64,000 nucleotides of DNA, from assembly GCF_003634015.1 (NCBI RefSeq), contig NZ_RBII01000002.1, forward strand, positions 771,597 to 835,596. The letters are read 5' to 3'. Source of the stretch: Litorimonas taeanensis. Lineage in GTDB: Bacteria > Pseudomonadota > Alphaproteobacteria > Caulobacterales > Maricaulaceae. The notes under the pieces are model-generated. The model did not search any database. It saw only the letters and a list, made by a program, of their open reading frames with translations, and had not been told where the DNA came from. The position numbers and the translations under genes are program-made. Of this stretch, positions 1 through 64,000 are shown piece by piece. Each line of letters opens with the position of its first letter. The first letter of the stretch is position 1.

Positions 1-498
1 TTTACTATTCATTCTGCTGTTCATTTGGCGCGTAAGGATGCGGGCTGTGTTATTCACGTTCATACCCCTTATGGCATGGCTGTATCTGCACAGAAAAAGG
101 GCCTCCGTCGTTACACGCAAATGTCGATGCAAGTTTATAATGACTTAGCCTATCACGACTATGAAGGCATTGCTTTGGACATTGATGAGCGGGAACGTAT
201 TGTCTCGGACCTTGGGACGAAAAGTCTGTTAATGCTAAGAAACCACGGAACACTGACCTTGGGCAAAACCTGTGGCACCGCTTTCTTGCGAATGTATTTT
301 CTTGAAAACGCCTGCAAAGCTCAAATTTTTGCACAATCTGTCGGCGGAGAAGAGCATCTCATCGAGGAGCCCATCGAAATGGGTGATAAAGTCTATCAAC
401 AGGGCGCCGCCGCCTTTGTACCCGGTATGGGAGATAACCTCGTTTGGCCGGGGCTTATGCGCAAATTAGCCAGAACAAATCCCGGTTTCGATCATTAA
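1..498 (+). CDS. Class II aldolase/adducin family protein (5' end outside the window)
   Basis: The reading frame is open from base 1, so the start lies upstream of the window. The visible part has the zinc-site features of class II aldolases (fuculose/rhamnulose-phosphate aldolase and ribulose-phosphate epimerase folds): the pair IHVHT at about bases 49-63 and a third histidine in LRNHGT near base 240. These residues bind the divalent metal that polarises the substrate carbonyl. The C-terminal part (LENACKAQIFAQS) is the usual helical end of the family. The substrate cannot be told; many members annotated this way in alphaproteobacteria are of unknown specificity. The fold is certain, the reaction is not. 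Confidence 0.85.
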   Translation, partial: FTIHSAVHLARKDAGCVIHVHTPYGMAVSAQKKGLRRYTQMSMQVYNDLAYHDYEGIALDIDERERIVSDLGTKSLLMLRNHGTLTLGKTCGTAFLRMYFLENACKAQIFAQSVGGEEHLIEEPIEMGDKVYQQGAAAFVPGMGDNLVWPGLMRKLARTNPGFDH

Positions 499-552
499 TA
501 CTCTGGTCTTTATTCCCATGCTAGTTTCTGACGAGCATGAGGGATAAGGCTT

Positions 553-1461
553 ATGATAAGTGAAATTTGTGTTTTGGTCTTAAGCGGCGCGGTTTTCGTG
601 CAGCCAACAGAATGCAGGGCAGACCCTCAATCTATTGAGGCCCGCCGTTATATTTTACTAGATGCTAAAAAGCCTAAGCCAAAGCCAGTCTATATAAAGC
701 CTAAACTGGACCACTCTAAGCCTTCGCCAAAATCCATGAACATGGTGACAATACCGCCGGGCCAATTTCTTATGGGTAGTCCCCAAACAGAGAAGCGGCG
801 CGACGCAAATGAAGGGCCGCAACGGGCTGTCACAATCAGTACGCCTTTTGAAATTGGGCGCTATGAAGTGACTTTTAATGATTGGAACAAATGCGTCAAA
901 GGCGGGGGTTGTAGAGGATATGTACCAAAAGATGGAGGTTGGGGTAGGGGTACTCGGCCTGTCATTAATATCAGTTGGAATGACGCTAATCATTATATTC
1001 GCTGGTTGAATAAAAAAACAGGATTACGGTATCGCCTGCCAACAGAGGCAGAATGGGAATATGTCGCCAGAGGTGGGTTGAACGCGCCATTTTCAACAGG
1101 AAATACGCTGTCTTCTGACCAAGCAAACTTCAACGGTGAGTTCCCATATGGCGCCGCGCCCAAAGGTGTATATCGACGAAAAACTGTGCCTGTCGGTAGC
1201 TTTGAAGCCAATAAATATGGTGTTCATGATATTCATGGAAATGTTTATGAATGGGTCGAAGATTGTTGGACGGCCAATTATTCGAATGCGCCGCGTGATG
1301 GACGAGCGCGCAAAGATGGCGATTGTAAGTTCCGTATTATGCGCGGCGGGTCATGGGTAACACATGGCTATCAGGCCCGCGCCGCAAAACGCCTGCGATA
1401 TACGACGGATTACCGCTATGACGATTATGGCTTTCGAATTGCCAGAACGTTAGCAAAATAA
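553..1461 (+). CDS. Secreted formylglycine-generating-enzyme-fold (SUMF1 domain) protein
   Basis: A protein of 302 residues with a hydrophobic N-terminus ending near TECRA, likely a signal peptide, then a Pro/Lys-rich linker to about residue 60. From MVTIPPGQFLMGS to the end it shows the FGE-sulfatase (SUMF1) pattern: EIGRYEVTFNDW, RLPTEAEWEYVARGG, GVHDIHGNVYEWVEDCW, RGGSW and YGFRIAR. The paired cysteines that true FGE uses near its C-terminal RGGS segment are absent: the text after RGGSW reads VTHGYQARAAKRL. It is therefore probably a ligand-binding or structural relative, not a sulfatase-activating oxidase. An AAGG-type ribosome site precedes the ATG. It converges on the AbgT gene across a terminator. 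Confidence 0.85.
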   Translation: MISEICVLVLSGAVFVQPTECRADPQSIEARRYILLDAKKPKPKPVYIKPKLDHSKPSPKSMNMVTIPPGQFLMGSPQTEKRRDANEGPQRAVTISTPFEIGRYEVTFNDWNKCVKGGGCRGYVPKDGGWGRGTRPVINISWNDANHYIRWLNKKTGLRYRLPTEAEWEYVARGGLNAPFSTGNTLSSDQANFNGEFPYGAAPKGVYRRKTVPVGSFEANKYGVHDIHGNVYEWVEDCWTANYSNAPRDGRARKDGDCKFRIMRGGSWVTHGYQARAAKRLRYTTDYRYDDYGFRIARTLAK

Positions 1462-1496
1462 AACTTCTTGCTTGAAAATACCTATCTATAGATAGC

Positions 1497-1532
1497 AAAA
1501 AAGAAGCTAGTGGGGGGAACTAGCTTCTTTGT
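1497..1532. terminator. Bidirectional terminator between convergent genes
   Basis: An 11-base inverted repeat, AAGAAGCTAGT at 1501-1511 and ACTAGCTTCTT at 1519-1529, with a 7-base G-rich loop. It has A-rich sequence on one side and T-rich on the other. It lies between the convergent FGE-fold and AbgT genes. Confidence 0.75.
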
Positions 1533-1657
1533 AATGCAAAAGTAAAAGGGAAGAATTTTGCATGCCTCTAAGAGACATGTAACTCATATCCTATTATTTT
1601 TATCCGTCTATTAACGGTTTCGTGAGGGCCCCGTGAGACGCCCTCGCATGACGCCTC

Positions 1658-3265
1658 TTACCCAGGTAGTGAATAAGAGATAGGCGCGCCAGGCCCTAGA
1701 TCCAAGCCAAAGGCAATCCATACAACCATTAATATGACTCCTGTAATTAAGAGCCACACTGAATACGGGATCATCATGGCCGTGAGGCTGCCCAGACCAA
1801 AGTCTTTTTGCCAGCGGCGCGCAAAGACAAGGATAAGCGGGAAATATACCATGAGCGGGGTGATGATGTTTGTGGCCCCATCCCCAACGCGATAAGCCGC
1901 TGTCGCGCCTTCTGGACTAATGCCCAAAAGCATAAGCATCGGCACGAGAACAGGCGCGAGAAGAGCCCATTTTGCACTGGCAGAACCAACAAACAAGTTA
2001 AGAAGACCTGTGAACAACACGATCAGCCCAAGCGCAATAGGCAACGGCAATCCACTTGATCTAATTCCATCAGCGCCATGTACGGCGGTAATTAATCCCA
2101 AATTTGACCAATTAAACATCGCAACAAAATGCGCCGCTGCAAAAGCAAGAACAAGGTAATAGCCCATATCTTTCATGGCTTCTGCCATCATATCGACGAG
2201 GTCTCTGTGGTTTTTAATCGAGCCTGCGGCGCTGCCATAGGCCCACCCTGCGGCAAGAAATAAAACCATAAAGCCTGCGACAAGGGACCGGAAAAAAGGT
2301 GTGGCCGTGACATACCAATCTTGGCCTTCCGTGCCGGGGCCATCATTTAACAATGGTGTTCCGGGACCAAATGTCATGGCAGCCCAAAGCGCGCAAACGG
2401 CCAAAATGGCTAAACCTGCACGGCGTAAGCCTTTGCTTTGTTCTTTGGTGAGCGGTTTATCCTCACCGCCATATTCCAAGGCCTGTCTTTCGTCTGGAAC
2501 CCATTTGCCAAGGCGCGGCTCGATAATTTTATCGGTCACAAACCAAATAACAGGCAGATAAATAAACATAAGCGCGGCAATAAAGTACCAGTTACCCGCG
2601 ATATTCATTGTCCAGCTTGGGTCAATGCCTGCGCCGTCTACGGCGGCTTCGGTGATGCCGAACAGGAGGGCGTCTAATTGCCCTGGAGAAACATTGGCAG
2701 AGAAGCCCCCTGATACACCTGCGAAAGCTGCCGCAATACCAGCCATAGGATGGCGCCCTACAGTTGCAAATAAAATCGCGGCGAGCGGTATCATGACAAC
2801 ATAACCCGCATCCGCCGCGTGATTAGAGAGCATAGCCACCAAAGCCACAACAGGCGTCAAAAGAAATTTCGGTGCGCCGCGTACAGCTTGGCGAATGCCG
2901 CTGGCGAAGAGGCCAGAGCGTTCGGCAACCCCTGCCCCCAACATCACAACGAGGACATAGCCAAGCGGATGGAAGTGAGTGAAAGTCTTTGGCATTTCGA
3001 CCCAGAGCCGTTGAATGTTCTCTGCCGAAATAAGGCTGGCCGATTTAATAATAACAGGGCTACCGTCAGCATTTACTTTTACGGGGTGCTCTGCCGTTAG
3101 GCCAAATAATTGGGCCAAGACAGAAATGAGGACCAAAAAGAGAATGAGATAAAAGAAAATAAAGACAGGGTCAGGCAGACGATTACCTGTGCGCTCTACC
3201 CAAGATAAAAACCCCTTAGATTTTTGCGATTCATTTGGCACTGGGCCGCTCTGACTATCCGACAT
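1658..3265 (-). CDS. AbgT-family transporter
   Basis: A 535-residue polytopic inner-membrane protein with the AbgT look: N-terminal VERTGNRLPDPVFIFFYL, a periplasmic loop with GSPVIIKSASLIS, the segment LSNHAADAGYVVMIPLAA and a C-terminal FVGSASAKWALLAPVLVPM with GDGATNIITPLMVYFPL. The family includes E. coli AbgT (p-aminobenzoyl-glutamate uptake) and MtrF-type drug/antimetabolite exporters, so direction and substrate stay open. Full length. It stands alone, with about 100 bases to the next gene on the same strand. Confidence 0.9.
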   Translation of the reverse strand: MSDSQSGPVPNESQKSKGFLSWVERTGNRLPDPVFIFFYLILFLVLISVLAQLFGLTAEHPVKVNADGSPVIIKSASLISAENIQRLWVEMPKTFTHFHPLGYVLVVMLGAGVAERSGLFASGIRQAVRGAPKFLLTPVVALVAMLSNHAADAGYVVMIPLAAILFATVGRHPMAGIAAAFAGVSGGFSANVSPGQLDALLFGITEAAVDGAGIDPSWTMNIAGNWYFIAALMFIYLPVIWFVTDKIIEPRLGKWVPDERQALEYGGEDKPLTKEQSKGLRRAGLAILAVCALWAAMTFGPGTPLLNDGPGTEGQDWYVTATPFFRSLVAGFMVLFLAAGWAYGSAAGSIKNHRDLVDMMAEAMKDMGYYLVLAFAAAHFVAMFNWSNLGLITAVHGADGIRSSGLPLPIALGLIVLFTGLLNLFVGSASAKWALLAPVLVPMLMLLGISPEGATAAYRVGDGATNIITPLMVYFPLILVFARRWQKDFGLGSLTAMMIPYSVWLLITGVILMVVWIAFGLDLGPGAPISYSLPG

Positions 3266-3372
3266 TCATGTCCCCTAAATAATTTTAGGGAATGATAAAT
3301 AGTTATCGTTAGAAAGCAATCCTGTTATCAGCTTGTGGCTCCCAAGATGGCATAATGACCTGATAACCCCAT

Positions 3373-4443
3373 CTATAAACGGGCCTTCACACGTGATAGC
3401 GTTTCAGGGCTAAGGCGTCCTTCAAGTCCAGTTCGCAGGGTTTCTCGGTCTTTATCATATAGGTCACTGCCTTGAATGGTTTCGGCGGATTTTATAGATT
3501 TAAGGACCCAGAAATAAGCCTCTTCAAAATTTTGCGTGACGCCTTCGCCTTTGGCCAATGTGAAGGCATAGAGGAATTGGCCTTCACTGTCGCCTTTTTG
3601 CGCGGACTTCTGAAACCAGGCCGCCGCTTCTTTTTGAGAGGGCTTGCTGGCGACGCCTTGATAAACCAGTAGGCCATAATCTGCCATCGCGGCTGGGTGC
3701 CCGCCTTCTGCGGCCATGCGTAGCCAATTTACAGATTTTTGCTCATTGGGGCGAATGTCATAATTTTCAGCATACATGACGCCGGCTATATAGGCGGCCT
3801 CTATATCGCCCGCATTGGCTGCTTGCTCATAGGCGGCAAGAGCGGCTTCGGGGTCTGTCTCAAACAGGCTATCGCCCAACGCTTTGGCGCCTTTGCTGTC
3901 GAAGCTCTGCGCCGCCTTCCTTAACCAAAACTCAGACTCGGCCTTGTTGACTTGTGTGCCTTGCCCAGTGCGGTACATATCCGCAAGTGCCCGCATCGCA
4001 TCTGTGCGCCCTGATTCAGCGGCCCTTAAAAGATAAGAAAGAGAGTCTTTATGGGACAGGCCTGCTTGTTGCAAAAGCCCCATTTCGCCTAAAGCGACAA
4101 GGGCGTCAGGATGGCCTTTTAAAGCGCCTTGTTCGAACCATTTTCGGGCTTCAGTCAGATTGACACTGCCTGCTTCGCCTTTACGTAAAATATGCCCCGC
4201 CAATACGGCGGCGTCGGAATTCCCAGCTCGAGCAGAAGTCTTTGCTAGGCTGAGGGCTTGAAGGGGTTTGCCGTCCTGATAGGCGTTAAGCGCGGCTTCA
4301 AAATTAGCGGCGGTTTCTGCGGCGTTAATGGCAGGGGCGGCAAAACTTGTTACCGCGTTAAAGGGGGCTATGAGCGCGAATGCTCCAAACAGAGTGCAGA
4401 GAGCTGCGACACGGCTGCGGCGGGGCCCTGTTTGTGTTTCCAC
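3373..4443 (-). CDS. Secreted Sel1-repeat (tetratricopeptide-like) protein
   Basis: About 356 residues of tandem Sel1-like repeats, seen as recurring A-x-x-G-x-x-x-A-x-x-x-[LY]-G units such as GHPDALVALGEMG, GRTDAMRALADMY, GDIEAAYIAGVMY and GDSEGQFLYAF. They follow an Arg-rich n-region and a hydrophobic segment ending in VTSFA. This reads as a signal peptide, so the repeats should act in the periplasm as a protein-binding scaffold. The frame is open further upstream, but those codons are the reverse-frame copy of the ThiE-like gene. I prefer the GTG at 4443 (AGGGG just upstream), which gives METQTGPRRSR before the hydrophobic core. The gene then overlaps the 3' end of its upstream neighbour by about 76 bases in another frame, suggesting translational coupling. 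No precise role can be given. Confidence 0.8.
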   Translation of the reverse strand: METQTGPRRSRVAALCTLFGAFALIAPFNAVTSFAAPAINAAETAANFEAALNAYQDGKPLQALSLAKTSARAGNSDAAVLAGHILRKGEAGSVNLTEARKWFEQGALKGHPDALVALGEMGLLQQAGLSHKDSLSYLLRAAESGRTDAMRALADMYRTGQGTQVNKAESEFWLRKAAQSFDSKGAKALGDSLFETDPEAALAAYEQAANAGDIEAAYIAGVMYAENYDIRPNEQKSVNWLRMAAEGGHPAAMADYGLLVYQGVASKPSQKEAAAWFQKSAQKGDSEGQFLYAFTLAKGEGVTQNFEEAYFWVLKSIKSAETIQGSDLYDKDRETLRTGLEGRLSPETLSRVKARL

Positions 4444-5024
4444 ACCCCTGCGCTCACAGCGATGAAGTCCGCGCCAGCTTTGATCACTTGTGCCGCATTC
4501 TCGACCGTGATGCCGCCAATTGCGACGCTGGGTATCTCGACTGCTTCGTGCCACCATTCTAAAATCTCCAATTCGGCGCGGGCCTTGGGTGTTTTTGTCT
4601 GCGTTTCAAAAAACGCCCCAAACGCCACATAATCTGCCCCAGCGCCAGCGGCCTCAAAAGCAAGGCCTTTCGAATTATGACAGGTTACACCAATAATGGC
4701 ATCCCCGCCTAACAGCTCTCGGGATGAAAAATAGTCCATGTCATCTTGGCCGATATGAACGCCATCCGCATTTATTTCAGCCACGAGGTCAGGGCGATCA
4801 TTCATTAAAACCATGACGCCATATTGGTGACAAAGAGGCGTAATAGCCTTTCCAGCCTGAATGAGGTCTGAATCAGAGAGGCCCTTTAACCGTATTTGCA
4901 AACAGGCGACGGGCGCGGCCGCTAAGGCGGCCTCTAGGCTCTGTAAAAAAGCCGCCATGTCTGTAATCACAGGTGGAGTAAGCAGGTAAAGTTGACATGG
5001 GGCAATTGGGGATGGAGTGCTCAT
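4368..5024 (-). CDS. thiE: Thiamine-phosphate synthase (ThiE/TenI family)
   Basis: A TIM-barrel protein of 218 residues. The family motifs are in order: LQIRLKG, MNDRPDLVAEINADGVHIGQDD, IGVTCHNS, ADYVAFGAFFETQTKTP (the phosphate/pyrophosphate loop usually written GPxFxTxTK), VAIGGITVENA and GADFIAVSAGVW. ThiE joins the thiazole and pyrimidine phosphates to make thiamine phosphate in the cytosol. The GAFFETQTK form instead of GPIFPTxTK leaves room for a TenI-type relative. No other thiamine genes are adjacent and I see no TPP riboswitch in the 190-base upstream gap. Confidence 0.8.
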   Translation of the reverse strand: MSTPSPIAPCQLYLLTPPVITDMAAFLQSLEAALAAAPVACLQIRLKGLSDSDLIQAGKAITPLCHQYGVMVLMNDRPDLVAEINADGVHIGQDDMDYFSSRELLGGDAIIGVTCHNSKGLAFEAAGAGADYVAFGAFFETQTKTPKARAELEILEWWHEAVEIPSVAIGGITVENAAQVIKAGADFIAVSAGVWKHKQGPAAAVSQLSALCLEHSRS

Positions 5025-5214
5025 AGCGGTCTTTTGCGGCCATTGCCGGATGGCGTCCAGCGCTTTCGCTCAGCGGGTAGAAAAAATATACATTTAGCGG
5101 AGAAAATATAGATTTTATCTCTGCACATCTCGGCCCTTGATAGGGTTGCGAATAGCGCTTATCGGGATGACTGCAAAGTGACTGATTGACGCTAAAGCTT
5201 TCTAGGATAATAGC

Positions 5215-6063
5215 ATGAGTAATTTACACGAAGACTTTCAGGATTTGTCTGGCCTCGGTGATATTGCTGAGGATTACGACGCTATTTTATGTGATATATG
5301 GGGTGTTGTGCATAATGGGAAGACGCCCAATATGGCGGCGTGTGAAGCCTTGGAACGGTTCAGGGAAGAGCGTGGACCTGTTGTTATGATTTCTAACTCG
5401 CCTCAGCCAAGCGTAGCAATTCCTCATAGCTTTGCCCGCATCGGTGTGCCCGGTGGTTTTTGGGACGCTATCGTTACATCAGGTGATGCGACAATCGATG
5501 AATTAGCGCGGCGCGCCCCCGGGCCCGCCTTTAAGCTTGGCCCCGAACGTGATGATGCGCTTTATGATGGGCTAGAGCTGAATTTTTCAGATTTAGATGA
5601 GGCTGAGTTTATATCTTGCACGGGTCCCTTTGATGATGATGAAACGCCAGATGATTACCGCGAACTTCTTGGCCATGCGATAAAACGCGACCTAGAGTTC
5701 ATCTGTGTCAATCCCGATGTAAAAGTGCGTATCGGTGACAAAGTTGTCTATTGCGGCGGGGCTTTGGCACAGCTCTATGAGAAAATGGGCGGACGGGTTG
5801 TTTATTCAGGTAAGCCGCATGACCCAATATATCGGTTGTCGCGCGCGTGGCTCGAGGAAGTCTTAGGGACATTACCAGAGGTCGAACGCGTCCTATGCAT
5901 AGGGGATAATATTTTTACAGATCTTCTGGGCGCCCAAGAGCAAGGCTATGATTGTTTGTTCATTCAAGACGGGCTGTATGGCGACACTACTGAAAAGTTT
6001 AAGGCTTTGCTTCAGAAACACAAAATTACTGCGCGCTACATGACACCGAAATTATCGTGGTAA
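5215..6063 (+). CDS. HAD-superfamily class IIA hydrolase (TIGR01459-like)
   Basis: A protein of 282 residues. The nucleophile motif DAILCDIWGVVHNG (first Asp in DIWG) is near residue 26, ISNSPQPS is the second motif (Ser/Thr), and CIGDNIFTDLLGAQEQGYD near residue 225 is the Asp-rich fourth motif, with GKPHDPIY carrying the lysine. The class IIA cap sits in between. It resembles the alphaproteobacterial TIGR01459 family of unknown substrate. It is cytosolic and likely dephosphorylates a small metabolite. It leads a plus-strand run with the MaoC protein and RibF, with a 61-base gap before the next gene. Confidence 0.85.
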   Translation: MSNLHEDFQDLSGLGDIAEDYDAILCDIWGVVHNGKTPNMAACEALERFREERGPVVMISNSPQPSVAIPHSFARIGVPGGFWDAIVTSGDATIDELARRAPGPAFKLGPERDDALYDGLELNFSDLDEAEFISCTGPFDDDETPDDYRELLGHAIKRDLEFICVNPDVKVRIGDKVVYCGGALAQLYEKMGGRVVYSGKPHDPIYRLSRAWLEEVLGTLPEVERVLCIGDNIFTDLLGAQEQGYDCLFIQDGLYGDTTEKFKALLQKHKITARYMTPKLSW

Positions 6064-6124
6064 TGTGTGGGCGTGAATGATATTACGCTTTCCTTGAAAG
6101 AATAAGAGACGCTAAGGGTTAAAC

Positions 6125-6559
6125 ATGACGGGTGACGTAAAATACTACCTCGAAGATATTTCAGTCGGTATGAAGGCGAGCACAACCGCCATTATCACAG
6201 AAGAGATGATAAATACATTCGCAGACATTACGGGCGATCATAACCCAATTCATGTTGATGCTGAATTTGCGGCGACGACCCAATTTGGTCAGCGGATTGC
6301 ACATGGGGCCTTGTCGGCGTCTTTCATTTCGGCGGTTCTGGGGAATGACCTTCCTGGGCCAGGGGCCTTATTTGTTGAATTAAATTTACGATTTCGAAAA
6401 CCTGCTTTTATAGGCGATGAAATCACGGCTGTAGCCGAAGTCGCAGAAATAAATGAGCGTTCAGGTCGCGTGAAAATGCGTTGCCATTGTGAAGTGAATG
6501 GTGAGAAAATTTGCCGAGGTGACGCAGGCGTCTTTGTTCAAAAACGACCAACTGAATAA
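6125..6559 (+). CDS. MaoC-like (R)-specific enoyl-CoA hydratase
   Basis: A hot-dog-fold protein of 144 residues with the hydratase signature DITGDHNPIHVDAEFA, whose Asp and His are catalytic, followed by FGQRIAHGALSASFIS. Such proteins hydrate trans-2-enoyl-CoA to (R)-3-hydroxyacyl-CoA, either to feed polyhydroxyalkanoate synthesis (PhaJ) or in fatty acid turnover. Length matches PhaJ-type stand-alone hydratases. The start ATG follows GCTAAGGGTTAAAC. No PHA synthase is in this window, so the pathway is open. Confidence 0.88.
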   Translation: MTGDVKYYLEDISVGMKASTTAIITEEMINTFADITGDHNPIHVDAEFAATTQFGQRIAHGALSASFISAVLGNDLPGPGALFVELNLRFRKPAFIGDEITAVAEVAEINERSGRVKMRCHCEVNGEKICRGDAGVFVQKRPTE

Positions 6560-6584
6560 GCCTGCGATAGCGCTGTAATACGTT

Positions 6585-7526
6585 TTGAAAACGCTGACTT
6601 CTTATTCAGGCCTTAAAGCGAGTGATAAAGGCGCCGTTCTGGCTTTGGGCAATTTTGATGGTTTGCACCGCGGTCATCAGGCCGTTATTGCAACTGCAAA
6701 ATCTATCGCCAAAGACCTAAAAGCGCCCTTGGGCATTGGTCTTTTTCGCCCACACCCCTTTCGCTTTTTTAAACCCGAGGCGCCGCCCTTTCGCCTTATG
6801 AGCCCTACTATTCGTGCAGAAATAATGGCTGAGTTGGGCGTCGAACATTTATATGAAATTCCCTTTACGGCGGAGCTGCGGGATTTAGAGGATACCGAAT
6901 TCGTCGAACAGGTTCTCCACGAAGGCCTAGGAATCCGCCATGTCGTTGTTGGAGAAGATTACGGTTTCGGCAAAAATAGGTGCGGCAATGTTGAGAGCTT
7001 GAAGCGCCTTTGCGCCGCTCGGAATATTGGCGTGACAGCCATGCCGCCTGTTGGTCTCCATCAATTATATGGAAAATATGGCAGTACAGAAATTCGCAAA
7101 GCTTTACAGTCTGGGGATGTATTCCATGCGCATCACATGTTGTCTCGTCCATGGACTGTTGATGGAACCGTTCAGAAAGGCCAACAACGCGGCCGAACCA
7201 TTAATTTCCCAACGGCCAATCTTGAGTTTGGCGATTTAGTGCGGCCAAAATTTGGCGTATATTGCGTTGATGTACAGATCGATGGAGAAACAGAGCGTCG
7301 CCCCGCCGTTGCAAATACGGGCAACCGACCGACTGTTGGCGGCGAAGATGCCCGTTTAGAAGTCCATATTCTGGATTTTGACCGAGACTTATATGGTCAA
7401 CGTATCACGGTACGCTTTCGCAGTTTCATTCGGGCGGAGAAAAAATTCGAAAGCTTCGAAGCGTTAAAAACCCAGATTGAAAAAGATGCCCAAGGCGCCA
7501 GAGCTGTTTTTGGTCTAAAGCTCTAA
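6585..7526 (+). CDS. ribF: Bifunctional riboflavin kinase/FAD synthetase
   Basis: Full-length RibF of 313 residues. The N-terminal adenylyltransferase domain has GNFDGLHRGHQAV near residue 23, GEDYGFGKNRCGN in the middle and GSTEIRKALQSGD (the usual STxIR) near 168. The C-terminal flavokinase domain has GQQRGRTINFPTANLEF and PAVANTGNRPTVGG. It converts riboflavin to FMN and FMN to FAD. The start is a TTG with no clear ribosome site; the next codons (KTLTSYSGL) fit the family N-terminus, so I keep it. It converges on rhlE with a 35-base gap. Confidence 0.93.
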   Translation: MKTLTSYSGLKASDKGAVLALGNFDGLHRGHQAVIATAKSIAKDLKAPLGIGLFRPHPFRFFKPEAPPFRLMSPTIRAEIMAELGVEHLYEIPFTAELRDLEDTEFVEQVLHEGLGIRHVVVGEDYGFGKNRCGNVESLKRLCAARNIGVTAMPPVGLHQLYGKYGSTEIRKALQSGDVFHAHHMLSRPWTVDGTVQKGQQRGRTINFPTANLEFGDLVRPKFGVYCVDVQIDGETERRPAVANTGNRPTVGGEDARLEVHILDFDRDLYGQRITVRFRSFIRAEKKFESFEALKTQIEKDAQGARAVFGLKL

Positions 7527-7561
7527 TTGCGTGCACTTATATACTGAGCGGGGAATATGGC

Positions 7562-9253
7562 TTATCCTCGCCCTCTGGGTTTATGTGTTGACGCTTTGCC
7601 TGATGTTTGTCCGCGATTGCCCTGTGCGGGTTTATGCCGTGAGCGGTTTGAAGGTTTCCCTTTGCCGCCCCCTTTAGAGGCATTTGATTTTGCTCGATTG
7701 AACCCTTTGCCTGAGTAAGACTGCGCTTTGCGAGCTTCGGCTGAGAGCTCTGGCTTTTGAGGCGTACTCTCTGAAGCGTTCTCTGATTTGGGCTTACGTG
7801 ACCTTACGCGTTCGCCCTTTTCATTCACCCGCCGGTTTTGCGGTTGTTCAGCACGATGAGATGTGCCGCCGTTATTTTCCGCGGTGTTGTTTTTGCTAGA
7901 ATGACCCTGCCTATTGTTAGGTTTTGCTGCCGTTTTTTTAGGACCGCGCTGAAAGTCGCCTTGAGATTTATTTGATCTGGAATTGCCAGCTTCTGTTTTG
8001 GAAGCGTTTGATGAGCGCGCTTTCTTTTTGGACTTCCCGCGACCTTTACGGGCATCAGGCTTTGGTTTTTCGGGCGGTGGTAAAGGCTTGCGAGATTTAA
8101 GCGTTTGAAGCTTTTCCGTCATATCTGACGGCATGTCCATTTTCGGGAGCTTTTCTTTCAGTAATTTTTCGATATCTTTAAGATAATTACTCTCACTTTT
8201 GTCGACAAAGGCGACGGCTACGCCGTTACGTTTTGCCCGAGCTGTACGTCCAATGCGGTGAACATATTGTTCGGGTACATTTGGAATTTCATAATTAAAT
8301 ACATGTGTAATGCCGGGTATATCTATCCCGCGTGCGGCAATATCAGTTGCGATAAGGACGTCTACTTTACCGGATCTGTAATCTTCTAAGGCGCGCTGTC
8401 TCTGGCCCTGGGATTTGTTTCCGTGAATGGCGACAGCCAAAATGCCGACTTGCGCGAGGCGTTTAACAATACGGTCTGCTCCGTGTTTTGTACGCGTAAA
8501 GACAAGTGACTTTTTCACCTCTTCATCCAACAGAGCCACGCTTAAAAGGCTTTGTTTGTCGGCTTGATTAACGTGATAAACACGCTGTTCCACTTTCTCT
8601 GCCGTCGTGTTCGCTGGGGTTACAGAGATGTGTACTGGATCCGTTAAGAACTGCTGAGAGAGTTTTTTAATGGCGGGCGCTAGAGTTGCCGAAAAGAAAA
8701 GCGTTTGCCGGTCTTTAGGCAGGATGGGCACAATCTTTTTAAGGGCGTGAATAAAGCCCATATCCATCATTTGATCGGCTTCATCCAATATCAAGACCTC
8801 AACCTCATTCAGGTGAATGGCCTTGCGATCTAATAAATCGATTAATCGTCCGGGTGTTGCGACGATAACATCATTTCCAAACACTAGGCGTTTGATTTGG
8901 CGGTTAATAGAAACGCCGCCATAGATACAAGACACTGAAAGATCTGTGACGTGGCGACCATAGTCACGGACTGAAACAGCAATTTGGTCGGCGAGTTCGC
9001 GTGTCGGCGCGAGAATTAGAACGCGGGCACTGCGTTTTGGGGCGTCTTTTTCAACAGTGATTATGTGGTTCAAGGTCGGCAGGGCGAAAGCTGCCGTTTT
9101 CCCTGTGCCTGTTTGCGCAATGCCCATTATGTCGCGCCCTTGTAAGGCCTCGGGTATCGCTTGGCTTTGAATTGGAGTTGGCGTTTCATGCCCTAAATCT
9201 TGCAAAGCGCGGTTTAAGGGCTCTGCTAACTGCAGAGAAGAAAAAGTAGTCAT
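7562..9253 (-). CDS. rhlE: DEAD-box ATP-dependent RNA helicase, RhlE type
   Basis: All helicase motifs are present in order: the Q motif ETPTPIQSQAIPEAL, AQTGTGKT, PTRELADQ, TPGRLIDLL, DEAD, SATLAP, VFTRTKHGAD, DIAARGIDIP and HRIGRTAR, together covering about 370 residues. The remaining 190 residues are a low-complexity basic tail rich in Lys, Arg, Ser, Asn and Gly that should bind RNA without specificity. RhlE helicases remodel rRNA and mRNA in the cytosol and often help at low temperature. The tail is longer than in E. coli RhlE, as is common in alphaproteobacteria. Confidence 0.93.
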   Translation of the reverse strand: MTTFSSLQLAEPLNRALQDLGHETPTPIQSQAIPEALQGRDIMGIAQTGTGKTAAFALPTLNHIITVEKDAPKRSARVLILAPTRELADQIAVSVRDYGRHVTDLSVSCIYGGVSINRQIKRLVFGNDVIVATPGRLIDLLDRKAIHLNEVEVLILDEADQMMDMGFIHALKKIVPILPKDRQTLFFSATLAPAIKKLSQQFLTDPVHISVTPANTTAEKVEQRVYHVNQADKQSLLSVALLDEEVKKSLVFTRTKHGADRIVKRLAQVGILAVAIHGNKSQGQRQRALEDYRSGKVDVLIATDIAARGIDIPGITHVFNYEIPNVPEQYVHRIGRTARAKRNGVAVAFVDKSESNYLKDIEKLLKEKLPKMDMPSDMTEKLQTLKSRKPLPPPEKPKPDARKGRGKSKKKARSSNASKTEAGNSRSNKSQGDFQRGPKKTAAKPNNRQGHSSKNNTAENNGGTSHRAEQPQNRRVNEKGERVRSRKPKSENASESTPQKPELSAEARKAQSYSGKGFNRAKSNASKGGGKGKPSNRSRHKPAQGNRGQTSGKASTHKPRGRG

Positions 9254-9363
9254 ATTGGTCCGAATGGGGAAACGACCCGCTACGGCCTATGAAAGGAGCG
9301 CGCACTAAGCCCAGACTGCCTGCAAGTCAATTCTCTTCGGCAGACGGGCTCTAGGACGTGTGA

Positions 9364-9843
9364 TTATTCAGCGTTAGGCTCTGATTGATTTTGAATGTAA
9401 TTTTGAAGACCAATAAGTCTGATTTGATCTTGCTGCGTTTCAAGCCAGTCTAAATGCTCTTCTTCGCTCGTTAGAATTTTCGCAAAAAGGTCGCGCGTTA
9501 CATAATCTCGAACACTTTCACAATGTTCTACGGCGTCGCGTAAAACAGGGATGGCGATATGTTCAATTTTCAGATCACATTCAATAATTTCTTCGACATT
9601 TTCGCCAATGAATAGTTTTCCAAGATCTTGGAGGTTAGGCAATCCGTTGAGAAAAAGAATGCGCTCAATAATCCAATCCGCATGATTCATTTCATCGATG
9701 GATTCTTCATATTCTTTTTGTGCCAGTTTCGAGACACCCCAGTCTTTCAACATTCTAGAATGTAGGAAGTACTGATTAATGGCTGTTAGCTCATTCTTCA
9801 GGGCGGCATTTAAAAATTCGATTGTCTTTGGATTGTTGCGCAT
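9364..9843 (-). CDS. bfr: Bacterioferritin
   Basis: The product starts MRNNPKTIEFLNAALKNEL and has 159 residues, normal for Bfr. The ferroxidase ligands sit at the classical positions Glu18, Glu51 and His54, with Tyr25 and the haem ligand Met52 (DEMNH); Glu94- and His130-type ligands follow in the EHIAIPVLRDA and EEEHLDW segments. It stores iron as a mineral inside a 24-mer. The frame is open 12 codons further upstream, but I choose the ATG at 9843: it gives the family N-terminus and has GGAG 10-13 bases upstream. It lies just downstream of the bfd gene on the same strand. Confidence 0.95.
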   Translation of the reverse strand: MRNNPKTIEFLNAALKNELTAINQYFLHSRMLKDWGVSKLAQKEYEESIDEMNHADWIIERILFLNGLPNLQDLGKLFIGENVEEIIECDLKIEHIAIPVLRDAVEHCESVRDYVTRDLFAKILTSEEEHLDWLETQQDQIRLIGLQNYIQNQSEPNAE

Positions 9844-9930
9844 AAGTATATGGTCTCCGACTTGGGTCGAAGTCAGCATAACAAATTTGAAGCGTCTTGG
9901 ACAGACGTTTCTCTAAAATTTCAAAATGCG

Positions 9931-10119
9931 CTATTCAGCCGCGATAGGGAGAGCAGGCGCCAATTTGGCATCGAGTCTCTCTTGGATTGAACTTGCGCAC
10001 TTTCCACAATTAAAGCGTTCGCCGTAATGTGCTAAAACACAACGGGCTGTTTTCGCGCCATTACAGGCGGCAAAATCAACCTTCTCCGTGTTTATTTGTC
10101 GGCAAACGCAATAAATCAT
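9931..10119 (-). CDS. bfd: Bacterioferritin-associated ferredoxin
   Basis: A protein of 62 residues with the BFD-type [2Fe-2S] cysteines C4, C6, C38 and C41 (MIYCVC and FNCGKC). BFD passes electrons to the haem of bacterioferritin so that stored ferric iron can be released. It is encoded just upstream of bfr on the same strand, 87 bases apart, which supports the pairing and suggests co-transcription. Two repeats of an iron-box-like motif lie 19-51 bases upstream of the start. Confidence 0.93.
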   Translation of the reverse strand: MIYCVCRQINTEKVDFAACNGAKTARCVLAHYGERFNCGKCASSIQERLDAKLAPALPIAAE

Positions 10120-10137
10120 GAGTCCATAAACCCTAAG

Positions 10138-10170
10138 TGCGAATGAATGTCAATTACTTTGCGAATGAAT
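10138..10170. promoter_or_regulatory. Putative Fur-type iron boxes upstream of bfd-bfr
   Basis: The 11-mer TGCGAATGAAT occurs twice, at 10138-10148 and 10160-10170, exactly 22 bases (two helical turns) apart. With the bases after it, the second copy reads TGCGAATGAATTGCA, a 7-1-7 imperfect palindrome like Fur sites in alphaproteobacteria. Position upstream of bfd and the iron function support iron control. The link is inferred; no experiment or search backs it. Confidence 0.5.
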
Positions 10171-10203
10171 TGCAGACTTATTGACGATATGATGTTGAAG
10201 AGG

Positions 10204-10335
10204 GTGTGGTGGCTCAAGTGCTCCACACGGTTAAGACAGCCGTTTGACACGAACCGCCTTAACCGGCCTGACCAATTAGAGTGCCCCAATGGTCAGGGGG
10301 CTCGACTTAATCGCTGAGAGGGGAGGCGATTAAGT
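10204..10335. ncRNA. Tandem-hairpin structured element, strand and family unknown
   Basis: Four inverted repeats follow one another in 132 bases: GTGTGG 10204-10209 with CCACAC 10223-10228; CGGTTAAG 10228-10235 with CTTAACCG 10258-10265; CCTGACCA 10267-10274 with TGGTCAGG 10290-10297; ACTTAATCGC 10305-10314 with GCGATTAAGT 10326-10335. The loop of the third holds GCCCC, which could pair with GGGGC just after its stem, a possible pseudoknot. There is no U-tract at either end and no ORF inside. The density of perfect stems suggests a folded RNA or a multi-site protein target. I found no match to SRP, tmRNA, RNase P or 6S landmarks. Confidence 0.45.
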
Positions 10336-10337
10336 GG

Positions 10338-10541
10338 CTATAGATATCTTAACGCGAGGATGTTTTCGGACTGTCCGTCCTGCGCAAGATAGGGATCATC
10401 AAAATGTAGGGACGCTTGGGATAGCTTTGGTTTCTTTGAGACGAGGCGATCGGCCAATAAACGGCTGAAGGCAATGATGACCCAAAGGCAAAGCTTAAAG
10501 AGCAAAATAGTCTTTAAGAGGTTTTCATAGCGACGTTCCAT
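10338..10541 (-). CDS. Hypothetical small protein with one hydrophobic segment
   Basis: A possible product of 67 residues starting MERRYENLL. Residues 10-28 (KTILLFKLCLWVIIAFSRL) could form one membrane helix, followed by a polar C-terminal tail. It starts with ATG but has no clear ribosome site. Its stop codon lies beside the last hairpin of the structured element, and acnA follows in reverse on the other side. I do not recognise it; it may be a chance ORF in an intergenic region. Confidence 0.3.
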   Translation of the reverse strand: MERRYENLLKTILLFKLCLWVIIAFSRLLADRLVSKKPKLSQASLHFDDPYLAQDGQSENILALRYL

Positions 10542-10623
10542 ACACTTTATCCGTGTTTCTATGAAACTACACTAGCGCAATAATGTGAGTATTGGGTTTA
10601 TAAACGCGCTTAACAAAGCGTCA

Positions 10624-10654
10624 TTAAAAAAGCCCGCTTCAAAGAGCGGGCTTT
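10624..10654 (-). terminator. Rho-independent terminator of acnA
   Basis: A 10-bp stem, AAAGCCCGCT at 10629-10638 and AGCGGGCTTT at 10645-10654, with a 6-base loop. Read on the minus strand it is followed by a run of T. It lies 24 bases beyond the acnA stop. Confidence 0.9.
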
Positions 10655-10677
10655 AAAGTTCATAGGGCCTGTAGCGC

Positions 10678-13368
10678 TTATTCTGCGGCGACGGCTTCGC
10701 GGGCTAAATTACGCAGAACATAATGCAAGATGCCGCCATTTCTGTAATATTCCAGTTCGTTCTCTGTATCGATGCGAACATTCACAGTGATGGATTTTTT
10801 CGAACCATCGGCAGATGTAATCATAACATCTAGTGTTGAACGCGGTGTGATCGCATCAATATTTTCAATATCAACGGTTTCATCACCTGTTAGACCGAGA
10901 CCTTCCCAGCTCTCTCCCTCTTGGAATTCAAGCGGAAGAACACCCATACCGATAAGGTTTGAACGGTGAATACGTTCGAAACTTTCAGCGATAACGGCTT
11001 TGACACCTAAAAGGATGGTCCCTTTAGCGGCCCAGTCACGAGAGGACCCATTGCCGTAAAGACCACCAGCAAAGACAACCAAGTCTTTATTGTCGGCTTT
11101 GTATTTTTCAGCCGCGTCAAAAATACTCATGACTTCGCCAGTCGGGACATATTTCGTCACGCCGCCCGTTGTGCCTGGCGCCATTAAGTTTTTGATGCGG
11201 ATATTGGCGAATGTGCCGCGCATCATCACCTCGTGGTTGCCGCGTCGTGAACCAAAGGAGTTAAATTCTGCACGGACAACATTATTTTCAGTCAAATAAC
11301 GCCCAGCAGGACCGTCGCCTTTAATCGCACCCGCCGGCGAGATATGGTCTGTGGTGATGGAATCACCAAGTAGCGCCAAGATGTTAGCCCCTTTGACATC
11401 TTCAACCGCATCAGGCGTGGTTGTCATGCCATCAAAATAAGGGGGGTTACGGACATATGTTGACTTTGGTTGCCAGTCATAAGTTTCGCCGCCAGTGACT
11501 TTGATTTTCTGCCATTGCTTATCGCCTTTGAATACATCCGCGTAACGCTCGGTGAACATCTTACGTGTGATGATTTTGCGAACGACCTCAGCAATCTCAG
11601 AAGAGGATGGCCAGATATCTTTAAGGTAGACATCATTCCCGTCCTTATCGACACCAAGAGGATCAACATCAAAATCGTGATGCATTGAACCCGCGAGAGC
11701 ATAAGCCACAACAAGCGGCGGTGAGGCCAAGAAATTCGCTTTAATATCGGGCCCAATCCGGCCTTCAAAGTTACGGTTACCTGATAGAACTGAACAAGAG
11801 ACCAAATCGCCTTCTGCGATAGCGGCTGAAAGTTCATCGGCCAAAGGTCCAGAGTTGCCGATACACGTTGTACAGCCATAACCCACCACGTCAAAACCGA
11901 GTTTATTGAGTTCTGTTTGTAGCTTAGACTTTTCTAGATATTCACCGACGACTTGTGAACCTGGAGCCAAAGATGTTTTGACCCAAGGTTTAACAGTCAA
12001 TCCTAAAGCATTCGCTTTTTGCGCCACAAGACCCGCCGCCATCATAACAGATGGGTTTGATGTGTTGGTACAAGAGGTAATCGCTGCAATAAAGACATCA
12101 CCGTGATCAACACTGAAGTCTTTGCCCTTAACGGGGATAGCTGACCCTTCTGCGGGAGACTTTTTATATTCGTCACGTAAAATCTTGGCAAAAGTTTTTG
12201 AAGAACCGTCGAGGTCGAAACGGTCTTGTGGGCGTTTTGGGCCAGAGAGAGCCGGTTTTACGGTTCCCATATCAAGGTGAACTGTATCGGTATAAACGGC
12301 GTCTGAACCATCACGCCATAGGCCTTGCGCTTTGGCATAGGCTTCAACCAATTCGATACGGGCTTCGTCGCGTCCTGTGGCATTTAAGTATTTCAGCGTA
12401 TCAGCATCAATCGGGAAGAAACCACATGTTGCGCCATATTCAGGTGCCATATTGGCTAATGTAGCTTGGTCTTCGAGAGATAGGTGATCCAAACCTTCGC
12501 CGTAAAATTCAACGAATTTACCAACCACGCCTTTTTGGCGAAGCATTTCAACAACACGTAAAACCAAATCCGTTGCGGTGGAGCCTTCAACCATTTTACC
12601 TGTAAGCTCAAAGCCAACAACTTCTGGAATAAGCATAGAGATAGGCTGGCCAAGCATTGCGGCTTCGGCTTCAATTCCGCCAACGCCCCAACCCAATACA
12701 GAGAGGCCATTAATCATAGTGGTGTGAGAGTCTGTCCCCACGAGTGTGTCAGGGAAGGCATATGTTTTGCCACCTTCCGTTTTTGTCCATACTGTTTGCG
12801 CAAGGTTCTCTAAGTTCACTTGGTGACAAATGCCCGTTCCAGGAGGCACAACAGAGAAATTGTCAAACGCTTTCTGACCCCATTTCAAAAAGTCATAGCG
12901 CTCACCATTGCGCTCATATTCACGATCAACGTTTTTCTTAAAGGCTTGTTGTGTGCCGAAATAATCAACCATAACAGAATGGTCGATGACCAAGTGAACT
13001 GGGTTGAGCGGATTAATGGCTTCGGCAGAGCCGCCAAGTTTAACCATCGCGTCACGCATGGCTGCTAGGTCAACAACGGCAGGTACGCCTGTGAAGTCTT
13101 GCATCAAAACACGTGCAGGGCGGTAGGCGATCTCATGTGTAGACGTTTTCGGTCCAAGCCAGGCTGCGATGGCTTGAATGTCTTCTTTTTTGACAGTGTT
13201 GCCGTCTTCATGACGTAAAAGGTTTTCGAGCAAAACCTTAAGAGAGCGAGGGAGCTTTGAGATGTTTTTCAAGCCGTTTTTTTCGGCCTCTTTCAGATCA
13301 TAATAGGTATATGTTCCGCCGCGCACATCCAAGGTGCGTTCGCAATTAAAACTGTCTAGTGAAGCCAT
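10678..13368 (-). CDS. acnA: Aconitate hydratase A
   Basis: A full-length AcnA/IRP-type aconitase of 896 residues, which interconverts citrate and isocitrate in the TCA cycle. The [4Fe-4S] cysteines are seen in [12 protein letters not shown] and [14 protein letters not shown]. Other family blocks are [59 protein letters not shown] and [16 protein letters not shown]. The start [15 protein letters not shown] fits the family. It stands alone with its own terminator. Confidence 0.97.
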
Positions 13369-13489
13369 GAGCCATCCTCGTCAAAAATAGGGGTCTGCAA
13401 ATATGCGCGGCTTATAACAGGAATGGTCTTTGTTTCAATTATAAAGCGCCGTATAGCGGTCATACTTCCTGTAATATCTACTGAAATAA

Positions 13490-13762
13490 CTACTGAGATT
13501 GGGCTAAAAGCCGCCAAGCATAGTCACACATTTTCCGTCCCGCTTTTTTAAATTGCAAGTAATTATTAAGTGCGCTTTGTTCTTTGCTAAAAGGCTCTAA
13601 GCAGCCGACATTTTGCGCGGCCCTTAAGATATAAAGATAGGTTTCATTTTGTTTGCTTGAATGGTCCCAGCCGGCTGTTGATTCAATTGAACGAATAACC
13701 GCCACAACGCGGTGCGTTAACCCTTCTTTGAATTCTGATTCGATTTCCGCATGTTGTTTCAT
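13490..13762 (-). CDS. Hypothetical cytosolic protein of 90 residues
   Basis: The product (MKQHAEIESEFKEGLTHRV...) has no membrane segment or signal peptide and looks mostly helical, with aromatic and basic residues near the end (YLQFKKAGRKMCDYAWRLL). I do not recognise a family. It sits between acnA and yciB on the same strand with 76 bases to yciB. Its steady amphipathic composition favours a real gene. Confidence 0.55.
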   Translation of the reverse strand: MKQHAEIESEFKEGLTHRVVAVIRSIESTAGWDHSSKQNETYLYILRAAQNVGCLEPFSKEQSALNNYLQFKKAGRKMCDYAWRLLAQSQ

Positions 13763-13838
13763 GCGCCGTGTAGTATCAGGCTAAGGTTGCGCCGCAATGC
13801 TTGCTTAATCTCATGCTAAAGAAAAGATTAATGCGCGT

Positions 13839-14444
13839 TTACCCTGAATTTTGATCTTTAATTTTGCCGTGCTTTTGTATGAAAGGTATTTGCGTTAATG
13901 TGAAAACTAAGGTGAGGGGTAGAAAGCCAAAAACTTTGAAGTTCACCCAGAAGTCTTCGGATTGTGTACGCCAAATAACCTCATTAAGCGCCGCGCAGAA
14001 AAAGAAGAACAACCCCCAGCGAATGGCAATAATATTCCATTTATCACGTGGCATTTCGAAGGCTCCGCCCAGAAGAAGCTCTACAACATTTCGATTGAGA
14101 AAAACCCCGCCAATGACAGCGGCGCCAAACATCACATTCACAATCGTCGGCTTCATATAGAAAATAGTCTTATTCTCAAATGCAATAGCCAAACCCGCTG
14201 TGAAAGCGATGATCACCGTCGATAAAATGAGCATGGGCGAAACAGACTTATGCTTAACCCAAGAGATCAGCAGGGCGATTACGGCCACAATAGCAAACAG
14301 ACCTGCGGCCTGTAGCATGGCTTCATCTGCGTTGCGGCGTTTCAAAATTTGAAAGGCTACAAAAAATACCAGTAGCGGCCCAAATTCAAGCCAAGCACTT
14401 GGTTTGGTTTTAGACGTGGAGGAAGATGTAGAGGATTCAGTCAT
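13839..14444 (-). CDS. yciB: YciB/IspZ-family inner membrane protein (septation protein A)
   Basis: A protein of 201 residues with about five membrane segments. After a Ser/Thr-rich N-terminus comes WLEFGPLLVFFVAFQILKRRNADEAM, and later family blocks are TVIIAFTAGLAIAFENKTIFYMKPTIVN, PRDKWNIIAIRWGLFFFFCAALNEVIWR and FWVNFKVFGFLPLTLVFTLTQIPFIQKH. YciB is linked to cell envelope synthesis and septation in enterobacteria and Shigella; its exact biochemistry is unclear. The yciB-ftsY-mtaB order is common in Caulobacterales and relatives. Confidence 0.9.
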   Translation of the reverse strand: MTESSTSSSTSKTKPSAWLEFGPLLVFFVAFQILKRRNADEAMLQAAGLFAIVAVIALLISWVKHKSVSPMLILSTVIIAFTAGLAIAFENKTIFYMKPTIVNVMFGAAVIGGVFLNRNVVELLLGGAFEMPRDKWNIIAIRWGLFFFFCAALNEVIWRTQSEDFWVNFKVFGFLPLTLVFTLTQIPFIQKHGKIKDQNSG

Positions 14445-14605
14445 GATATGCCCTGTGCCTTAGGATCAGATAAATGGCAAGAATAATGGCGAGTTATATC
14501 TCAAGTGCAGGTGCTATGTTACTGGTATAGGCGAAGACGCAATTGAGGAGCACACAACAACAAACTAGAATAACAAACAAGACGTTGAATATTTAACTCA
14601 TGCCA

Positions 14606-16417
14606 TTAATCGCGCATTTCATCTGCCACGCCGCTTAAGGCCGCCGCAAAAACGGGCGCTGAGAAATTCTCTAAATCTTCGACTTGTTCACCAATGCCGA
14701 TGCAGTGAATAGGCAGATTATATTTATCCGACAAAGCGACGAGGACGCCGCCTTTGGCTGTGCCGTCGAGTTTTGTCATGATAAGACCGCTAACCTCTGC
14801 GGTTTTGGCAAAGGCTTCTGTTTGCATAAGAGCATTTTGCCCGACGGTCGCGTCCAGCACCAAGATGGAATGATGAGGTGCCGTTTCGTCTTGCTTTTTA
14901 ATGACGCGTAAAACCTTAGCGAGTTCGTCCATTAATTCCGTTCTGTTTTGTAAACGCCCTGCCGTATCAATCATCAGGATGTCAAAGTTTTCATCGCGAG
15001 CACGTTCTATGGCGTCATAAACCAAACCAGCAGCATCTGCGCCGATTTTGCCAGACATGACGGGTGCATTGGCGCGTTCACCCCAAACAGAAAGTTGTTC
15101 AAACGCCGCGGCACGAAATGTGTCGCCCGCAGCAATTAAAACTTTTTTACCATCATCGGTAAAGCGCTTTGCGATTTTGCCAAGGGTAGTCGTTTTGCCA
15201 GAGCCGTTCACACCAACGAAAAGCAGGATTTGAGGTTTTACAGCGCCCAAGACAATAGGTTTTTCTAGCGGGGTAAGAATTTCAGATATGACATCCGCTA
15301 ACGCAATTTTAATTTCAAGATCCGTGATTTGTTTATCAAATTTATCTTGAGCAAGCCTTGAAGTCACTTTCAGAGCTGGCCCTGTACCAAGGTCGGAGGC
15401 AATTAATATATCTTCCAAATCTTCAATGGCCGCGTCATCCAGTGTGCGCTTTGTAAAACTCGCTGCCATGCTTTCTGACATCCGAGAGGTGGACTTGCTC
15501 AGGCCTTTAGAAATTCGGGCCAAGAAATTGGATGGAGAGTCGTCAGTGGTTTGCCCCTGTTTAGGGGCTAGCTTGCCTTCAGCCTCAAGCTTGGCCTCAC
15601 GCTCGGCTTTAATTTTGGCCAGAGCTTCACGTTCATTAGCCTCGCGCGTCGCGCGTTCTTCAGCGATACGGGCGCGGCGTTCCGCTTCTTTGGCTTCATC
15701 AGCCATGCGCTGAAGGCGTGCAGCCTCATCAGCTTTGTCTTGCGCGTCTTTAAGGCGCTTCGCTTCTGCGATAGCGGCTAATTTTGCGGCCTCTTCCTGA
15801 CGAATAATCTCGGCGCGTCGCTGGGCTTCGATTTCTTCTCGGGCTTTGGCGGCGACCTCGGCTTGTGCCTTAAGCGCCGCCGCCTCTTGGGCGTCTTTTG
15901 CGGCTTTGATGGCGGCGTCTTCTTTGGCTTTTTGCGCCGCTTCTTCGGCGGCTAACCGTTCTTTTTCTAGGCGTTGGGCCTCGGCGCGCTCTTGAGCTTC
16001 TTGAGCCTGTTTTGCGGCAAGCGCTTTGGCCTCTTCTTCGGCTTTTAGTTTAGCGGCTTTAGCCTTGGCTTCCCGTTCGGCGTCTAATGCAGCTTGATTG
16101 GCGCGTTCTTCAGCGAGCTGTTTTGCGCGGGCGACATCTTTTGCGGCTTGAATCTCGGCTTGGCGTTTATCTTCGGCTTCTTGGCGCGCTTGTTCTTCTG
16201 CACTGATTTCCGTAATATCATCAGAGGATTTTTGCGCATCCATTTCACGGGCAGATTTCAGGGCGGCCGCATTAATTGCCGCCATTCGCGCCGCCATTTG
16301 TTCATCGACGCGTTTTTGTTCAGCCGCTTTTTGAGCGGCTTCCTCGGCACGTTTTTCATCTTTCGACTTTAAGCCGAAACGGGATAAAAACCCTTTTTTC
16401 TTTTTCTCTTCAGCCAT
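14606..16417 (-). CDS. ftsY: Signal recognition particle receptor FtsY with a long charged A domain
   Basis: A protein of 603 residues. The last 300 form the NG domain of the SRP GTPases: GVNGSGKTTTLGKIAKRF (P loop, near residue 400), AAGDTFRAAAFEQL, DTAGRLQNRTELMDEL and TKLDGTAKGGVLVAL. It docks ribosome-SRP complexes at the inner membrane by GTP-dependent pairing with Ffh. Residues 1 to about 280 are an Ala/Glu/Lys/Arg-rich region, probably long helix or coiled coil, considerably longer than in many alphaproteobacteria. It starts immediately after the mtaB stop with no gap, so the two are likely coupled. Confidence 0.96.
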   Translation of the reverse strand: MAEEKKKKGFLSRFGLKSKDEKRAEEAAQKAAEQKRVDEQMAARMAAINAAALKSAREMDAQKSSDDITEISAEEQARQEAEDKRQAEIQAAKDVARAKQLAEERANQAALDAEREAKAKAAKLKAEEEAKALAAKQAQEAQERAEAQRLEKERLAAEEAAQKAKEDAAIKAAKDAQEAAALKAQAEVAAKAREEIEAQRRAEIIRQEEAAKLAAIAEAKRLKDAQDKADEAARLQRMADEAKEAERRARIAEERATREANEREALAKIKAEREAKLEAEGKLAPKQGQTTDDSPSNFLARISKGLSKSTSRMSESMAASFTKRTLDDAAIEDLEDILIASDLGTGPALKVTSRLAQDKFDKQITDLEIKIALADVISEILTPLEKPIVLGAVKPQILLFVGVNGSGKTTTLGKIAKRFTDDGKKVLIAAGDTFRAAAFEQLSVWGERANAPVMSGKIGADAAGLVYDAIERARDENFDILMIDTAGRLQNRTELMDELAKVLRVIKKQDETAPHHSILVLDATVGQNALMQTEAFAKTAEVSGLIMTKLDGTAKGGVLVALSDKYNLPIHCIGIGEQVEDLENFSAPVFAAALSGVADEMRD

Positions 16418-17734
16418 TTAAATCAGGGTTCCAATTAGATGCTCGGGGGTTGCCCCCGTAATTTTAACTTGCGCTAAGCTACCGCTTTTGGCGGGTGTGT
16501 CTACCTTAACCAAACAAAAGTCAGGCAGACGGGCAAAACCTGTCTCTTCAAACAAAGCCATATCTATATCCCCAATGCGGCTTTGTAAGTGAAGGGCTTT
16601 TACGGCCTCGCCTTCAGCGCGTAATAATTTTGCTCGGCTTTTCACAATATTACCATTTACAGGAGGAATCTTTGCAGCGGGTGTGCCTTCGCGAGCGGAA
16701 TAGGGGAAAACATGAAGCCAAGGAATTTTTACGTCTGAAACGATGCGCAATGAGTTTTTAAACATGGCCTCTGTTTCAGTGGGAAAGCCTGCGATAATAT
16801 CGGCGCCAAATGTCATCTCCGGCCGTGCGGTAGTAAGCCGATCGCAAAGCGAAATAACATCGTCCCGGCTGTGCCGCCGCTTCATGCGTTTTAATATCAT
16901 ATTGTCACCCGCTTGTAGCGACAAATGTAAATAAGGCGTCATGCGCGGCTCTGTGGTCAATAGATCAAAAAGGACATCGTCGACTTCGGCGGGATCAATA
17001 GAGGATAGCCGTAGCCGTGGCAGGTCAGGAACAAGTTTTAAAACGCGTCTAACTAAATCCCCTAAAGGCGGGCTTCCGGGTAAATCGCCGCCCCATGATG
17101 ACAAATCTACGCCTGTTAGAACGACTTCATTAAAACCTTGGGCGACGAGAGATTTCACAGACCCTACAACTTCGCCAGCCGGGACGCTCCGTGCATTACC
17201 GCGTCCATAGGGGATAATGCAAAATGTACAGCGGTGGTCGCACCCATTTTGAACCTGTAAGAAAGCACGGCTACGATTTTGCGACTTGAACAGAGCTTGA
17301 TTGCCGCTCCCCATAAATTGCGGGGCCGTTTCAGAGACGCTCATAATATCATTCACGCGAATGGGTTCAGACGTTCTCAGAAAATCTGGGTCAAAGCTTT
17401 GCGGCGACATTTTCTCATGATTGCCAATAACGTGGTCAACGCCTTTAATATCCGCAAATGCCTTGGGGTCGATTTGTGCAGCGCAGCCTGTCACGATCAC
17501 TTTTGAATCGGGATTGTCCCGCCGCGCCTTACGAACCTGTCGCCGACTCTCTGCGACTGCTTCATTGGTAACGGCGCAGGTATTGATTATTATTGTGTTT
17601 TTCAGTCCAGCGTCACGCGCATGTCCTGCCATAACATCGCTTTCATAGGCGTTGAGACGACAGCCCAAATTCACGACCTTTGTGTCGTTATCAGCAGAAG
17701 CGTCTTTTGGCTTTATGTCGGGTATATCGCCCAT
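16418..17734 (-). CDS. mtaB: tRNA threonylcarbamoyladenosine (t6A37) methylthiotransferase
   Basis: A radical-SAM methylthiotransferase of 438 residues, MiaB-like. The N-terminal cluster cysteines appear in NLGCRLNAYESDVM, INTCAVTNEAV and VTGCAAQIDPKAF; the radical SAM motif is NGCDHRCTFCIIPYGRG. The phrase LGCRLNAYES and absence of the longer MiaB features point to MtaB, which makes ms2t6A at position 37 of tRNAs reading ANN codons. A C-terminal TRAM-like region follows. It is the first gene of the pair with ftsY. Confidence 0.92.
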   Translation of the reverse strand: MGDIPDIKPKDASADNDTKVVNLGCRLNAYESDVMAGHARDAGLKNTIIINTCAVTNEAVAESRRQVRKARRDNPDSKVIVTGCAAQIDPKAFADIKGVDHVIGNHEKMSPQSFDPDFLRTSEPIRVNDIMSVSETAPQFMGSGNQALFKSQNRSRAFLQVQNGCDHRCTFCIIPYGRGNARSVPAGEVVGSVKSLVAQGFNEVVLTGVDLSSWGGDLPGSPPLGDLVRRVLKLVPDLPRLRLSSIDPAEVDDVLFDLLTTEPRMTPYLHLSLQAGDNMILKRMKRRHSRDDVISLCDRLTTARPEMTFGADIIAGFPTETEAMFKNSLRIVSDVKIPWLHVFPYSAREGTPAAKIPPVNGNIVKSRAKLLRAEGEAVKALHLQSRIGDIDMALFEETGFARLPDFCLVKVDTPAKSGSLAQVKITGATPEHLIGTLI

Positions 17735-17801
17735 GCCGCGCTAAATGGGCGTTAACGGGCAAAGGGTCAAGATGCGAGGTCAGGAGAGCGTTTTTTATAA
17801 G

Positions 17802-18317
17802 CTAGCTACAGGCTGATTTGGCTTTGCGTAGTGCAGCCGTAACCCCTTTTAAAGAAAAGACATATGATGTTTCTGTGCCGCGTGCGCTGACGGCCTCTAC
17901 GCGCATGTCGGCTCCAGCCCGCATCTTGCGAACCAGGTTTTGTTCATCATTCCCGCTTTCGATGAAAGCCTCATTATCTGCGGCATACATCATGACCTTG
18001 GTTGAGCCGACATACGCGGCAGGCGCGCGCGTTGTCTTAAGAGAGTAACCCGCTAAGAGGCTCGGCTGTTCTTTGGCGGCGCCAGATTTCCAATTGGCGA
18101 CCATAAAAAAAATATCACCATGTTTAACATTAGCAGGGGCTTTGACTTCAGGTTTGGCTAATGCGTAACAAATACGGTCATTCCCTTCTGCTCGCGTGTA
18201 AACGGCCCAATCACTATAGGTGCCTTGTAATTTAGGTTCAGCAGCTTGCGCAGGGCTTGCGATAAAGCTCGCGCCCCAGACCAATATAGCAGAGAGTGTC
18301 AGTGCAAAAGTTTTCAT
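17802..18317 (-). CDS. Periplasmic IalB-like protein (invasion-associated locus B family)
   Basis: A secreted protein of about 171 residues. Starting at the ATG at 18317, it has a clear signal peptide MKTFALTLSAILVWGASFIASPAQA and AGG seven bases upstream; a GTG eight codons earlier is also open. The mature part begins with the family-type TYSDWAVYTRAEGNDRICYALAKPE and ends with a Cys. It should act in the periplasm; in Bartonella the prototype is linked to host cell entry, but in free-living species the family is common and its function unknown. Confidence 0.75.
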   Translation of the reverse strand: MKTFALTLSAILVWGASFIASPAQAAEPKLQGTYSDWAVYTRAEGNDRICYALAKPEVKAPANVKHGDIFFMVANWKSGAAKEQPSLLAGYSLKTTRAPAAYVGSTKVMMYAADNEAFIESGNDEQNLVRKMRAGADMRVEAVSARGTETSYVFSLKGVTAALRKAKSACS

Positions 18318-18399
18318 GGTGTGGCCTGTTTTATTCATCACCCCTATTACGCCAGATATACGCTTAATTCCGCGTTAACGATAAAGGACTTTTCACAGC

Positions 18400-19758
18400 T
18401 TATGACACATATATTTTGTGCTCGACGGGTTTGACGCTGCGATAGATAGCATAAGCGGCGACAATCGCGCTCCCCACTATCACCATAAGGAAAGGGGATT
18501 TGGGCGGCAGCCGTAAGAGCGCCAGACCGATAAGGCCAAATGTCGTTATATTCACAAAGAGATTCAGCAAGACTGCGCCTGCGCTCATTAAGCGAGCGCG
18601 AATTTTTGGATCAGCGCGTCTTTGGGCCATAGCTTGTAAGGGGACGACAAATAATCCGTTACAAACAGAAGACAGTAAGACCGCGCCTAAAAAGGCTGGA
18701 GTGTGTGGGTTGGCGAGGAAGTCTGCCGCCGTGCCAAGCCTGTCACCATTATGGGTTGGGCTCGGTAAAAGGTAGACGAGCCCAATAAAGATCATGACTC
18801 CCGTAATGCCTAGGGCAGAAAGGCGCACGGCCTCAGGGCCCCAAATTTTCATGTTCCCGACAAACATGACGATAAGCGAGCCAAGCAAAATGGAAAGCGT
18901 GGAAAGGACAAGAATGACAATCAATACGCTGAAGTCATAACCCATAACAGTAGCGACATAATCTGGGAAAGTCGTCACAAAGACTGTTGATAGACCATAG
19001 AACCAAGCAATTCCCAGCATAGGGCGGAGAACTGTGGGGGCTTTCAAGGCATGAGACAGCGCAGTAAACGTAGCCGAGATGGGTTCAAAGTTTATTTTAA
19101 GCTCTGGTGTTGGCGCGGGAGCAGGCGGGCAAAATTCAGAGGCAATCCATCCAATGAGCGCAAATATCAAGAGCATACCCGCCACCATTTTGGGCCCGCC
19201 TTCGGTTAAGACTAAATATGTGGCGACGACCTGTCCGACCAAAACCATGACAAAGACAAAACCATTTAATAGCGCGTTGCCTCTAATTAATTCTTTTGGG
19301 GTTAGCCATTGCGGCAGAACTGCATTTTTTGTGGGAGAGAAAAACCCTGATTGCGCGCCCATCAACCCCAAAGCAAGGGCTAGGATTCGGACATCGACGA
19401 GCCAAAAGCCCAGCGCCGCAATACACATGATAAGAATTTCAAACCGTTTCACCCAGCGCAGAACGATGCCTCTGTCAAATTTATCAGAGATTTGCCCTGC
19501 GATAGGGCAGATTAGCGTAAAGGGGCCCGTGAATATGAGGGTCGCCACGGGCACGCGTATCGCAGATGGCAGGTCAGAAAGAAAAGCAATTCCGCCAAAA
19601 GTAATAAGGGCAATAAGAGCGTTCTTGAGCGCACTATCATTAAAGGTACCGGATTGCAGCAGGATAAAGAGCGGCGCGAAACGGCGCTTTACGATAAACC
19701 CTAACCCGCCTTTATCTTCGATAGGCGGAGTATCTGCCTCATTTATACTATTGGTCAT
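18400..19758 (-). CDS. MFS transporter, LplT-like
   Basis: A 12-helix major facilitator of about 452 residues. Near the N-terminus the text FNDSALKNALIAL, the loop DKFDRGIVLRWVKRFEI and the fifth-helix motif GLMGAQSGFFSPTKNAVLPQWL resemble LplT and the MFS part of Aas-type proteins, which flip lysophospholipids for re-acylation. I place the start at the ATG at 19758 (AGGA upstream) rather than at the first open codon; this gives MTNSINEADTPP and overlaps the acyltransferase stop by 11 bases. Its pairing with a PlsC-type acyltransferase supports a lysophospholipid or lipid-remodelling role, by inference. Confidence 0.82.
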   Translation of the reverse strand: MTNSINEADTPPIEDKGGLGFIVKRRFAPLFILLQSGTFNDSALKNALIALITFGGIAFLSDLPSAIRVPVATLIFTGPFTLICPIAGQISDKFDRGIVLRWVKRFEILIMCIAALGFWLVDVRILALALGLMGAQSGFFSPTKNAVLPQWLTPKELIRGNALLNGFVFVMVLVGQVVATYLVLTEGGPKMVAGMLLIFALIGWIASEFCPPAPAPTPELKINFEPISATFTALSHALKAPTVLRPMLGIAWFYGLSTVFVTTFPDYVATVMGYDFSVLIVILVLSTLSILLGSLIVMFVGNMKIWGPEAVRLSALGITGVMIFIGLVYLLPSPTHNGDRLGTAADFLANPHTPAFLGAVLLSSVCNGLFVVPLQAMAQRRADPKIRARLMSAGAVLLNLFVNITTFGLIGLALLRLPPKSPFLMVIVGSAIVAAYAIYRSVKPVEHKIYVS

Positions 19759-20560
19759 GAGGGGATCCTGCTTCATTTTCCCGTTTCGCCCGTTTTTGGC
19801 GGGCCGTTTCGTTTTCACGTAATAGCCCAATATCTTGGGGATTGAGCGCGCCAAGATTGTCATGGTCAAGCAAGGCAATAGACTGTGTTTCTACTCGCTC
19901 TTGCAGTAATGCCATAAAGCTCTCTTTATCCATTCCAGGGGCGATGGGTTCCATGAATTCTATCGTGGCATGGCCTTGATGCTTTTTCCAGTCCATTTGA
20001 TTCCAGCGTTGACCCAGCGAATTTGCCACAGGGATAACGGGGCAGTTAAAGTCATTATAAAGATGCCAAACCCCTTTCCGATAGCGATGATGGGTGCCAA
20101 TTTCAGAGAGATGACCTTCGGGGAAGATCAAGATACGCCTCCCTTGATTTTTTATGATTTCAGCTTGGGCATCCATGTCCTGCCGCACATCAGAACCCCC
20201 ACAGCTGTCAATCACAACGGCATTCATTTTATTTAAAATCTGCTTCAAGAGCGGGATTTTCAATAATTGGTCGCCCGTCACAAAAGAGAGGTCTTTGACA
20301 TGAGAAAAAATTACATGGCCATCGCCATAGCTTTGATGTTTGGCGGCTAATATACAAAGGCCATCAGGGATATGCTCACGGCCTTTTACATTGACCTTAA
20401 TGCCGGCAATGAAGCGCATGCCCCAGCAGATGATTTTAGTGTAAATTTGCACAGCAATCATCGTCATTTTTCGTCCAGGAATGAGCGTAAAAACCGTGAT
20501 GAGGACGGCCCCAAGGGTCGTGACAGCATAGAAAAAGATATTAAAAAGAGTGGATCGCAT
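19748..20560 (-). CDS. 1-acyl-sn-glycerol-3-phosphate acyltransferase-type protein (PlsC family)
   Basis: A protein of 270 residues anchored by an N-terminal membrane segment (LFNIFFYAVTTLGAVLITVF). The acyltransferase motif H-x4-D is in AAKHQSYGDGHVIF, and IFPEGHLSEIG takes the place of the usual FPEGTRS; VIPVANSLG is the fourth block. It transfers an acyl group to a lysophospholipid or lysophosphatidate at the inner membrane. It overlaps the MFS gene and follows a TetR regulator by 2 bases, so all three form one transcription unit. Confidence 0.87.
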   Translation of the reverse strand: MRSTLFNIFFYAVTTLGAVLITVFTLIPGRKMTMIAVQIYTKIICWGMRFIAGIKVNVKGREHIPDGLCILAAKHQSYGDGHVIFSHVKDLSFVTGDQLLKIPLLKQILNKMNAVVIDSCGGSDVRQDMDAQAEIIKNQGRRILIFPEGHLSEIGTHHRYRKGVWHLYNDFNCPVIPVANSLGQRWNQMDWKKHQGHATIEFMEPIAPGMDKESFMALLQERVETQSIALLDHDNLGALNPQDIGLLRENETARQKRAKRENEAGSPHDQ

Positions 20561-20562
20561 CT

Positions 20563-21255
20563 TTATCCTTCCAACCCCAATATAGCTAAAACAGCCATAG
20601 AGAGCCGTCCTGCCTGCGGGAGAAGCGGGCCTTCTATAAGGCCCAAAATTTTTGACTGTGCGGTTTGTAAAACAACGCCAAGCGCCATAGCCGCCAAGAG
20701 GGCAGGGTCTTCACTGGCGATTTCGCCCTTATTCATAGCATCACTTAGCAGATCGCTGGCCGCGCCATGGGGGCTACGGTTTGGGCTCTCAGATAAGTTC
20801 GGAAAGCGGTGAAGATGCAAAATGTGATAGCGAAAGAGGGCCCAATCTGCGTCCGCTATGCGGCAATATTCTACGGTGATACGCCTGACTTTGTCGTCCA
20901 GAGATATATCCATTCCTGCAATATCCGTAATCATGTGGGTTAGGCGCCTATCTATGGCGAGCATCAAAGCGCGGGCGAGTGCATCTTTGCTTTTATAATG
21001 TTTGTAAAGCAACCCCTCTGAGACAGAGGCAGCTTGGGCGATGCGTTTGGTCGACACCCCTTCAATCGTTGCGATTGAAAATAATTGCAGTGCGGCGCGC
21101 TCAATGCGGCCCTTTCCCGTATCTGGGGCTGCAATAATGGCCGGCAAGTCGCCATCGGGGTCAGGTAAAGTTTCAGTCTTCAAGATGACGCCCTTTCTTT
21201 TGGGGGGGCTGGATAGGGCACTGAATGCCTTATTGGCGTTATAGTGATTAAACAC
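20563..21255 (-). CDS. TetR/AcrR-family transcriptional regulator
   Basis: The DNA-binding domain is near residues 50-95 (RIERAALQLFSIATIEGVSTKRIAQAASVSEGLLYKHYKSKDALARA), with a ligand-binding helical C-terminus. The first open start is a GTG at 21255, but it lies inside a palindromic operator-like sequence and lacks a ribosome site. A TTG at 21183 with AAAGGG upstream would give 206 residues, closer to the family norm. It heads the unit with the PlsC-type and MFS genes and probably represses it, perhaps in response to an acyl compound (inference). Confidence 0.85.
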   Translation of the reverse strand: MFNHYNANKAFSALSSPPKRKGVILKTETLPDPDGDLPAIIAAPDTGKGRIERAALQLFSIATIEGVSTKRIAQAASVSEGLLYKHYKSKDALARALMLAIDRRLTHMITDIAGMDISLDDKVRRITVEYCRIADADWALFRYHILHLHRFPNLSESPNRSPHGAASDLLSDAMNKGEIASEDPALLAAMALGVVLQTAQSKILGLIEGPLLPQAGRLSMAVLAILGLEG

Positions 21256-21327
21256 TTACTTAATGTCAAGTCGTCTTTGAGGGCTTCTGGTGCCTGAAAC
21301 AGTCAAATGTGAGTAATCACTTAATCA
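21243..21327. promoter_or_regulatory. Operator-like repeats between the TetR gene and the SDR gene
   Basis: AGTGATTA at 21243-21250, followed by AACACTTACTTAAT, and the reverse form TAATCACT at 21314-21321, followed by TAATCA. The shared TGATTA/TAATCA units and AAGTG cores in both orientations resemble two copies of a TetR-type site in the divergent promoter region. The first covers the upstream start codon of the regulator. Confidence 0.4.
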
Positions 21328-21508
21328 AAATATGAGGCTGCGCCATGTATTTGCGCTGTGTGTTACTGGCGAAAGCGACAAAGGGTATAAAACCACAACA
21401 GAAATGAAGTGACCCTATTTTGAATTTTCTCAAGACAAGCGCGCTCAGCAGGATTATGAGAACGGTGAAATTTAATTACGAGTTTTGACCGTTTAAAAGG
21501 ATTCCATT

Positions 21509-22294
21509 ATGAAACTTTCTTCTGATTTTTCAGCCATTGTAACGGGCGGGGCTTCAGGCCTAGGCGAGGCGACAGCTCGGGGTCTGGCGGAAAAAGGCGT
21601 TAAAGTCGGTATTTTCGACATGAATGAAGAGCGCGGAGAACAGGTCGCCAAAGAAATTGGCGGTGTTTTTACCAAAGTAAACGTCGCAGATAATGATAGC
21701 GTTGATGCGGGCTTTGACTTTGTGCGCGCCGTAAATGGCCAAGAGCGTATTTTGGTGAATTGCGCCGGCATTGGCGGCGGCATTAAAACCGTGGCACGAA
21801 AACGCGATACAGGCGAAATTATACCGCATGATCCCGCGGCCTATATCCGTATCATCAATATTAATCTTATTGGGTCGTTTTTATGCGCCTCGAAATCTGC
21901 GGCGGGCATGATGACGCTCGACCCAATTGATTCAGACGGCGAGCGCGGTATCGTCATCAATACAGCCTCGGTTGCGGCGCAAGACGGTCAAATCGGGCAA
22001 GTGGCTTATGCAAGCTCAAAAGGCGGCATTTTATCAATGGCGCTGCCAATGGCGCGTGACCTTGCCCGCGAAGGCATTCGAGTTAACACGATCCTGCCGG
22101 GGTTCTATGAAACACCCATTTATGAGCAGATGAAACCCGAAGTAAAAGAAAACCTACGTGCCCATGTGCAGTTCCCTGTCCGTTTCGGACAGCCCAAAGA
22201 ATACGCCCAAGTCGTCGAATTTATGTGCGAGCACGGTTACATCAATGCGGAATATATCCGTACAGATGCAGGCGCACGGATGCCGCCGCGCTAA
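21509..22294 (+). CDS. Short-chain dehydrogenase/reductase, 3-hydroxyacyl-CoA dehydrogenase type II-like
   Basis: A classical SDR of 261 residues: the NAD(P) loop TGGASGLGEATARGLAEKG, NCAGIGG, the catalytic serine in INTASVAAQDGQIGQ, the Y-x3-K pair in VAYASSKGG and the RVNTILPGF segment. An acidic residue after the second strand (FDMNEE) suggests NAD. The NTAS.AA.DGQIGQ.AY.ASKGG text is close to the HSD10/3-hydroxyacyl-CoA dehydrogenase type II group, but other alcohol substrates are possible. It is divergent from the TetR unit and might share its control. GGATT precedes the ATG. Confidence 0.88.
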   Translation: MKLSSDFSAIVTGGASGLGEATARGLAEKGVKVGIFDMNEERGEQVAKEIGGVFTKVNVADNDSVDAGFDFVRAVNGQERILVNCAGIGGGIKTVARKRDTGEIIPHDPAAYIRIININLIGSFLCASKSAAGMMTLDPIDSDGERGIVINTASVAAQDGQIGQVAYASSKGGILSMALPMARDLAREGIRVNTILPGFYETPIYEQMKPEVKENLRAHVQFPVRFGQPKEYAQVVEFMCEHGYINAEYIRTDAGARMPPR

Positions 22295-22328
22295 CTCAAT
22301 TTGTAATAACTCATGTAAATGAAACTTT

Positions 22329-22355
22329 CGCGGTGTTTCAAACAGAAACGCCGCG
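22329..22355. terminator. Hairpin between the convergent SDR and cobT genes
   Basis: CGCGGTGTTTC at 22329-22339 pairs with GAAACGCCGCG at 22345-22355 (one G-T pair) around a 5-base loop. It lies between the two stop codons and may act in both directions; the T-tract is weak. Confidence 0.6.
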
Positions 22356-22361
22356 ATAATC

Positions 22362-24164
22362 TTAACTATCAAACAGTTCAGCTAGCTTTTCTGTCATGGC
22401 GCCGCCAAGTTGTTCTACATCCATAATAGTGATGGCGCGTTTATACCATCGCGTTACATCATGGCCGATACCGATAGCGACGAGTTCGACCTCGCTTCGG
22501 TTTTCAATCATATCAATCATCATGCGTAGATGGTTCTCGAGAAGCCCTGTTTTATTCTGGCTTTGCGTCGCATCATCCACGGGCGCACCATCGGAAATCA
22601 CCATCAAAATTCGGCGTTGTTCGGGCCGCGCCATAAGTCGCTTATAAGCCCAATCCAGCGCTTCTCCGTCAATATTTTCCTTCAGCAAGCCTTCACGCAT
22701 CATGAGGCCAAGATTTCGCTTAGCGCGCCGCCAAGGCATGTCGGCGGCTTTATATACAATATGCCGTAGGTCGTTCAGTCGTCCCGGTTGTTGTGGTTTT
22801 CCATTCGCCAGCCAGTCTTGGAAGCTCTTGCCGCCTTTCCAAGCGCGAGTCGTAAAGCCTAAAATTTCGGCTTTAACGCCGCAGCGCTCGAGCGTCCGCG
22901 CCATAATATCAGCCGTCACCGCCGCCACCATAATCGGGCGACCTCTCATAGACCCGGAATTATCGATCAAAATGGTAACAACCGTATCGCGGAAATCTGT
23001 TTCTTTTTCCTCTTTAAACGTCAGCGCCGACATCGGGTCAATAATCACGCGGGTTAGACGGGCTGTATCCAGCATGCCTTCTTCAAGGTCGAAAGTCCAA
23101 GAGCGTTGCTGTTGGGCCAAGAGGCGGCGTTGAAGACGATTAGCGAGGCGAGAAATGGCGCCAGACAGTCCTTGCATATGGCCATCTAAATAACCACGAA
23201 GGCGCTCCAATTCTTCGGGCGGGCAGAGATCCTCAGCCTTTATCACCTCATCATGGCTGGTTGTATAGACTCCATAAGGCGGCGTCGCATTGGACATGTT
23301 GGGACGTTGCGGCGCGTTCTCAGGGTTTTGATCGGTATCGTCTTGTTCGCCTTCGATGTTTTCAGCATCGACCATGTCTTGGGGCTCAGCGGAATCATCA
23401 TCCATTGCATCGGCATCTGATACATCGGTCTGGCCGGGTTCGTCTTCTTGTGGGCTGTCGTCAGGTTGATCTTGGGGGTTATCTTGATCTTCGGAGCTTT
23501 CATCCTCTTGATCGTCATCTTCCTCAGGATTGGCGCGGTCATCATTTAGCTGAAAATCTGCAATAAGGTCGTTGACCGATTGGCCAAAGGCATCTTGGTC
23601 CGGCATAAGCTCGCGTAACTGCCGCATATATTTACCCGCGGTGTCTTCAATCTCGTTCCGCCAAGCCTGCATAATACCTTGGGTCGATTTCGGTAAGTCG
23701 CGCCCTGTTAAAACCTCTCGTGCATAAAGACCTACGGCCTCGGCAAAGCTCATGTCGTCTTTAGCGATATCTACCTTATCAAAGCCTTTGCGTTTAGAGC
23801 GCTCAGACAAGGCCGCCTGAAGGTTATCACCTAGTCCAGATAAATGCTGCATACCAAGCGCTTCGACGCGCGCTTGTTCCATAGCGTCAAAAACCATACG
23901 AGCAGGCCCCGTCGCAGGTTGGTTTTTCGTGTTCGTGTCTTTATTATGCAAGGCAAGGCGTAGCGCGATACCATCGGCTTCGCCTCGGGCTTTGGCAATG
24001 GCAAAGGGTTTGGGTTTTGGCGGCAAAGCTGGCAACATGACTTGGTCGCGAACAATGCCAGCCACATCTCCGCCATAGGAAACCTCTAGCTCAGGCTCAC
24101 CCGAAATCGCTTTCGTCGCAGAGGCGAGAGAGCGCTTGAATGTATCAATGGGCGTAGAGGTCAT
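22362..24164 (-). CDS. cobT: Aerobic cobaltochelatase subunit CobT
   Basis: A 600-residue protein with the CobT layout: an N-terminal helical part starting with [25 protein letters not shown], a very acidic Asp/Glu/Gln-rich linker around residues 205-300, and a C-terminal von Willebrand A domain with the metal site IDNSGSMRG near residue 395 and [12 protein letters not shown]. With CobS it forms the AAA+ partner of CobN, which inserts cobalt into hydrogenobyrinate diamide in aerobic B12 synthesis. The cobS stop is 6 bases upstream. CobN is not in this window. Note that alphaproteobacterial cobST pairs also occur apart from the other cob genes. Confidence 0.95.
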
Positions 24165-24170
24165 AGCCCA

Positions 24171-25163
24171 CTAAGCGACCATGACGGTCGCGGCGCTTTC
24201 TGGCAGATCCGTTCCAAAGGCACGTTGATAAAACTCACTGATAATCGGGCGTTCGAGTTCGTCACATTTGTTCAGGAACGTAAGGCGGAAAGCTTGGGCA
24301 ATGTCACCACCAAAAATGCGAGCATTTTCAGCCCAGTTCATCACCGTACGCGGCGACATAACAGTAGAAATATCGCCAGCAATAAAGCTGTTACGGGTCA
24401 TATCCGCAACACGTACCATAGAGGCGATAAGGTCTTTTCCTTCGGGCGTGTCATAGCTCGGCGATTTGGCCAGTACGATGGCTTCTTCTTCGTCATGGGC
24501 AAGATAGTTTAGCTGACACACAATAGACCACCGGTCCATTTGTCCTTGGTTAATCTGCTGGGTACCGTGATAAAGCCCTGACGTATCGCCAAGCCCAACT
24601 GTATTGGTGGTTGAGAAAATACGGAAAGCCGAATGGGGCGTAATTACGCGGTTTTGATCAAGCAATGTCAAGCGACCTTGGGCTTCGAGTACCCGCTGAA
24701 TCACAAACATTACATCAGGGCGGCCCGCATCATATTCGTCAAAGACGAGCGCAACGGGGTTTTGTAGCGCCCAGGGTAAAAGGCCTTCACGGAATTCTGT
24801 AATTTGTTTTCCATCTTTTAAAACAATAGCGTCTTTACCCACTAAATCGATACGTGAGACATGGCTGTCCAGATTGATACGCACCATGGGCCAATTCAAC
24901 CGCGCAGAGACTTGTTCAATATGTGTAGATTTCCCAGTGCCGTGATAACCCTGCACCATCACACGGCGATCATAAGCAAACCCCGCCAAAATGGCCTGAG
25001 TTGTGCGGTCATCAAACCGATAGGCTTCATCAATGGCTGGAACATATTCTGATTTCTTAGAGAAAGCGGGGACATCCATATCAAAGTCAACGCCAAAGAC
25101 TTCGCGTGCAGAGACTGTAATATCAGGTTGCATGAGAGGGAATTTTTCGTCTGTGTCAGTCAT
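24171..25163 (-). CDS. cobS: Aerobic cobaltochelatase subunit CobS
   Basis: An AAA+ ATPase of 330 residues. Walker A is [13 protein letters not shown] near residue 93, Walker B is [10 protein letters not shown], and [31 protein letters not shown] and the sensor-type [12 protein letters not shown] follow, all typical of CobS. It hydrolyses ATP to drive cobalt insertion together with CobT and CobN. It starts with [23 protein letters not shown] as in the family. A 15-bp inverted repeat lies upstream. Confidence 0.95.
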
Positions 25164-25245
25164 GTTGCATCTCTAAAATAGTTTGGTCTCAATCAGGATG
25201 AATACACGCCCTGTTTGAGAACCATGTGGCCTCAGCCCATTTCGC

Positions 25246-25285
25246 GTCATATTCCGCGAACCTCTAAAACTTCGCGGGATATGAC
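25246..25285. other. Long perfect-loop hairpin upstream of cobS
   Basis: GTCATATTCCGCGAA at 25246-25260 pairs with TTCGCGGGATATGAC at 25271-25285 (14 Watson-Crick pairs, one G-T) around a 10-base loop. It lies between the stop of the J-domain gene and the cobS start, with no T-tract on either strand. It could be a terminator-like processing site, an RNA control element or a protein site. It shows none of the cobalamin riboswitch landmarks. Confidence 0.55.
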
Positions 25286-25325
25286 AAGTGAAAATGTGGC
25301 GATAAGGATATTCAGTTTTGAGTCT

Positions 25326-25943
25326 TTATCCTAAATCAGTCGTCTTCAGAACTTTCATAGCCGTCACGACGCGTTGGAAGCTCTCTTCCGTGTTGCGTTG
25401 TCCCTGATTGGCATCGGGATGGAGTTGTTTGACAAGCTGAGTATAGCGTTTGCGGACGTCCTCTTTAGTAGCAGAATCATCCAAGCCTAGATCATTCAAA
25501 GCTTTCATTTGAAGTTTAGAGAGACGGCGACGCGGCGTATCTGTTTGATCAGGAATGCCGCCTTCACCAAAGATAGAATAACCTTCTGAAGTGGCAGAGG
25601 TTGACCCAGCTTTGCGCTTCTTTTGCGCCTTGGCGCGTTCGCCTGTATTTTTGCGAACATCCCAAGTCGGCCGATGGCCATGACGGGCGCCGACTTGCCA
25701 TTCTTTGATGTCGTCATCCGTCATATTAGAGAAGAAATTCCAGTTCTTGTTATATTCGCGAGCATGGGTTGTGCAGAAATTAAAATAATCTCGTAGGCGG
25801 TCAGGGCTTTTTGGGGCTTTGCAGCCACCTTTAGAGGTACAGCCTGCCCAATCGCACTCTAATTGGCTTGGCGGTTTCTTCTTTTTCGTGCGGGCAACAC
25901 GTATATCTATACCTTTGGGTTTGTATTCGTAATTATCGGGCAT
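25326..25943 (-). CDS. J-domain (DnaJ-like) protein
   Basis: A protein of 205 residues. The C-terminal 60 form a J domain (ALNDLGLDDSATKEDVRKRYTQLVKQLHPDAN) with the HPD signature that stimulates DnaK ATPase. The N-terminal part has CDWAGC and Cys-rich text (ECDWAGCTSKGGCKAPKSPDRLRDYFNFCTTHAREYNKNWNFF in part), possibly metal-binding, followed by a basic linker. This layout is the alphaproteobacterial J protein regularly found beside bolA and cobS. Its client is unknown. It is divergent from bolA with a 40-base gap. Confidence 0.88.
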   Translation of the reverse strand: MPDNYEYKPKGIDIRVARTKKKKPPSQLECDWAGCTSKGGCKAPKSPDRLRDYFNFCTTHAREYNKNWNFFSNMTDDDIKEWQVGARHGHRPTWDVRKNTGERAKAQKKRKAGSTSATSEGYSIFGEGGIPDQTDTPRRRLSKLQMKALNDLGLDDSATKEDVRKRYTQLVKQLHPDANQGQRNTEESFQRVVTAMKVLKTTDLG

Positions 25944-25983
25944 ATATCTCTAACAGGACAGAACAATTTAAGGACTGCGCAAA

Positions 25984-26262
25984 ATGGGCATTATCGCCGC
26001 GGCAATCAAGGAAAAACTGGAACAAAGTTTCAATCCATCGCAGTTAGTGGTGGTGGATGAGTCACATCAACATGCGGGGCATGCAGGGGCAGCAGCGCAT
26101 CAAGCGGCTGGAGGCTCTGCCGAGAGCCATTTTACGGTGAAAATTACCTCTGAAAAATTTCAAGGCATGAACCGACTGGCGCGTCACCGCGCGGTTATTG
26201 AGGCACTCGGCGAGACAGTCGACAAAATTCATGCTATTAGTTTCGACATCGAAGCAGAATAA
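25984..26262 (+). CDS. bolA: BolA-family protein
   Basis: A protein of 92 residues with the BolA fold text: FNPSQLVVVDESHQHAGHAG, the family motif SHFTVKITSEKFQGMNRLARHRAVIEAL and KIHAISFDIEAE. BolA proteins pair with monothiol glutaredoxins in iron-sulfur cluster handling and may regulate transcription. The histidines of the HQHAGH segment are the usual cluster-ligand region. It is divergent from the J-domain gene; a hairpin follows the stop. Confidence 0.93.
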   Translation: MGIIAAAIKEKLEQSFNPSQLVVVDESHQHAGHAGAAAHQAAGGSAESHFTVKITSEKFQGMNRLARHRAVIEALGETVDKIHAISFDIEAE

Positions 26263-26263
26263 C

Positions 26264-26285
26264 GACTTCACAAAGACGTGAAGTC
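26264..26285 (+). terminator. Hairpin just after bolA
   Basis: GACTTCAC 26264-26271 pairs perfectly with GTGAAGTC 26278-26285, one base after the bolA stop. The T-tract is poor (ATTATG), so termination strength is uncertain. Confidence 0.5.
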
Positions 26286-26357
26286 ATTATGCAACGCTTT
26301 AGCTGTATTGGGCATTAGTCCCCATAGATGTCGCTAATCAAATCAGAAAGGTTTTCT

Positions 26358-27503
26358 ATGTTCACTCGTATTTTGGCTCTATCGGCCACGCTGGGTTTAT
26401 TATCTTCTACAGCTATGGCGAAAATCGGAGATGTGGAAACCGTCACCGGGAGTGATGGCGTCGTCTTGAACGCGAGACATGTAGAGACATTTGATAAAGC
26501 TTGGTCCATGGCATTCTTGCCTGATGGCCGCGCCTTAGTGGCAGAGAAAGAAGGCGCAATTTGGCTTTTAAATACACGCGGTAAGAAGCTTGGTAAAATT
26601 ACAGGTGGGCCGCGTGTTTCAGAACGCGGTCAAGGCGGATTTGGAGACATCTACATCCCGTCAGATTTTAGCAAGACTGGCGAAGTTTATTTCTCTTATG
26701 TAGAGCGCGACGCCGCAAATGATGCCTTGTCTGGTGCGGTTGTTGAAAGCGCAAAACTGCAATTAACGGCGACAGGTGGCAAGCTGACTAATCGTCAGTC
26801 TGTTTGGGTGCAGTCACCCAAGGTCGAAGGAAATGGGCATTATGGACACCGTATTGGTGTATCCCCTGACAATTATTTATTTATCACATCTGGTGAGCGT
26901 CAAAAATTTACGCCCTCGCAAAATATGGATATGAACTTGGGAAAGGTCGTTCGCCTGAATAGAGATGGGACTGTGCCAGAAGACAATCCGTTTTATGCTA
27001 GCGGCGGCGTTACGGCTCAAATTTGGACACTTGGCCATCGTAACCCACTTGGTCTTGATTTTGATGCGGATGGGCAATTATGGGTGCATGAGATGGGCCC
27101 GCGTCACGGCGATGAGTTAAACAAAATTATTCGATCAAAAAATTATGGTTATCCCGTCGTCTCTAATGGTGATCATTACAGCGGCGTTGAAATACCAGAT
27201 CACGACACGATGCCAATATATGAAGCGCCTGCCGTTTATTGGGTGCCAGCCATTAGTCCTGCTGGGTTTTCAATATACAAAGCTAGCTTGTTTAAAGATT
27301 GGATCGGCGATGGCTTTATTGGCGGGTTAGGTTCCGAAGCTCTTATCCGCGTTGATATGGACGCGAAAAGCGGCCCAAAAGAAGCCGCACGCTATGAATG
27401 GGGCAAGCGTATTCGCGAAGTCGAAACGGGGCCTGACGGCGCTATCTATGTTCTAGAGGACATGGAAGATGGCCGTTTGTTGAAGTTAACGCCGAAAGGT
27501 TAA
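26358..27503 (+). CDS. Periplasmic PQQ-dependent sugar (glucose/sorbosone-type) dehydrogenase
   Basis: A beta-propeller protein of about 381 residues. The ATG at 26358 is chosen: AAAGG lies upstream and it gives a signal peptide MFTRILALSATLGLLSSTAMA. The ATG ten codons earlier is less likely. Family text includes WSMAFLPDGRALVAEKEGAIWLL, GGFGDIYIPSDFSKTGEVYFSY, HRIGVSPDNYLFITSGER, GHRNPLGLDFDADGQLWVHEMGPRHGDELN and NYGYPVVSNG. Soluble enzymes of this group oxidise aldoses in the periplasm with PQQ. The cofactor is inferred from the family; no pqq genes are present here. Confidence 0.88.
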   Translation: MFTRILALSATLGLLSSTAMAKIGDVETVTGSDGVVLNARHVETFDKAWSMAFLPDGRALVAEKEGAIWLLNTRGKKLGKITGGPRVSERGQGGFGDIYIPSDFSKTGEVYFSYVERDAANDALSGAVVESAKLQLTATGGKLTNRQSVWVQSPKVEGNGHYGHRIGVSPDNYLFITSGERQKFTPSQNMDMNLGKVVRLNRDGTVPEDNPFYASGGVTAQIWTLGHRNPLGLDFDADGQLWVHEMGPRHGDELNKIIRSKNYGYPVVSNGDHYSGVEIPDHDTMPIYEAPAVYWVPAISPAGFSIYKASLFKDWIGDGFIGGLGSEALIRVDMDAKSGPKEAARYEWGKRIREVETGPDGAIYVLEDMEDGRLLKLTPKG

Positions 27504-27513
27504 ACGGTTTAAT

Positions 27514-28830
27514 TCAACTTTCGCTGCGTTGATCAGGTTCATAAGTCTTGGCGACTTTCAAAGACTGAATCTGATTGCGCTGACGTTCTAATATTTCGAA
27601 TCGATAGCCGTGATAAGCAAAGGCCTGTCCTACGGTCGGGATTGTTTGACTTTCATGAATCACCAGCCCCGCAATCGTCACCGCTTCATCATCGGGTAAT
27701 TTCCAATCCATTGCCCGGTTTAAATCCCGAATAGCAACGTCTCCGCGCACAACAGCACCGCCTTCTTTGCGGCGTTCAACGCCTTTAACCTCTTCATCAT
27801 GCTCATCTTGGATGTCGCCAACAATTTCCTCCAAAATATCTTCGAGCGTGATAACGCCCATTAAAGCCCCATACTCATCAACAACAAGGGCGAAATGCTC
27901 GCGCTTATGTTGAAAGGCGCGCAGCTGTTTCACGACAGACGTTGTTTCAGGGACGAACCAGGCTTCGCGCGCGAGGCGTTTCAAGTTCAATCCACTTAGG
28001 TCGCCATCAAGTCTTGCCATAGATTTCAGCAAGTCTTTAACGTGTAACACACCGACAACGTCATCTTGATCCGTATTATAAAGTGGCAACCGGGAATGAC
28101 CGCTCGCCAAGACATTTTTAATTACGGCCTCTGGTGGATCATTAATATCGATCATGGATAAGTTCTTCCGATGGATCATGACGTCTTCGACATCTAATTC
28201 ACCGATTTCCAATACGCCGTAAATTTGATCGCGTGCTCTCTTTGCCACGCCGCCTTCTTGAAGGTGTAAATCAACGGCTCCTTTAATTTCATCGGCCGCC
28301 GTCCATGCAGACGCATCCGTATCGACGCCAAAGAGGCGTAACACGCCGTTCACGATAAGCTGAACAATCGAAACAAATGGCGCAAAAATTCTGACGATTA
28401 AATCAACGGGGCGCGCAACAATGAGGGCCAATTTGTCGGGTTGGGAAATCGCATAAGTCTTGGGTAAAACCTCTGCAAAAATCAAAATCAAGAGGGTCAT
28501 AACAATTGTGGCTAAGACCAAAGCCATTCCGCCTTCGCCAAAAAGATTCGTGAATAATGCGGTCGTTAAAACGGACGCCAAGATATTCACGAGATTGTTC
28601 CCAAGCAAAATGCCGCCCAATAATCGCTCGCGTTTGTTCAAAAGCTTTGTGACGATTGTGGCGCGTTTATCGCCGTCTTTTTCTGCGGCGTGCATACGAA
28701 CGCGAGAAGCGGCTGTGAGAGAGGTTTCAGAGCTTGAGAAAAATCCAGAGCAGACAAGTAGAACTAAGATAATACCTATCAGGGTTAAATTGGCTGGGTC
28801 TAAAAAGGCAGACATTAACTGTGTTTCCAT
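27514..28830 (-). CDS. CNNM/CorC-HlyC-type transporter with CBS domains
   Basis: A protein of 438 residues with the DUF21 membrane domain (about residues 10-190: GFFSSSETSLTAASRVRMH, LLGGILLGNNLVNILASVL, ILIFAEVLPKTYA), a CBS pair (HRKNLSMIDINDPPEAVIKNVLASGHSRLPLY and FALVVDEYGALMGVITLEDILEEIVGDIQDEHD) and a CorC_HlyC end domain. Relatives export Mg2+ or Co2+; older files call them hemolysins. It begins 3 bases after the aroB stop, so it belongs to the aroK-aroB unit. Confidence 0.92.
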   Translation of the reverse strand: METQLMSAFLDPANLTLIGIILVLLVCSGFFSSSETSLTAASRVRMHAAEKDGDKRATIVTKLLNKRERLLGGILLGNNLVNILASVLTTALFTNLFGEGGMALVLATIVMTLLILIFAEVLPKTYAISQPDKLALIVARPVDLIVRIFAPFVSIVQLIVNGVLRLFGVDTDASAWTAADEIKGAVDLHLQEGGVAKRARDQIYGVLEIGELDVEDVMIHRKNLSMIDINDPPEAVIKNVLASGHSRLPLYNTDQDDVVGVLHVKDLLKSMARLDGDLSGLNLKRLAREAWFVPETTSVVKQLRAFQHKREHFALVVDEYGALMGVITLEDILEEIVGDIQDEHDEEVKGVERRKEGGAVVRGDVAIRDLNRAMDWKLPDDEAVTIAGLVIHESQTIPTVGQAFAYHGYRFEILERQRNQIQSLKVAKTYEPDQRSES

Positions 28831-28833
28831 TTC

Positions 28834-29970
28834 CTAAGGATCTGAGGAAGCCGTAAGGCTTGTGAGAAAGTTTTCAACATCTTTATCTGCAACGCCTTTT
28901 TGTACAAAGGCACCGCCAATAGACTTCACAAGAATTAAAGTAATTAATCCAGATTCATTTTTCTTATCCTGCCCCATATAATGCGTCAGGCGCTTTGGGT
29001 CCACGAGCCGTGTCTGTTCAGAGGCAATGGAAGGCATAGATAGTTTTTCGAGGTGGCGGCCAACCCGAATGGCAGCGTCATTATCGCAAAGGCCTTTTTG
29101 AACGGAATATTGGAAAGCCATTTCCATCCCAACACTGACGGCTTCGCCATGAAGTAAATCGCCATCATAGCCCGCATCAAGTTCAAGCGCATGGGCAAAG
29201 CTATGACCCAAATTTAGCAAGGCACGCTGTCCTTTTTCATGTTCATCTGCGGCAACAATACGCGCTTTTGTCGTGCAAGATTGCTTAATGGCCTTTAATA
29301 AGGCTGCATTGTCTAGGGCCAATAATTTCTCTCCGCCCTCATCATCTAGCCAATCAAAAAAAGCCCTATCGCCTAAGAGACCATATTTTAAAACTTCGGC
29401 GTAACCGGCTTTGATTTCTCGTTGGGGCAATGTCTTTAAAACATCTGTGTCTGCGATGACGGCTTTGGGCTGATAAAAAGCGCCGACGAGATTTTTCCCA
29501 AACCGATTATTGATGGCAGTTTTGCCGCCGACAGAGCTGTCCACTTGGGCTAAGAGCGTTGTAGGAATTTGAACAAAGGGCATGCCGCGTTTAAACATGC
29601 TGGCCGCAAACCCGGCCAAATCACCAATTACGCCGCCGCCAAATGCAATAAGCAAATCTGAACGATCAAAACCGCCTTTGAACAGACTCTCTAAAACCTG
29701 CTCAAGTCCTTCAAAGCTTTTCTGTGCTTCTCCGGCAGGGCGAACACACACATGCGTTTCATAAGAAGAGAGCGCCGCTTCGAGCGTCTTGCCATGTAGG
29801 GCCCAGACATTTTCATCCGTGATAATGGCGACCTTTTTTGACGGAGCATAAGGCGCAATCAGATTGCCAGCCTGGCTCAGTAGTCCCTCACCAATATAGA
29901 TAGGATATCGCCTATCCCCTAATTCCACGGTTAATTTTTCGGGGGCGTTATGCGGGCTCACTTCATTCAT
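28834..29970 (-). CDS. aroB: 3-dehydroquinate synthase
   Basis: AroB of 378 residues. It closes DAHP into 3-dehydroquinate in the shikimate pathway, using NAD+ and a divalent metal. Family blocks are AFGGGVIGDLAGFAASMFKRGMPFVQIPTTLLAQVDSSVGGKTAIN, AGYAEVLKYGLL and LLNLGHSFAHALE (metal histidine) with LLHGEAVSVGM (second histidine). Its start overlaps the aroK stop by four bases (ATGA), the usual sign of coupling in this operon. Confidence 0.97.
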   Translation of the reverse strand: MNEVSPHNAPEKLTVELGDRRYPIYIGEGLLSQAGNLIAPYAPSKKVAIITDENVWALHGKTLEAALSSYETHVCVRPAGEAQKSFEGLEQVLESLFKGGFDRSDLLIAFGGGVIGDLAGFAASMFKRGMPFVQIPTTLLAQVDSSVGGKTAINNRFGKNLVGAFYQPKAVIADTDVLKTLPQREIKAGYAEVLKYGLLGDRAFFDWLDDEGGEKLLALDNAALLKAIKQSCTTKARIVAADEHEKGQRALLNLGHSFAHALELDAGYDGDLLHGEAVSVGMEMAFQYSVQKGLCDNDAAIRVGRHLEKLSMPSIASEQTRLVDPKRLTHYMGQDKKNESGLITLILVKSIGGAFVQKGVADKDVENFLTSLTASSDP

Positions 29971-30563
29971 GGGGATGGCTTTTTATTTGTCTCTTGATAT
30001 TTCTGTATGGCTTTAATGACCCGGTTAACTGTGCGGATATGGGGGCCTTTTGCGATAGGCACATGGATATGGGCTTGAGCATAAATAGGGTGCCTAGCTT
30101 CGATCAATTCTTGCAATTTGGCACGTGGATTTTCGACTTGTAATAAGGGGCGTTTATTATTGCGGCTGACACGTTCGAATAAAGTGTCTAAATCCCCTTT
30201 AAGCCACACTGTCAGGCAATGCGTGTTCAATATTTCTCGTGTTTCCTCATGAGTGAAGGCTCCGCCGCCAGTGGCTAAGATGATGGATGCTTTTTTAATA
30301 TCCGGATCCACCAGACGGTTGATAACGCGTTTTTCACCTTCTCGGAATTGGGCTTCTCCGTGGTCTCGGAAATATCCCGCGACGGTTCGGCCAGAGGCTT
30401 TTTCAATTTCATGATCTGAATCAAAAAACTCACGCGATAGGCGTCTGGCTAAACGGCGACCAATCGTGGTCTTTCCAACGCCCATCATGCCAATCAGGGC
30501 AATATTTGGCGCGTCAGACACGGCTATTTTCTGTCTTGGCATGAATGCCCTTTTATTTTTCAT
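29967..30563 (-). CDS. aroK: Shikimate kinase
   Basis: A protein of 198 residues with a short N-terminal extension, then NIALIGMMGVGKTTIGRRLARRLSREFFDSDHEIE (P loop and the shikimate-binding Asp), GEAQFREGEKRVI and ILATGGGAF. It phosphorylates shikimate at O3. It is the first gene of aroK-aroB-CNNM. An internal ATG at residue 8 (MPRQKIAV) is an alternative start. Confidence 0.96.
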   Translation of the reverse strand: MKNKRAFMPRQKIAVSDAPNIALIGMMGVGKTTIGRRLARRLSREFFDSDHEIEKASGRTVAGYFRDHGEAQFREGEKRVINRLVDPDIKKASIILATGGGAFTHEETREILNTHCLTVWLKGDLDTLFERVSRNNKRPLLQVENPRAKLQELIEARHPIYAQAHIHVPIAKGPHIRTVNRVIKAIQKYQETNKKPSP

Positions 30564-30702
30564 ATTCGTGATGTTTTCACGATAACATCAGCTTACCCAT
30601 GCAGTAATTATTGGGCTTTCTGACAATTTTCCTTAATATGGTCACAAATTGAGTTATGCTCAACCATTAAAGCGCTTTGCGTTGATTTGTCGGACGGATA
30701 AT

Positions 30703-30843
30703 ATGAAAAAAGCTGTAATAGCCTTAATAGTTGTTCTTTTTGTGTTGGTTGTGGGGTTTTCGTTTTTCTTAACCCAAGCCTCGCCCGACAATGCCCCGCA
30801 AGAGGTTAGCATAACAGAGCTGCCCGATACTTATGAGAAATAA
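30703..30843 (+). CDS. Small single-helix membrane protein
   Basis: A product of 46 residues from the ATG at 30703, with GGA upstream: MKKAVIALIVVLFVLVVGFSFF and an acidic tail (QASPDNAPQEVSITELPDTYEK). The hydrophobic stretch can be a signal anchor or a signal peptide. The frame is open 18 codons further upstream, but those residues do not look like part of a leader. Its stop lies within the next gene, which starts 11 bases earlier, so the two are coupled. No function can be assigned. Confidence 0.6.
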   Translation: MKKAVIALIVVLFVLVVGFSFFLTQASPDNAPQEVSITELPDTYEK

Positions 30844-32512
30844 GAAACCCGTTTCTGTCATGCGTTATAAAACCCTCTGTCTACTAGGGGCCGCCTTCGC
30901 TTTATCAGTTGCTGAGGCGTCAATGGCACAGAGCCGAAATGTTTATATTCCTGACCCAGAGCAGGAAAACCGTCTGGCCATTCAACCCGGGGAAATTGAA
31001 CAAGGTACACTGGATGCGCCCACAGCATATGATGCAGGGATAATCGACATACGAAGCGGAGGCCTTGACCCCAATCTTTGGCAAGGGACATCGGCGCCGC
31101 GTGCCGTAGAATTAATTCAAAACGCGCCAGTGCATACGGCTGACCCTTTGGTAAAGGATATGGTCAATGCCGTTTTATTATCTTCCGGTATTCCGCCAGA
31201 AGGTGATGGCGAAGCGTTAAAGCGCTATAATGTAGCGAAACTAGAAGCTATCACTGCGTCTGCTGATATTTCAGTGTTGGAGTCCCAAATAAACAGAAGC
31301 GGCGCTTCTGTTCGAACGCCAGTCTTTCAAGCCGAGTTAGCCTTGCGTAAAGGAGAAACTGCCAAGGCCTGTTCGCTTTCTGATACAATTACCGAGGGTC
31401 GCGCCGATGTTTTTTGGTCACGCCTGCGGACGCTATGCCATTTACAACGTGAAGAGTTTTCAGCAGCAGAGCTCACCACAGAATTGCTCCGCAATGAGGG
31501 TTATGAGAATGATTTATATTATGACCTTGTCCGAGTTTTAAGCGGTGTCACCAAGGCGATGCCAGTTCCAGAAAGCAATGCCGACCCAATTAATCAAACG
31601 CTGTATAGAATGGCGGCGACGGCTCTAAATGCCGCCCGACCAGGACAAGCTTTTGACCCAAAAGCGGACCCTGAATTACGTCTATCCGCTCTATTGAGAT
31701 TTTTAGATCAGTTTTCAAAAACGCAGATTGAACAAGTGTTCTCTGACCTCGCTTTCAATCCAAATGACCTCGAAGGTTCTTCTAGTTTTGATTTAGAAAG
31801 CGCCCTAACCAATAATAGCGCGCAGGGTGTGGCTCAGCTTTTCCTATTGGCAAAAACCAGAGGTAATCCGCAAAGCGCGGTCCCTGCTTTTTCAGCTCTT
31901 ATGAAACGCATAGGGGATGATAAGAGCCGCAAGCGTCTGACCGAAATATTTGCAGAGAACATCCAGTCTTGGCCCGCCGACATTAAAGCGCAAACAAATC
32001 TTGCTTATTTCGCCCGTCATTCCGTGCGGCATAAAGATGTTTTGGGACTACAAAACTTATATGCAGCCTTGCCAGAGTCCCAAGAGCGGGACCGTATTGC
32101 TCTGGCCGCAGATGCTCTGGGTAATGGATTTATGGTCGGTCAGCTAGGTGGAGATATTGACCGGCGTCTGACTTCTGAAAAAAATGAGCGTGCCATCAGA
32201 GATGCTTTTTTAGGGTTGGCTTTAGGCGCCCAAATTTCAGAAACAGCCTTAAATATATTGCCGCAATCTAAAATCCAATCCGTGTCAAAAATATCTGAAG
32301 GGGATAAAGCTGTTTTAAAAGCGAATGCCAAAGCGCGTCATACGGCGCAATTCCTCTTGCGGCTGACACCCATATTAGAATCTGCCTATTCTGAAACAGG
32401 TGAGCTTTCGACGCCAGATATTGCATTTATCATCGAGCAATTACAGATAATTGGGTTGAAAGATTTTGCAAATCGTATTGCGGCCAGAGATTTTTTGGTG
32501 CCGCTTGAGTAA
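30833..32512 (+). CDS. Large secreted protein of unknown function, helical-repeat-like
   Basis: A protein of 559 residues with a signal peptide (MRYKTLCLLGAAFALSVAEASMAQ, if started at the ATG at 30860; the first ATG is at 30833). The mature part is rich in Leu, Ala and charged residues with many predicted helices and no motif I know, reminiscent of alpha-helical repeat proteins of the periplasm. The start overlaps the preceding small membrane protein gene by 11 bases, which suggests the two work together. It lies between the divergent aroK unit and accA. Confidence 0.7.
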   Translation: MRNKKPVSVMRYKTLCLLGAAFALSVAEASMAQSRNVYIPDPEQENRLAIQPGEIEQGTLDAPTAYDAGIIDIRSGGLDPNLWQGTSAPRAVELIQNAPVHTADPLVKDMVNAVLLSSGIPPEGDGEALKRYNVAKLEAITASADISVLESQINRSGASVRTPVFQAELALRKGETAKACSLSDTITEGRADVFWSRLRTLCHLQREEFSAAELTTELLRNEGYENDLYYDLVRVLSGVTKAMPVPESNADPINQTLYRMAATALNAARPGQAFDPKADPELRLSALLRFLDQFSKTQIEQVFSDLAFNPNDLEGSSSFDLESALTNNSAQGVAQLFLLAKTRGNPQSAVPAFSALMKRIGDDKSRKRLTEIFAENIQSWPADIKAQTNLAYFARHSVRHKDVLGLQNLYAALPESQERDRIALAADALGNGFMVGQLGGDIDRRLTSEKNERAIRDAFLGLALGAQISETALNILPQSKIQSVSKISEGDKAVLKANAKARHTAQFLLRLTPILESAYSETGELSTPDIAFIIEQLQIIGLKDFANRIAARDFLVPLE

Positions 32513-32626
32513 TCTGCGATACATTTAAGGAGCGGTCAGCTTGGACTATATTTGTATCCAAGGCTTGTGCCGCGCGATAAAGGGACTATACCCATCCGCT
32601 GATTTTACAGTTCCGGAGCGCTATTT

Positions 32627-33571
32627 ATGGCGAGAACGTATTTAGATTTTGAACGGTCATTGGCAGAAATCGATGCCAAAATTGATGACCTTTTGGCGAG
32701 CGAAGGTGAAGCCGCTAAGGGGCTAGCCGAGCTTCGGGCCAAGGCGGATGCTGAGCTTAGCAAACTCTATACAAAACTTGGCCCATGGGAAAAAACCCGA
32801 ATTGCGCGACATGAGGCCCGCCCGCATTACACGGACTATGTGCGTGATTTGGTGACGGATTATACTCCTTTATCAGGCGATCGAAAGTTCGGCGATGACA
32901 ATGCGCTATTGGGCGGTCTCGGTAAAATTCGTGGCCGTTCTGTTGTTGTTATGGGGCATGAAAAAGGCACCGATACGGAAAGCCGCCTTAAGCATAATTT
33001 TGGTATGGCCAACCCAGAAGGTTATCGCAAAGCGGTGCGTTTGATGGATTTGGCTGAGAGATTTTCAATTCCAGTCGTAAGCTTTGTTGATACGGCGGGT
33101 GCCTATCCAGGGCGAGGCGCAGAAGAGCGTGGCCAAGCCGAAGCAATTGCGCGGTCAATTGATCGAGGATTATCTCTGAAGGTCCCTTTTATCTCTGTCA
33201 TTACGGGCGAAGGTGGCTCTGGTGGTGCAGTCGCCATTGCTACAGCTGACCGTGTGATGATGTTAGAGCATTCAATCTATAGCGTTATTTCTCCTGAAGG
33301 CTGTGCTTCGATTTTGTGGCGCGATGGCACGAAAGCCCAAGATGCGGCTAAGGCTATGAAAATAACCGCGCAGGATCTTAAGCGTTTAAAAATAATTGAT
33401 ACTATTATCAAAGAACCGATAGGCGGCGCGCATCGCACGCCAGAAAGAGCGATTAAAAAAGTTGGCACAGCCATTGTCAAAGCGCTGGACGAATTATCAG
33501 AAAAATCAGCAGTAGATTTAATTAAAGATCGCCGAGGTAAATTCCTCAATATTGGCCGTAGCTTACAATAG
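32627..33571 (+). CDS. accA: Acetyl-CoA carboxylase carboxyltransferase subunit alpha
   Basis: AccA of 314 residues. The N-terminus TYLDFERSLAEIDAKIDDL is typical, followed by ARHEARPHYTDYV, FGDDNALLGGLGKI, MANPEGYRKAVRLMDLAERFSIPVVSFVDTAGAYPG, EERGQAEAIARSI, TGEGGSGGAVAI and SVISPEGCASILWRD. With AccD it transfers the carboxyl group from biotin to acetyl-CoA to make malonyl-CoA, the first step of fatty acid synthesis. It is followed by a terminator shared with the porin gene. Confidence 0.97.
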   Translation: MARTYLDFERSLAEIDAKIDDLLASEGEAAKGLAELRAKADAELSKLYTKLGPWEKTRIARHEARPHYTDYVRDLVTDYTPLSGDRKFGDDNALLGGLGKIRGRSVVVMGHEKGTDTESRLKHNFGMANPEGYRKAVRLMDLAERFSIPVVSFVDTAGAYPGRGAEERGQAEAIARSIDRGLSLKVPFISVITGEGGSGGAVAIATADRVMMLEHSIYSVISPEGCASILWRDGTKAQDAAKAMKITAQDLKRLKIIDTIIKEPIGGAHRTPERAIKKVGTAIVKALDELSEKSAVDLIKDRRGKFLNIGRSLQ

Positions 33572-33658
33572 GCCTTAGTGAGCCTTTCTTAAGCGCCGGC
33601 ATATTGCTGTAAATTTTCACTATACCTTAGCATGATGAGCTCGAAAATTCGGGCAAGA

Positions 33659-33697
33659 AAAAACCCTGCCGCACCCCTTTATAGCGACAGGGTTTTT
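33659..33697. terminator. Bidirectional terminator between accA and the porin gene
   Basis: AAAAACCCTG at 33659-33668 pairs with CAGGGTTTTT at 33688-33697, with A- and T-tracts on both sides and a 19-base loop. It serves two convergent genes. Confidence 0.85.
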
Positions 33698-33718
33698 AAC
33701 CCGGATTTACCGGAAGGC

Positions 33719-34411
33719 TTAGAAGCCAGCAGCGACGCCGACACCTAGATAGAAGAGATTGTCTTTAGGTGTTGTTTTTGTGAAACCTAAAGTGTCTTCA
33801 GAGCTTAGCACGTAATTTGCGGCCGCATAAACGCTGACATCCTCTGTGAAAGCATAACCGAGTGAGGCTGTTGCTTGACCATATTCATAGTCTCCGCCGC
33901 CATCAACCATGACCAGACCGCCAGTGACGCCAAGGTCAAAACTTGTTGCCTCTGACACAGGGAAGCTATGTCCTAAACCACCTTCAAGTGTGAAGGCTTC
34001 TAGGTCGATGTCATAATAAGCCGTTACAGAGGGTGATAAAACTGTGTCAAAGCCAACGCCTGCTGAGAACTCTAACGTGTCACCTCCATCTGGGTAGTGA
34101 TAAAGTGTTGCGCCAACACTTGCACTGACCGTATCAGATAGGGAGAAACCATAACCCGCATAAAAATCGATTTCATCTGTATCAGCCATGCTGTCTGAGC
34201 CTAGACCTGTTGAAGCCCAAGCGCCCACAGAGAAATCACCCACTGAAACTTCGATGCCGGGTTGGATAGCTGAATCTTCAAGGCTAACACCGCGGAAGAC
34301 ATATTCTGTTACATAATCAATCGAGGTAGAGACGCTAACATCCTGAGCCAAGGTTGCGGGGGCAATTGCCGAGCTTGCTAATAGGGCTGCGACTGCAATG
34401 AGTTTTTTCAT
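33719..34411 (-). CDS. TorF-family putative outer-membrane porin
   Basis: A protein of 230 residues with a signal peptide ending in PATLAQ. The beta-barrel text has the family start SVSTSIDYVTEYVFRGVSLEDSAIQPGIEVSVGDFSVGAWAS and alternating hydrophobic strands, and it ends with Phe (GVGVAAGF), the outer-membrane sorting signal. The TorF/Gcw_chp group forms small outer-membrane channels of unclear specificity. A GGAGA ribosome site precedes the ATG. It is acidic, as is common for such barrels. Confidence 0.85.
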   Translation of the reverse strand: MKKLIAVAALLASSAIAPATLAQDVSVSTSIDYVTEYVFRGVSLEDSAIQPGIEVSVGDFSVGAWASTGLGSDSMADTDEIDFYAGYGFSLSDTVSASVGATLYHYPDGGDTLEFSAGVGFDTVLSPSVTAYYDIDLEAFTLEGGLGHSFPVSEATSFDLGVTGGLVMVDGGGDYEYGQATASLGYAFTEDVSVYAAANYVLSSEDTLGFTKTTPKDNLFYLGVGVAAGF

Positions 34412-34728
34412 AATGATCTCCGTTCAAAACTCTCCAATGTTGGCCGACGGTAGTGTCAATCCGAACAATTTCTGTGCATTCTGATTAGAGGGCAGAAACA
34501 CAGCTGGCGATGTGAAGGCGAGGATTCTGGAGGAAATGCAGGGTGTTGCACCGCATTTGTGCGCAAATGTCGGGGAATTGTACGGGCATAAGACAAATGC
34601 CACTAATTTCGATGATTCAGGAAAAAATCATCGGGTGTTGCGAAAAAACATCAATATTTTTCGTAATTAGCAAGGGGAAGGAGGTCAAAAGGTAAATTAT
34701 ACCCTTTGACCTTAAAAGTTTAATAAAT
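34412..34728. other. Intergenic region with a hairpin after secA
   Basis: A 317-base gap between the porin gene and secA. The only structure I see is GGTCAAA at 34683-34689 pairing with TTTGACC at 34705-34711, 17 bases beyond the secA stop, with a possible inner GGT/ACC pair. It is a likely weak secA terminator without a clear T-tract. The rest shows no ORF or repeat that I can support; it should hold the porin promoter. Confidence 0.5.
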
Positions 34729-37407
34729 TTATATAGCGCCGTGGCAATGTTTGAACTTTTTACCCGATCCGCAAGGACAAGGGGCGTTCCGGCTGACGCC
34801 TTCCATTTGTTCGGCTGTTAATTGTGCAGCCTCTGGAGACGATGAGACAATATCCATAGGCGATCGCGCCGAACTGGCTTGAGCGGCGGCTTGTTGTTGG
34901 CGCATCGTTTCATTTTGTTGGCGCTGCATTTGTACATTAAGCAACAAGTTCATGATGGCTTTCGTCACGTCTTCACGCAGACTTGTCAAAAGTTTGTCAA
35001 ACAGGGTGAAGGCTTCGGTCTTATATTCATTAAGCGGATCACGTTGGCCTTGGCCACGCATCCAAATAACTGACTTTAGCGCATCTAGTTGCTGCAAATG
35101 CTCGCGCCAGTTTTTATCGATGACTTGTAAAAGAACTTGCTTTTCAGCGCGCCGCATTTCTTCATCAGCGACACCATCTGTCAGTTGAACAAACGCATCA
35201 TCTCCGGCCTTTTTCAGCCGGCTGAGCATTTCTTCGTCAGCAATGCCTTCTTCTGCCGCCCATTTGTCAAAAGGAATGTCCATAAGCATGGCATTTTTTG
35301 TGGCTTCATTTAGCGCCGCAACGTCCCATTGCTCCGCATAGGCTTTTTTCGGGATATGGGTTTCAATAAGGTCTTCTGCGAGTTGATGACGGAAGTCTTC
35401 GATAACGTCAGAGACATCATCGTCTGTCATGAATTCCATACGCTGTTCGAAAATCGTTTTGCGTTGGTCATTCATCACGTCGTCATATTTCAGCAAGTTT
35501 TTCCGAATGTCGAAATTGCGTTGCTCAACGCGAACTTGCGCGCGTTCGACAGCTTTGGACATGAAACGGTTGGTTAGGTGTTCACCTTCTTCAAACTTCA
35601 TAGTCGCCATCATGGACTTTAAGCGATCACCACCAAAAATCCGCATCAGATCATCTTCGGTGGAGAGATAAAATTTTGATCGCCCTGGGTCGCCTTGACG
35701 CCCTGTTCGGCCGCGCAGCTGATTATCGATGCGCCGGCTTTCATGCCGTTCCGTACCCAAGACATAAAGTCCGCCTGCGGCAAGCGCCTTTTCTTTAAGG
35801 GCTTTAATCTCGTCTTTTATTCTGGCTTCAATTGCTTCAGCTTCGGTTTGAGAGGCACCTTTTGGCACTTCCTGCTCTAGCCGCATTTCTAAATTACCGC
35901 CCAATTGAATATCTGTACCCCGACCCGCCATATTAGTCGCGATGGTGACCGCGCCAGGAACGCCCGCTTGGGCTACGATAGAGGCTTCTTGGTCATGGAA
36001 CCTTGCATTCAAGACACGGTGGTCCACGCCGCGTTGCGTCAAATATTCAGAAAGGCTTTCTGATTTTTCAATACTTACTGTACCCACAAGAATAGGTTGG
36101 CCTTTTGCTGATTTCTCTTCGATGTCATCAACAATGGCTTTAAACTTCTCTTGTTCAGTCCGATATATAACGTCTTCATCGTCTATGCGCTGGATAGGAC
36201 GGTTAGTAGGAATCACGAGAACTTCGAGACCGTAAGTTTCAGCGAACTCACCAGCTTCGGTTTCGGCTGTACCTGTCATGCCTGATAGCTTTTTATACAG
36301 GCGGAAATAATTTTGTAACGTGACAGAGGCGAGGGTCACGTTTTCAGGTTTAATATCGACACTTTCTTTGGCCTCAATGGCTTGGTGCAAGCCATCAGAA
36401 AGACGACGGCCATCCATCATTCTGCCAGTAAATTCATCAATCAAAACGACCTCTTCATTTTTGACGATGTAATCTTTGTCGCGGACGTAAAGCTTATGGG
36501 CTTTAAGGGCTTGGTTGATGTGGTGAACGATAGTGACGTTTTCTACGTCATATAGGCTCTCACCTTCAAGCATTTCGCGTTCACGAAGCAAGGCTTCGAT
36601 TTGCTCATTGCCTGCTTCGTTGAATGTGGCTGAGCGGGCTTTTTCATCAACTTCATAGCCGTCTTCATGGATGAGAGGGATGAGCGTATCGACGAGGCGG
36701 TAAAGTTCTGATTTGTCATCTGTCGGGCCAGAAATAATCAATGGGGTTCTGGCTTCATCAATCAAGATTGAATCGATTTCATCGATAATGGCATGAGCAT
36801 GTCCACGTTGAGACATCTCATCGACTGAGAGCTTCATATTATCGCGTAGATAATCAAAGCCAAACTCATTATTCGTGCCATATGTAATATCACAGGCATA
36901 GGCCGCCTTGCGCTGATTTCCATAAGCTTCGTAATTATTGATGCAATCAACACTCAGCCCAAGGAAGTTGAAAACCTGACCCATCCATTCTGAGTCGCGG
37001 CGGGCCAGATAGTCATTGACGGTAATGATATGGACGCCTTCACCCGACAGTGCGTTAAGGTAAGCGGCAAGTGTAGAGACGAGGGTTTTACCCTCGCCCG
37101 TCCGCATCTCTGCCACTTCGCCGCGGTGGAGCGTGATACCGCCAATAAGCTGAACGTCGTAATGTCTCTGCCCTAGGGTGCGCTTGGCGGCTTCTCGGAC
37201 AGTCGCAAAAGCTTCGGGGAGTAAGTCATCTAGGCTCTCGCCCTCTGAAAAGCGCTTTTTATAGATTTCCGTCTGCGCTTTCAGCGCATCGTCTGTCATC
37301 GCCTCAAATGTAGGCTCTAGATTGTTAATCTTCGCAACGAGGGGGCGCAGTTTCTTCAAAGTTCGGTCATTTTCAGTGCCGAAAATCTTCTTCGCGATGC
37401 CTAACAT
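34729..37407 (-). CDS. secA: Preprotein translocase ATPase SecA
   Basis: A full-length SecA of about 892 residues from the ATG at 37407, which has a strong AGGAG 5 bases upstream and gives the family start [19 protein letters not shown]; an earlier in-frame start is ignored. Walker A is [13 protein letters not shown] near residue 98, Walker B is [20 protein letters not shown], then [14 protein letters not shown] and the helical wing regions. The end carries the zinc motif [14 protein letters not shown] that binds SecB or ribosomes. It drives post-translational export through SecYEG. It is divergent from the parvulin gene. Confidence 0.98.
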
Positions 37408-37565
37408 GAAGGCTCCTGATATCTGTTGTCGGTCGGAAGCCAATATTCTAGGCTTTTGACTGTGTAATACTTTGTGGTGACTTAAGAAGCCTCCCTTGGT
37501 AAGTCAATGAATGGGGCCAGTAATCTACTGCCCCGTCGACCAAAAAAAGGCTTAGAGGAGTGTTC

Positions 37566-38519
37566 ATGCGTCAGTTTTCTCCCGCTCTGGCCCTTATGGC
37601 GTTTCTTTTGCTCGGCGCTTGCGGAAAACCCGAGGACAAAATCACGCAGACTGAAACTGTGACAACTCAGCAAAAGAAAGAGGCACAAGCTTCAAAACGT
37701 CTTGGCGCTGTTGAAGTCGCTCGCATTGGAGCCAGCTCTATTTTTCACCGTGATGTTCAAAGGTTAGCCAAGGAAAGAGGGTTGATCACTGATGGACAAG
37801 AGTTTCCGAGGTCAGATCCGCAATATCAGGTCTTGCTAGATAGCCTAATTGATCAACGTCTTTTAGCACAGGCTGCGGTAAAGCGGGCTTTAGATCAAAC
37901 AGATGAAAACAAGTTCCGATTGGCCGCCGCGCGGGAACGTATTCTGAGCAATGCTTTATTGGAAGAGCATTTGAAGGCCAAAGTCAATGAAACGACAATA
38001 CGGCGCCTTTATGAAGAACAATCAGCGTTGGCCGACCGGGGTGATGAAGTCCGTGTTCGGCATATTCTCTTGAGCGATGAGGCCTCTGCAAAAGCCGCAT
38101 TCAAAGCCTTGGCGGATGGCGAAGCGTTTTCTGACTTAGCGCGCTCTGTAAGTCTTGATTTGGCTTCGCGAGAAAATGGTGGGGATTTAGGGTATATGAC
38201 TCGTGATATGCCGCCACCAGATTTTGCGGATATAATATTTAGTGCAAAAGAAGGCACACAAACCGAAATTTTTCAAACTGAACTTGGTTGGCACATCGCC
38301 GAAATTATAGACAGACGATCGTCGCGAAAACAAAGCTTCGAAGCGGTTCGCCCCAATATTGTTAAGTTTTTAACATTTGAAGCGGTTGAAACACTTTTGA
38401 CTGATTTGCGCCGTGAAACCGAAATTGAAATCTATCGAAAACCAATTATAGCGCCCGATAATACTATTAATAAAGCCGATGATATCGATTCCGATACTTC
38501 GCTTCCTAAAGATAACTGA
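37566..38519 (+). CDS. Parvulin-type peptidyl-prolyl isomerase lipoprotein
   Basis: About 317 residues. The ATG at 37566 is preceded by GAGGAG at ideal spacing; the GTG two codons earlier overlaps that ribosome site. MRQFSPALALMAFLLLGAC carries a lipobox (LGAC), so it is a lipoprotein facing the periplasm. A SurA-like N-terminal part is followed by a parvulin domain (VRVRHILLSDEASAKAAFKALADGEAFSDLARSVS, GGDLGYMTRD) near residues 155-255. It helps fold exported proteins, fitting its divergent place beside secA. Confidence 0.9.
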   Translation: MRQFSPALALMAFLLLGACGKPEDKITQTETVTTQQKKEAQASKRLGAVEVARIGASSIFHRDVQRLAKERGLITDGQEFPRSDPQYQVLLDSLIDQRLLAQAAVKRALDQTDENKFRLAAARERILSNALLEEHLKAKVNETTIRRLYEEQSALADRGDEVRVRHILLSDEASAKAAFKALADGEAFSDLARSVSLDLASRENGGDLGYMTRDMPPPDFADIIFSAKEGTQTEIFQTELGWHIAEIIDRRSSRKQSFEAVRPNIVKFLTFEAVETLLTDLRRETEIEIYRKPIIAPDNTINKADDIDSDTSLPKDN

Positions 38520-38525
38520 CACCTT

Positions 38526-39767
38526 ATGGCAAACTATCCTCAATCCCCTTTTGCGCCAGAAACTTTCCCTGTTCTCCCGGCATTAGCGGGCTTTACTATG
38601 GCTACTGCAGAAGCCGGTGTTCGCTATAAAGGCCGTACTGATTTATGGGTCTTGCGGGCAGATGCCGGCACAGCCTTGGCAGGCGTTTATACTAAAAATC
38701 TCTGCCCTGGTGCGCCCGTGGATTGGTCTCGTAAAGCGCTTGCCGTGGAAACTAATGGGCCTCGTCTCGTAATTGTAAATTCAGGTACAGCCAATGTATT
38801 TGGGGGCCAAAAGAGCCGGGATGCTGTGCAAGACACCGCTAAAGGTGCAGCGGCTGTTTTTGGGGTCGAAGCCGAAACTATTCAATTGGCCTCAACGGGA
38901 GTCATTGGCGTTCCACTAGAGGCCTCGAAATTAGTGGATTGCTTTCCTGATATTCTTGCAGACCTTGATGCTGATGGATGGGAAAGCGCCGCCCGAGCAA
39001 TTATGACCACGGACACCCATCCCAAAGGCGCCACGGCGATTGCTAATATTGACGGGGTAGAGGTGCGTATAAATGGTATTGCCAAAGGGTCTGGCATGAT
39101 TGCGCCAGATATGGCGACTATGCTGGCCTATATTGCTACGGATGCGGCAATTGCGCCGCCTGTTCTGCAGGCTATTCTATCTGAATTAGTCGAAACAAGT
39201 TTCAATGCCATAACTGTGGATAGCGATACCTCGACTTCGGATACGACTTTGCTTTTGGCCAGCGGTAAGGCAGGGAACCCTGTTTATGACTCGCCTAATG
39301 CACCAGAGCTTGAAAACTTCAAAACTGTGTTAGAGGGCGTCTTGAAAGACCTTGCCCTTCAAATTGTCAAAGATGGAGAGGGACTGACGAAGTTTATAAC
39401 GGTTTCCGTTTCAGGCGCCGTTTCAAAAGCTTCGGCCAAAAAAATTGGCCTGAGTATCGCTAACTCTCCTCTCGTTAAAACGGCGATTGCGGGGGAGGAT
39501 GCCAATTGGGGCCGTATTGTCATGGCGGTTGGGAAAGCAGGCGAGCCCGCAGAGCGAGATAAGCTCTCCATTTGGATGGGGCCGCATTTACTGGCCGAAT
39601 CTGGTGAGGTGGCTTCGGATTACACAGAGGACAGCGGCGCCGCCTATATGAAGAATGCTGAGATTCACATTCGGGTTGATCTTGGCTTGGGCGTTGGTGA
39701 GGCTGAGGTCTACACATGTGACCTGACCCACGGGTATATTGACATCAACGCCGATTATAGAAGTTAA
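38526..39767 (+). CDS. argJ: Bifunctional glutamate N-acetyltransferase/amino-acid acetyltransferase
   Basis: ArgJ of 413 residues. It recycles the acetyl group from N-acetylornithine to glutamate in arginine synthesis. The self-cleavage site is visible in KGSGMIAPDMATMLAYIATD, where the Thr of ATML becomes the N-terminal nucleophile of the beta chain. The oxyanion and substrate blocks LVIVNSGTANVFGG, ASTGVIGVPL, TTDTHPKGA, TVDSDTSTSDT and EDANWGRIVMAVGKAG are all present. It follows the parvulin gene by 6 bases and precedes mutT by 9, so it is part of the same unit. Confidence 0.96.
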   Translation: MANYPQSPFAPETFPVLPALAGFTMATAEAGVRYKGRTDLWVLRADAGTALAGVYTKNLCPGAPVDWSRKALAVETNGPRLVIVNSGTANVFGGQKSRDAVQDTAKGAAAVFGVEAETIQLASTGVIGVPLEASKLVDCFPDILADLDADGWESAARAIMTTDTHPKGATAIANIDGVEVRINGIAKGSGMIAPDMATMLAYIATDAAIAPPVLQAILSELVETSFNAITVDSDTSTSDTTLLLASGKAGNPVYDSPNAPELENFKTVLEGVLKDLALQIVKDGEGLTKFITVSVSGAVSKASAKKIGLSIANSPLVKTAIAGEDANWGRIVMAVGKAGEPAERDKLSIWMGPHLLAESGEVASDYTEDSGAAYMKNAEIHIRVDLGLGVGEAEVYTCDLTHGYIDINADYRS

Positions 39768-39776
39768 GCTGATTAT

Positions 39777-40205
39777 ATGTCTAAACCCTTATTACTTGTC
39801 GCCGCCGCGGCACTAATTGATGCTGATGGCCGTGTCTTGGTGACACGTCGCCCTGCGGGAAAAGCGCATGCTGGAAAGTGGGAATTTCCAGGGGGGAAGG
39901 TCGAAGCGAATGAAACTCCAGAGCAAGCGGTCAATCGCGAATTACGCGAAGAGCTGGGACTAGAGCCGTGTGAGCGCTGTCTACAGCCTTTTTCTTTTAC
40001 GTCTTATGCTTATGACGACTTCCATTTGTTTATGCCTCTATATCTTTGCCGCCAATGGGATGGTTTTGCACAACCCAAAGAAGGCCAAGGGATTAAATGG
40101 CTTTATCCAAACCAGATCACGGAACTTGATTTGGTAGAAGCGGATATTGAGTTAGCGCAAGAGCTCGCAGATAGGTTGCCCAGTGGTCGCCGCTTTGCCG
40201 TGTAG
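39777..40205 (+). CDS. mutT: 8-oxo-dGTP diphosphatase (Nudix)
   Basis: A protein of 142 residues with the complete Nudix box GGKVEANETPEQAVNRELREELGLE near residues 40-64 and a MutT-like beginning (LLVAAAALIDADGRVLVTRRPAGKAHAGKWEFPGGK). It removes oxidised GTP from the nucleotide pool. It is in the usual argJ-mutT arrangement. It converges on the next gene with a 5-base gap. Confidence 0.93.
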   Translation: MSKPLLLVAAAALIDADGRVLVTRRPAGKAHAGKWEFPGGKVEANETPEQAVNRELREELGLEPCERCLQPFSFTSYAYDDFHLFMPLYLCRQWDGFAQPKEGQGIKWLYPNQITELDLVEADIELAQELADRLPSGRRFAV

Positions 40206-40210
40206 AGTGT

Positions 40211-41053
40211 TTAAGGTTTTTTATCTCTAATTTCGCGTAAGCTCTCGGCCAGACCTTTTTTAGCGCTACCGGGTTTTAGCGGTTTTTGCTGGCTGTCATG
40301 CGGGCTCCATCCCGTCATCCATAGAATTTCAAACAGGACTTGGAATTTTCCAGTCGCAGATTTTGGGTAGGCTGCCTCAATCAGACTAATACTAGATTTA
40401 GGCAGACGAGACTTATGGCGAGCAATTAACGTATTCGTGAGACCTAAATCTCTGAGGTCATTAATGAGCGTTTGAATTTTGCTATAATTGACATTGACGC
40501 GATCTTTATCAATCACAGGGAGGTTCAGCCCCGCTTGCCCCAATAGAGCTGCTGCCTGTTCATGGTTTATCATCGGGTAAATGCGCGCTGTGGCGCCGCC
40601 GAACAATGCTTGATCAATTTGGTAGAAGGTCTGTCGCAAATGCAAGAGGCTGTCACCGCCAAAAAGACTGCCCATAAATAAACCATCGGGTAGCAATGCG
40701 TTGCGTATCTGTAAGAGGTTGCCAGGTAAATCGTTTATCGACTGAAGGCCGAGCAAGCTTATGATAAGGTCGTAATCACCCGAAAGGCTGTCCGCGTCTT
40801 GATACCATTCCATCGTGTTGGGGCGTCGATTATTTGGCAATTCTGCAAAGAGCTTTTCCCGCATGTCGACATCACAAAGCAGAACACCCCGTGTGAATTG
40901 CCTGTTGATATCCGAAATACGTGAAGCCGCATCTTGCGTGCATCGCTCCAATAAAAATGAGGGGCCAGTTTTAGCCATACGGCGTTGGGCACGAACTCGG
41001 GCTAAACCTTGAGCGTGCGCGTCAAATATTTGTGGGACTTCCCTTTGCATCAT
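40211..41053 (-). CDS. SAM-dependent methyltransferase, NDUFAF5-like
   Basis: A protein of 280 residues. The N-terminus (VPQIFDAHAQGLARVRAQRRMAKTGPSFLLER) matches the alphaproteobacterial group related to mitochondrial NDUFAF5, as does the C-terminal WMTGWSPHDSQQKPLKPGSAKK. The SAM-binding part is less canonical: CDVDMREKLF and YDLIISLLGLQSINDLPG. In mitochondria the relative hydroxylates an arginine of complex I; in bacteria the role is unclear. A BioC-like role is another option. It is divergent from comF. Confidence 0.85.
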   Translation of the reverse strand: MMQREVPQIFDAHAQGLARVRAQRRMAKTGPSFLLERCTQDAASRISDINRQFTRGVLLCDVDMREKLFAELPNNRRPNTMEWYQDADSLSGDYDLIISLLGLQSINDLPGNLLQIRNALLPDGLFMGSLFGGDSLLHLRQTFYQIDQALFGGATARIYPMINHEQAAALLGQAGLNLPVIDKDRVNVNYSKIQTLINDLRDLGLTNTLIARHKSRLPKSSISLIEAAYPKSATGKFQVLFEILWMTGWSPHDSQQKPLKPGSAKKGLAESLREIRDKKP

Positions 41054-41073
41054 GCGGCGTCTATGCCCAAGGA

Positions 41074-41817
41074 ATGAAAGGAAGGGAAGTCCTCATCGCT
41101 ATTCGTCAGGCTATCAGATTTTGTCTTGATATTGTTCTGCCGCCTATTGATCCTTTTCAGGAGGATGAAAAAAAGTGGAAAGATATTTGCTTCTTAGAGG
41201 CGCCATGTTGCGCCCAATGTGGTTTTCCTTTTGAATATGATGTCGGAGAGGGCGTGCAATGCGCGGCCTGCCTTGTTCATCCGCCGCGCTACAGCACAGC
41301 CCGTTCAGCTATGGTTTATGATGATGCCTCTCGCCCGCTTGTGCTAGCCTTTAAACATGGAGGGAAAACTGATAATCTTTCCAAATTTGCGGCGCAGCTA
41401 CGCCGTGTGGGGCGGCATAGCCTAGCAGATGCAGATTATATTATTCCTGTCCCTTTGCACACTCAACGCCTTATAAAGCGCCGCTATAATCAATCTGCTT
41501 TACTCGCCAGAGCCTTAGCCAAAATAACGACAGTGCCTTTTCATTCAAATCTTTTACATCGCGTTCGCGCCACCCCGTCACAAGGCGGACAGTCCGCGGC
41601 GGGACGAAAACGAAATGTTCAAGGCGCGTTTTCTGTCCCAGAGAATGGCAAGGCTCAACTCAAGGGAGCCAATATTATCTTAGTGGATGATGTGATGACG
41701 ACAGGCGCGACTGTAGAAGCTTGTGCTTCTATATTGCTTCGCTCTGGCGCAAAGCGTGTTGACGTCCTATGTTTAGCGAGAGTTATCCGCAAAGATGTGC
41801 AAACAGAATCAATATAA
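41074..41817 (+). CDS. comF: ComF-family phosphoribosyltransferase-like protein
   Basis: A protein of about 247 residues from the ATG at 41074. An upstream TTG at 41032 would overlap the divergent gene and adds no recognisable residues. The N-terminal zinc-type cysteines are in CCAQCGFPFEYDVGEGVQCAACLVHPPRYS, and the PRTase loop is NIILVDDVMTTGATVEACA. Such proteins take part in DNA uptake and repair (ComF in competence), with unclear chemistry. It is followed by grxC, 39 bases later. Confidence 0.9.
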   Translation: MKGREVLIAIRQAIRFCLDIVLPPIDPFQEDEKKWKDICFLEAPCCAQCGFPFEYDVGEGVQCAACLVHPPRYSTARSAMVYDDASRPLVLAFKHGGKTDNLSKFAAQLRRVGRHSLADADYIIPVPLHTQRLIKRRYNQSALLARALAKITTVPFHSNLLHRVRATPSQGGQSAAGRKRNVQGAFSVPENGKAQLKGANIILVDDVMTTGATVEACASILLRSGAKRVDVLCLARVIRKDVQTESI

Positions 41818-41856
41818 CACATCCAATGGATTTGAAATTTATTAAGGAGGCTGAAG

Positions 41857-42111
41857 ATGGCCAAAGTTGAAATGTACACGAAAATGGGATGCCCTTTTTG
41901 TATTCGTGCCAAAGCGCTTTTGAAGTCAAAGGGCGTGGATATTATTGAAATCCCTGCCGCGATGAACAAGGCCAAACGAGCAGAAATGAATGAGCGGTCT
42001 GGCCGAAATACGTTCCCGCAAATTTTTATAGACGGCAAACATATTGGTGGTTCCGATGATTTGGCGGCGCTGGAGGCCAAAGGCGGCCTTGATCCATTAT
42101 TGGCGAAATAA
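41857..42111 (+). CDS. grxC: Glutaredoxin 3
   Basis: A dithiol glutaredoxin of 84 residues with the active site CPFC in YTKMGCPFCIRAKALL, the cis-proline segment NTFPQIFIDGKHIGGSDDLAAL and normal GrxC length. It reduces mixed disulphides with glutathione. A good ribosome site (AAGGAGG) precedes the ATG. The comF-grxC-nitrilase-DUF1178 order is a common alphaproteobacterial unit. Confidence 0.95.
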   Translation: MAKVEMYTKMGCPFCIRAKALLKSKGVDIIEIPAAMNKAKRAEMNERSGRNTFPQIFIDGKHIGGSDDLAALEAKGGLDPLLAK

Positions 42112-42131
42112 GACTCAGATAAAACGTCATT

Positions 42132-42956
42132 ATGAAAGTTGCCGTTATACAGCTCTGCTCAGGTACAGAGATTGCCGCTAATATAGAGGCATGCTCTGAA
42201 TGGGTCCGCGCGGCAGCAGCGCAAGGGGCTGAGTTAATTGTCACGCCCGAAATGACGCATTTATTACAGAAAGACAAAGCCTCACTTTTGGCGAGCATAA
42301 AAAGCCCAGAGGAGGACCTTGCGATTAAGGCTTTCTCGGCACTGGCTAAAGAATTGGACATTGATTTGCTCATTGGGTCACTCGCGCTCCAAACGGGTCA
42401 GAAGGTTTCTAATCGGGGCTATTTATTTGGGCCTGATGGTTCGACAAAAGCGCAATATGACAAAATTCACCTTTTTGATGCGCAGGTTTCTGACACGGAA
42501 TATTATCGTGAATCCGCGACTTATGCGGCAGGGCGTGACCCTGTCATCGCCTCAGCGGGCGATGCCAAAGTGGGATTGTCGGTGTGTTATGACGTCCGCT
42601 TCCCTATGCTCTATCGCTATTACGCGCAAAACGGTGCGCAAATTCTGAGTATCCCTGCGGCCTTTACGGTACCAACAGGCCGCGCCCATTGGGATATTTT
42701 GCTGCGGGCTCGGGCCATTGAAACGGGCAGTTTCGTGATGGCGGCGGCGCAAGGCGGTGAGCATGAAGATGGCCGTAAGACGTATGGTCATTCTAAAATT
42801 ATTAATCCTTGGGGAGATATCGTGGCTGAACTCGCGCATGATAAACCAGGATTTGTTTGCGCGGATATAGATTTGGGTGAGGTGGCAAAAGCAAGACAAC
42901 GTATTCCGGCTTGGTCGGATAGACGGGATTTTAAAGCGGATATTAAAGATACATGA
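42132..42956 (+). CDS. Carbon-nitrogen hydrolase (Nit-type, likely deaminated glutathione amidase)
   Basis: A nitrilase-superfamily protein of 274 residues. The catalytic triad is visible as Glu in IVTPEMTHLL, Lys in QYDKIHLFDAQ and Cys in VGLSVCYDVRFPMLYRYYA. The FDAQVSDTEYYRESATYAAG text and length match bacterial Nit1/YbeM-like enzymes, which repair deaminated glutathione. Its position after a glutaredoxin fits. The exact substrate is inferred. Confidence 0.9.
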   Translation: MKVAVIQLCSGTEIAANIEACSEWVRAAAAQGAELIVTPEMTHLLQKDKASLLASIKSPEEDLAIKAFSALAKELDIDLLIGSLALQTGQKVSNRGYLFGPDGSTKAQYDKIHLFDAQVSDTEYYRESATYAAGRDPVIASAGDAKVGLSVCYDVRFPMLYRYYAQNGAQILSIPAAFTVPTGRAHWDILLRARAIETGSFVMAAAQGGEHEDGRKTYGHSKIINPWGDIVAELAHDKPGFVCADIDLGEVAKARQRIPAWSDRRDFKADIKDT

Positions 42957-43429
42957 TTCGGTATGATTTAATTTGCAAAGATGACCACCGTTTTGAAGCT
43001 TGGTTTTCTGGGTCCGCAGATTTCGATGACCAAGCGGCGCGCGGTTTGCTGTGTTGTCCGATTTGTGGCACCTCCAAAGTCGAAAAAGCCATCATGGCGC
43101 CAAATGTTGCGACATCACGTAAGAAAGAAGCGGCGCGAAACACAGAGGCCAAAAAATTCGCTATGATGAGTGCGCAAGCCCAGAAAATGGCAGAGGCTGT
43201 TAAGGCAGAAATTTCGAGCAAATGTGATTATGTCGGTGATAAATTTGCTGAGGAAGCCCGAGCAATACATTATGGAGAGAAAGCCGAGCGGCCCATAATT
43301 GGCAAGGCCTCTATCAAAGAAGCCGCCGATTTAGTGGAAGAGGGCGTTGGCGTTGCCCCCATTCCTGAGCCTTTTGTGCCGGATGAAATCAAAGCAGATT
43401 TAACTAAGCCGGATAAAAAACTTAACTAA
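42953..43429 (+). CDS. DUF1178 family protein
   Basis: A protein of 158 residues with the DUF1178 start MIRYDLICKDDHRFEAWFSGSADFDDQAARGLLCCPICG, which has a possible zinc site (one Cys early, then CCPIC). The end PIPEPFVPDEIKADL is less conserved. Its start overlaps the nitrilase stop by four bases (ATGA), so the two are coupled. Its stop overlaps that of the convergent ParB-like gene by four bases. Function unknown. Confidence 0.9.
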   Translation: MIRYDLICKDDHRFEAWFSGSADFDDQAARGLLCCPICGTSKVEKAIMAPNVATSRKKEAARNTEAKKFAMMSAQAQKMAEAVKAEISSKCDYVGDKFAEEARAIHYGEKAERPIIGKASIKEAADLVEEGVGVAPIPEPFVPDEIKADLTKPDKKLN

Positions 43430-44157
43430 GCCACATATTGCTCAACTTTCTCAGGGGCACCTGCTGCGATGAATTCTACTGAATTGACAGCCGCCGGCAG
43501 GTAATCCGTAAGCGGGATAACGAGAGCTGGGGCGGGTTTAGCATCAGCCGGTTTCGCCTCTGCGCGCCAGCCCTTAATCGCATTTAAAATTGTTTCAGGT
43601 TTAGCTTGCGGCCCGAGTGAACCTAATAAAGCAATCTGGTCTCTGTGGTCGGGCACGCTGGCATAAGCGCGGGCTTGGTCAAAGTTCAAACCCCCATTAA
43701 AATAGGTTTCGCGGATGGCCGGAAAGAGGCGCGATAAATTGATAACATCCAATATAATACGGCGACAGAGATATAGCGTATCGGCGATGTCTTCGAGCGC
43801 TTTGCCTTCTTCTTTTAATTCCATCACGGCCTTGTAGACCTGACGCGGAGCGAGGGCCGAAGTGGAGTTCATATCGGCTTTCTTGGCCTTATGAACAAAT
43901 ATATAGGGAATATGTTGTAAGCTGCGAGGCAGCGTTCCCGCAAATGTCATGCGTTTGATAGCCGCGAGACGCTTTTTACCATCTACTACGATTAATTGAT
44001 CATAGACGGCCGTTACAACGATTGGCGATAAAAGGCCGAAACGCGCAATAGAGCGTTCAATTTGCTTTACTTCGTTCAAGGTCTCTCCACAGAGAATAGC
44101 AGAATGAAGCGATTTATAGGCCGAAAGCGGGGCGCGATTTAATTCTGTCATGTGCAT
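43426..44157 (-). CDS. Orphan ParB/Srx-fold domain protein
   Basis: A protein of 243 residues. The N-terminal part has the ParB-type pattern IERSIARFGLLSPIVVTAVYDQLIVVDGKKRLAAIKRM, where DGKKRLAA replaces the CTP-binding GERRxRA motif of chromosomal ParB. The middle (QVYKAVMELKEEGKALEDIADTLYLCRRIILDVINLSRL) looks like the helix-turn-helix that follows in ParB proteins. No parA is beside it, and the chromosome-partition motif is not intact, so a role in gene control or another DNA transaction is as likely as segregation. AAGGA precedes the ATG. Confidence 0.75.
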   Translation of the reverse strand: MHMTELNRAPLSAYKSLHSAILCGETLNEVKQIERSIARFGLLSPIVVTAVYDQLIVVDGKKRLAAIKRMTFAGTLPRSLQHIPYIFVHKAKKADMNSTSALAPRQVYKAVMELKEEGKALEDIADTLYLCRRIILDVINLSRLFPAIRETYFNGGLNFDQARAYASVPDHRDQIALLGSLGPQAKPETILNAIKGWRAEAKPADAKPAPALVIPLTDYLPAAVNSVEFIAAGAPEKVEQYVA

Positions 44158-44345
44158 AACAATTTTCCTTCACAGACTTATACACAGATTAACTCTTACC
44201 AGAACCAATCGGTTCCATTAACTATGCGCAAACGTGGTTAACGCGCGTTAACCTTTTATCCTCCTAATATCATTGATGAATTTGGCCTAATTAAGGCAGG
44301 GTTCTTTTGCGCCAAGTTTAGAGACAGGGTTAATTAAATCTTAAT
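44158..44345. promoter_or_regulatory. TTAA-rich region with an 18-bp palindrome and a DnaA-like box
   Basis: Upstream of the ParB-like gene lie a perfect palindrome GGTTAACGCGCGTTAACC (44236-44253), a DnaA-like 9-mer TTATACACA (44178-44186, one base off TTATCCACA), the short hairpin GAACC-AATC-GGTTC and several TTAA units. TTAA 44330-44333 and TTAA 44341-44344 are 7 bases apart, the spacing of the CtrA consensus of Caulobacter-type bacteria. Control by cell-cycle factors is inferred from these motifs. Confidence 0.4.
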
Positions 44346-45111
44346 TGTCCTTCTTACCCACAGTCACATAGTTTATCCCCAAATCCTCGGAAAGCGTCCA
44401 CTGGTTTGTGAAGGGGTTTAAGCTCATGCCAATAGAGGGTTCTGCCGAGAGCCCTGCATCCAAGAGATAGCGCCGCATTTCAACGGGTTTGACGAGCTTG
44501 GCATATTGATGCGTACCGCGCGGGAGCCAACGCAAAACATATTCTGCCCCGACAATGGCAAAGGCAAAAGCCTTGAACGTACGGTTTATGGTCGAGCAAA
44601 TCATAAGCCCCCCCGGACGTACCATCTTGGCGCAATCCGCGACAAAGTCAGCGGGGATAGTCACATGTTCGATGACTTCCATATTTAATACAGCATCAAA
44701 CGGGGCTTCACCGCTTTGGACGAGCTGCTCGACCGTGCCGTGAATATAATTGACGTCAACACCGACTAATTCGGCGTGGGTTTTGGCGGTCTTGAGCGTT
44801 TTCTCAAGCGCATCAACGCCCGTCACAATGGCCCCCATGCGAACCATCGGTTCACAGAGCAATCCACCGCCACAGCCAATATCCAGAACGCGAAGGCCTG
44901 ATAAAGGCTTATCGGCTTTCGGGTCACGGCCAAAATGTTCGCATATCGTGTCCCGAATAAATTCCAAACGCGCGCCGTTCATAATATGAAGGGGCTTAAA
45001 TGGCCCCGAAGGGTCCCACCAATCAGCGGCCATACGTGAAAAGCTTTCCATTTCTGCAGGATCGACAGAGACAGATACAAGATGTTCAGGAGCAGTTTCA
45101 GAATAAGCCAT
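44341..45111 (-). CDS. ubiG: Ubiquinone biosynthesis O-methyltransferase UbiG
   Basis: A protein of about 256 residues from the ATG at 45111 (MAYSETAPEHLVSV), with AAAGG upstream; the open frame extends further but lacks family resemblance. UbiG blocks are FSRMAADWWDPSGPFKPLHIMNGARLEFIRD, VLDIGCGGGLLCEPMVRMGA (SAM loop), FDAVLNMEVIEHV and RTFKAFAFAIVGAEYVLRWLPRGTHQYAK. It performs both O-methylations in ubiquinone synthesis. Confidence 0.95.
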   Translation of the reverse strand: MAYSETAPEHLVSVSVDPAEMESFSRMAADWWDPSGPFKPLHIMNGARLEFIRDTICEHFGRDPKADKPLSGLRVLDIGCGGGLLCEPMVRMGAIVTGVDALEKTLKTAKTHAELVGVDVNYIHGTVEQLVQSGEAPFDAVLNMEVIEHVTIPADFVADCAKMVRPGGLMICSTINRTFKAFAFAIVGAEYVLRWLPRGTHQYAKLVKPVEMRRYLLDAGLSAEPSIGMSLNPFTNQWTLSEDLGINYVTVGKKDN

Positions 45112-45292
45112 AGGGCCGTTTAACCTTTGCATGCGAGAGGGGGAAGCCCAAACATATAGAACCCAAAACATATAAAGGTCGCGGCCCATTCTTGGCGCGG
45201 ATGACCCGCTTGCCCATTTATGATAAAAAAGAGATAGCCAAGCTTTTCCTCCTGCTCGCCATCAAGGGCCGAGCCAAAGTGAACGCCAGTCT

Positions 45293-45569
45293 CAATCCGC
45301 CGCAATAAAGAATGCGGATTGGGTTGGCGGGCGGCAATCCGCCACAATAAAGTGGACGTGTCCGCGTGGTGGTCTCTACGATGGAGACCAAATGAGTTTT
45401 GTTTTACGCAGTTTCCACCACGCGGCAGCGGTTTGTACCAAGACGGCCTGATTACTACCCTGCAGTCATGACCTGCGAGTCCGTTGATTGCATGAGCCCT
45501 CAACAAACCTAGGCCACGTCAGTCAGGCCCCATCTCAGAAGACCCGGCACAGTCCAGCCCCGTCAGGCC
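45293..45569. ncRNA. Strongly structured non-coding region, candidate RNA
   Basis: The 560 bases between ubiG and a gene remnant hold no convincing ORF but many inverted repeats: CAATCCGC 45293-45300 with GCGGATTG 45314-45321; GGCGG 45330-45334 with CCGCC 45339-45343; CCGCGTGGTGG 45362-45372 with CCACCACGCGG 45415-45425, enclosing GGTCTC 45371-45376 with GAGACC 45384-45389; GGTTTGT 45430-45436 with ACAAACC 45503-45509; GGCCTGA 45445-45451 with TCAGGCC at 45523-45529 or 45563-45569; GTTGA with TCAAC at 45483-45504. CAATCCGCC is repeated at 45293 and 45335, each time followed by CAATAAAG. Strand and family are unknown; RNase P, tmRNA, SRP and cobalamin riboswitch landmarks were sought and not found. 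Confidence 0.5.
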
Positions 45570-45671
45570 AGATGCTCAATCCCGCTGTCAACTCACCAAC
45601 AAACCACGATCGCTTGCCTGTCCGTGTGAGCCGAACACTCTGACTATAGGGCCTTGGGTCAGGGCGGGGAT

Positions 45672-45773
45672 ATGATTGTTAAGGCCCCCCTATTTACCCG
45701 CGTAAAAACCCGTTTGGCACAGGGATTAATCCCGCACGTCTCCTTGCTCCGCCAATGTCACAATAACGTAATA
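45672..45773 (+). pseudogene. Remnant of a DUF2064 (TIGR04282-type) glycosyltransferase gene
   Basis: Thirty-four codons from an ATG at 45672 read MIVKAPLFTRVKTRLAQGLI... The text VKAP...RVKTRLA is the N-terminal nucleotide-binding signature of the TIGR04282/DUF2064 glycosyltransferases (CofC-like). Those proteins have about 200 residues; here the frame loses resemblance after HNNV and stops at about 45863 just before the desaturase. It is most likely the broken 5' end of a lost gene. Confidence 0.55.
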
Positions 45774-45870
45774 TTTGCGGGCTTGATATCGGAAAACCTG
45801 CGCGATAGGCCCATTAGCGATATTTACCATTATCATGCGAAGTCAAAATCGCACCTTCGATAGGATTTCC

Positions 45871-46872
45871 ATGTTGCCGTCTGCCCGTATTTGGTCTCAA
45901 CGCCTTGCCCCTTTTAAAAAGGCAGAAGACGGGCGGGCCGTTTTAGAGTTATTGATTACCATCATACCATTTTTTGCCCTCTGGGCCGCCATTTGGGCAG
46001 GGGTGAGTGCGGGGCAATATTGGGCCGTTATTGGCTTTATCCCTGCTGGGGGGTTGTTGGTTCGTCTGTTCATCATTCAACATGATTGCGGCCACCAAGC
46101 CATGTTTAAACATCGCCGCGTCAATGATTGGGTGGGCCGCTTTATCGGGATATTGACACTGACACCCTATGATCACTGGAAACGGGGACATGCGCTCCAC
46201 CATGCGGGGTCAGGGAATTTGGATCGTCGCGGCATGGGCGATGATATTGTGACGATGACGGTCGAAGAATATAAAGCCGCCTCGAAATGGGGGCGCTTTA
46301 AATATCGTCTTTATCGCCACCCGATTGTGATGTTTGGCATAGGCCCAGCCTATGTGTTTTTTCTGCATAACCGTTTGCCATTGGGCGCAATGAAAGAAGG
46401 ATTCAAACCTTGGGCCAGTGCGCTTTTGACCAATTTGGGCGTGGCTTTGCTGTACGGCGTTTTAATTTGGGCTGTGGGGTGGAAAGTCTTTGTGCTTATT
46501 CAAATCCCGACCGTGATTGTGGCGGCCTCTATCGGCGTTTGGATGTTTTATGTGCAGCATCAATTCGACGATACCCATTGGTCGCGCACCGGCGAATGGG
46601 ACAGGAAACATGCCGCCCTACAGGGCAGTTCTTATTATGATTTACCCGCCTGGTTGATGTGGGTGACGGGGAATATTGGCGTGCATCATGTGCATCACCT
46701 CTCGGCGCGGATACCCTTTTATCAATTGCCAAAAATTTTAAAAACCTATCCCGAGCTGAAATCCGTCGGGCGGCTGACCTTTTTACAAAGCTTGAAATGT
46801 GTGAAATTGGCGCTCTGGTGCGAGACCCAAAAACGCATGGTCAGTTTTCAAGCGGTGAAGATCAAAGCCTAG
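45871..46872 (+). CDS. Membrane fatty acid desaturase
   Basis: A protein of about 333 residues from the ATG at 45871, with TAGGAT upstream; an earlier start at 45835 lies within the decayed upstream region. The three histidine boxes of acyl-lipid desaturases are present: HDCGH, HALHH and HHVHHL. There are four or more membrane segments (LLITIIPFFALWAAIWAGV, YWAVIGFIPAGGLLVRLF, LLTNLGVALLYGVLIWAVG). It introduces a double bond into membrane acyl chains using a di-iron site. The third box form and size resemble DesA/Bacillus Des-like enzymes; position specificity cannot be read. It overlaps the stop of the convergent small gene by 4 bases. Confidence 0.88.
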   Translation: MLPSARIWSQRLAPFKKAEDGRAVLELLITIIPFFALWAAIWAGVSAGQYWAVIGFIPAGGLLVRLFIIQHDCGHQAMFKHRRVNDWVGRFIGILTLTPYDHWKRGHALHHAGSGNLDRRGMGDDIVTMTVEEYKAASKWGRFKYRLYRHPIVMFGIGPAYVFFLHNRLPLGAMKEGFKPWASALLTNLGVALLYGVLIWAVGWKVFVLIQIPTVIVAASIGVWMFYVQHQFDDTHWSRTGEWDRKHAALQGSSYYDLPAWLMWVTGNIGVHHVHHLSARIPFYQLPKILKTYPELKSVGRLTFLQSLKCVKLALWCETQKRMVSFQAVKIKA

Positions 46873-47075
46873 GAGTCAAATGACCCATAAGTTTTGGTCA
46901 CGAAAATATCGAGCATATCTTCGGGAAAGCTATCGGCGTGTAATTTGCCGTTACGGTCGAACCACTGACAGGCCCAAATCGGCGTCTCTCCGTCTTGACC
47001 ATCCGCCTTTTTAACCGTCATTTTGGGCCCGCCTGATTTTAGGCGAACAATCTGACCTATTTCAAAAATTTCCAT
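46869..47075 (-). CDS. DUF2158 (YodC-like) small protein
   Basis: A product of 68 residues from the ATG at 47075: EIGQIVRLKSGGPKMTVKKADG, then WACQWFDRNGKLHADSFPEDML. The V-x-LKSGGPxMTV start and W-C-x-WF pattern are those of the YodC/DUF2158 family, small SH3-like beta proteins of unknown function, here with an extra N-terminal open stretch I leave out. It converges on the desaturase gene with a four-base overlap of stops. Confidence 0.85.
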   Translation of the reverse strand: MEIFEIGQIVRLKSGGPKMTVKKADGQDGETPIWACQWFDRNGKLHADSFPEDMLDIFVTKTYGSFDS

Positions 47076-47330
47076 GTGGGGCTTTCTATGTTTCGGGCGG
47101 CTTAGCGGTTTTAAGCGTGGGGGGCAATGTGTGGGTGGCACTTGTTAGTGTGTGATTTATTGGGTTCGAGCATAGCACGACCAAAAAATGTGAAACCCTA
47201 CCCTGTTCACCTAACTCAAAATGTGGGCGAGTTTCGCGAGCTGGAAACAAACATTCTAGTTCCAGCTTTTATTAAGACAGGGTTGCAAAGTTCGCTTCAT
47301 ACACCCAACTTGAGAGGTGCGGAGGTTTAA

Positions 47331-48362
47331 ATGAATAAAAAGTATCAAGTCTTTATAAGCTCAACTTATGTTGATTTACGTCAAGAAAGACAACACGTTA
47401 TACAAGCGCTTCTTGAGTTAGACTGTATTCCGTCTGGAATGGAACTTTTCCCCGCTGCAGATGAAGACCAATGGAGCTTAATAAAATCAATAATTGATGA
47501 ATGTGATTATTACATTTTGATTGTTGGAGGGCGCTATGGTTCTACTAATGTGGAGGGCATTAGCTATACAGAAATGGAATATAATTATGCTCTTTCGACG
47601 GGAAAGCCGATAATAGCATTCCTTCATAAAGATCCCTCCAAGATTGAAGTTGGCAAAAGCGAGAGTGATGTTGAAGGTCAGAAGCGGCTTGAGAGTTTTC
47701 GAAGTTTAGTTCAAAAAAAAATGTGTAAGTTTTGGGCTTCACCTGAGGAGCTAGGTTCTGTTGTTAGTCGAAGCTTAATTAATCTTCAGCGTAAAAGCCC
47801 TGGAGTGGGGTGGGTGAGAGGTGACCTTGTATCTGATAAAGAGGCTTCACAGGAAATTTTAAAGCTTAGTAAGAAAGTTGAAGAACTCGAAAGGCAATTA
47901 AATAAAGCAAGAACGCAGGCGCCTTCTGGAACAGAAAAGCTTGCTCAAGGAGACGACAAGTTTGAACTGCAAACTTATTTCAGTACTGGTTCCATTTTTG
48001 AAGGTAACCAGCAGGAGTGGATGGAAAAAATTCAAATGACATGGAGCGAATTATTTTTCGCAATTTCGCCATCTATGATAAATGAATGCGTTGAGGCTAA
48101 ATTGAAAAATAGGTTGTCCTCTGCCGCAAGAGAAGTATTGCTTACCAAGCTTGCAGAATATGAACATTTGAAGGAAGAAGCCATTGATAAGTTTTTTTTA
48201 AAAGAAACAGATTTTGAGACAATAGTCATTCAATTTCGTGCCCTTGGACTAATCAAAAAGTCAGAGAAGAACAGATCCGTTAAGGATAGCATGACTTATT
48301 GGACGTTAACTCCATACGGAAACGAAGTTATGAACCGATTAAGGGCTATACCGAAATCATGA
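47331..48362 (+). CDS. DUF4062-domain protein with coiled coil and winged-helix-like end
   Basis: A protein of 343 residues. The start KYQVFISSTYVDLRQERQHVIQALLELDCIPSGMELFPAADEDQW is a textbook DUF4062 domain, a Rossmann-like TIR-related fold, with DECDYYILIVGGRYG and YTEMEYNYALSTGKPIIAFLH following, about residues 1-90. Residues 175-202 form a coiled coil (ILKLSKKVEELERQLNKAR). The C-terminal 60 residues (FETIVIQFRALGLIKKSEKNRS...YWTLTPYGNEVMNRL) look like a winged helix. A strong GGAGG lies 10 bases upstream. The gene is AT-rich compared with its neighbours and sits alone between core genes, which suggests transfer. DUF4062 proteins are often seen with signalling or anti-phage modules; no such partner is here. 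Confidence 0.85.
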   Translation: MNKKYQVFISSTYVDLRQERQHVIQALLELDCIPSGMELFPAADEDQWSLIKSIIDECDYYILIVGGRYGSTNVEGISYTEMEYNYALSTGKPIIAFLHKDPSKIEVGKSESDVEGQKRLESFRSLVQKKMCKFWASPEELGSVVSRSLINLQRKSPGVGWVRGDLVSDKEASQEILKLSKKVEELERQLNKARTQAPSGTEKLAQGDDKFELQTYFSTGSIFEGNQQEWMEKIQMTWSELFFAISPSMINECVEAKLKNRLSSAAREVLLTKLAEYEHLKEEAIDKFFLKETDFETIVIQFRALGLIKKSEKNRSVKDSMTYWTLTPYGNEVMNRLRAIPKS

Positions 48363-48402
48363 AACGATAACACAAATTGCCACTGGCTCACGCTTCGCGA
48401 TA

Positions 48403-48430
48403 ATTAAATCCATTTTCAAATGGATTTAAT
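48403..48430 (-). terminator. Terminator overlapping the lepA stop
   Basis: A perfect 13-bp stem, ATTAAATCCATTT 48403-48415 and AAATGGATTTAAT 48418-48430, with a 2-base loop. The stem includes the lepA stop codon. It also lies 41 bases beyond the DUF4062 stop, so it may serve both genes. Confidence 0.65.
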
Positions 48431-50246
48431 CATCATCCATCTTAAGCGCGGCGATAAAGGCCTCTTGCGGTATCTCGACCTTACCGAATTGGCGCATACG
48501 TTTCTTACCCTTTTTCTGCTTATCGAGCAGTTTACGCTTACGCGAGGCGTCGCCGCCGTAACATTTGGCGGTCACATCTTTGCGCATGGCGGCGATGGTT
48601 TCGCGGGCGATAATGCGTCCGCCAATGGCGGCTTGGACGGGGATTTTGAATAAATGTCTGGGAATAAGGTCTTTGAGGCGTTCGCACATTTGGCGTCCGC
48701 GGCTTTCTGCATTGCTTCGGTGAACCAGCATAGAAAGCGCATCGACAGGGTCGCCATTGACGAGGATGCTCATTTTAACCAAATCGCCTTCTTTTAACCC
48801 AATGCTTTGATAGTCGAAACTGGCATAGCCTTTGGATACGGATTTCAAGCGGTCATAAAAGTCAAAGACCACTTCGTTGAGCGGTAATTCATATTCCACC
48901 ATGGCGCGGGCACCGACATAGGACAGCCCCGTTTGCACGCCGCGTCTATCTTGGCAGAGCTTTAAGATACCGCCTAAATAATCGTCAGGTGTCATGATCG
49001 TGGCTTTGATCCACGGCTCTTCGATATTCTCGATTTGCATGACGTCCGGCATATCGGCGGGGTTATGAAGGTGAAGTGTTGTCCCGTCGCGCATATTCAT
49101 TGTGTAAACAACAGACGGCGCTGTCGTAATCAGGTCCAGATCAAATTCACGTTCTAGGCGTTCTTGAATAATCTCAAGATGTAAAAGGCCAAGGAAGCCA
49201 CAGCGGAAACCAAAGCCGAGCGCGGCGGAGGTTTCCATCTCATAACTAAAGCTCGCATCATTAAGGCGCAATCGGCCCATTGCGGCGCGCAGGTCTTCGA
49301 AATCAGCGGCGTCCACAGGGAAGATGCCACAGAACACAACGGGCTGGGCGGGTTTAAATCCAGCCAGCGCCTTTTCCGTCGGGCGTTTATCTTCGGTGAT
49401 AGTATCGCCGACAGCGGCGTCAGCGACCTCTTTGATAGAGGCGGTAAAGAAGCCCACTTCGCCCGGCCCCATAGAGGCCACATCGGTTGGCTTGGGTTTA
49501 AACACACCAACTTTATCCACTGTATAGCTCGCGCCTGTATTCATGGTGCGGATGCGCATACCTTTTTTAATCGTGCCTTCCATAATACGGAACAGCACAA
49601 CGACGCCCATATATGTGTCATACCACGCATCGACGAGCATGCCCTTAAGCGGCGCATTCGGGTCAGCTTCGGCTGGGGGCGGCAAGCGCATGGCAATGGC
49701 TTCGAGGACGTCTTCAATGCCAATGCCAGATTTGGCCGAACAGACAACGGCGTCAGAGGCGTCAAGGCCGATAACTTCTTCGATCTGTTCTTTGACGCGC
49801 TCAGGTTCGGCAGCCGGCAAATCAATTTTGTTTAAGACAGGAATAATCTCATGGTCATGTTCAATGGCTTGGTAAACATTGGCGAGGGTTTGCGCCTCGA
49901 CCCCTTGGGAGGCATCGACAACAAGGATAGAGCCCTCACAGGCCGAGAGCGACCGCGAGACTTCATAGGCAAAGTCAACATGGCCCGGCGTATCCATCAG
50001 GTTGAGGATATAGGTCTGACCGTCTTTGGCCTGATATTCAAGGCGCACCGTTTGCGCTTTAATTGTAATGCCGCGTTCTTTTTCAATATCCATATTGTCG
50101 AGCACTTGCTCGCTCATTTCGCGGTCCGTCAGCCCGCCTGTAAAAGCGATAAGGCGGTCGGCCAATGTGGACTTTCCGTGGTCAATATGCGCCACGATAG
50201 AAAAGTTGCGGATACGGCTTTGATATGTGGAATTTGCTTCAGTCAT
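48426..50246 (-). CDS. lepA: Elongation factor 4 (LepA)
   Basis: A translational GTPase of about 606 residues: [21 protein letters not shown] (P loop), [11 protein letters not shown] (switch), [24 protein letters not shown] and the LepA-specific CTD with [36 protein letters not shown] and [21 protein letters not shown]. The start at 50246 ([15 protein letters not shown]) is chosen by family length; the ATG nine codons earlier is possible. It acts on ribosomes, at the membrane under stress and in initiation. It faces katG. Confidence 0.96.
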
Positions 50247-50375
50247 CGCAGGGTATTTAGCGAAAGGCGTCATATAAGCAAGCGCGGTTTTCTGTGGCCT
50301 ACTGTGTCAGATAGGGAACAGGCTCGGAGTCTATAGGCGTGGCCAAGGGGTTTTCGGGGGTTTTCGGGCATGACC

Positions 50376-50412
50376 ATAGGTTTTGCCGATGGTTGTTATT
50401 GAATAAATCGAT
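50376..50412 (+). promoter_or_regulatory. OxyR operator upstream of katG
   Basis: The sequence fits the OxyR consensus of four half-sites at 11-base steps: ATAG 50376-50379, CGAT 50387-50390, ATTG 50398-50401 and CGAT 50409-50412, giving two ATAG-N7-CTAT-like units separated by 7 bases. Outside the central 7-base spacer it matches the site at oxyR in 26 of 30 positions. It ends where a promoter-like -35 starts. Confidence 0.75.
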
Positions 50413-50441
50413 TAGCTCTATCAACAGGCCTGCGCTATACC
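50412..50441 (+). promoter_or_regulatory. Predicted katG promoter
   Basis: A weak -35 (TTAGCT, 50412-50417) overlaps the last operator base and is followed, after 18 bases, by the -10 TATACC (50436-50441). This predicts a transcript start near 50448. A poor -35 touching the operator is usual for OxyR-activated promoters. Confidence 0.5.
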
Positions 50442-50473
50442 TTGCTCATAATTATTCTATCGGAGAAAGATAA

Positions 50474-52690
<2,217 letters not shown>

Positions 52691-52711
52691 ACAGTCCGAT
52701 ATTCCGATTAT

Positions 52712-52739
52712 AAAAGCCGCCTAAGGGCGGCTTTTTTTA
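52712..52739 (+). terminator. Rho-independent terminator of katG
   Basis: AAAGCCGCC 52713-52721 pairs with GGCGGCTTT 52726-52734 around TAAG, followed by a run of T. It lies 20 bases after the katG stop. Confidence 0.92.
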
Positions 52740-52844
52740 TGATGCGAACTATCAGCGGAACTGTGCCGCTCTGACTGTCTCAATTGAATTAACAGCCTTG
52801 AATAAAGGGTGATAGGGGGGCTAAATTAAATGCGCTATGACGCC

Positions 52845-53501
52845 CTACATCATAGAGGAAACGGCTTCGGCATGGTCGTTTAGGGCTTTTGCCCCTTCGG
52901 GTGTTAAGCCGTAAATGCCTCTGTCAATTTTTTCGAACCATCCATAATGGTTCGCCGCCATAAGGTTTCTGGCTTTCTCAAACCCTGCCATTTTTGCTAC
53001 ATAAGAGGCTTTGCAGGCGCCTTCGTCGTGTAAGACTTTGGCGCAGCGTAGCGCGCCTTGGCGATAAGACGTCATCATGCCAGATGAGGTCATACCACCA
53101 GAGTTAGGATCACCGTGACGGCTTTCAAATTCAGAAATCAATTTCGTTTTACGGGCCTTTATTTTGCGCGGGGTAAAGGGCTTGGGCTCGCAATGCACCA
53201 CGACTTTCCCATCCGATAGGCGCACTGTAATTAATCCAATACCCAGGCGGCGGCAGAGCATTTTATTACGCCGAATAGCGACGAGCGCTGCTTTTCCTGA
53301 TTTACGCGGCACAGCAATATAAACCTGATCCGTCATAGATTGGCGGTTAATCGCCTGATGGAATAAAGACAGGGTGAAGCCTGTTTTTAATTCAATGATA
53401 ATGGGCTCATCGTCGTCTTTGGCCAATGGCATGGCAACCATATCGGCCGCGCCAACTTCGCCCTTTACCGCATAGCCGCAGGCCGTGAAAAAAGATTTCA
53501 C
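52845..53501 (-). CDS. DUF2161 (PD-(D/E)XK-like) protein with an unresolved start
   Basis: The frame from a GTG at 53501 gives 218 residues. GYAVKGEVGAADMVAMPLAKDDDEPIIIELKTGFTLSLFHQAINRQ holds the nuclease-like core (Asp in AADMV, E-x-K in IELKTGF), typical of DUF2161. The end looks like a winged helix (YGWFEKIDRGIYGLTPEGAKAL). The family normally starts about ten residues earlier with ETDLYAPVK-type text. Here these residues (KETDLYAP) are encoded in frame just upstream (53502-53525), but there is no ATG, GTG or TTG between them and the in-frame stop at 53565-53567. So the true start may be an ATA (53526-53528) or ATC (53544-53546). It follows the small membrane protein gene closely. Confidence 0.8.
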   Translation of the reverse strand: MKSFFTACGYAVKGEVGAADMVAMPLAKDDDEPIIIELKTGFTLSLFHQAINRQSMTDQVYIAVPRKSGKAALVAIRRNKMLCRRLGIGLITVRLSDGKVVVHCEPKPFTPRKIKARKTKLISEFESRHGDPNSGGMTSSGMMTSYRQGALRCAKVLHDEGACKASYVAKMAGFEKARNLMAANHYGWFEKIDRGIYGLTPEGAKALNDHAEAVSSMM

Positions 53502-53551
53502 GGGGGCGTAGAGATCTGTCTCTTTTATAGTCTTAGCTTTGGCGATGGTCT

Positions 53552-53740
53552 TTATCGCGCGGATTTAGGCCCAATAAAGAACCAGATGATTAATCCGATG
53601 ACGGGGAAAAATAAAACAAAGAGAATCCATATCACTTTACCCAGACCAGAGGCTTTGGAATTAATAACGCTAATAATGGCCCAGAGGGATAGGGCTAAAT
53701 GGATAAATCCTAAAAGCCCGCCTTCAAATGTTAATTGCAT
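53552..53740 (-). CDS. PLDc_N-type small membrane protein
   Basis: A product of 62 residues with two membrane helices: FIHLALSLWAIISVINS and VIWILFVLFFPVIGLIIWFFIGPK. The GKVIWILFVLFFPVIGLIIWFFIG text is the phospholipase D-nuclease N-terminal (PLDc_N) domain, often found as a stand-alone protein of unknown function. Its stop lies a few bases before the possible start of the DUF2161 gene, suggesting coupling. Confidence 0.88.
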   Translation of the reverse strand: MQLTFEGGLLGFIHLALSLWAIISVINSKASGLGKVIWILFVLFFPVIGLIIWFFIGPKSAR

Positions 53741-53779
53741 AAATGTCTCCTTTACATGTCTGTTGCATGAGTGGGCTTG

Positions 53780-54685
53780 TTACTCGGTCTTGACGCTCTC
53801 TGGTAGGCCCTTACGAATAATATCAGCCAAAGCCCTGACGGCTTTGACTCTTGGAAATTGTTTTCGATAGGTCAAATATATTTGCCGCGCCGCGCCCTTA
53901 TCAGACAGCTCTCTGGAGGACAGGTCTAGGTCATGAGTCCAGCCTCCTCGCATGGCAAGCGCTGGTACCAAAGTCACGCCTTGGCCCGAGGCCACTAAAT
54001 TTATCAGTGTTTCAAGGCTTGTGGCGCGCAGGCTTTGGCGACGCCGTTTTTGCGGTGGGCGGCAAATGGAAAGCGCCTGATCGCGAAAACAATGCCCTTC
54101 GGTTAGCAGCAGCACATCCTCATCTTTTACGTCCGTCATAGAAACAGTCTCTGATGAGTCCAATATATGGCCCTTTGGAAAAATGAGCCAAAAGGGTTCT
54201 GAATATAATTCAATTGCAGTCAGGCTCTCATCTTCGGGCGGGGTGGCCAACACGGCTACATCTAATTCCCCTGATATTAAGGCCTCTATCAGTCGATCTG
54301 TAATATCTTCGCGGTAATTCACAGAAAGGTTCTTTAATTCTGATTGAATATTTCTGACGAAACGCGGGATAAGATAGGGCGCGACTGTGGGTATCAAGCC
54401 CAGTGAAATTGTTCCAGCGAGCGGATCTTGCGCGGCGGCCGCGACAGATTTAATGCGCCTCGCCGCGTCAGTGGCTTCGCGCGCAATGGTAATTATCTCT
54501 TTGCCGGTATCGGTGACGCGAATGCCTTTATGGCTTCGCTCGAATAAAATAACGCCTAGCTGTTCTTCGAGTTTTTTAATTTGACCTGACAATGTTGGCT
54601 GACTGACAAAGCAGGCTTCTGCGGCTTTGCCAAAATGTTTGAAATCCGCAACGGCGCAAATATATTCAAGGTCACGTAATGTCAT
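53780..54685 (-). CDS. oxyR: Peroxide-sensing LysR-family regulator OxyR
   Basis: A regulator of 301 residues. The N-terminal LysR helix-turn-helix begins MTLRDLEYICAVADFKHFGKAAEACFVSQPTLSGQIKKLEEQLGV. The redox pair is Cys199 and Cys208 in EGHCFRDQALSIC, numbered and spaced as in E. coli OxyR, so it should form an intramolecular disulphide with H2O2. Together with katG, 1.1 kb away, this makes a peroxide response pair. An OxyR-type operator ends only 3 bases before the start codon, suggesting autorepression and a short or absent leader. Confidence 0.95.
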   Translation of the reverse strand: MTLRDLEYICAVADFKHFGKAAEACFVSQPTLSGQIKKLEEQLGVILFERSHKGIRVTDTGKEIITIAREATDAARRIKSVAAAAQDPLAGTISLGLIPTVAPYLIPRFVRNIQSELKNLSVNYREDITDRLIEALISGELDVAVLATPPEDESLTAIELYSEPFWLIFPKGHILDSSETVSMTDVKDEDVLLLTEGHCFRDQALSICRPPQKRRRQSLRATSLETLINLVASGQGVTLVPALAMRGGWTHDLDLSSRELSDKGAARQIYLTYRKQFPRVKAVRALADIIRKGLPESVKTE

Positions 54686-54688
54686 GGC

Positions 54689-54725
54689 ATAGGTATTGCC
54701 TATGAAAAAGATAGAATCAATCGAT
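54689..54725. promoter_or_regulatory. OxyR operator between oxyR and a divergent transcript
   Basis: Half-sites at 11-base steps: ATAG 54689-54692, CTAT 54700-54703, ATAG 54711-54714 and CGAT 54722-54725, so two ATAG-N7-C(T/G)AT units 7 bases apart. This is the OxyR consensus and nearly the same as the katG site, in the same orientation. On the right, -35-like TTTTAC (54725-54730) and -10 TATATC (54749-54754) have the same 18-base spacing as at katG. Confidence 0.82.
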
Positions 54726-54760
54726 TTTACGGCAGGTGAATCATGTCATATATCAAGATT

Positions 54761-54842
54761 GTCCCTAGTAGAGGCTGATAAAACCTCTTTGAAAGCCCAG
54801 GGCTGCGCTGATAGCGCCATGTCCCTAGCCTTGGGCTTTTAA
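54761..54842 (+). ncRNA. Candidate OxyR-activated small RNA (OxyS-like)
   Basis: The promoter predicted at the oxyR operator would start here. The transcript folds as AGAGG 54770-54774 with CCTCT 54784-54788, then a terminator-like stem AAAGCCCAGGGCT 54792-54804 with AGCCTTGGGCTTT 54827-54839, with GCGCT-GAT-AGCGC (54805-54817) inside its loop, then TTTTAAG. The motif TGTCCCTAG occurs at 54760-54768 and 54820-54828, a C-rich sequence that could pair with ribosome sites. No plausible ORF begins in this RNA. Position, divergence from oxyR and control resemble E. coli oxyS; the sequence does not. The alternative is a leader with attenuator for the next gene. Confidence 0.5.
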
Positions 54843-54895
54843 GACTCATATTGAGCTCTATTTGACGCCACCTAATATTCAGTGTAGTGTAAGCT

Positions 54896-55447
54896 ATGAA
54901 ATCTCTATTTCTAGTTTTGATGGCTGCTGTCTTAATGGGGTGTGCTTCGGCAGGAGACCAAAGCCAATCAAATTATGACCCGAGCTATAAATTGTCTGAA
55001 GTGGCGGTATTATCAGAGGGGCATTTTGGCCTTGAAAAAGATGCTATCACGCAAGCGCTTCGCCCTACGTTTAAGAAATATGGCCGTCCAAGACTGTTTA
55101 TTTCTGGCCAAATGTCTTCCGTTGATGAACCCATGGCAGAGTGGCTATATGGGCAGGGACTGGTTCGCAAAAAGATAGGCCTGCCGGGGCATACCTTTTG
55201 GCGGATAGAGGGGCAGGGGTTACAGGGTAAGTTTAAACCCATGAAGGCGGCGCATCTGGTATATAATCGACAAGACCTTAAGCGCTTAGATACACCATTA
55301 CGGGCTATTGGTGATCTTAATAGGCGGGGGCAAACATTTACGGTCTTTGAGCGGGCACAGGAAGATCTCATAATTGTAACGATCAATAAGACCGAAGATT
55401 TGCCCGAAACTTCTAAATTTGATGATATTAAATTTTTTGAGAATTAA
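54896..55447 (+). CDS. Lipoprotein, diverged DUF1134 (EipA-like) paralogue
   Basis: A protein of 183 residues with a lipoprotein signal (MKSLFLVLMAAVLMGCASAG). The middle shares a pattern with the DUF1134 protein encoded 1.2 kb downstream: ALRPTFKKYGRPRLFISGQ against AIERLFKDRGRPTAYITGE, then YGQGLVRKK against YGKGTLWMKD, and LVYN against LVYG. The shared F-K-x-x-GRP-x-x-[YF]I[ST]G text points to a diverged copy. It lies just downstream of the OxyR-controlled promoter, so it could be part of the peroxide response. The role is unknown. Confidence 0.65.
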   Translation: MKSLFLVLMAAVLMGCASAGDQSQSNYDPSYKLSEVAVLSEGHFGLEKDAITQALRPTFKKYGRPRLFISGQMSSVDEPMAEWLYGQGLVRKKIGLPGHTFWRIEGQGLQGKFKPMKAAHLVYNRQDLKRLDTPLRAIGDLNRRGQTFTVFERAQEDLIIVTINKTEDLPETSKFDDIKFFEN

Positions 55448-55459
55448 TCCATTAAATTT

Positions 55460-56029
55460 ATGACAATAGAGTTTTCAGAGAGACAGCCAAATAGATCCCC
55501 TTTTTATAAATTTCAGGGTTGGCGATTTGCGGCTCTCTTTCTTGTCTTTATACTGTATTCGGCTTGGTATTTTGGGCCCGGATATTTTGGGCAGCTATCA
55601 AGAATAGAGGGTTATAGCCTGCTTCAAGAGCGCGGCTTCTATACGGGGGCTGAGGCACTCGCCGCGATTGAGGGCTTAAACGATGAAGGGCGCCGCCTTA
55701 AATTTCTGGCTCTCATTTTTGATGTGCCCTATCTGATTTTACAGGCGCTCCTATTCGAAGCCGCCATCGCGTTTGGCATATTACAAGCGCGCTTGGCCCA
55801 CCGTTTTTGGCAATGGCTTTTTATTCTACCTCTCGGATTTCTATTGGCCGATGTCCTGGAGGATAGCGCCTTAGCTTTGCTCCTATCGACAACGCAGTCC
55901 ATTTTTGGCGCGGCGGCGGGCTTGCTGACGCCATTGAAATTTATGATGTTTAGTCTGGCGGCGATAGCGTCGCTGGTTTTGTTTATTATAGGTATATGGG
56001 GTCGGTTTAGATCTCGTTCCGCCCTTTAA
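55460..56029 (+). CDS. Inner membrane protein of unknown function
   Basis: A protein of 189 residues with about four membrane helices (FAALFLVFILYSAWYF, LILQALLFEAAIAFGIL, WLFILPLGFLLADVLEDSALALLL, FSLAAIASLVLFIIGIW). The motif DVLEDSAL in the third is the most polar intramembrane text. I do not recognise a family. It starts 12 bases after the lipoprotein gene and may share its transcript. Confidence 0.7.
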   Translation: MTIEFSERQPNRSPFYKFQGWRFAALFLVFILYSAWYFGPGYFGQLSRIEGYSLLQERGFYTGAEALAAIEGLNDEGRRLKFLALIFDVPYLILQALLFEAAIAFGILQARLAHRFWQWLFILPLGFLLADVLEDSALALLLSTTQSIFGAAAGLLTPLKFMMFSLAAIASLVLFIIGIWGRFRSRSAL

Positions 56030-56136
56030 AGCCTAGATTAATTTACGCTCATAAACACCGCATTTTTTCAATTTATTAACCATACTGCGCAACAGAGAGG
56101 GCCAATTAATTATAGTCGAAAAAGATAGAGGCCCCC

Positions 56137-56757
56137 ATGATGCATGCTAATTTAAAAAAATTCGCCGCAGCCGCGAGTGCCTTACTTTTGCTTTCGGCCT
56201 GCGCCACAGCCGCAAACAACCCCAATTCAAATTCAGATATACGTGAGGCCCAAGCCAAGGCTGGACAAGAAGCCAGTAGCTATAATGAAAGCGAGCTTGT
56301 GGCCGCTGTCTCTACACATCTAGGCGTTACAAGCGAAAGCGCGGCTTCGGCAATTGAGCGCCTTTTCAAAGATCGCGGTCGCCCAACGGCCTATATTACA
56401 GGCGAGGAAACGGGCGGCGCGCTGACGGTAGGTGTGCGCTATGGCAAAGGTACGCTTTGGATGAAAGATGGCCGTACGGAAGAGGTTTATTGGCAAGGCC
56501 CAACAGTGGGTTTTGATGTTGGCGCGGATGCGGGCAAGGTCTTTACATTGGTTTATGGTTTGAATGACCCCAATTATGTATTCCAGCGTTTCCCTGGCGT
56601 TGATGGTTCGGCCTATTTGGTGGCGGGTATGTCTATTAATTACCAACGCGCAAATGGCGTGACACTTGCGCCTATTCGTACGGGTGTTGGCCTTCGTCTT
56701 GGCGCTAATGTCGGTTATACGAGCTATACACGGAAGCGGAAAATTCTACCGTTTTAG
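56137..56757 (+). CDS. EipA-family (DUF1134) envelope protein
   Basis: A protein of 206 residues. The signal peptide ends with a lipobox-like LLLLSAC. The DUF1134 domain reads SAASAIERLFKDRGRPTAYITGEETGGALTVGVRYGKGTLWMKDG, WQGPTVGFDVGADAGKVFTLVYGLNDPNYVFQRFPGVDGSAYLVAGMSINYQ and ends TGVGLRLGANVGYTSYTRKRKILPF. EipA of Brucella is a periplasmic small-beta-barrel protein needed for envelope integrity. Here a Cys in the signal region suggests a lipid anchor. It converges on the next gene. Confidence 0.9.
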   Translation: MMHANLKKFAAAASALLLLSACATAANNPNSNSDIREAQAKAGQEASSYNESELVAAVSTHLGVTSESAASAIERLFKDRGRPTAYITGEETGGALTVGVRYGKGTLWMKDGRTEEVYWQGPTVGFDVGADAGKVFTLVYGLNDPNYVFQRFPGVDGSAYLVAGMSINYQRANGVTLAPIRTGVGLRLGANVGYTSYTRKRKILPF

Positions 56758-56765
56758 TCCGTGAT

Positions 56766-57419
56766 TTAAGCGCTTTTCATTGCAATGATATAAGCGTGTT
56801 TTTCGGGGAATTGGTCGCGTTCTAAATGCAGGGGGCATAGTCCCGCTGCCATTAAAATAGATAGGTTCTCCGCAATACCGATTGAGCTATAGGTGAAATC
56901 ATGGCCGCGCCATCTTTCGCCTTCATGCTCGCCGATATCATCACCAAAGGAATAGAAAAGAATCCCGCCCTTGTTTAGCCAAGTGCATAATTTGGATAAT
57001 ACAGGTTTTTGCTGGCAAAGCGGAAGATGAAATAAGCTGTCCCATGCGAGAATGAAGTCATAAGAGTCCTGATCCTCCCAATCACATATATCGGCATGAA
57101 TAAATTTGGAGCGGGGGTGATTATCTTGCGCGAGGTCTATCATTTTGGCTGAGGCATCGATGCCCGTCACCGCAAAGTTATGGGTCTCTAACCGTCTGAT
57201 AAATCGTCCGCCCGACCCGCATCCAATGTCTAAGGCTGAGGCGGATGGTAAGTCCTCTGTGGCTAAAGTCTCTGTGGCTAAACTCTCTGTGGCTAAAGCT
57301 TCTGACGACCTGAAATAGGATAGGGCTTTTTCAAAGGGCGCTATTCCATATTCTGAATCAAGATGCCGCGCATTCCACCAAACCGCGATATCGTCATATT
57401 TATCGCCGATAGAGGTCAA
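56766..57419 (-). CDS. Class I SAM-dependent methyltransferase
   Basis: A protein of 217 residues: YDDIAVWWNARHLDSEYGIAPFEKAL, then the SAM loop ALDIGCGSGGRFIRRLE near residue 62, VTGIDASAKMIDLAQ, FILAWDSLFHLPL and GGILFYSFGDDIGEHEGERWRGHDFTYSSIG. The GHDFTYSS end is like methyltransferases annotated only by fold; the substrate is unknown. A run of three 15-bp repeats near residues 40-55 (ALATESLATETLATED) lies just before the SAM loop. Confidence 0.85.
   Translation of the reverse strand: MTSIGDKYDDIAVWWNARHLDSEYGIAPFEKALSYFRSSEALATESLATETLATEDLPSASALDIGCGSGGRFIRRLETHNFAVTGIDASAKMIDLAQDNHPRSKFIHADICDWEDQDSYDFILAWDSLFHLPLCQQKPVLSKLCTWLNKGGILFYSFGDDIGEHEGERWRGHDFTYSSIGIAENLSILMAAGLCPLHLERDQFPEKHAYIIAMKSA
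57254..57298. repeat. Three 15-bp tandem repeats inside the methyltransferase gene
   Basis: Units of TCTCTGTGGCTAAAG (with one change each in two of them) at 57254-57268, 57269-57283 and 57284-57298. As each is a multiple of three, the frame is kept; it encodes repeated five-residue L-A-T-E-[TSD] units. It is a small in-frame expansion and may vary between strains. Confidence 0.8.
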
Positions 57420-57433
57420 GGCGGCCCAATGCC

Positions 57434-59101
57434 TTATAAATTTAAGGCCGAAATATCATAGAGATCCGCCATGACGGATTCTGTGGTTGGCCAACGGCCG
57501 GCCCCCTTGCCGCGAATGCGATATTGGTCGCCATCATCAAAATCAAAAATAGCATGGGCTTCTTCGCCATCTGCCTGTGCGATGAAATTGTTCAAGCTAA
57601 GGTCTTTTAATTCCAACCGAGATGAGAAACCGTTTGAATCTTTCCAGAGTGTGGCAATGCGCTTGATGGCGCCTTTGGGCGGGCCGCTTGGGGCAAAGTT
57701 TTCAATCGTGTCGCAAGGGATAGATTCAAGCGAGATTTCTTCGTCAAACCCCAGCAAAGCGACGAGGCGAATCTTGGCGGCAGCGTCCGCGCCGTTCACG
57801 TCGCCAGAGGGGTCGGCTTCGGCAAAGCCTTTTTCTTGGGCCTCTGCAAGGGCGTCTTCATAAGAGCGGCCTTTGCTGATTTCTCCGAGCATGAAATTCG
57901 TCGTCCCATTTAGCAAAGCCTGAACGCGGGTGATGCGGCCCAATTCGCGTTTACACATTTCCAAAACGGGCATGCCGCCGCCTGCTGATGCAGAGAATAA
58001 AAGCTGCACCCCTTTGGCGGCAGCAGAATTCACTAAACTGCGCCCGCCCGCGGCGATGGCTTGTTTATTGGCGCTGACCACATGGACGCCATTGGCAATC
58101 ATAGCTTTTGAATGAGAGAGCGCGGGTTCAATACCGCCAGAAACATCAACAAAGATATCGGGTTTCGACGCTTCCAAATCTGCGAATTCTGTCGTCAAAA
58201 GATCAGGGCTATAGCCTTGGTCGATATATTTTTCGACATTACGCACCATGATTTTCGCAATTTCAAAGCGGTCTTTATGGGCTTCAACACGGCGGAAAAT
58301 ACCGCCGCCCACAACGCCGCACCCCATCATCGCAATGCGAAGTTTTTTGACTTTTGGCGGCAAGGATAAATTGGCCGTCTTGGGGCCAATCTCTGTATAA
58401 AGAGGAATGCCAGGTTTGCCGAGGCGGAAAGATTGTTCATGTTTTTTGGCAAAGCCAAGTGCCTTGGGCTCTATTAATGGGCCGGCGGTTTTGGCCATGT
58501 CATCCCAGCTAATCTGGGTGTAACGCTCTGGGCTATCTCCGGCCTGTTTGGGATCGCGCGCATAAACGCCGTCTACGTCTTTTAATAATAAGGCCGGCGC
58601 GTTGATTTGCTGAGCCACGAAAAGCGCGGTTAAATCCGCTCCGCCCTGACCAAGCAGAACAGGTCTGTCCTTTTCGCCAATCCCGACATAGCCAGGCATG
58701 ACAACAATATCGTGATCTTTAAGGTCTTGTAAAAGCTGGTCCGTATCAAGCCCGACAAGTTCAGCGTCCGTATAGGTGCCTTTGGCCTTTAAGCCTAAAT
58801 CTCTGGCCTGCCGAACAAAAGCGGGCGCGCCAATGCGCTCTAAGGCCAAAGCGAGCAAAGCCGCTGAACGGCGCTCGCCCAGTTGAATAAGTTCAGGCAG
58901 ATTTTTGGCGCGGCCTTCTGGGCCGACACGGCGGGCTTCTGCCATTAAAATATCACTCTGGTCGCCTTGGGCGGATGTCACAGCGACGACATTTTGCCCT
59001 TGGCGGTAATGACGATAAATTTCTGAGGCCGCATTCGTGTAATCATCCAAGGAACGGAGAACGCTATGGCCAAAATTTAGAACAATCACTGGGACGGGCA
59101 T
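57434..59101 (-). CDS. Homoserine dehydrogenase fused to an amino-acid-kinase-like domain
   Basis: About 555 residues from the ATG at 59101; the TTG at 59161 is less likely. Residues 1-255 resemble an aspartate kinase fold (LLGQGGADLTALFVAQQINAPALLLKDVDGVYARDPK), but the catalytic KFGG motif is replaced by VLNFGHSVLRS. Residues 262-555 form a homoserine dehydrogenase: IAMMGCGVVGGGIF (NAD(P) loop), SANKQAIA, FSASAGGGMPVLE, NGTTNFML and EADPSGDVNGADAAAKIRL. There is no ACT domain between the parts or at the end. The dehydrogenase should make homoserine for threonine and methionine; the kinase part is probably weak, dead or has a new substrate. Confidence 0.85.
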   Translation of the reverse strand: MPVPVIVLNFGHSVLRSLDDYTNAASEIYRHYRQGQNVVAVTSAQGDQSDILMAEARRVGPEGRAKNLPELIQLGERRSAALLALALERIGAPAFVRQARDLGLKAKGTYTDAELVGLDTDQLLQDLKDHDIVVMPGYVGIGEKDRPVLLGQGGADLTALFVAQQINAPALLLKDVDGVYARDPKQAGDSPERYTQISWDDMAKTAGPLIEPKALGFAKKHEQSFRLGKPGIPLYTEIGPKTANLSLPPKVKKLRIAMMGCGVVGGGIFRRVEAHKDRFEIAKIMVRNVEKYIDQGYSPDLLTTEFADLEASKPDIFVDVSGGIEPALSHSKAMIANGVHVVSANKQAIAAGGRSLVNSAAAKGVQLLFSASAGGGMPVLEMCKRELGRITRVQALLNGTTNFMLGEISKGRSYEDALAEAQEKGFAEADPSGDVNGADAAAKIRLVALLGFDEEISLESIPCDTIENFAPSGPPKGAIKRIATLWKDSNGFSSRLELKDLSLNNFIAQADGEEAHAIFDFDDGDQYRIRGKGAGRWPTTESVMADLYDISALNL

Positions 59102-59253
59102 GGTGAAACTATCCAAAAAAGAGTAAGAGGCTCGGTTAAGGCGGGTCTGTATCGAAGTCAATATGAAGCACAGCCCAATGCAAGGCTTTGCGCTAAATAT
59201 ATCCGTAAAAACTTAGCTCTGCGGGAAATTTTTCTAGTGACCGCAGTTATATC

Positions 59254-59748
59254 CTAGAGTCGCGGCACAGCATTGCTAATCAGGTTTAACGGGATGGCAT
59301 TGCTGTCTTTACTTTGCCGCAGGACAATTCGTGATTGGACATCTGAAATCAGGTCAATTGACAAGAGGGTCTCGCGCAAGAAATCTTCATAGCTATGCAT
59401 GTCTTTGGTAACGACGCGGAGCATAAAATCAACAGCCCCAGTAACGACAGCGCATTGAATGACTTCGGGCATTCGCGCGACAGCTTTTTCAAACTTTTCC
59501 ATATTGGCACGATTGGGCAGAGCTAGTTTAACGGCAACGAAAACTTCGAAATCGAGCCCTAATTTAGAACGGTTAAGAACGGTAATACGGCTTTCTATGA
59601 TGCCGAGCTCTTCCATACGTTTAATGCGTCGCCAGCACGGCGAGGAGGATAGTCCAACTTGCTCTGATATATCCGCAACAGACAAGCCAGCATTGCCCTG
59701 AATGAGGTGCAGTATTTTGGCATCAATATTGTCTATAGTCTCAGGCAT
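59254..59748 (-). CDS. Lrp/AsnC-family regulator (BkdR-like by position)
   Basis: A protein of about 164 residues from the ATG at 59748, with GGGAG upstream. It has the Lrp helix-turn-helix (IDAKILHLIQGNAGLSVADISEQVGLSSSPCWRRIKRMEELGII) and the RAM effector domain (MPEVIQCAVVTGAVDFMLRVVTKDMHSYEDFL). It is divergent from the branched-chain oxoacid dehydrogenase genes, as the Lrp-type activator BkdR of Pseudomonas is, so it probably senses branched-chain amino acids and controls them. Confidence 0.9.
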   Translation of the reverse strand: MPETIDNIDAKILHLIQGNAGLSVADISEQVGLSSSPCWRRIKRMEELGIIESRITVLNRSKLGLDFEVFVAVKLALPNRANMEKFEKAVARMPEVIQCAVVTGAVDFMLRVVTKDMHSYEDFLRETLLSIDLISDVQSRIVLRQSKDSNAIPLNLISNAVPRL

Positions 59749-59782
59749 GATAATCTCCCATTTATCAAATTCACGCAATAAT

Positions 59783-59801
59783 ATAGCGTCTTATGCGCTA
59801 T
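59783..59801. promoter_or_regulatory. Palindrome between the Lrp gene and the bkd genes
   Basis: ATAGCG 59783-59788 and CGCTAT 59796-59801, separated by 7 bases, in the AT-rich divergent region. It is a candidate Lrp-type binding site; the family consensus is loose, so this rests on symmetry and place. Confidence 0.4.
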
Positions 59802-59930
59802 TCGCATCTATTTCGTTATATTTATATCGTGTTTTTTGGGTAAATTACGCGGAAAAGTCAAATGTTCTGAAACAATTTGCGCAAAATAGGCGTTAAATTA
59901 TCACAATTGCTCAATATACGGGGACGACAA

Positions 59931-61229
59931 ATGGGTCAAACACCAAATTCGACTGAAAATATTGACAAGACGCCCGCCTCAGCAGCGTCTAAAAAACCCA
60001 ATCAATCGAAATTATTTGTACCAGAGCCACCTTTTCGGCCAGGGGATACACCAGATTATTCCCATATCTCGGTACCATCGAATCACACACCTGTGCGCCC
60101 AGACCCTCTTTGCGACGCGCATGACACAGTAGAGCACGCCCTGAAGCTTATACGTGTGTTGCGCTTTAATGGTGAAAATGCAGGGCCGTGGAAAACGGAT
60201 TTATCCTTAGAGAAAAAGCTCGAAGCTTTGGAAATCATGATGCGAACGCGCGCAATGGATGAGCGCATGTTCACAATGCAGCGCCAAGGCAAGATGAGTT
60301 TTTACATGAAATCAACAGGCGAAGAGGCCGTAAGCGTTGGTCATGCCTTGGCCTTGCGCGATGATGACATGACATTTCCGACCTATCGCCAGCAAGGTAT
60401 CCTCATTGCGCGCGGGGCTTCGATGAAGGAAATGATGTGTCAGGTCTTGTCGAATTCGGGTGACCCGCTGGATGGGAAATCCATTCCTGTCTTATATTCC
60501 TTTAAAAAGCATGGCTTTTTCTCAATTTCAGGAAACTTGGGAACGCAGCTTATCCAAGGGGTCGGTTGGGCGATGGCAGAAGCCTATAAGAACACAGATG
60601 GTATTGCCTCGGTCTTTACCGGTGAAGGCGCAACAGCCGAAGGGGATTTCCATTATGCCCTAAACTTTGCGTCAACTTATCGCGCGCCGTGCATCATTAA
60701 TGTGGTAAATAACCAATGGGCGATTTCTAGTTTCCAAGGCATTGCCGCAGGCCGAGGCGAAACGTTTGCGGCCCGGGGTACAGGTTATGGTCTTGCGACT
60801 TTACGCGTCGATGGGAATGATATTTTGGCCGTTTATGCGGCGACACAATGGGCCGCCGAACGGGCTCGCGGCGGCGGCGGCGCAACCGTCATCGAACACT
60901 ATACCTACCGCGCAGAAGGGCATTCCACATCCGATGACCCTTCGAAATATCGGGCGGAAAATGAAGGTGATGTTTGGCCTTTTGGTGATCCGATTCAGCG
61001 TTTGAAAACGCATCTGATTTATATGGGGGCTTGGGATGATGAACGTCATGCGGCCTTGGCAGAGACCCTAAAGAAAGAAGTGCGCGAAACATTCAAAGAA
61101 GCCGAAGCCATGGGCTCGGTTGCGAATTCGACGCAGCTTCCTGACAGCACCATGTTTGAGCAAGTTTACGAGACTGAGCCATCGCATCTACGCGAACAAA
61201 GACAAATGTTTAATGAGGAGCTAGGCTAA
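59931..61229 (+). CDS. bkdA1: Branched-chain 2-oxoacid dehydrogenase E1 subunit alpha
   Basis: About 432 residues from the ATG at 59931, with GGGGA upstream; the frame is open 18 codons earlier. The TPP block reads FTGEGATAEGDFHYALNFASTYRAPCIINVVNNQWAISS, preceded by MRTRAMDERMFTMQRQGKMSFYMKSTGEEAVSVG and followed by EHYTYRAEGHSTSDDPSKYR. The E1 heterotetramer decarboxylates oxoacids from Val, Leu and Ile with thiamine diphosphate. It overlaps the E1beta gene (TAATG). Confidence 0.95.
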   Translation: MGQTPNSTENIDKTPASAASKKPNQSKLFVPEPPFRPGDTPDYSHISVPSNHTPVRPDPLCDAHDTVEHALKLIRVLRFNGENAGPWKTDLSLEKKLEALEIMMRTRAMDERMFTMQRQGKMSFYMKSTGEEAVSVGHALALRDDDMTFPTYRQQGILIARGASMKEMMCQVLSNSGDPLDGKSIPVLYSFKKHGFFSISGNLGTQLIQGVGWAMAEAYKNTDGIASVFTGEGATAEGDFHYALNFASTYRAPCIINVVNNQWAISSFQGIAAGRGETFAARGTGYGLATLRVDGNDILAVYAATQWAAERARGGGGATVIEHYTYRAEGHSTSDDPSKYRAENEGDVWPFGDPIQRLKTHLIYMGAWDDERHAALAETLKKEVRETFKEAEAMGSVANSTQLPDSTMFEQVYETEPSHLREQRQMFNEELG

Positions 61230-62245
61230 TGCCTCAAATGACAATGATTGAAGCCATCCGTGATGCGCTTGATGTAAAGATGAGCCAGGACCCAGATGTT
61301 TTGGTGTTTGGCGAAGATGTCGGCTATTTTGGCGGTGTATTTCGCTGTACGGCAGGGCTTCAGGAAAAACATGGTCTGCACCGCTGTTTTGATACCCCGA
61401 TTTCAGAGGGCGGCATTGTCGGTATCGCTATTGGTATGGCGTCAAACGGCCTTCGCCCTGTGGCAGAAATTCAATTCGCGGATTATATCTATCCTGCTTA
61501 TGATCAAATTGCTTCCGAAGCCGCGCGTCTGCGTTATCGATCAAATGGTGATTTCACAGCGCCTTTGACCATTCGCACCCCCGTTGGCGGTGGTATTTAT
61601 GGCGGAACGACGCATAGCCAAAGCCCAGAAGCGCTCTTCACCCATATTTCGGGTTTGAAGACGGTTATTCCTTCTAACCCCTATGATGCCAAGGGCCTGT
61701 TGATTACGGCTATCGAAGATAATGACCCTGTCTTATTTTTAGAGCCAAAACGCCTATATAACGGCCCATTTGACGGCGATCCGCATAAGCCGGCGCTGAA
61801 TTGGAAAAAGCACGAACTCGGCGAAGTACCAGCAGGGCACTATACTGTGCCCTTTGAAAAAGCCCGTATGATTGCCGAAGGCGACGACGTGACTATTTTG
61901 GCTTATGGCACAATGGTTTGGGTGGCTGACGCTGTTGTCAAAGAGATGGGCATAAAGGCTGATGTTATTGATTTGCGCTCGCTCTTGCCGCTGGATTTAG
62001 ACACGATTGTGGAATCGGTGAAGAAAACAGGCCGCTGTGTAATTTTACATGAGGCAACACGCACGTCTGGATTTGGCGCGGAGCTGTCCTCACTGGTTCA
62101 AGAACATTGTTTCTATCATTTGGAAGCGCCGATTCAGCGCGTTACGGGTTGGGATACCCCATATCCTCATGCACAAGAATGGGCCTATTTCCCCGGGCCA
62201 AAACGGGTTAAACGGGCGGTGAAAGCCGTATTGAAAGGCGCTTAA
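61229..62245 (+). CDS. bkdA2: Branched-chain 2-oxoacid dehydrogenase E1 subunit beta
   Basis: A protein of 338 residues: MTMIEAIRDALDVKMSQDPDVLVFGEDVGYFGGVFRCTAGLQ, FDTPISEGGIVGIAIGMASNGLRPVAEIQFADYIYPAYDQIASEAARLRYRS, RTPVGGGIYGGTTHSQSPEALFTHISGLKTVIPSNPYDAKGLL and DLRSLLPLD are as in bkdA2 products. It pairs with E1alpha to bind the pyrophosphate of TPP. The E2 gene follows after 6 bases. Confidence 0.95.
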   Translation: MPQMTMIEAIRDALDVKMSQDPDVLVFGEDVGYFGGVFRCTAGLQEKHGLHRCFDTPISEGGIVGIAIGMASNGLRPVAEIQFADYIYPAYDQIASEAARLRYRSNGDFTAPLTIRTPVGGGIYGGTTHSQSPEALFTHISGLKTVIPSNPYDAKGLLITAIEDNDPVLFLEPKRLYNGPFDGDPHKPALNWKKHELGEVPAGHYTVPFEKARMIAEGDDVTILAYGTMVWVADAVVKEMGIKADVIDLRSLLPLDLDTIVESVKKTGRCVILHEATRTSGFGAELSSLVQEHCFYHLEAPIQRVTGWDTPYPHAQEWAYFPGPKRVKRAVKAVLKGA

Positions 62246-62251
62246 TTTATC

Positions 62252-63796
62252 ATGGGCGAATATACTTTTAAATTACCGGATATCGGCGAAGGCGTCGTAG
62301 AAGCAGAAATCACGGCTTGGCATGTGTCTGTGGGCGACCGTGTTGAAGAAGATGCTCCGCTTGGCGATGCGATGACGGATAAGGCTACGATTGAGTTAAC
62401 ATCCCCCGTTGAAGGCGTTGTGAAATCCCTCGGCTGTGAAGAAGGTGATATGTTCGCTGTGGGCGGCGCGCTGGTGATATTAGAAACAGACGGCGATGTC
62501 TCTGATGAAGCGCCAAATTCAGACTCAAATGATGAGGGCTCAGCTATTTCGGGCGCGGCTATATCTGGTTCCGATGGCGCATCGGGTGAGTTTGTCTTTA
62601 AATTACCCGATATTGGCGAAGGCGTTGTCGAGGCCGAAATTACAGCTTGGCATGTAAGCGTCGGAGATATGGTCGACGAAGATGACCCGCTTGCAGATGC
62701 CATGACTGATAAGGCGACAATTGAATTGACCTCGCCCGTCAAAGGCAAAATTCTAAGTCTGGGCTGCGAAGAAGGCGATATGTTTGCCGTTGGCGGCGGC
62801 TTGGTCGTATTAGAAACAGAGGCCGGCTCTGCGCCAGCGCCTGCATCTGCGCCTGCACCTGCACCTGCAGAAACATCAACGCCAAAGCCTCAACACACCC
62901 CTGCCGCGGCGCCGCAAGCGAGTGCCCCGAAACCCGCGCCCACTCAGCAAAGCGCGGCCAAAGTTCTGGCCAGTCCAGCCGTACGCAAACGCGCGGCCGA
63001 TTCAGGAATTGACCTTACGAAAGCCAAGGCGAGCGGGCATGAGGGGCAAATCACCCATGCGGATTTAGATCTCTTAGAAAAAGCATTAGAGCCCGTCGAC
63101 GGCGAAACCCGTATTAAAGTTATCGGTCTACGCCGCGTCATTGCACAACGTATGCAAGAGGCGAAACGCCATATTCCGCATTTCACCTATGTTGAAGAAA
63201 TTGATGTGACGGCGCTCGAAGATTTCCGCGCGCGTATTAATGCAAAAAAATCAGAGGATAAGCCGAAGCTAACGGTTCTGCCGCTTATTATTCGGGCTTT
63301 GGCCGTGACATTGCGCGATTGGCCGCAATTCAACGCGCGTTATATGGACGAGCAAGGCTATGTCTCGCAATTTTCTGACCTGAATTTGGGTATTGCAACG
63401 CAAACGGATATTGGTCTGGTTGTGCCTGTGCTGGCCAAGGCGCAAACCTTGTCAGTTTGGGACATGGCGCATGAAATCGCCCGTCTGGCCGATGGCGCGC
63501 GTAATAATAAGTTAAAGCCCGAAGAAATGAGCGGCGCCTCAACAACGCTGACGTCTTTGGGCCCGCTTGGCGGGATTGTCACAACGCCTGTGATTAACCG
63601 ACCTGAAGTGGCTATTTTTGGTCCGAACAAAATTCGCAAAAAGCTGGTTTTAGAAGGCGGAGAGGTAACAGAACGCAAAGTTATGAACTTCTCAGTCTCT
63701 TGCGATCATCGCGTCATTGATGGCTATGACGCCGCTATGATGATGCAAGATATGCGCGCTCTACTGGAAGATCCGCATTTGATGTTTTTGGCATAA
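62252..63796 (+). CDS. bkdB: Branched-chain 2-oxoacid dehydrogenase E2 with two lipoyl domains
   Basis: A dihydrolipoyl acyltransferase of 514 residues. Two nearly identical lipoyl domains start the protein, with the lipoylated lysines at 44 and 154 (each MTDKATIEL). An Ala/Pro-rich linker, an E3-binding domain (SPAVRKRAADSGIDL, GQITHADLDLLE) and a catalytic domain ending SCDHRVIDGYDAAMMMQDM (His and Asp) follow. It carries acyl groups to CoA in the complex core. Many bacterial BKD E2 proteins have a single lipoyl domain, so the duplication is notable. The E3 gene is not in the window. Confidence 0.95.
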   Translation: MGEYTFKLPDIGEGVVEAEITAWHVSVGDRVEEDAPLGDAMTDKATIELTSPVEGVVKSLGCEEGDMFAVGGALVILETDGDVSDEAPNSDSNDEGSAISGAAISGSDGASGEFVFKLPDIGEGVVEAEITAWHVSVGDMVDEDDPLADAMTDKATIELTSPVKGKILSLGCEEGDMFAVGGGLVVLETEAGSAPAPASAPAPAPAETSTPKPQHTPAAAPQASAPKPAPTQQSAAKVLASPAVRKRAADSGIDLTKAKASGHEGQITHADLDLLEKALEPVDGETRIKVIGLRRVIAQRMQEAKRHIPHFTYVEEIDVTALEDFRARINAKKSEDKPKLTVLPLIIRALAVTLRDWPQFNARYMDEQGYVSQFSDLNLGIATQTDIGLVVPVLAKAQTLSVWDMAHEIARLADGARNNKLKPEEMSGASTTLTSLGPLGGIVTTPVINRPEVAIFGPNKIRKKLVLEGGEVTERKVMNFSVSCDHRVIDGYDAAMMMQDMRALLEDPHLMFLA

Positions 63797-63906
63797 AGGG
63801 GAATTCCAGAAACGAGTGAATTTTGCGCAGTTTAATGCTTGGCAGAACGGCATGAATTGGCTATAGGCCCCACACCTTGCGGCAAACTGGCCGCAAACCT
63901 TGGTAT

Positions 63907-63983
63907 GGTGGGGTAGCTCAGCTGGTTAGAGCGCAGGACTCATAATCCTGAGGTCGTGAGTTCAAGTCTCACTCTCACTACCA
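63907..63983 (+). tRNA. tRNA with CAT anticodon (elongator Met, or Ile2)
   Basis: A full cloverleaf with encoded CCA: acceptor GGTGGGG pairs with TCTCACT (three G-U pairs), D arm GCTC/GAGC, anticodon stem and loop AGGA-CTCATAA-TCCT, T arm GTGAG-TTCAAGT-CTCAC, discriminator A. CAT can mean elongator methionine or, after lysidine modification, isoleucine; the sequence does not decide it. The lack of three G-C pairs in the anticodon stem argues against initiator. Confidence 0.93.
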
Positions 63984-64000
63984 TTTTTCTTATTATTGAA

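Follow-up and report, generated by a model that had tools for sequence, protein, structure and literature searches.

The window analysed here, a stretch of 64,000 nt, holds an oxyR gene (53780–54685, minus strand) for a LysR-family regulator of 301 aa, divergent from a predicted small RNA unit on the plus strand. The oxyR product carries the Pfam HTH_1 and LysR_substrate domains, has OxyR as its top NCBIfam match (252 bits, under the model cut-off of 329) and OxyR 4x6g as its top solved-structure match, and contains EGHCFRDQALSIC, in which the cysteine spacing is presumably that of the E. coli redox pair. Beyond the unit lies an EipA-like lipoprotein gene (54896–55447, plus strand; Pfam EipA at 28.7 bits against a cut-off of 30.8, the lipoprotein assignment coming from its N-terminus), belonging to a cluster ordered EipA-like / 189-aa / EipA, where the EipA-like gene and the full EipA gene (56137–56757, by Pfam) stand two genes apart. 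A katG gene (50474–52690, plus strand; NCBIfam TIGR00198 above cut-off) is found elsewhere in the window, with an OxyR operator of its own (50376–50412, plus strand).

The oxyR-side operator, ATAGGTATTGCCTATGAAAAAGATAGAATCAATCGAT (54689–54725, plus strand), starts, on the strand opposite to oxyR, three bases past the oxyR start codon; it has four ATAG/CTAT-type quarter sites. With 15 of 16 matches to ATAG-N7-CTAT-N7-ATAG-N7-CTAT, which we take to be the E. coli-type OxyR operator pattern, it deserves the description of consensus-type that a sequence-only reading had given it. The katG site has 3 mismatches, and these two are the only places in the 64 kb within 3 mismatches of the pattern; shuffles of the 64 kb hold 0.14 matches on average, and two were reached in 1 of 100. 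A matrix trained on 27 katG operators, all from other genomes (9 with katG apart from oxyR, 18 with katG and oxyR divergent) and excluding the window's sites as well as those of the four other units described below, gives the oxyR-side operator 37.5 bits, higher than any other place on either strand of the window, where the background has a mean of −42.6 and an sd of 11.3. The katG site is second at 30.4 bits and the next place reaches 8.3, with the two operators scoring 18.0 and 10.6 respectively on their other strands. Genome-wide, a pattern shaped on the oxyR-side site (with its CGAT end) recovers that site itself (plus strand 0 mismatches, minus strand 2) and three more, one at 1 mismatch and two at 2, the katG site being one of these two; up to 3 mismatches it yields 46 matches vs 29 for the reversed pattern, and so only near-perfect matches are meaningful.

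Predicted promoter and RNA

Directly abutting the operator end is a −35-like TTTACG (54726–54731), followed after a 17-nt spacer by a −10-like TATATC (54749–54754), both on the plus strand. The distance from operator end to −10-like start is 24 nt both here and at katG, where the hexamer is TATACC, and in this the proposed likeness to the katG promoter geometry proved correct. At the −35-like position TTTACG recurs in three relatives (G070, G071 and G076) and TATACA stands in a fourth (G015). The predicted promoter is not among the output of a generic sigma-70 scan, as both hexamers match only 4 of 6 consensus positions.

The predicted RNA (54761–54842, plus strand) takes its start from the −10 and its end from a terminator-like stem, and a start near 54761 with TTTT at 54837–54840 gives a length of about 80 nt. 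Its minimum free energy (MFE) is −35.1 kcal/mol (z −4.41), as low as in 0 of 200 shuffles (−22.4 ± 2.9), and for 54760–54842 the fold z is −4.08, with 1 of 200 shuffles as low. The elements foreseen for it, a 5-bp hairpin, an inner GCGCT/AGCGC hairpin and the closing TTTT, are all in place: AGAGG/CCTCT pairs at 54770–54774/54784–54788, and the terminator-like stem with its TTTT tail (54789–54842) encloses the inner hairpin at 54805–54809/54813–54817. The outer stem had been put at 13 bp and instead has 15–16 pairs in the centroid and MFE structures. Its core (54795–54836, 42 nt) folds at −23.7 kcal/mol ahead of the TTTT, although a T run of only four counts against reading it as a terminator, and a loose terminator scan at −16 kcal/mol, matching 63 times on the plus strand and 55 times on the minus, lets through too much to be used as a test. 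The expected duplicate 9-mer, TGTCCCTAG, is present at 54760–54768, in the single-stranded 5' end (unpaired in the MFE structure), and at 54820–54828, mostly within a 9-nt unpaired bulge, and both copies are candidate seeds. A repeat of 9 or more occurs in 27 of 2000 shuffles of 54760–54842; a start at 54761 would shorten the repeat to the 8-mer GTCCCTAG, a length attained by 88 of 2000 shuffles. Rfam gives no family in 54689–54842 at gathering scores, and none up to E = 10 for 54600–54950.

The divergent oxyR slot in relatives

OxyR of the window's type occurs in 50 of 137 family genomes (E ≤ 1e-62) and, among 299 genomes sampled from the order, in 15 (E ≤ 1e-70), every one of them in the same family; the seven named OxyR-relative loci comprise five Hellea, one uncultured Hyphomonadaceae and one MAG labelled Thiorhodococcus (47% identity). 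The oxyR upstream regions compared number 53, from 49 of the 50 family genomes (G113 left out) and from four of eight more distant ones (G056, G021, G024 and G029 taken in; L062, L063, L065 and L067 left out), with genes in relatives called by tblastn with window proteins. A strong operator, meaning at least 22 bits on a threshold chosen after the scores were seen, is present in 30 of the 53. katG is the divergent neighbour in 22 of these 30 (in G135 and G140 its match begins 628 nt from oxyR), the matrix scores of these katG-facing sites being partly circular as most of them trained the matrix. Five of the 30, those of the window, G015, G070, G071 and G076, face a hairpin unit. One further region with a strong operator (G087) ends after 82 nt, and two others, G084 (L088, 28.8 bits) and G085 (L090, 22.9 bits), show the operator with neither a unit nor katG within 1.5 kb.

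The four other units lie in the divergent slot with operators of 26.1–33.5 bits and have an architecture in common with that of the window: hairpins, C-rich unpaired stretches and a terminator-like end. The five were picked by eye first and their ends were set by hand, before fold, C-run and terminator counts were made, which together with the post hoc 22-bit threshold makes all p-like figures given here optimistic. Fold z is −4.1 for the window, −5.6 for G015, −7.3 for G070, −7.0 for G071, −6.5 for G076 and −6.9 for a sixth unit, in G022. Unpaired runs of 4–6 C are found in the four other units, and the unpaired parts of all six, G022 included, total 80 C vs 16 G, the window unit being the least C-rich with 8 C vs 5 G. 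Composition-keeping shuffles of the six reach the C excess at frequencies of 0.09 to 1.0, and for the longest run of unpaired C the frequencies are 0.05 to 0.55, so that the signal is one of strand-biased composition in loops rather than of placement beyond composition. An MFE of −30 or lower with two unpaired CCC runs is seen in 0.17% of 6000 windows of 95 nt taken at random from the same loci and in 5 of the 6 units (80–108 nt, G022 included), G015 having one run. Applied as one rule to the 53 regions, this combination picks out 4 of 5 units (G015 fails), 1 of 22 katG-facing regions and 3 of 26 others, and a terminator-like hairpin picks out 4 of 5 units (G071 fails), 0 of 22 and 3 of 26, with G022 among the three others both times. 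The terminator-like end of G071 is recognised by eye and fold only, owing to a GC between stem and T run. Around its C run the G076 unit repeats a 9-mer, GCTCCCCTC (15 of 2000 shuffles); the other four of the six have no such C-run repeat, the 8-mer that G070 repeats being poor in C by comparison with a C run. The repeats in the window (TGTCCCTAG) and in G076 point to duplicated seeds.

The G022 unit itself (L102:5454–5548) has two hairpins with GCCCCTC and CACCCCTT in their loops and a terminator-like end, stands beside a distant oxyR and is without a recognisable OxyR operator (4.0 bits).

At the level of sequence these units scarcely align beyond the pair G071 and G076. A blastn of 54686–54895 against 59 relatives returns short matches only, the best being 31 nt (E 0.001) at the G015 operator, and a single alignable RNA family was rejected, since MAFFT of the five units leaves six invariant columns of 129. 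G071 and G076 have identical second stems (CTCCGGTCAC/GTGACCGGAG) and many further columns in common. Their first stems, AAGAACGG/CCGTTCTT in G071 vs AAAGCGCG/CGCGCTTT in G076 with the loop edges aligned by hand, differ in five of eight pairs, and at those five the pairing is kept through changes on both sides; as MAFFT aligned these stems otherwise and RNAalifold omitted them, this is a by-eye comparison and not tested covariation. A covariance model built from the two takes its 11 pairs from the second stem alone, and among 137 family genomes it finds its two training sequences strongly, plus G149 at E 0.08, and so no additional convincing unit. The expectation that relatives would conserve both stems and the 9-mer thus held in part: the slot again holds hairpins that have C-rich unpaired stretches, but neither the stem sequences nor TGTCCCTAG are conserved.

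On an OxyR tree, whose bootstrap is not settled and which has some long branches, the five unit genomes fall within a group of 12 rows with support 82/85. The seven unit-less rows of this group have operator scores from −10.9 to 14.4 bits (G003 −10.9, G028 7.3, G072 14.4, G032 −1.0, G073 −3.2, G136 −1.3 and G068 −1.7). The unit label changes 4 times on the tree, and 49 of 500 shuffles do so as few times, so the tree alone gives no proof of a single unit origin. katG is present somewhere in the genome in 12 of 12 genomes checked, and for 11 of 12 copies (the katG fragments of G068 being left out) the best upstream operator match is 12–15 of 16; as the low-matrix oxyR regions of G028 and G072 also reach 12 of 16, the katG copies at 12 (G072, G070 and G022) are weak evidence. 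It would appear that katG has retained an OxyR site of its own, with an RNA in the divergent slot held elsewhere by katG. Derivation of the unit from a katG remnant found no support: in a blastn of 54726–54895 against 37 katG-bearing loci the best match is 14 nt on the reverse strand (E 0.077) and the rest have E ≥ 1.2, with 1.2 also the best of a reversed-sequence control, though a query this short cannot exclude a remnant.

In G071 (L119) the katG operator is preceded by some dozen consecutive C, roughly 160–175 nt ahead of the katG match.

Proposed action and other readings

Taken together, the unit probably encodes an OxyR-activated non-coding RNA of about 80 nt that has its own terminator and pairs in trans via C-rich stretches. 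Oxidised OxyR just upstream of the −35 would recruit RNA polymerase to the weak promoter, and the transcript would end at its own intrinsic terminator. The seeds would be the two copies of GUCCCUAG, one single-stranded at the 5' end and one in the bulge of the terminator stem, and such C-rich seeds would pair in trans with G-rich mRNA sites, most simply Shine-Dalgarno regions, adding a post-transcriptional arm to the peroxide response. That the RNA is transcribed, induced by peroxide and dependent on OxyR, and how it pairs, is what we infer from this arrangement. Hfq, which assists OxyS in pairing with its targets, is encoded in the genome of the window species. A search by perfect complementarity to the seed brought out no target. 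The 9-mer TGTCCCTAG has five other copies in that genome, and for 0 of the 5 does an ORF listing place the complement at a recognisable gene start. A search for TAGGGAC-N2-11-ATG genome-wide gives 16 matches, one of them the antisense of the unit, vs 21 for the reversed motif, and so is not enriched; one match (L139) precedes a 381-aa ORF, by estimate at about chance level.

The nearest rival to such an RNA is an attenuated leader, with the OxyR promoter driving EipA-like / 189-aa / EipA and the stem acting as a premature terminator under control in cis. As the EipA-like gene begins only about 54 nt downstream, co-directional with the unit, this is a real alternative, and EipA, an envelope integrity protein in the Pfam description, could plausibly serve in stress. 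Genes of the EipA cluster adjoin oxyR in several relatives, whether or not these have the unit, which fits a leader as far as it goes; yet five of those without a strong operator (G003, G028, G072, G032 and G073) retain cluster genes too, and the first recognised gene after the unit varies, being EipA-like in the window, EipA in G015 and of the 189-aa type in G070, G071 and G076. On inspection only some four pairs seem available between the 5' segment and the AGGG of the stem, against a hairpin of −23.7 kcal/mol. Since the first downstream gene varies and inspection shows no evident competing structure, the leader is ranked below the small RNA and judged unlikely.

A still less probable account is that the operator serves oxyR autoregulation only, as the relic of an oxyR-katG divergent promoter next to which the hairpins are incidental and yield no RNA that matters. 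The operator does face katG in 22 of the 53 oxyR regions, the window site resembles those sites, and two regions (G084 and G085) retain an operator facing neither katG nor a unit. Against this, in five species a unit that folds strongly and looks terminator-like lies in the promoter direction, and the seven unit-less tree neighbours lack a strong operator as well; this joint absence of unit and strong operator is a telling point. Repeated or mobile elements typically have strong hairpins whose stems vary, but that the unit is one of these, here by accident, is very improbable, as its own genome (G000) gives 4 matches, namely the unit itself and three of 18–23 nt with E ≥ 0.5.

Relation to known regulatory RNAs

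In E. coli, OxyS is divergent from oxyR, activated by OxyR and ended by a terminator, and its family model is, we believe, RF00035 of Rfam. The proposal of an OxyS-like RNA divergent from oxyR stands as regards the arrangement, which is similar in four further species, and does not stand as regards membership of the OxyS family. OxyS is described as a peroxide-induced RNA whose gene lies in the intergenic region 5' of oxyR and which pairs at the ribosome-binding sites of targets including nusG, with 603 homologues distributed in the enterobacterial clade (PMC5793797). The units of the window, G015, G070, G071 and G076 likewise occupy the 5' intergenic region of oxyR. Unlike OxyS, the window unit has no match to any Rfam family, OxyS included, and the stems of the units vary strongly between species, with C-rich stretches dominating their unpaired parts. 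Judged by operator, spacing, terminator-like end, lack of an Rfam match and relatives, the function of the window unit is most likely OxyS-like, and the unit may be an OxyS analogue, possibly an independently evolved counterpart.

A further comparison is with the Cuckoo RNAs and alpha-r14 (NfeR1), whose motif the Rhodobacter RNAs CcsR1-4 also carry. alpha-r14 is described as three hairpins that each expose a C-rich anti-Shine-Dalgarno motif, with stems differing strongly in sequence (PMC10746234), and CcsR1-4 as following an RpoHI/RpoHII promoter (PMC10253847). The units resemble these in their strongly varying stems and in C-rich unpaired stretches that are kept as a type, not as an identical motif. 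CCUCCUCCC is absent from the window unit, which instead has UGUCCCUAG twice; the other units offer CUCCCCU, ACCCCCC and CUCCUCCCCCUC, of which the last, in G070, comes nearest to CCUCCUCCC. The predicted control of the window unit by OxyR also sets it apart from the Cuckoo RNAs and CcsR1-4.

Caulobacter GsrN uses a C-rich loop to pair with a G-tract in the katG leader and protects against peroxide; it is described as sigma-T-dependent and not peroxide-induced, with BLAST matches limited to Caulobacteraceae (PMC5869019). C-rich unpaired stretches in an alphaproteobacterial RNA are common to GsrN and the units, whereas the presumed katG leader of the window (about 50448–50473) is without a run of three G.

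As for the genes beside oxyR, the neighbour is given as OxyS in E. coli and Salmonella, as katG in Rhizobiales and Rhodobacterales and as an alkyl hydroperoxide reductase gene in Caulobacter, and 45 sRNAs of Agrobacterium are said to be changed by peroxide (PMC11975290). In titles and abstracts of the open-licence PMC literature no OxyR-driven RNA beside oxyR was found described for Alphaproteobacteria, a scope that gives no proof of absence in print.

A broader proposal, to which we give somewhat less than an even chance, is that the Hellea group has an RNA at the divergent oxyR promoter that arose independently of OxyS and would act as a multi-seed anti-Shine-Dalgarno RNA, with fast-drifting seeds in a C-rich unpaired architecture that is kept. 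If true, an OxyR-driven small RNA with its gene next to oxyR would have evolved independently here, which would suggest that the divergent oxyR promoter is able to take on an RNA output more than once. Relatives whose slot holds katG, an RNA or neither would then form a natural comparison, and the group would be a setting for studying how seeds change while the position and architecture of an RNA persist.

Elsewhere in the genome, a site that departs from the operator pattern at one position (L146:1501–1537, that is G000:C1:1086436–1086472) lies beside a second LysR-type gene (L146:469–1407, minus strand), whose product has OxyR as its top NCBIfam match, below cut-off, and is without the GHC...C cysteine motif. 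That gene is divergent from ORFs that on reading look carbonic-anhydrase-like and SulP-like.
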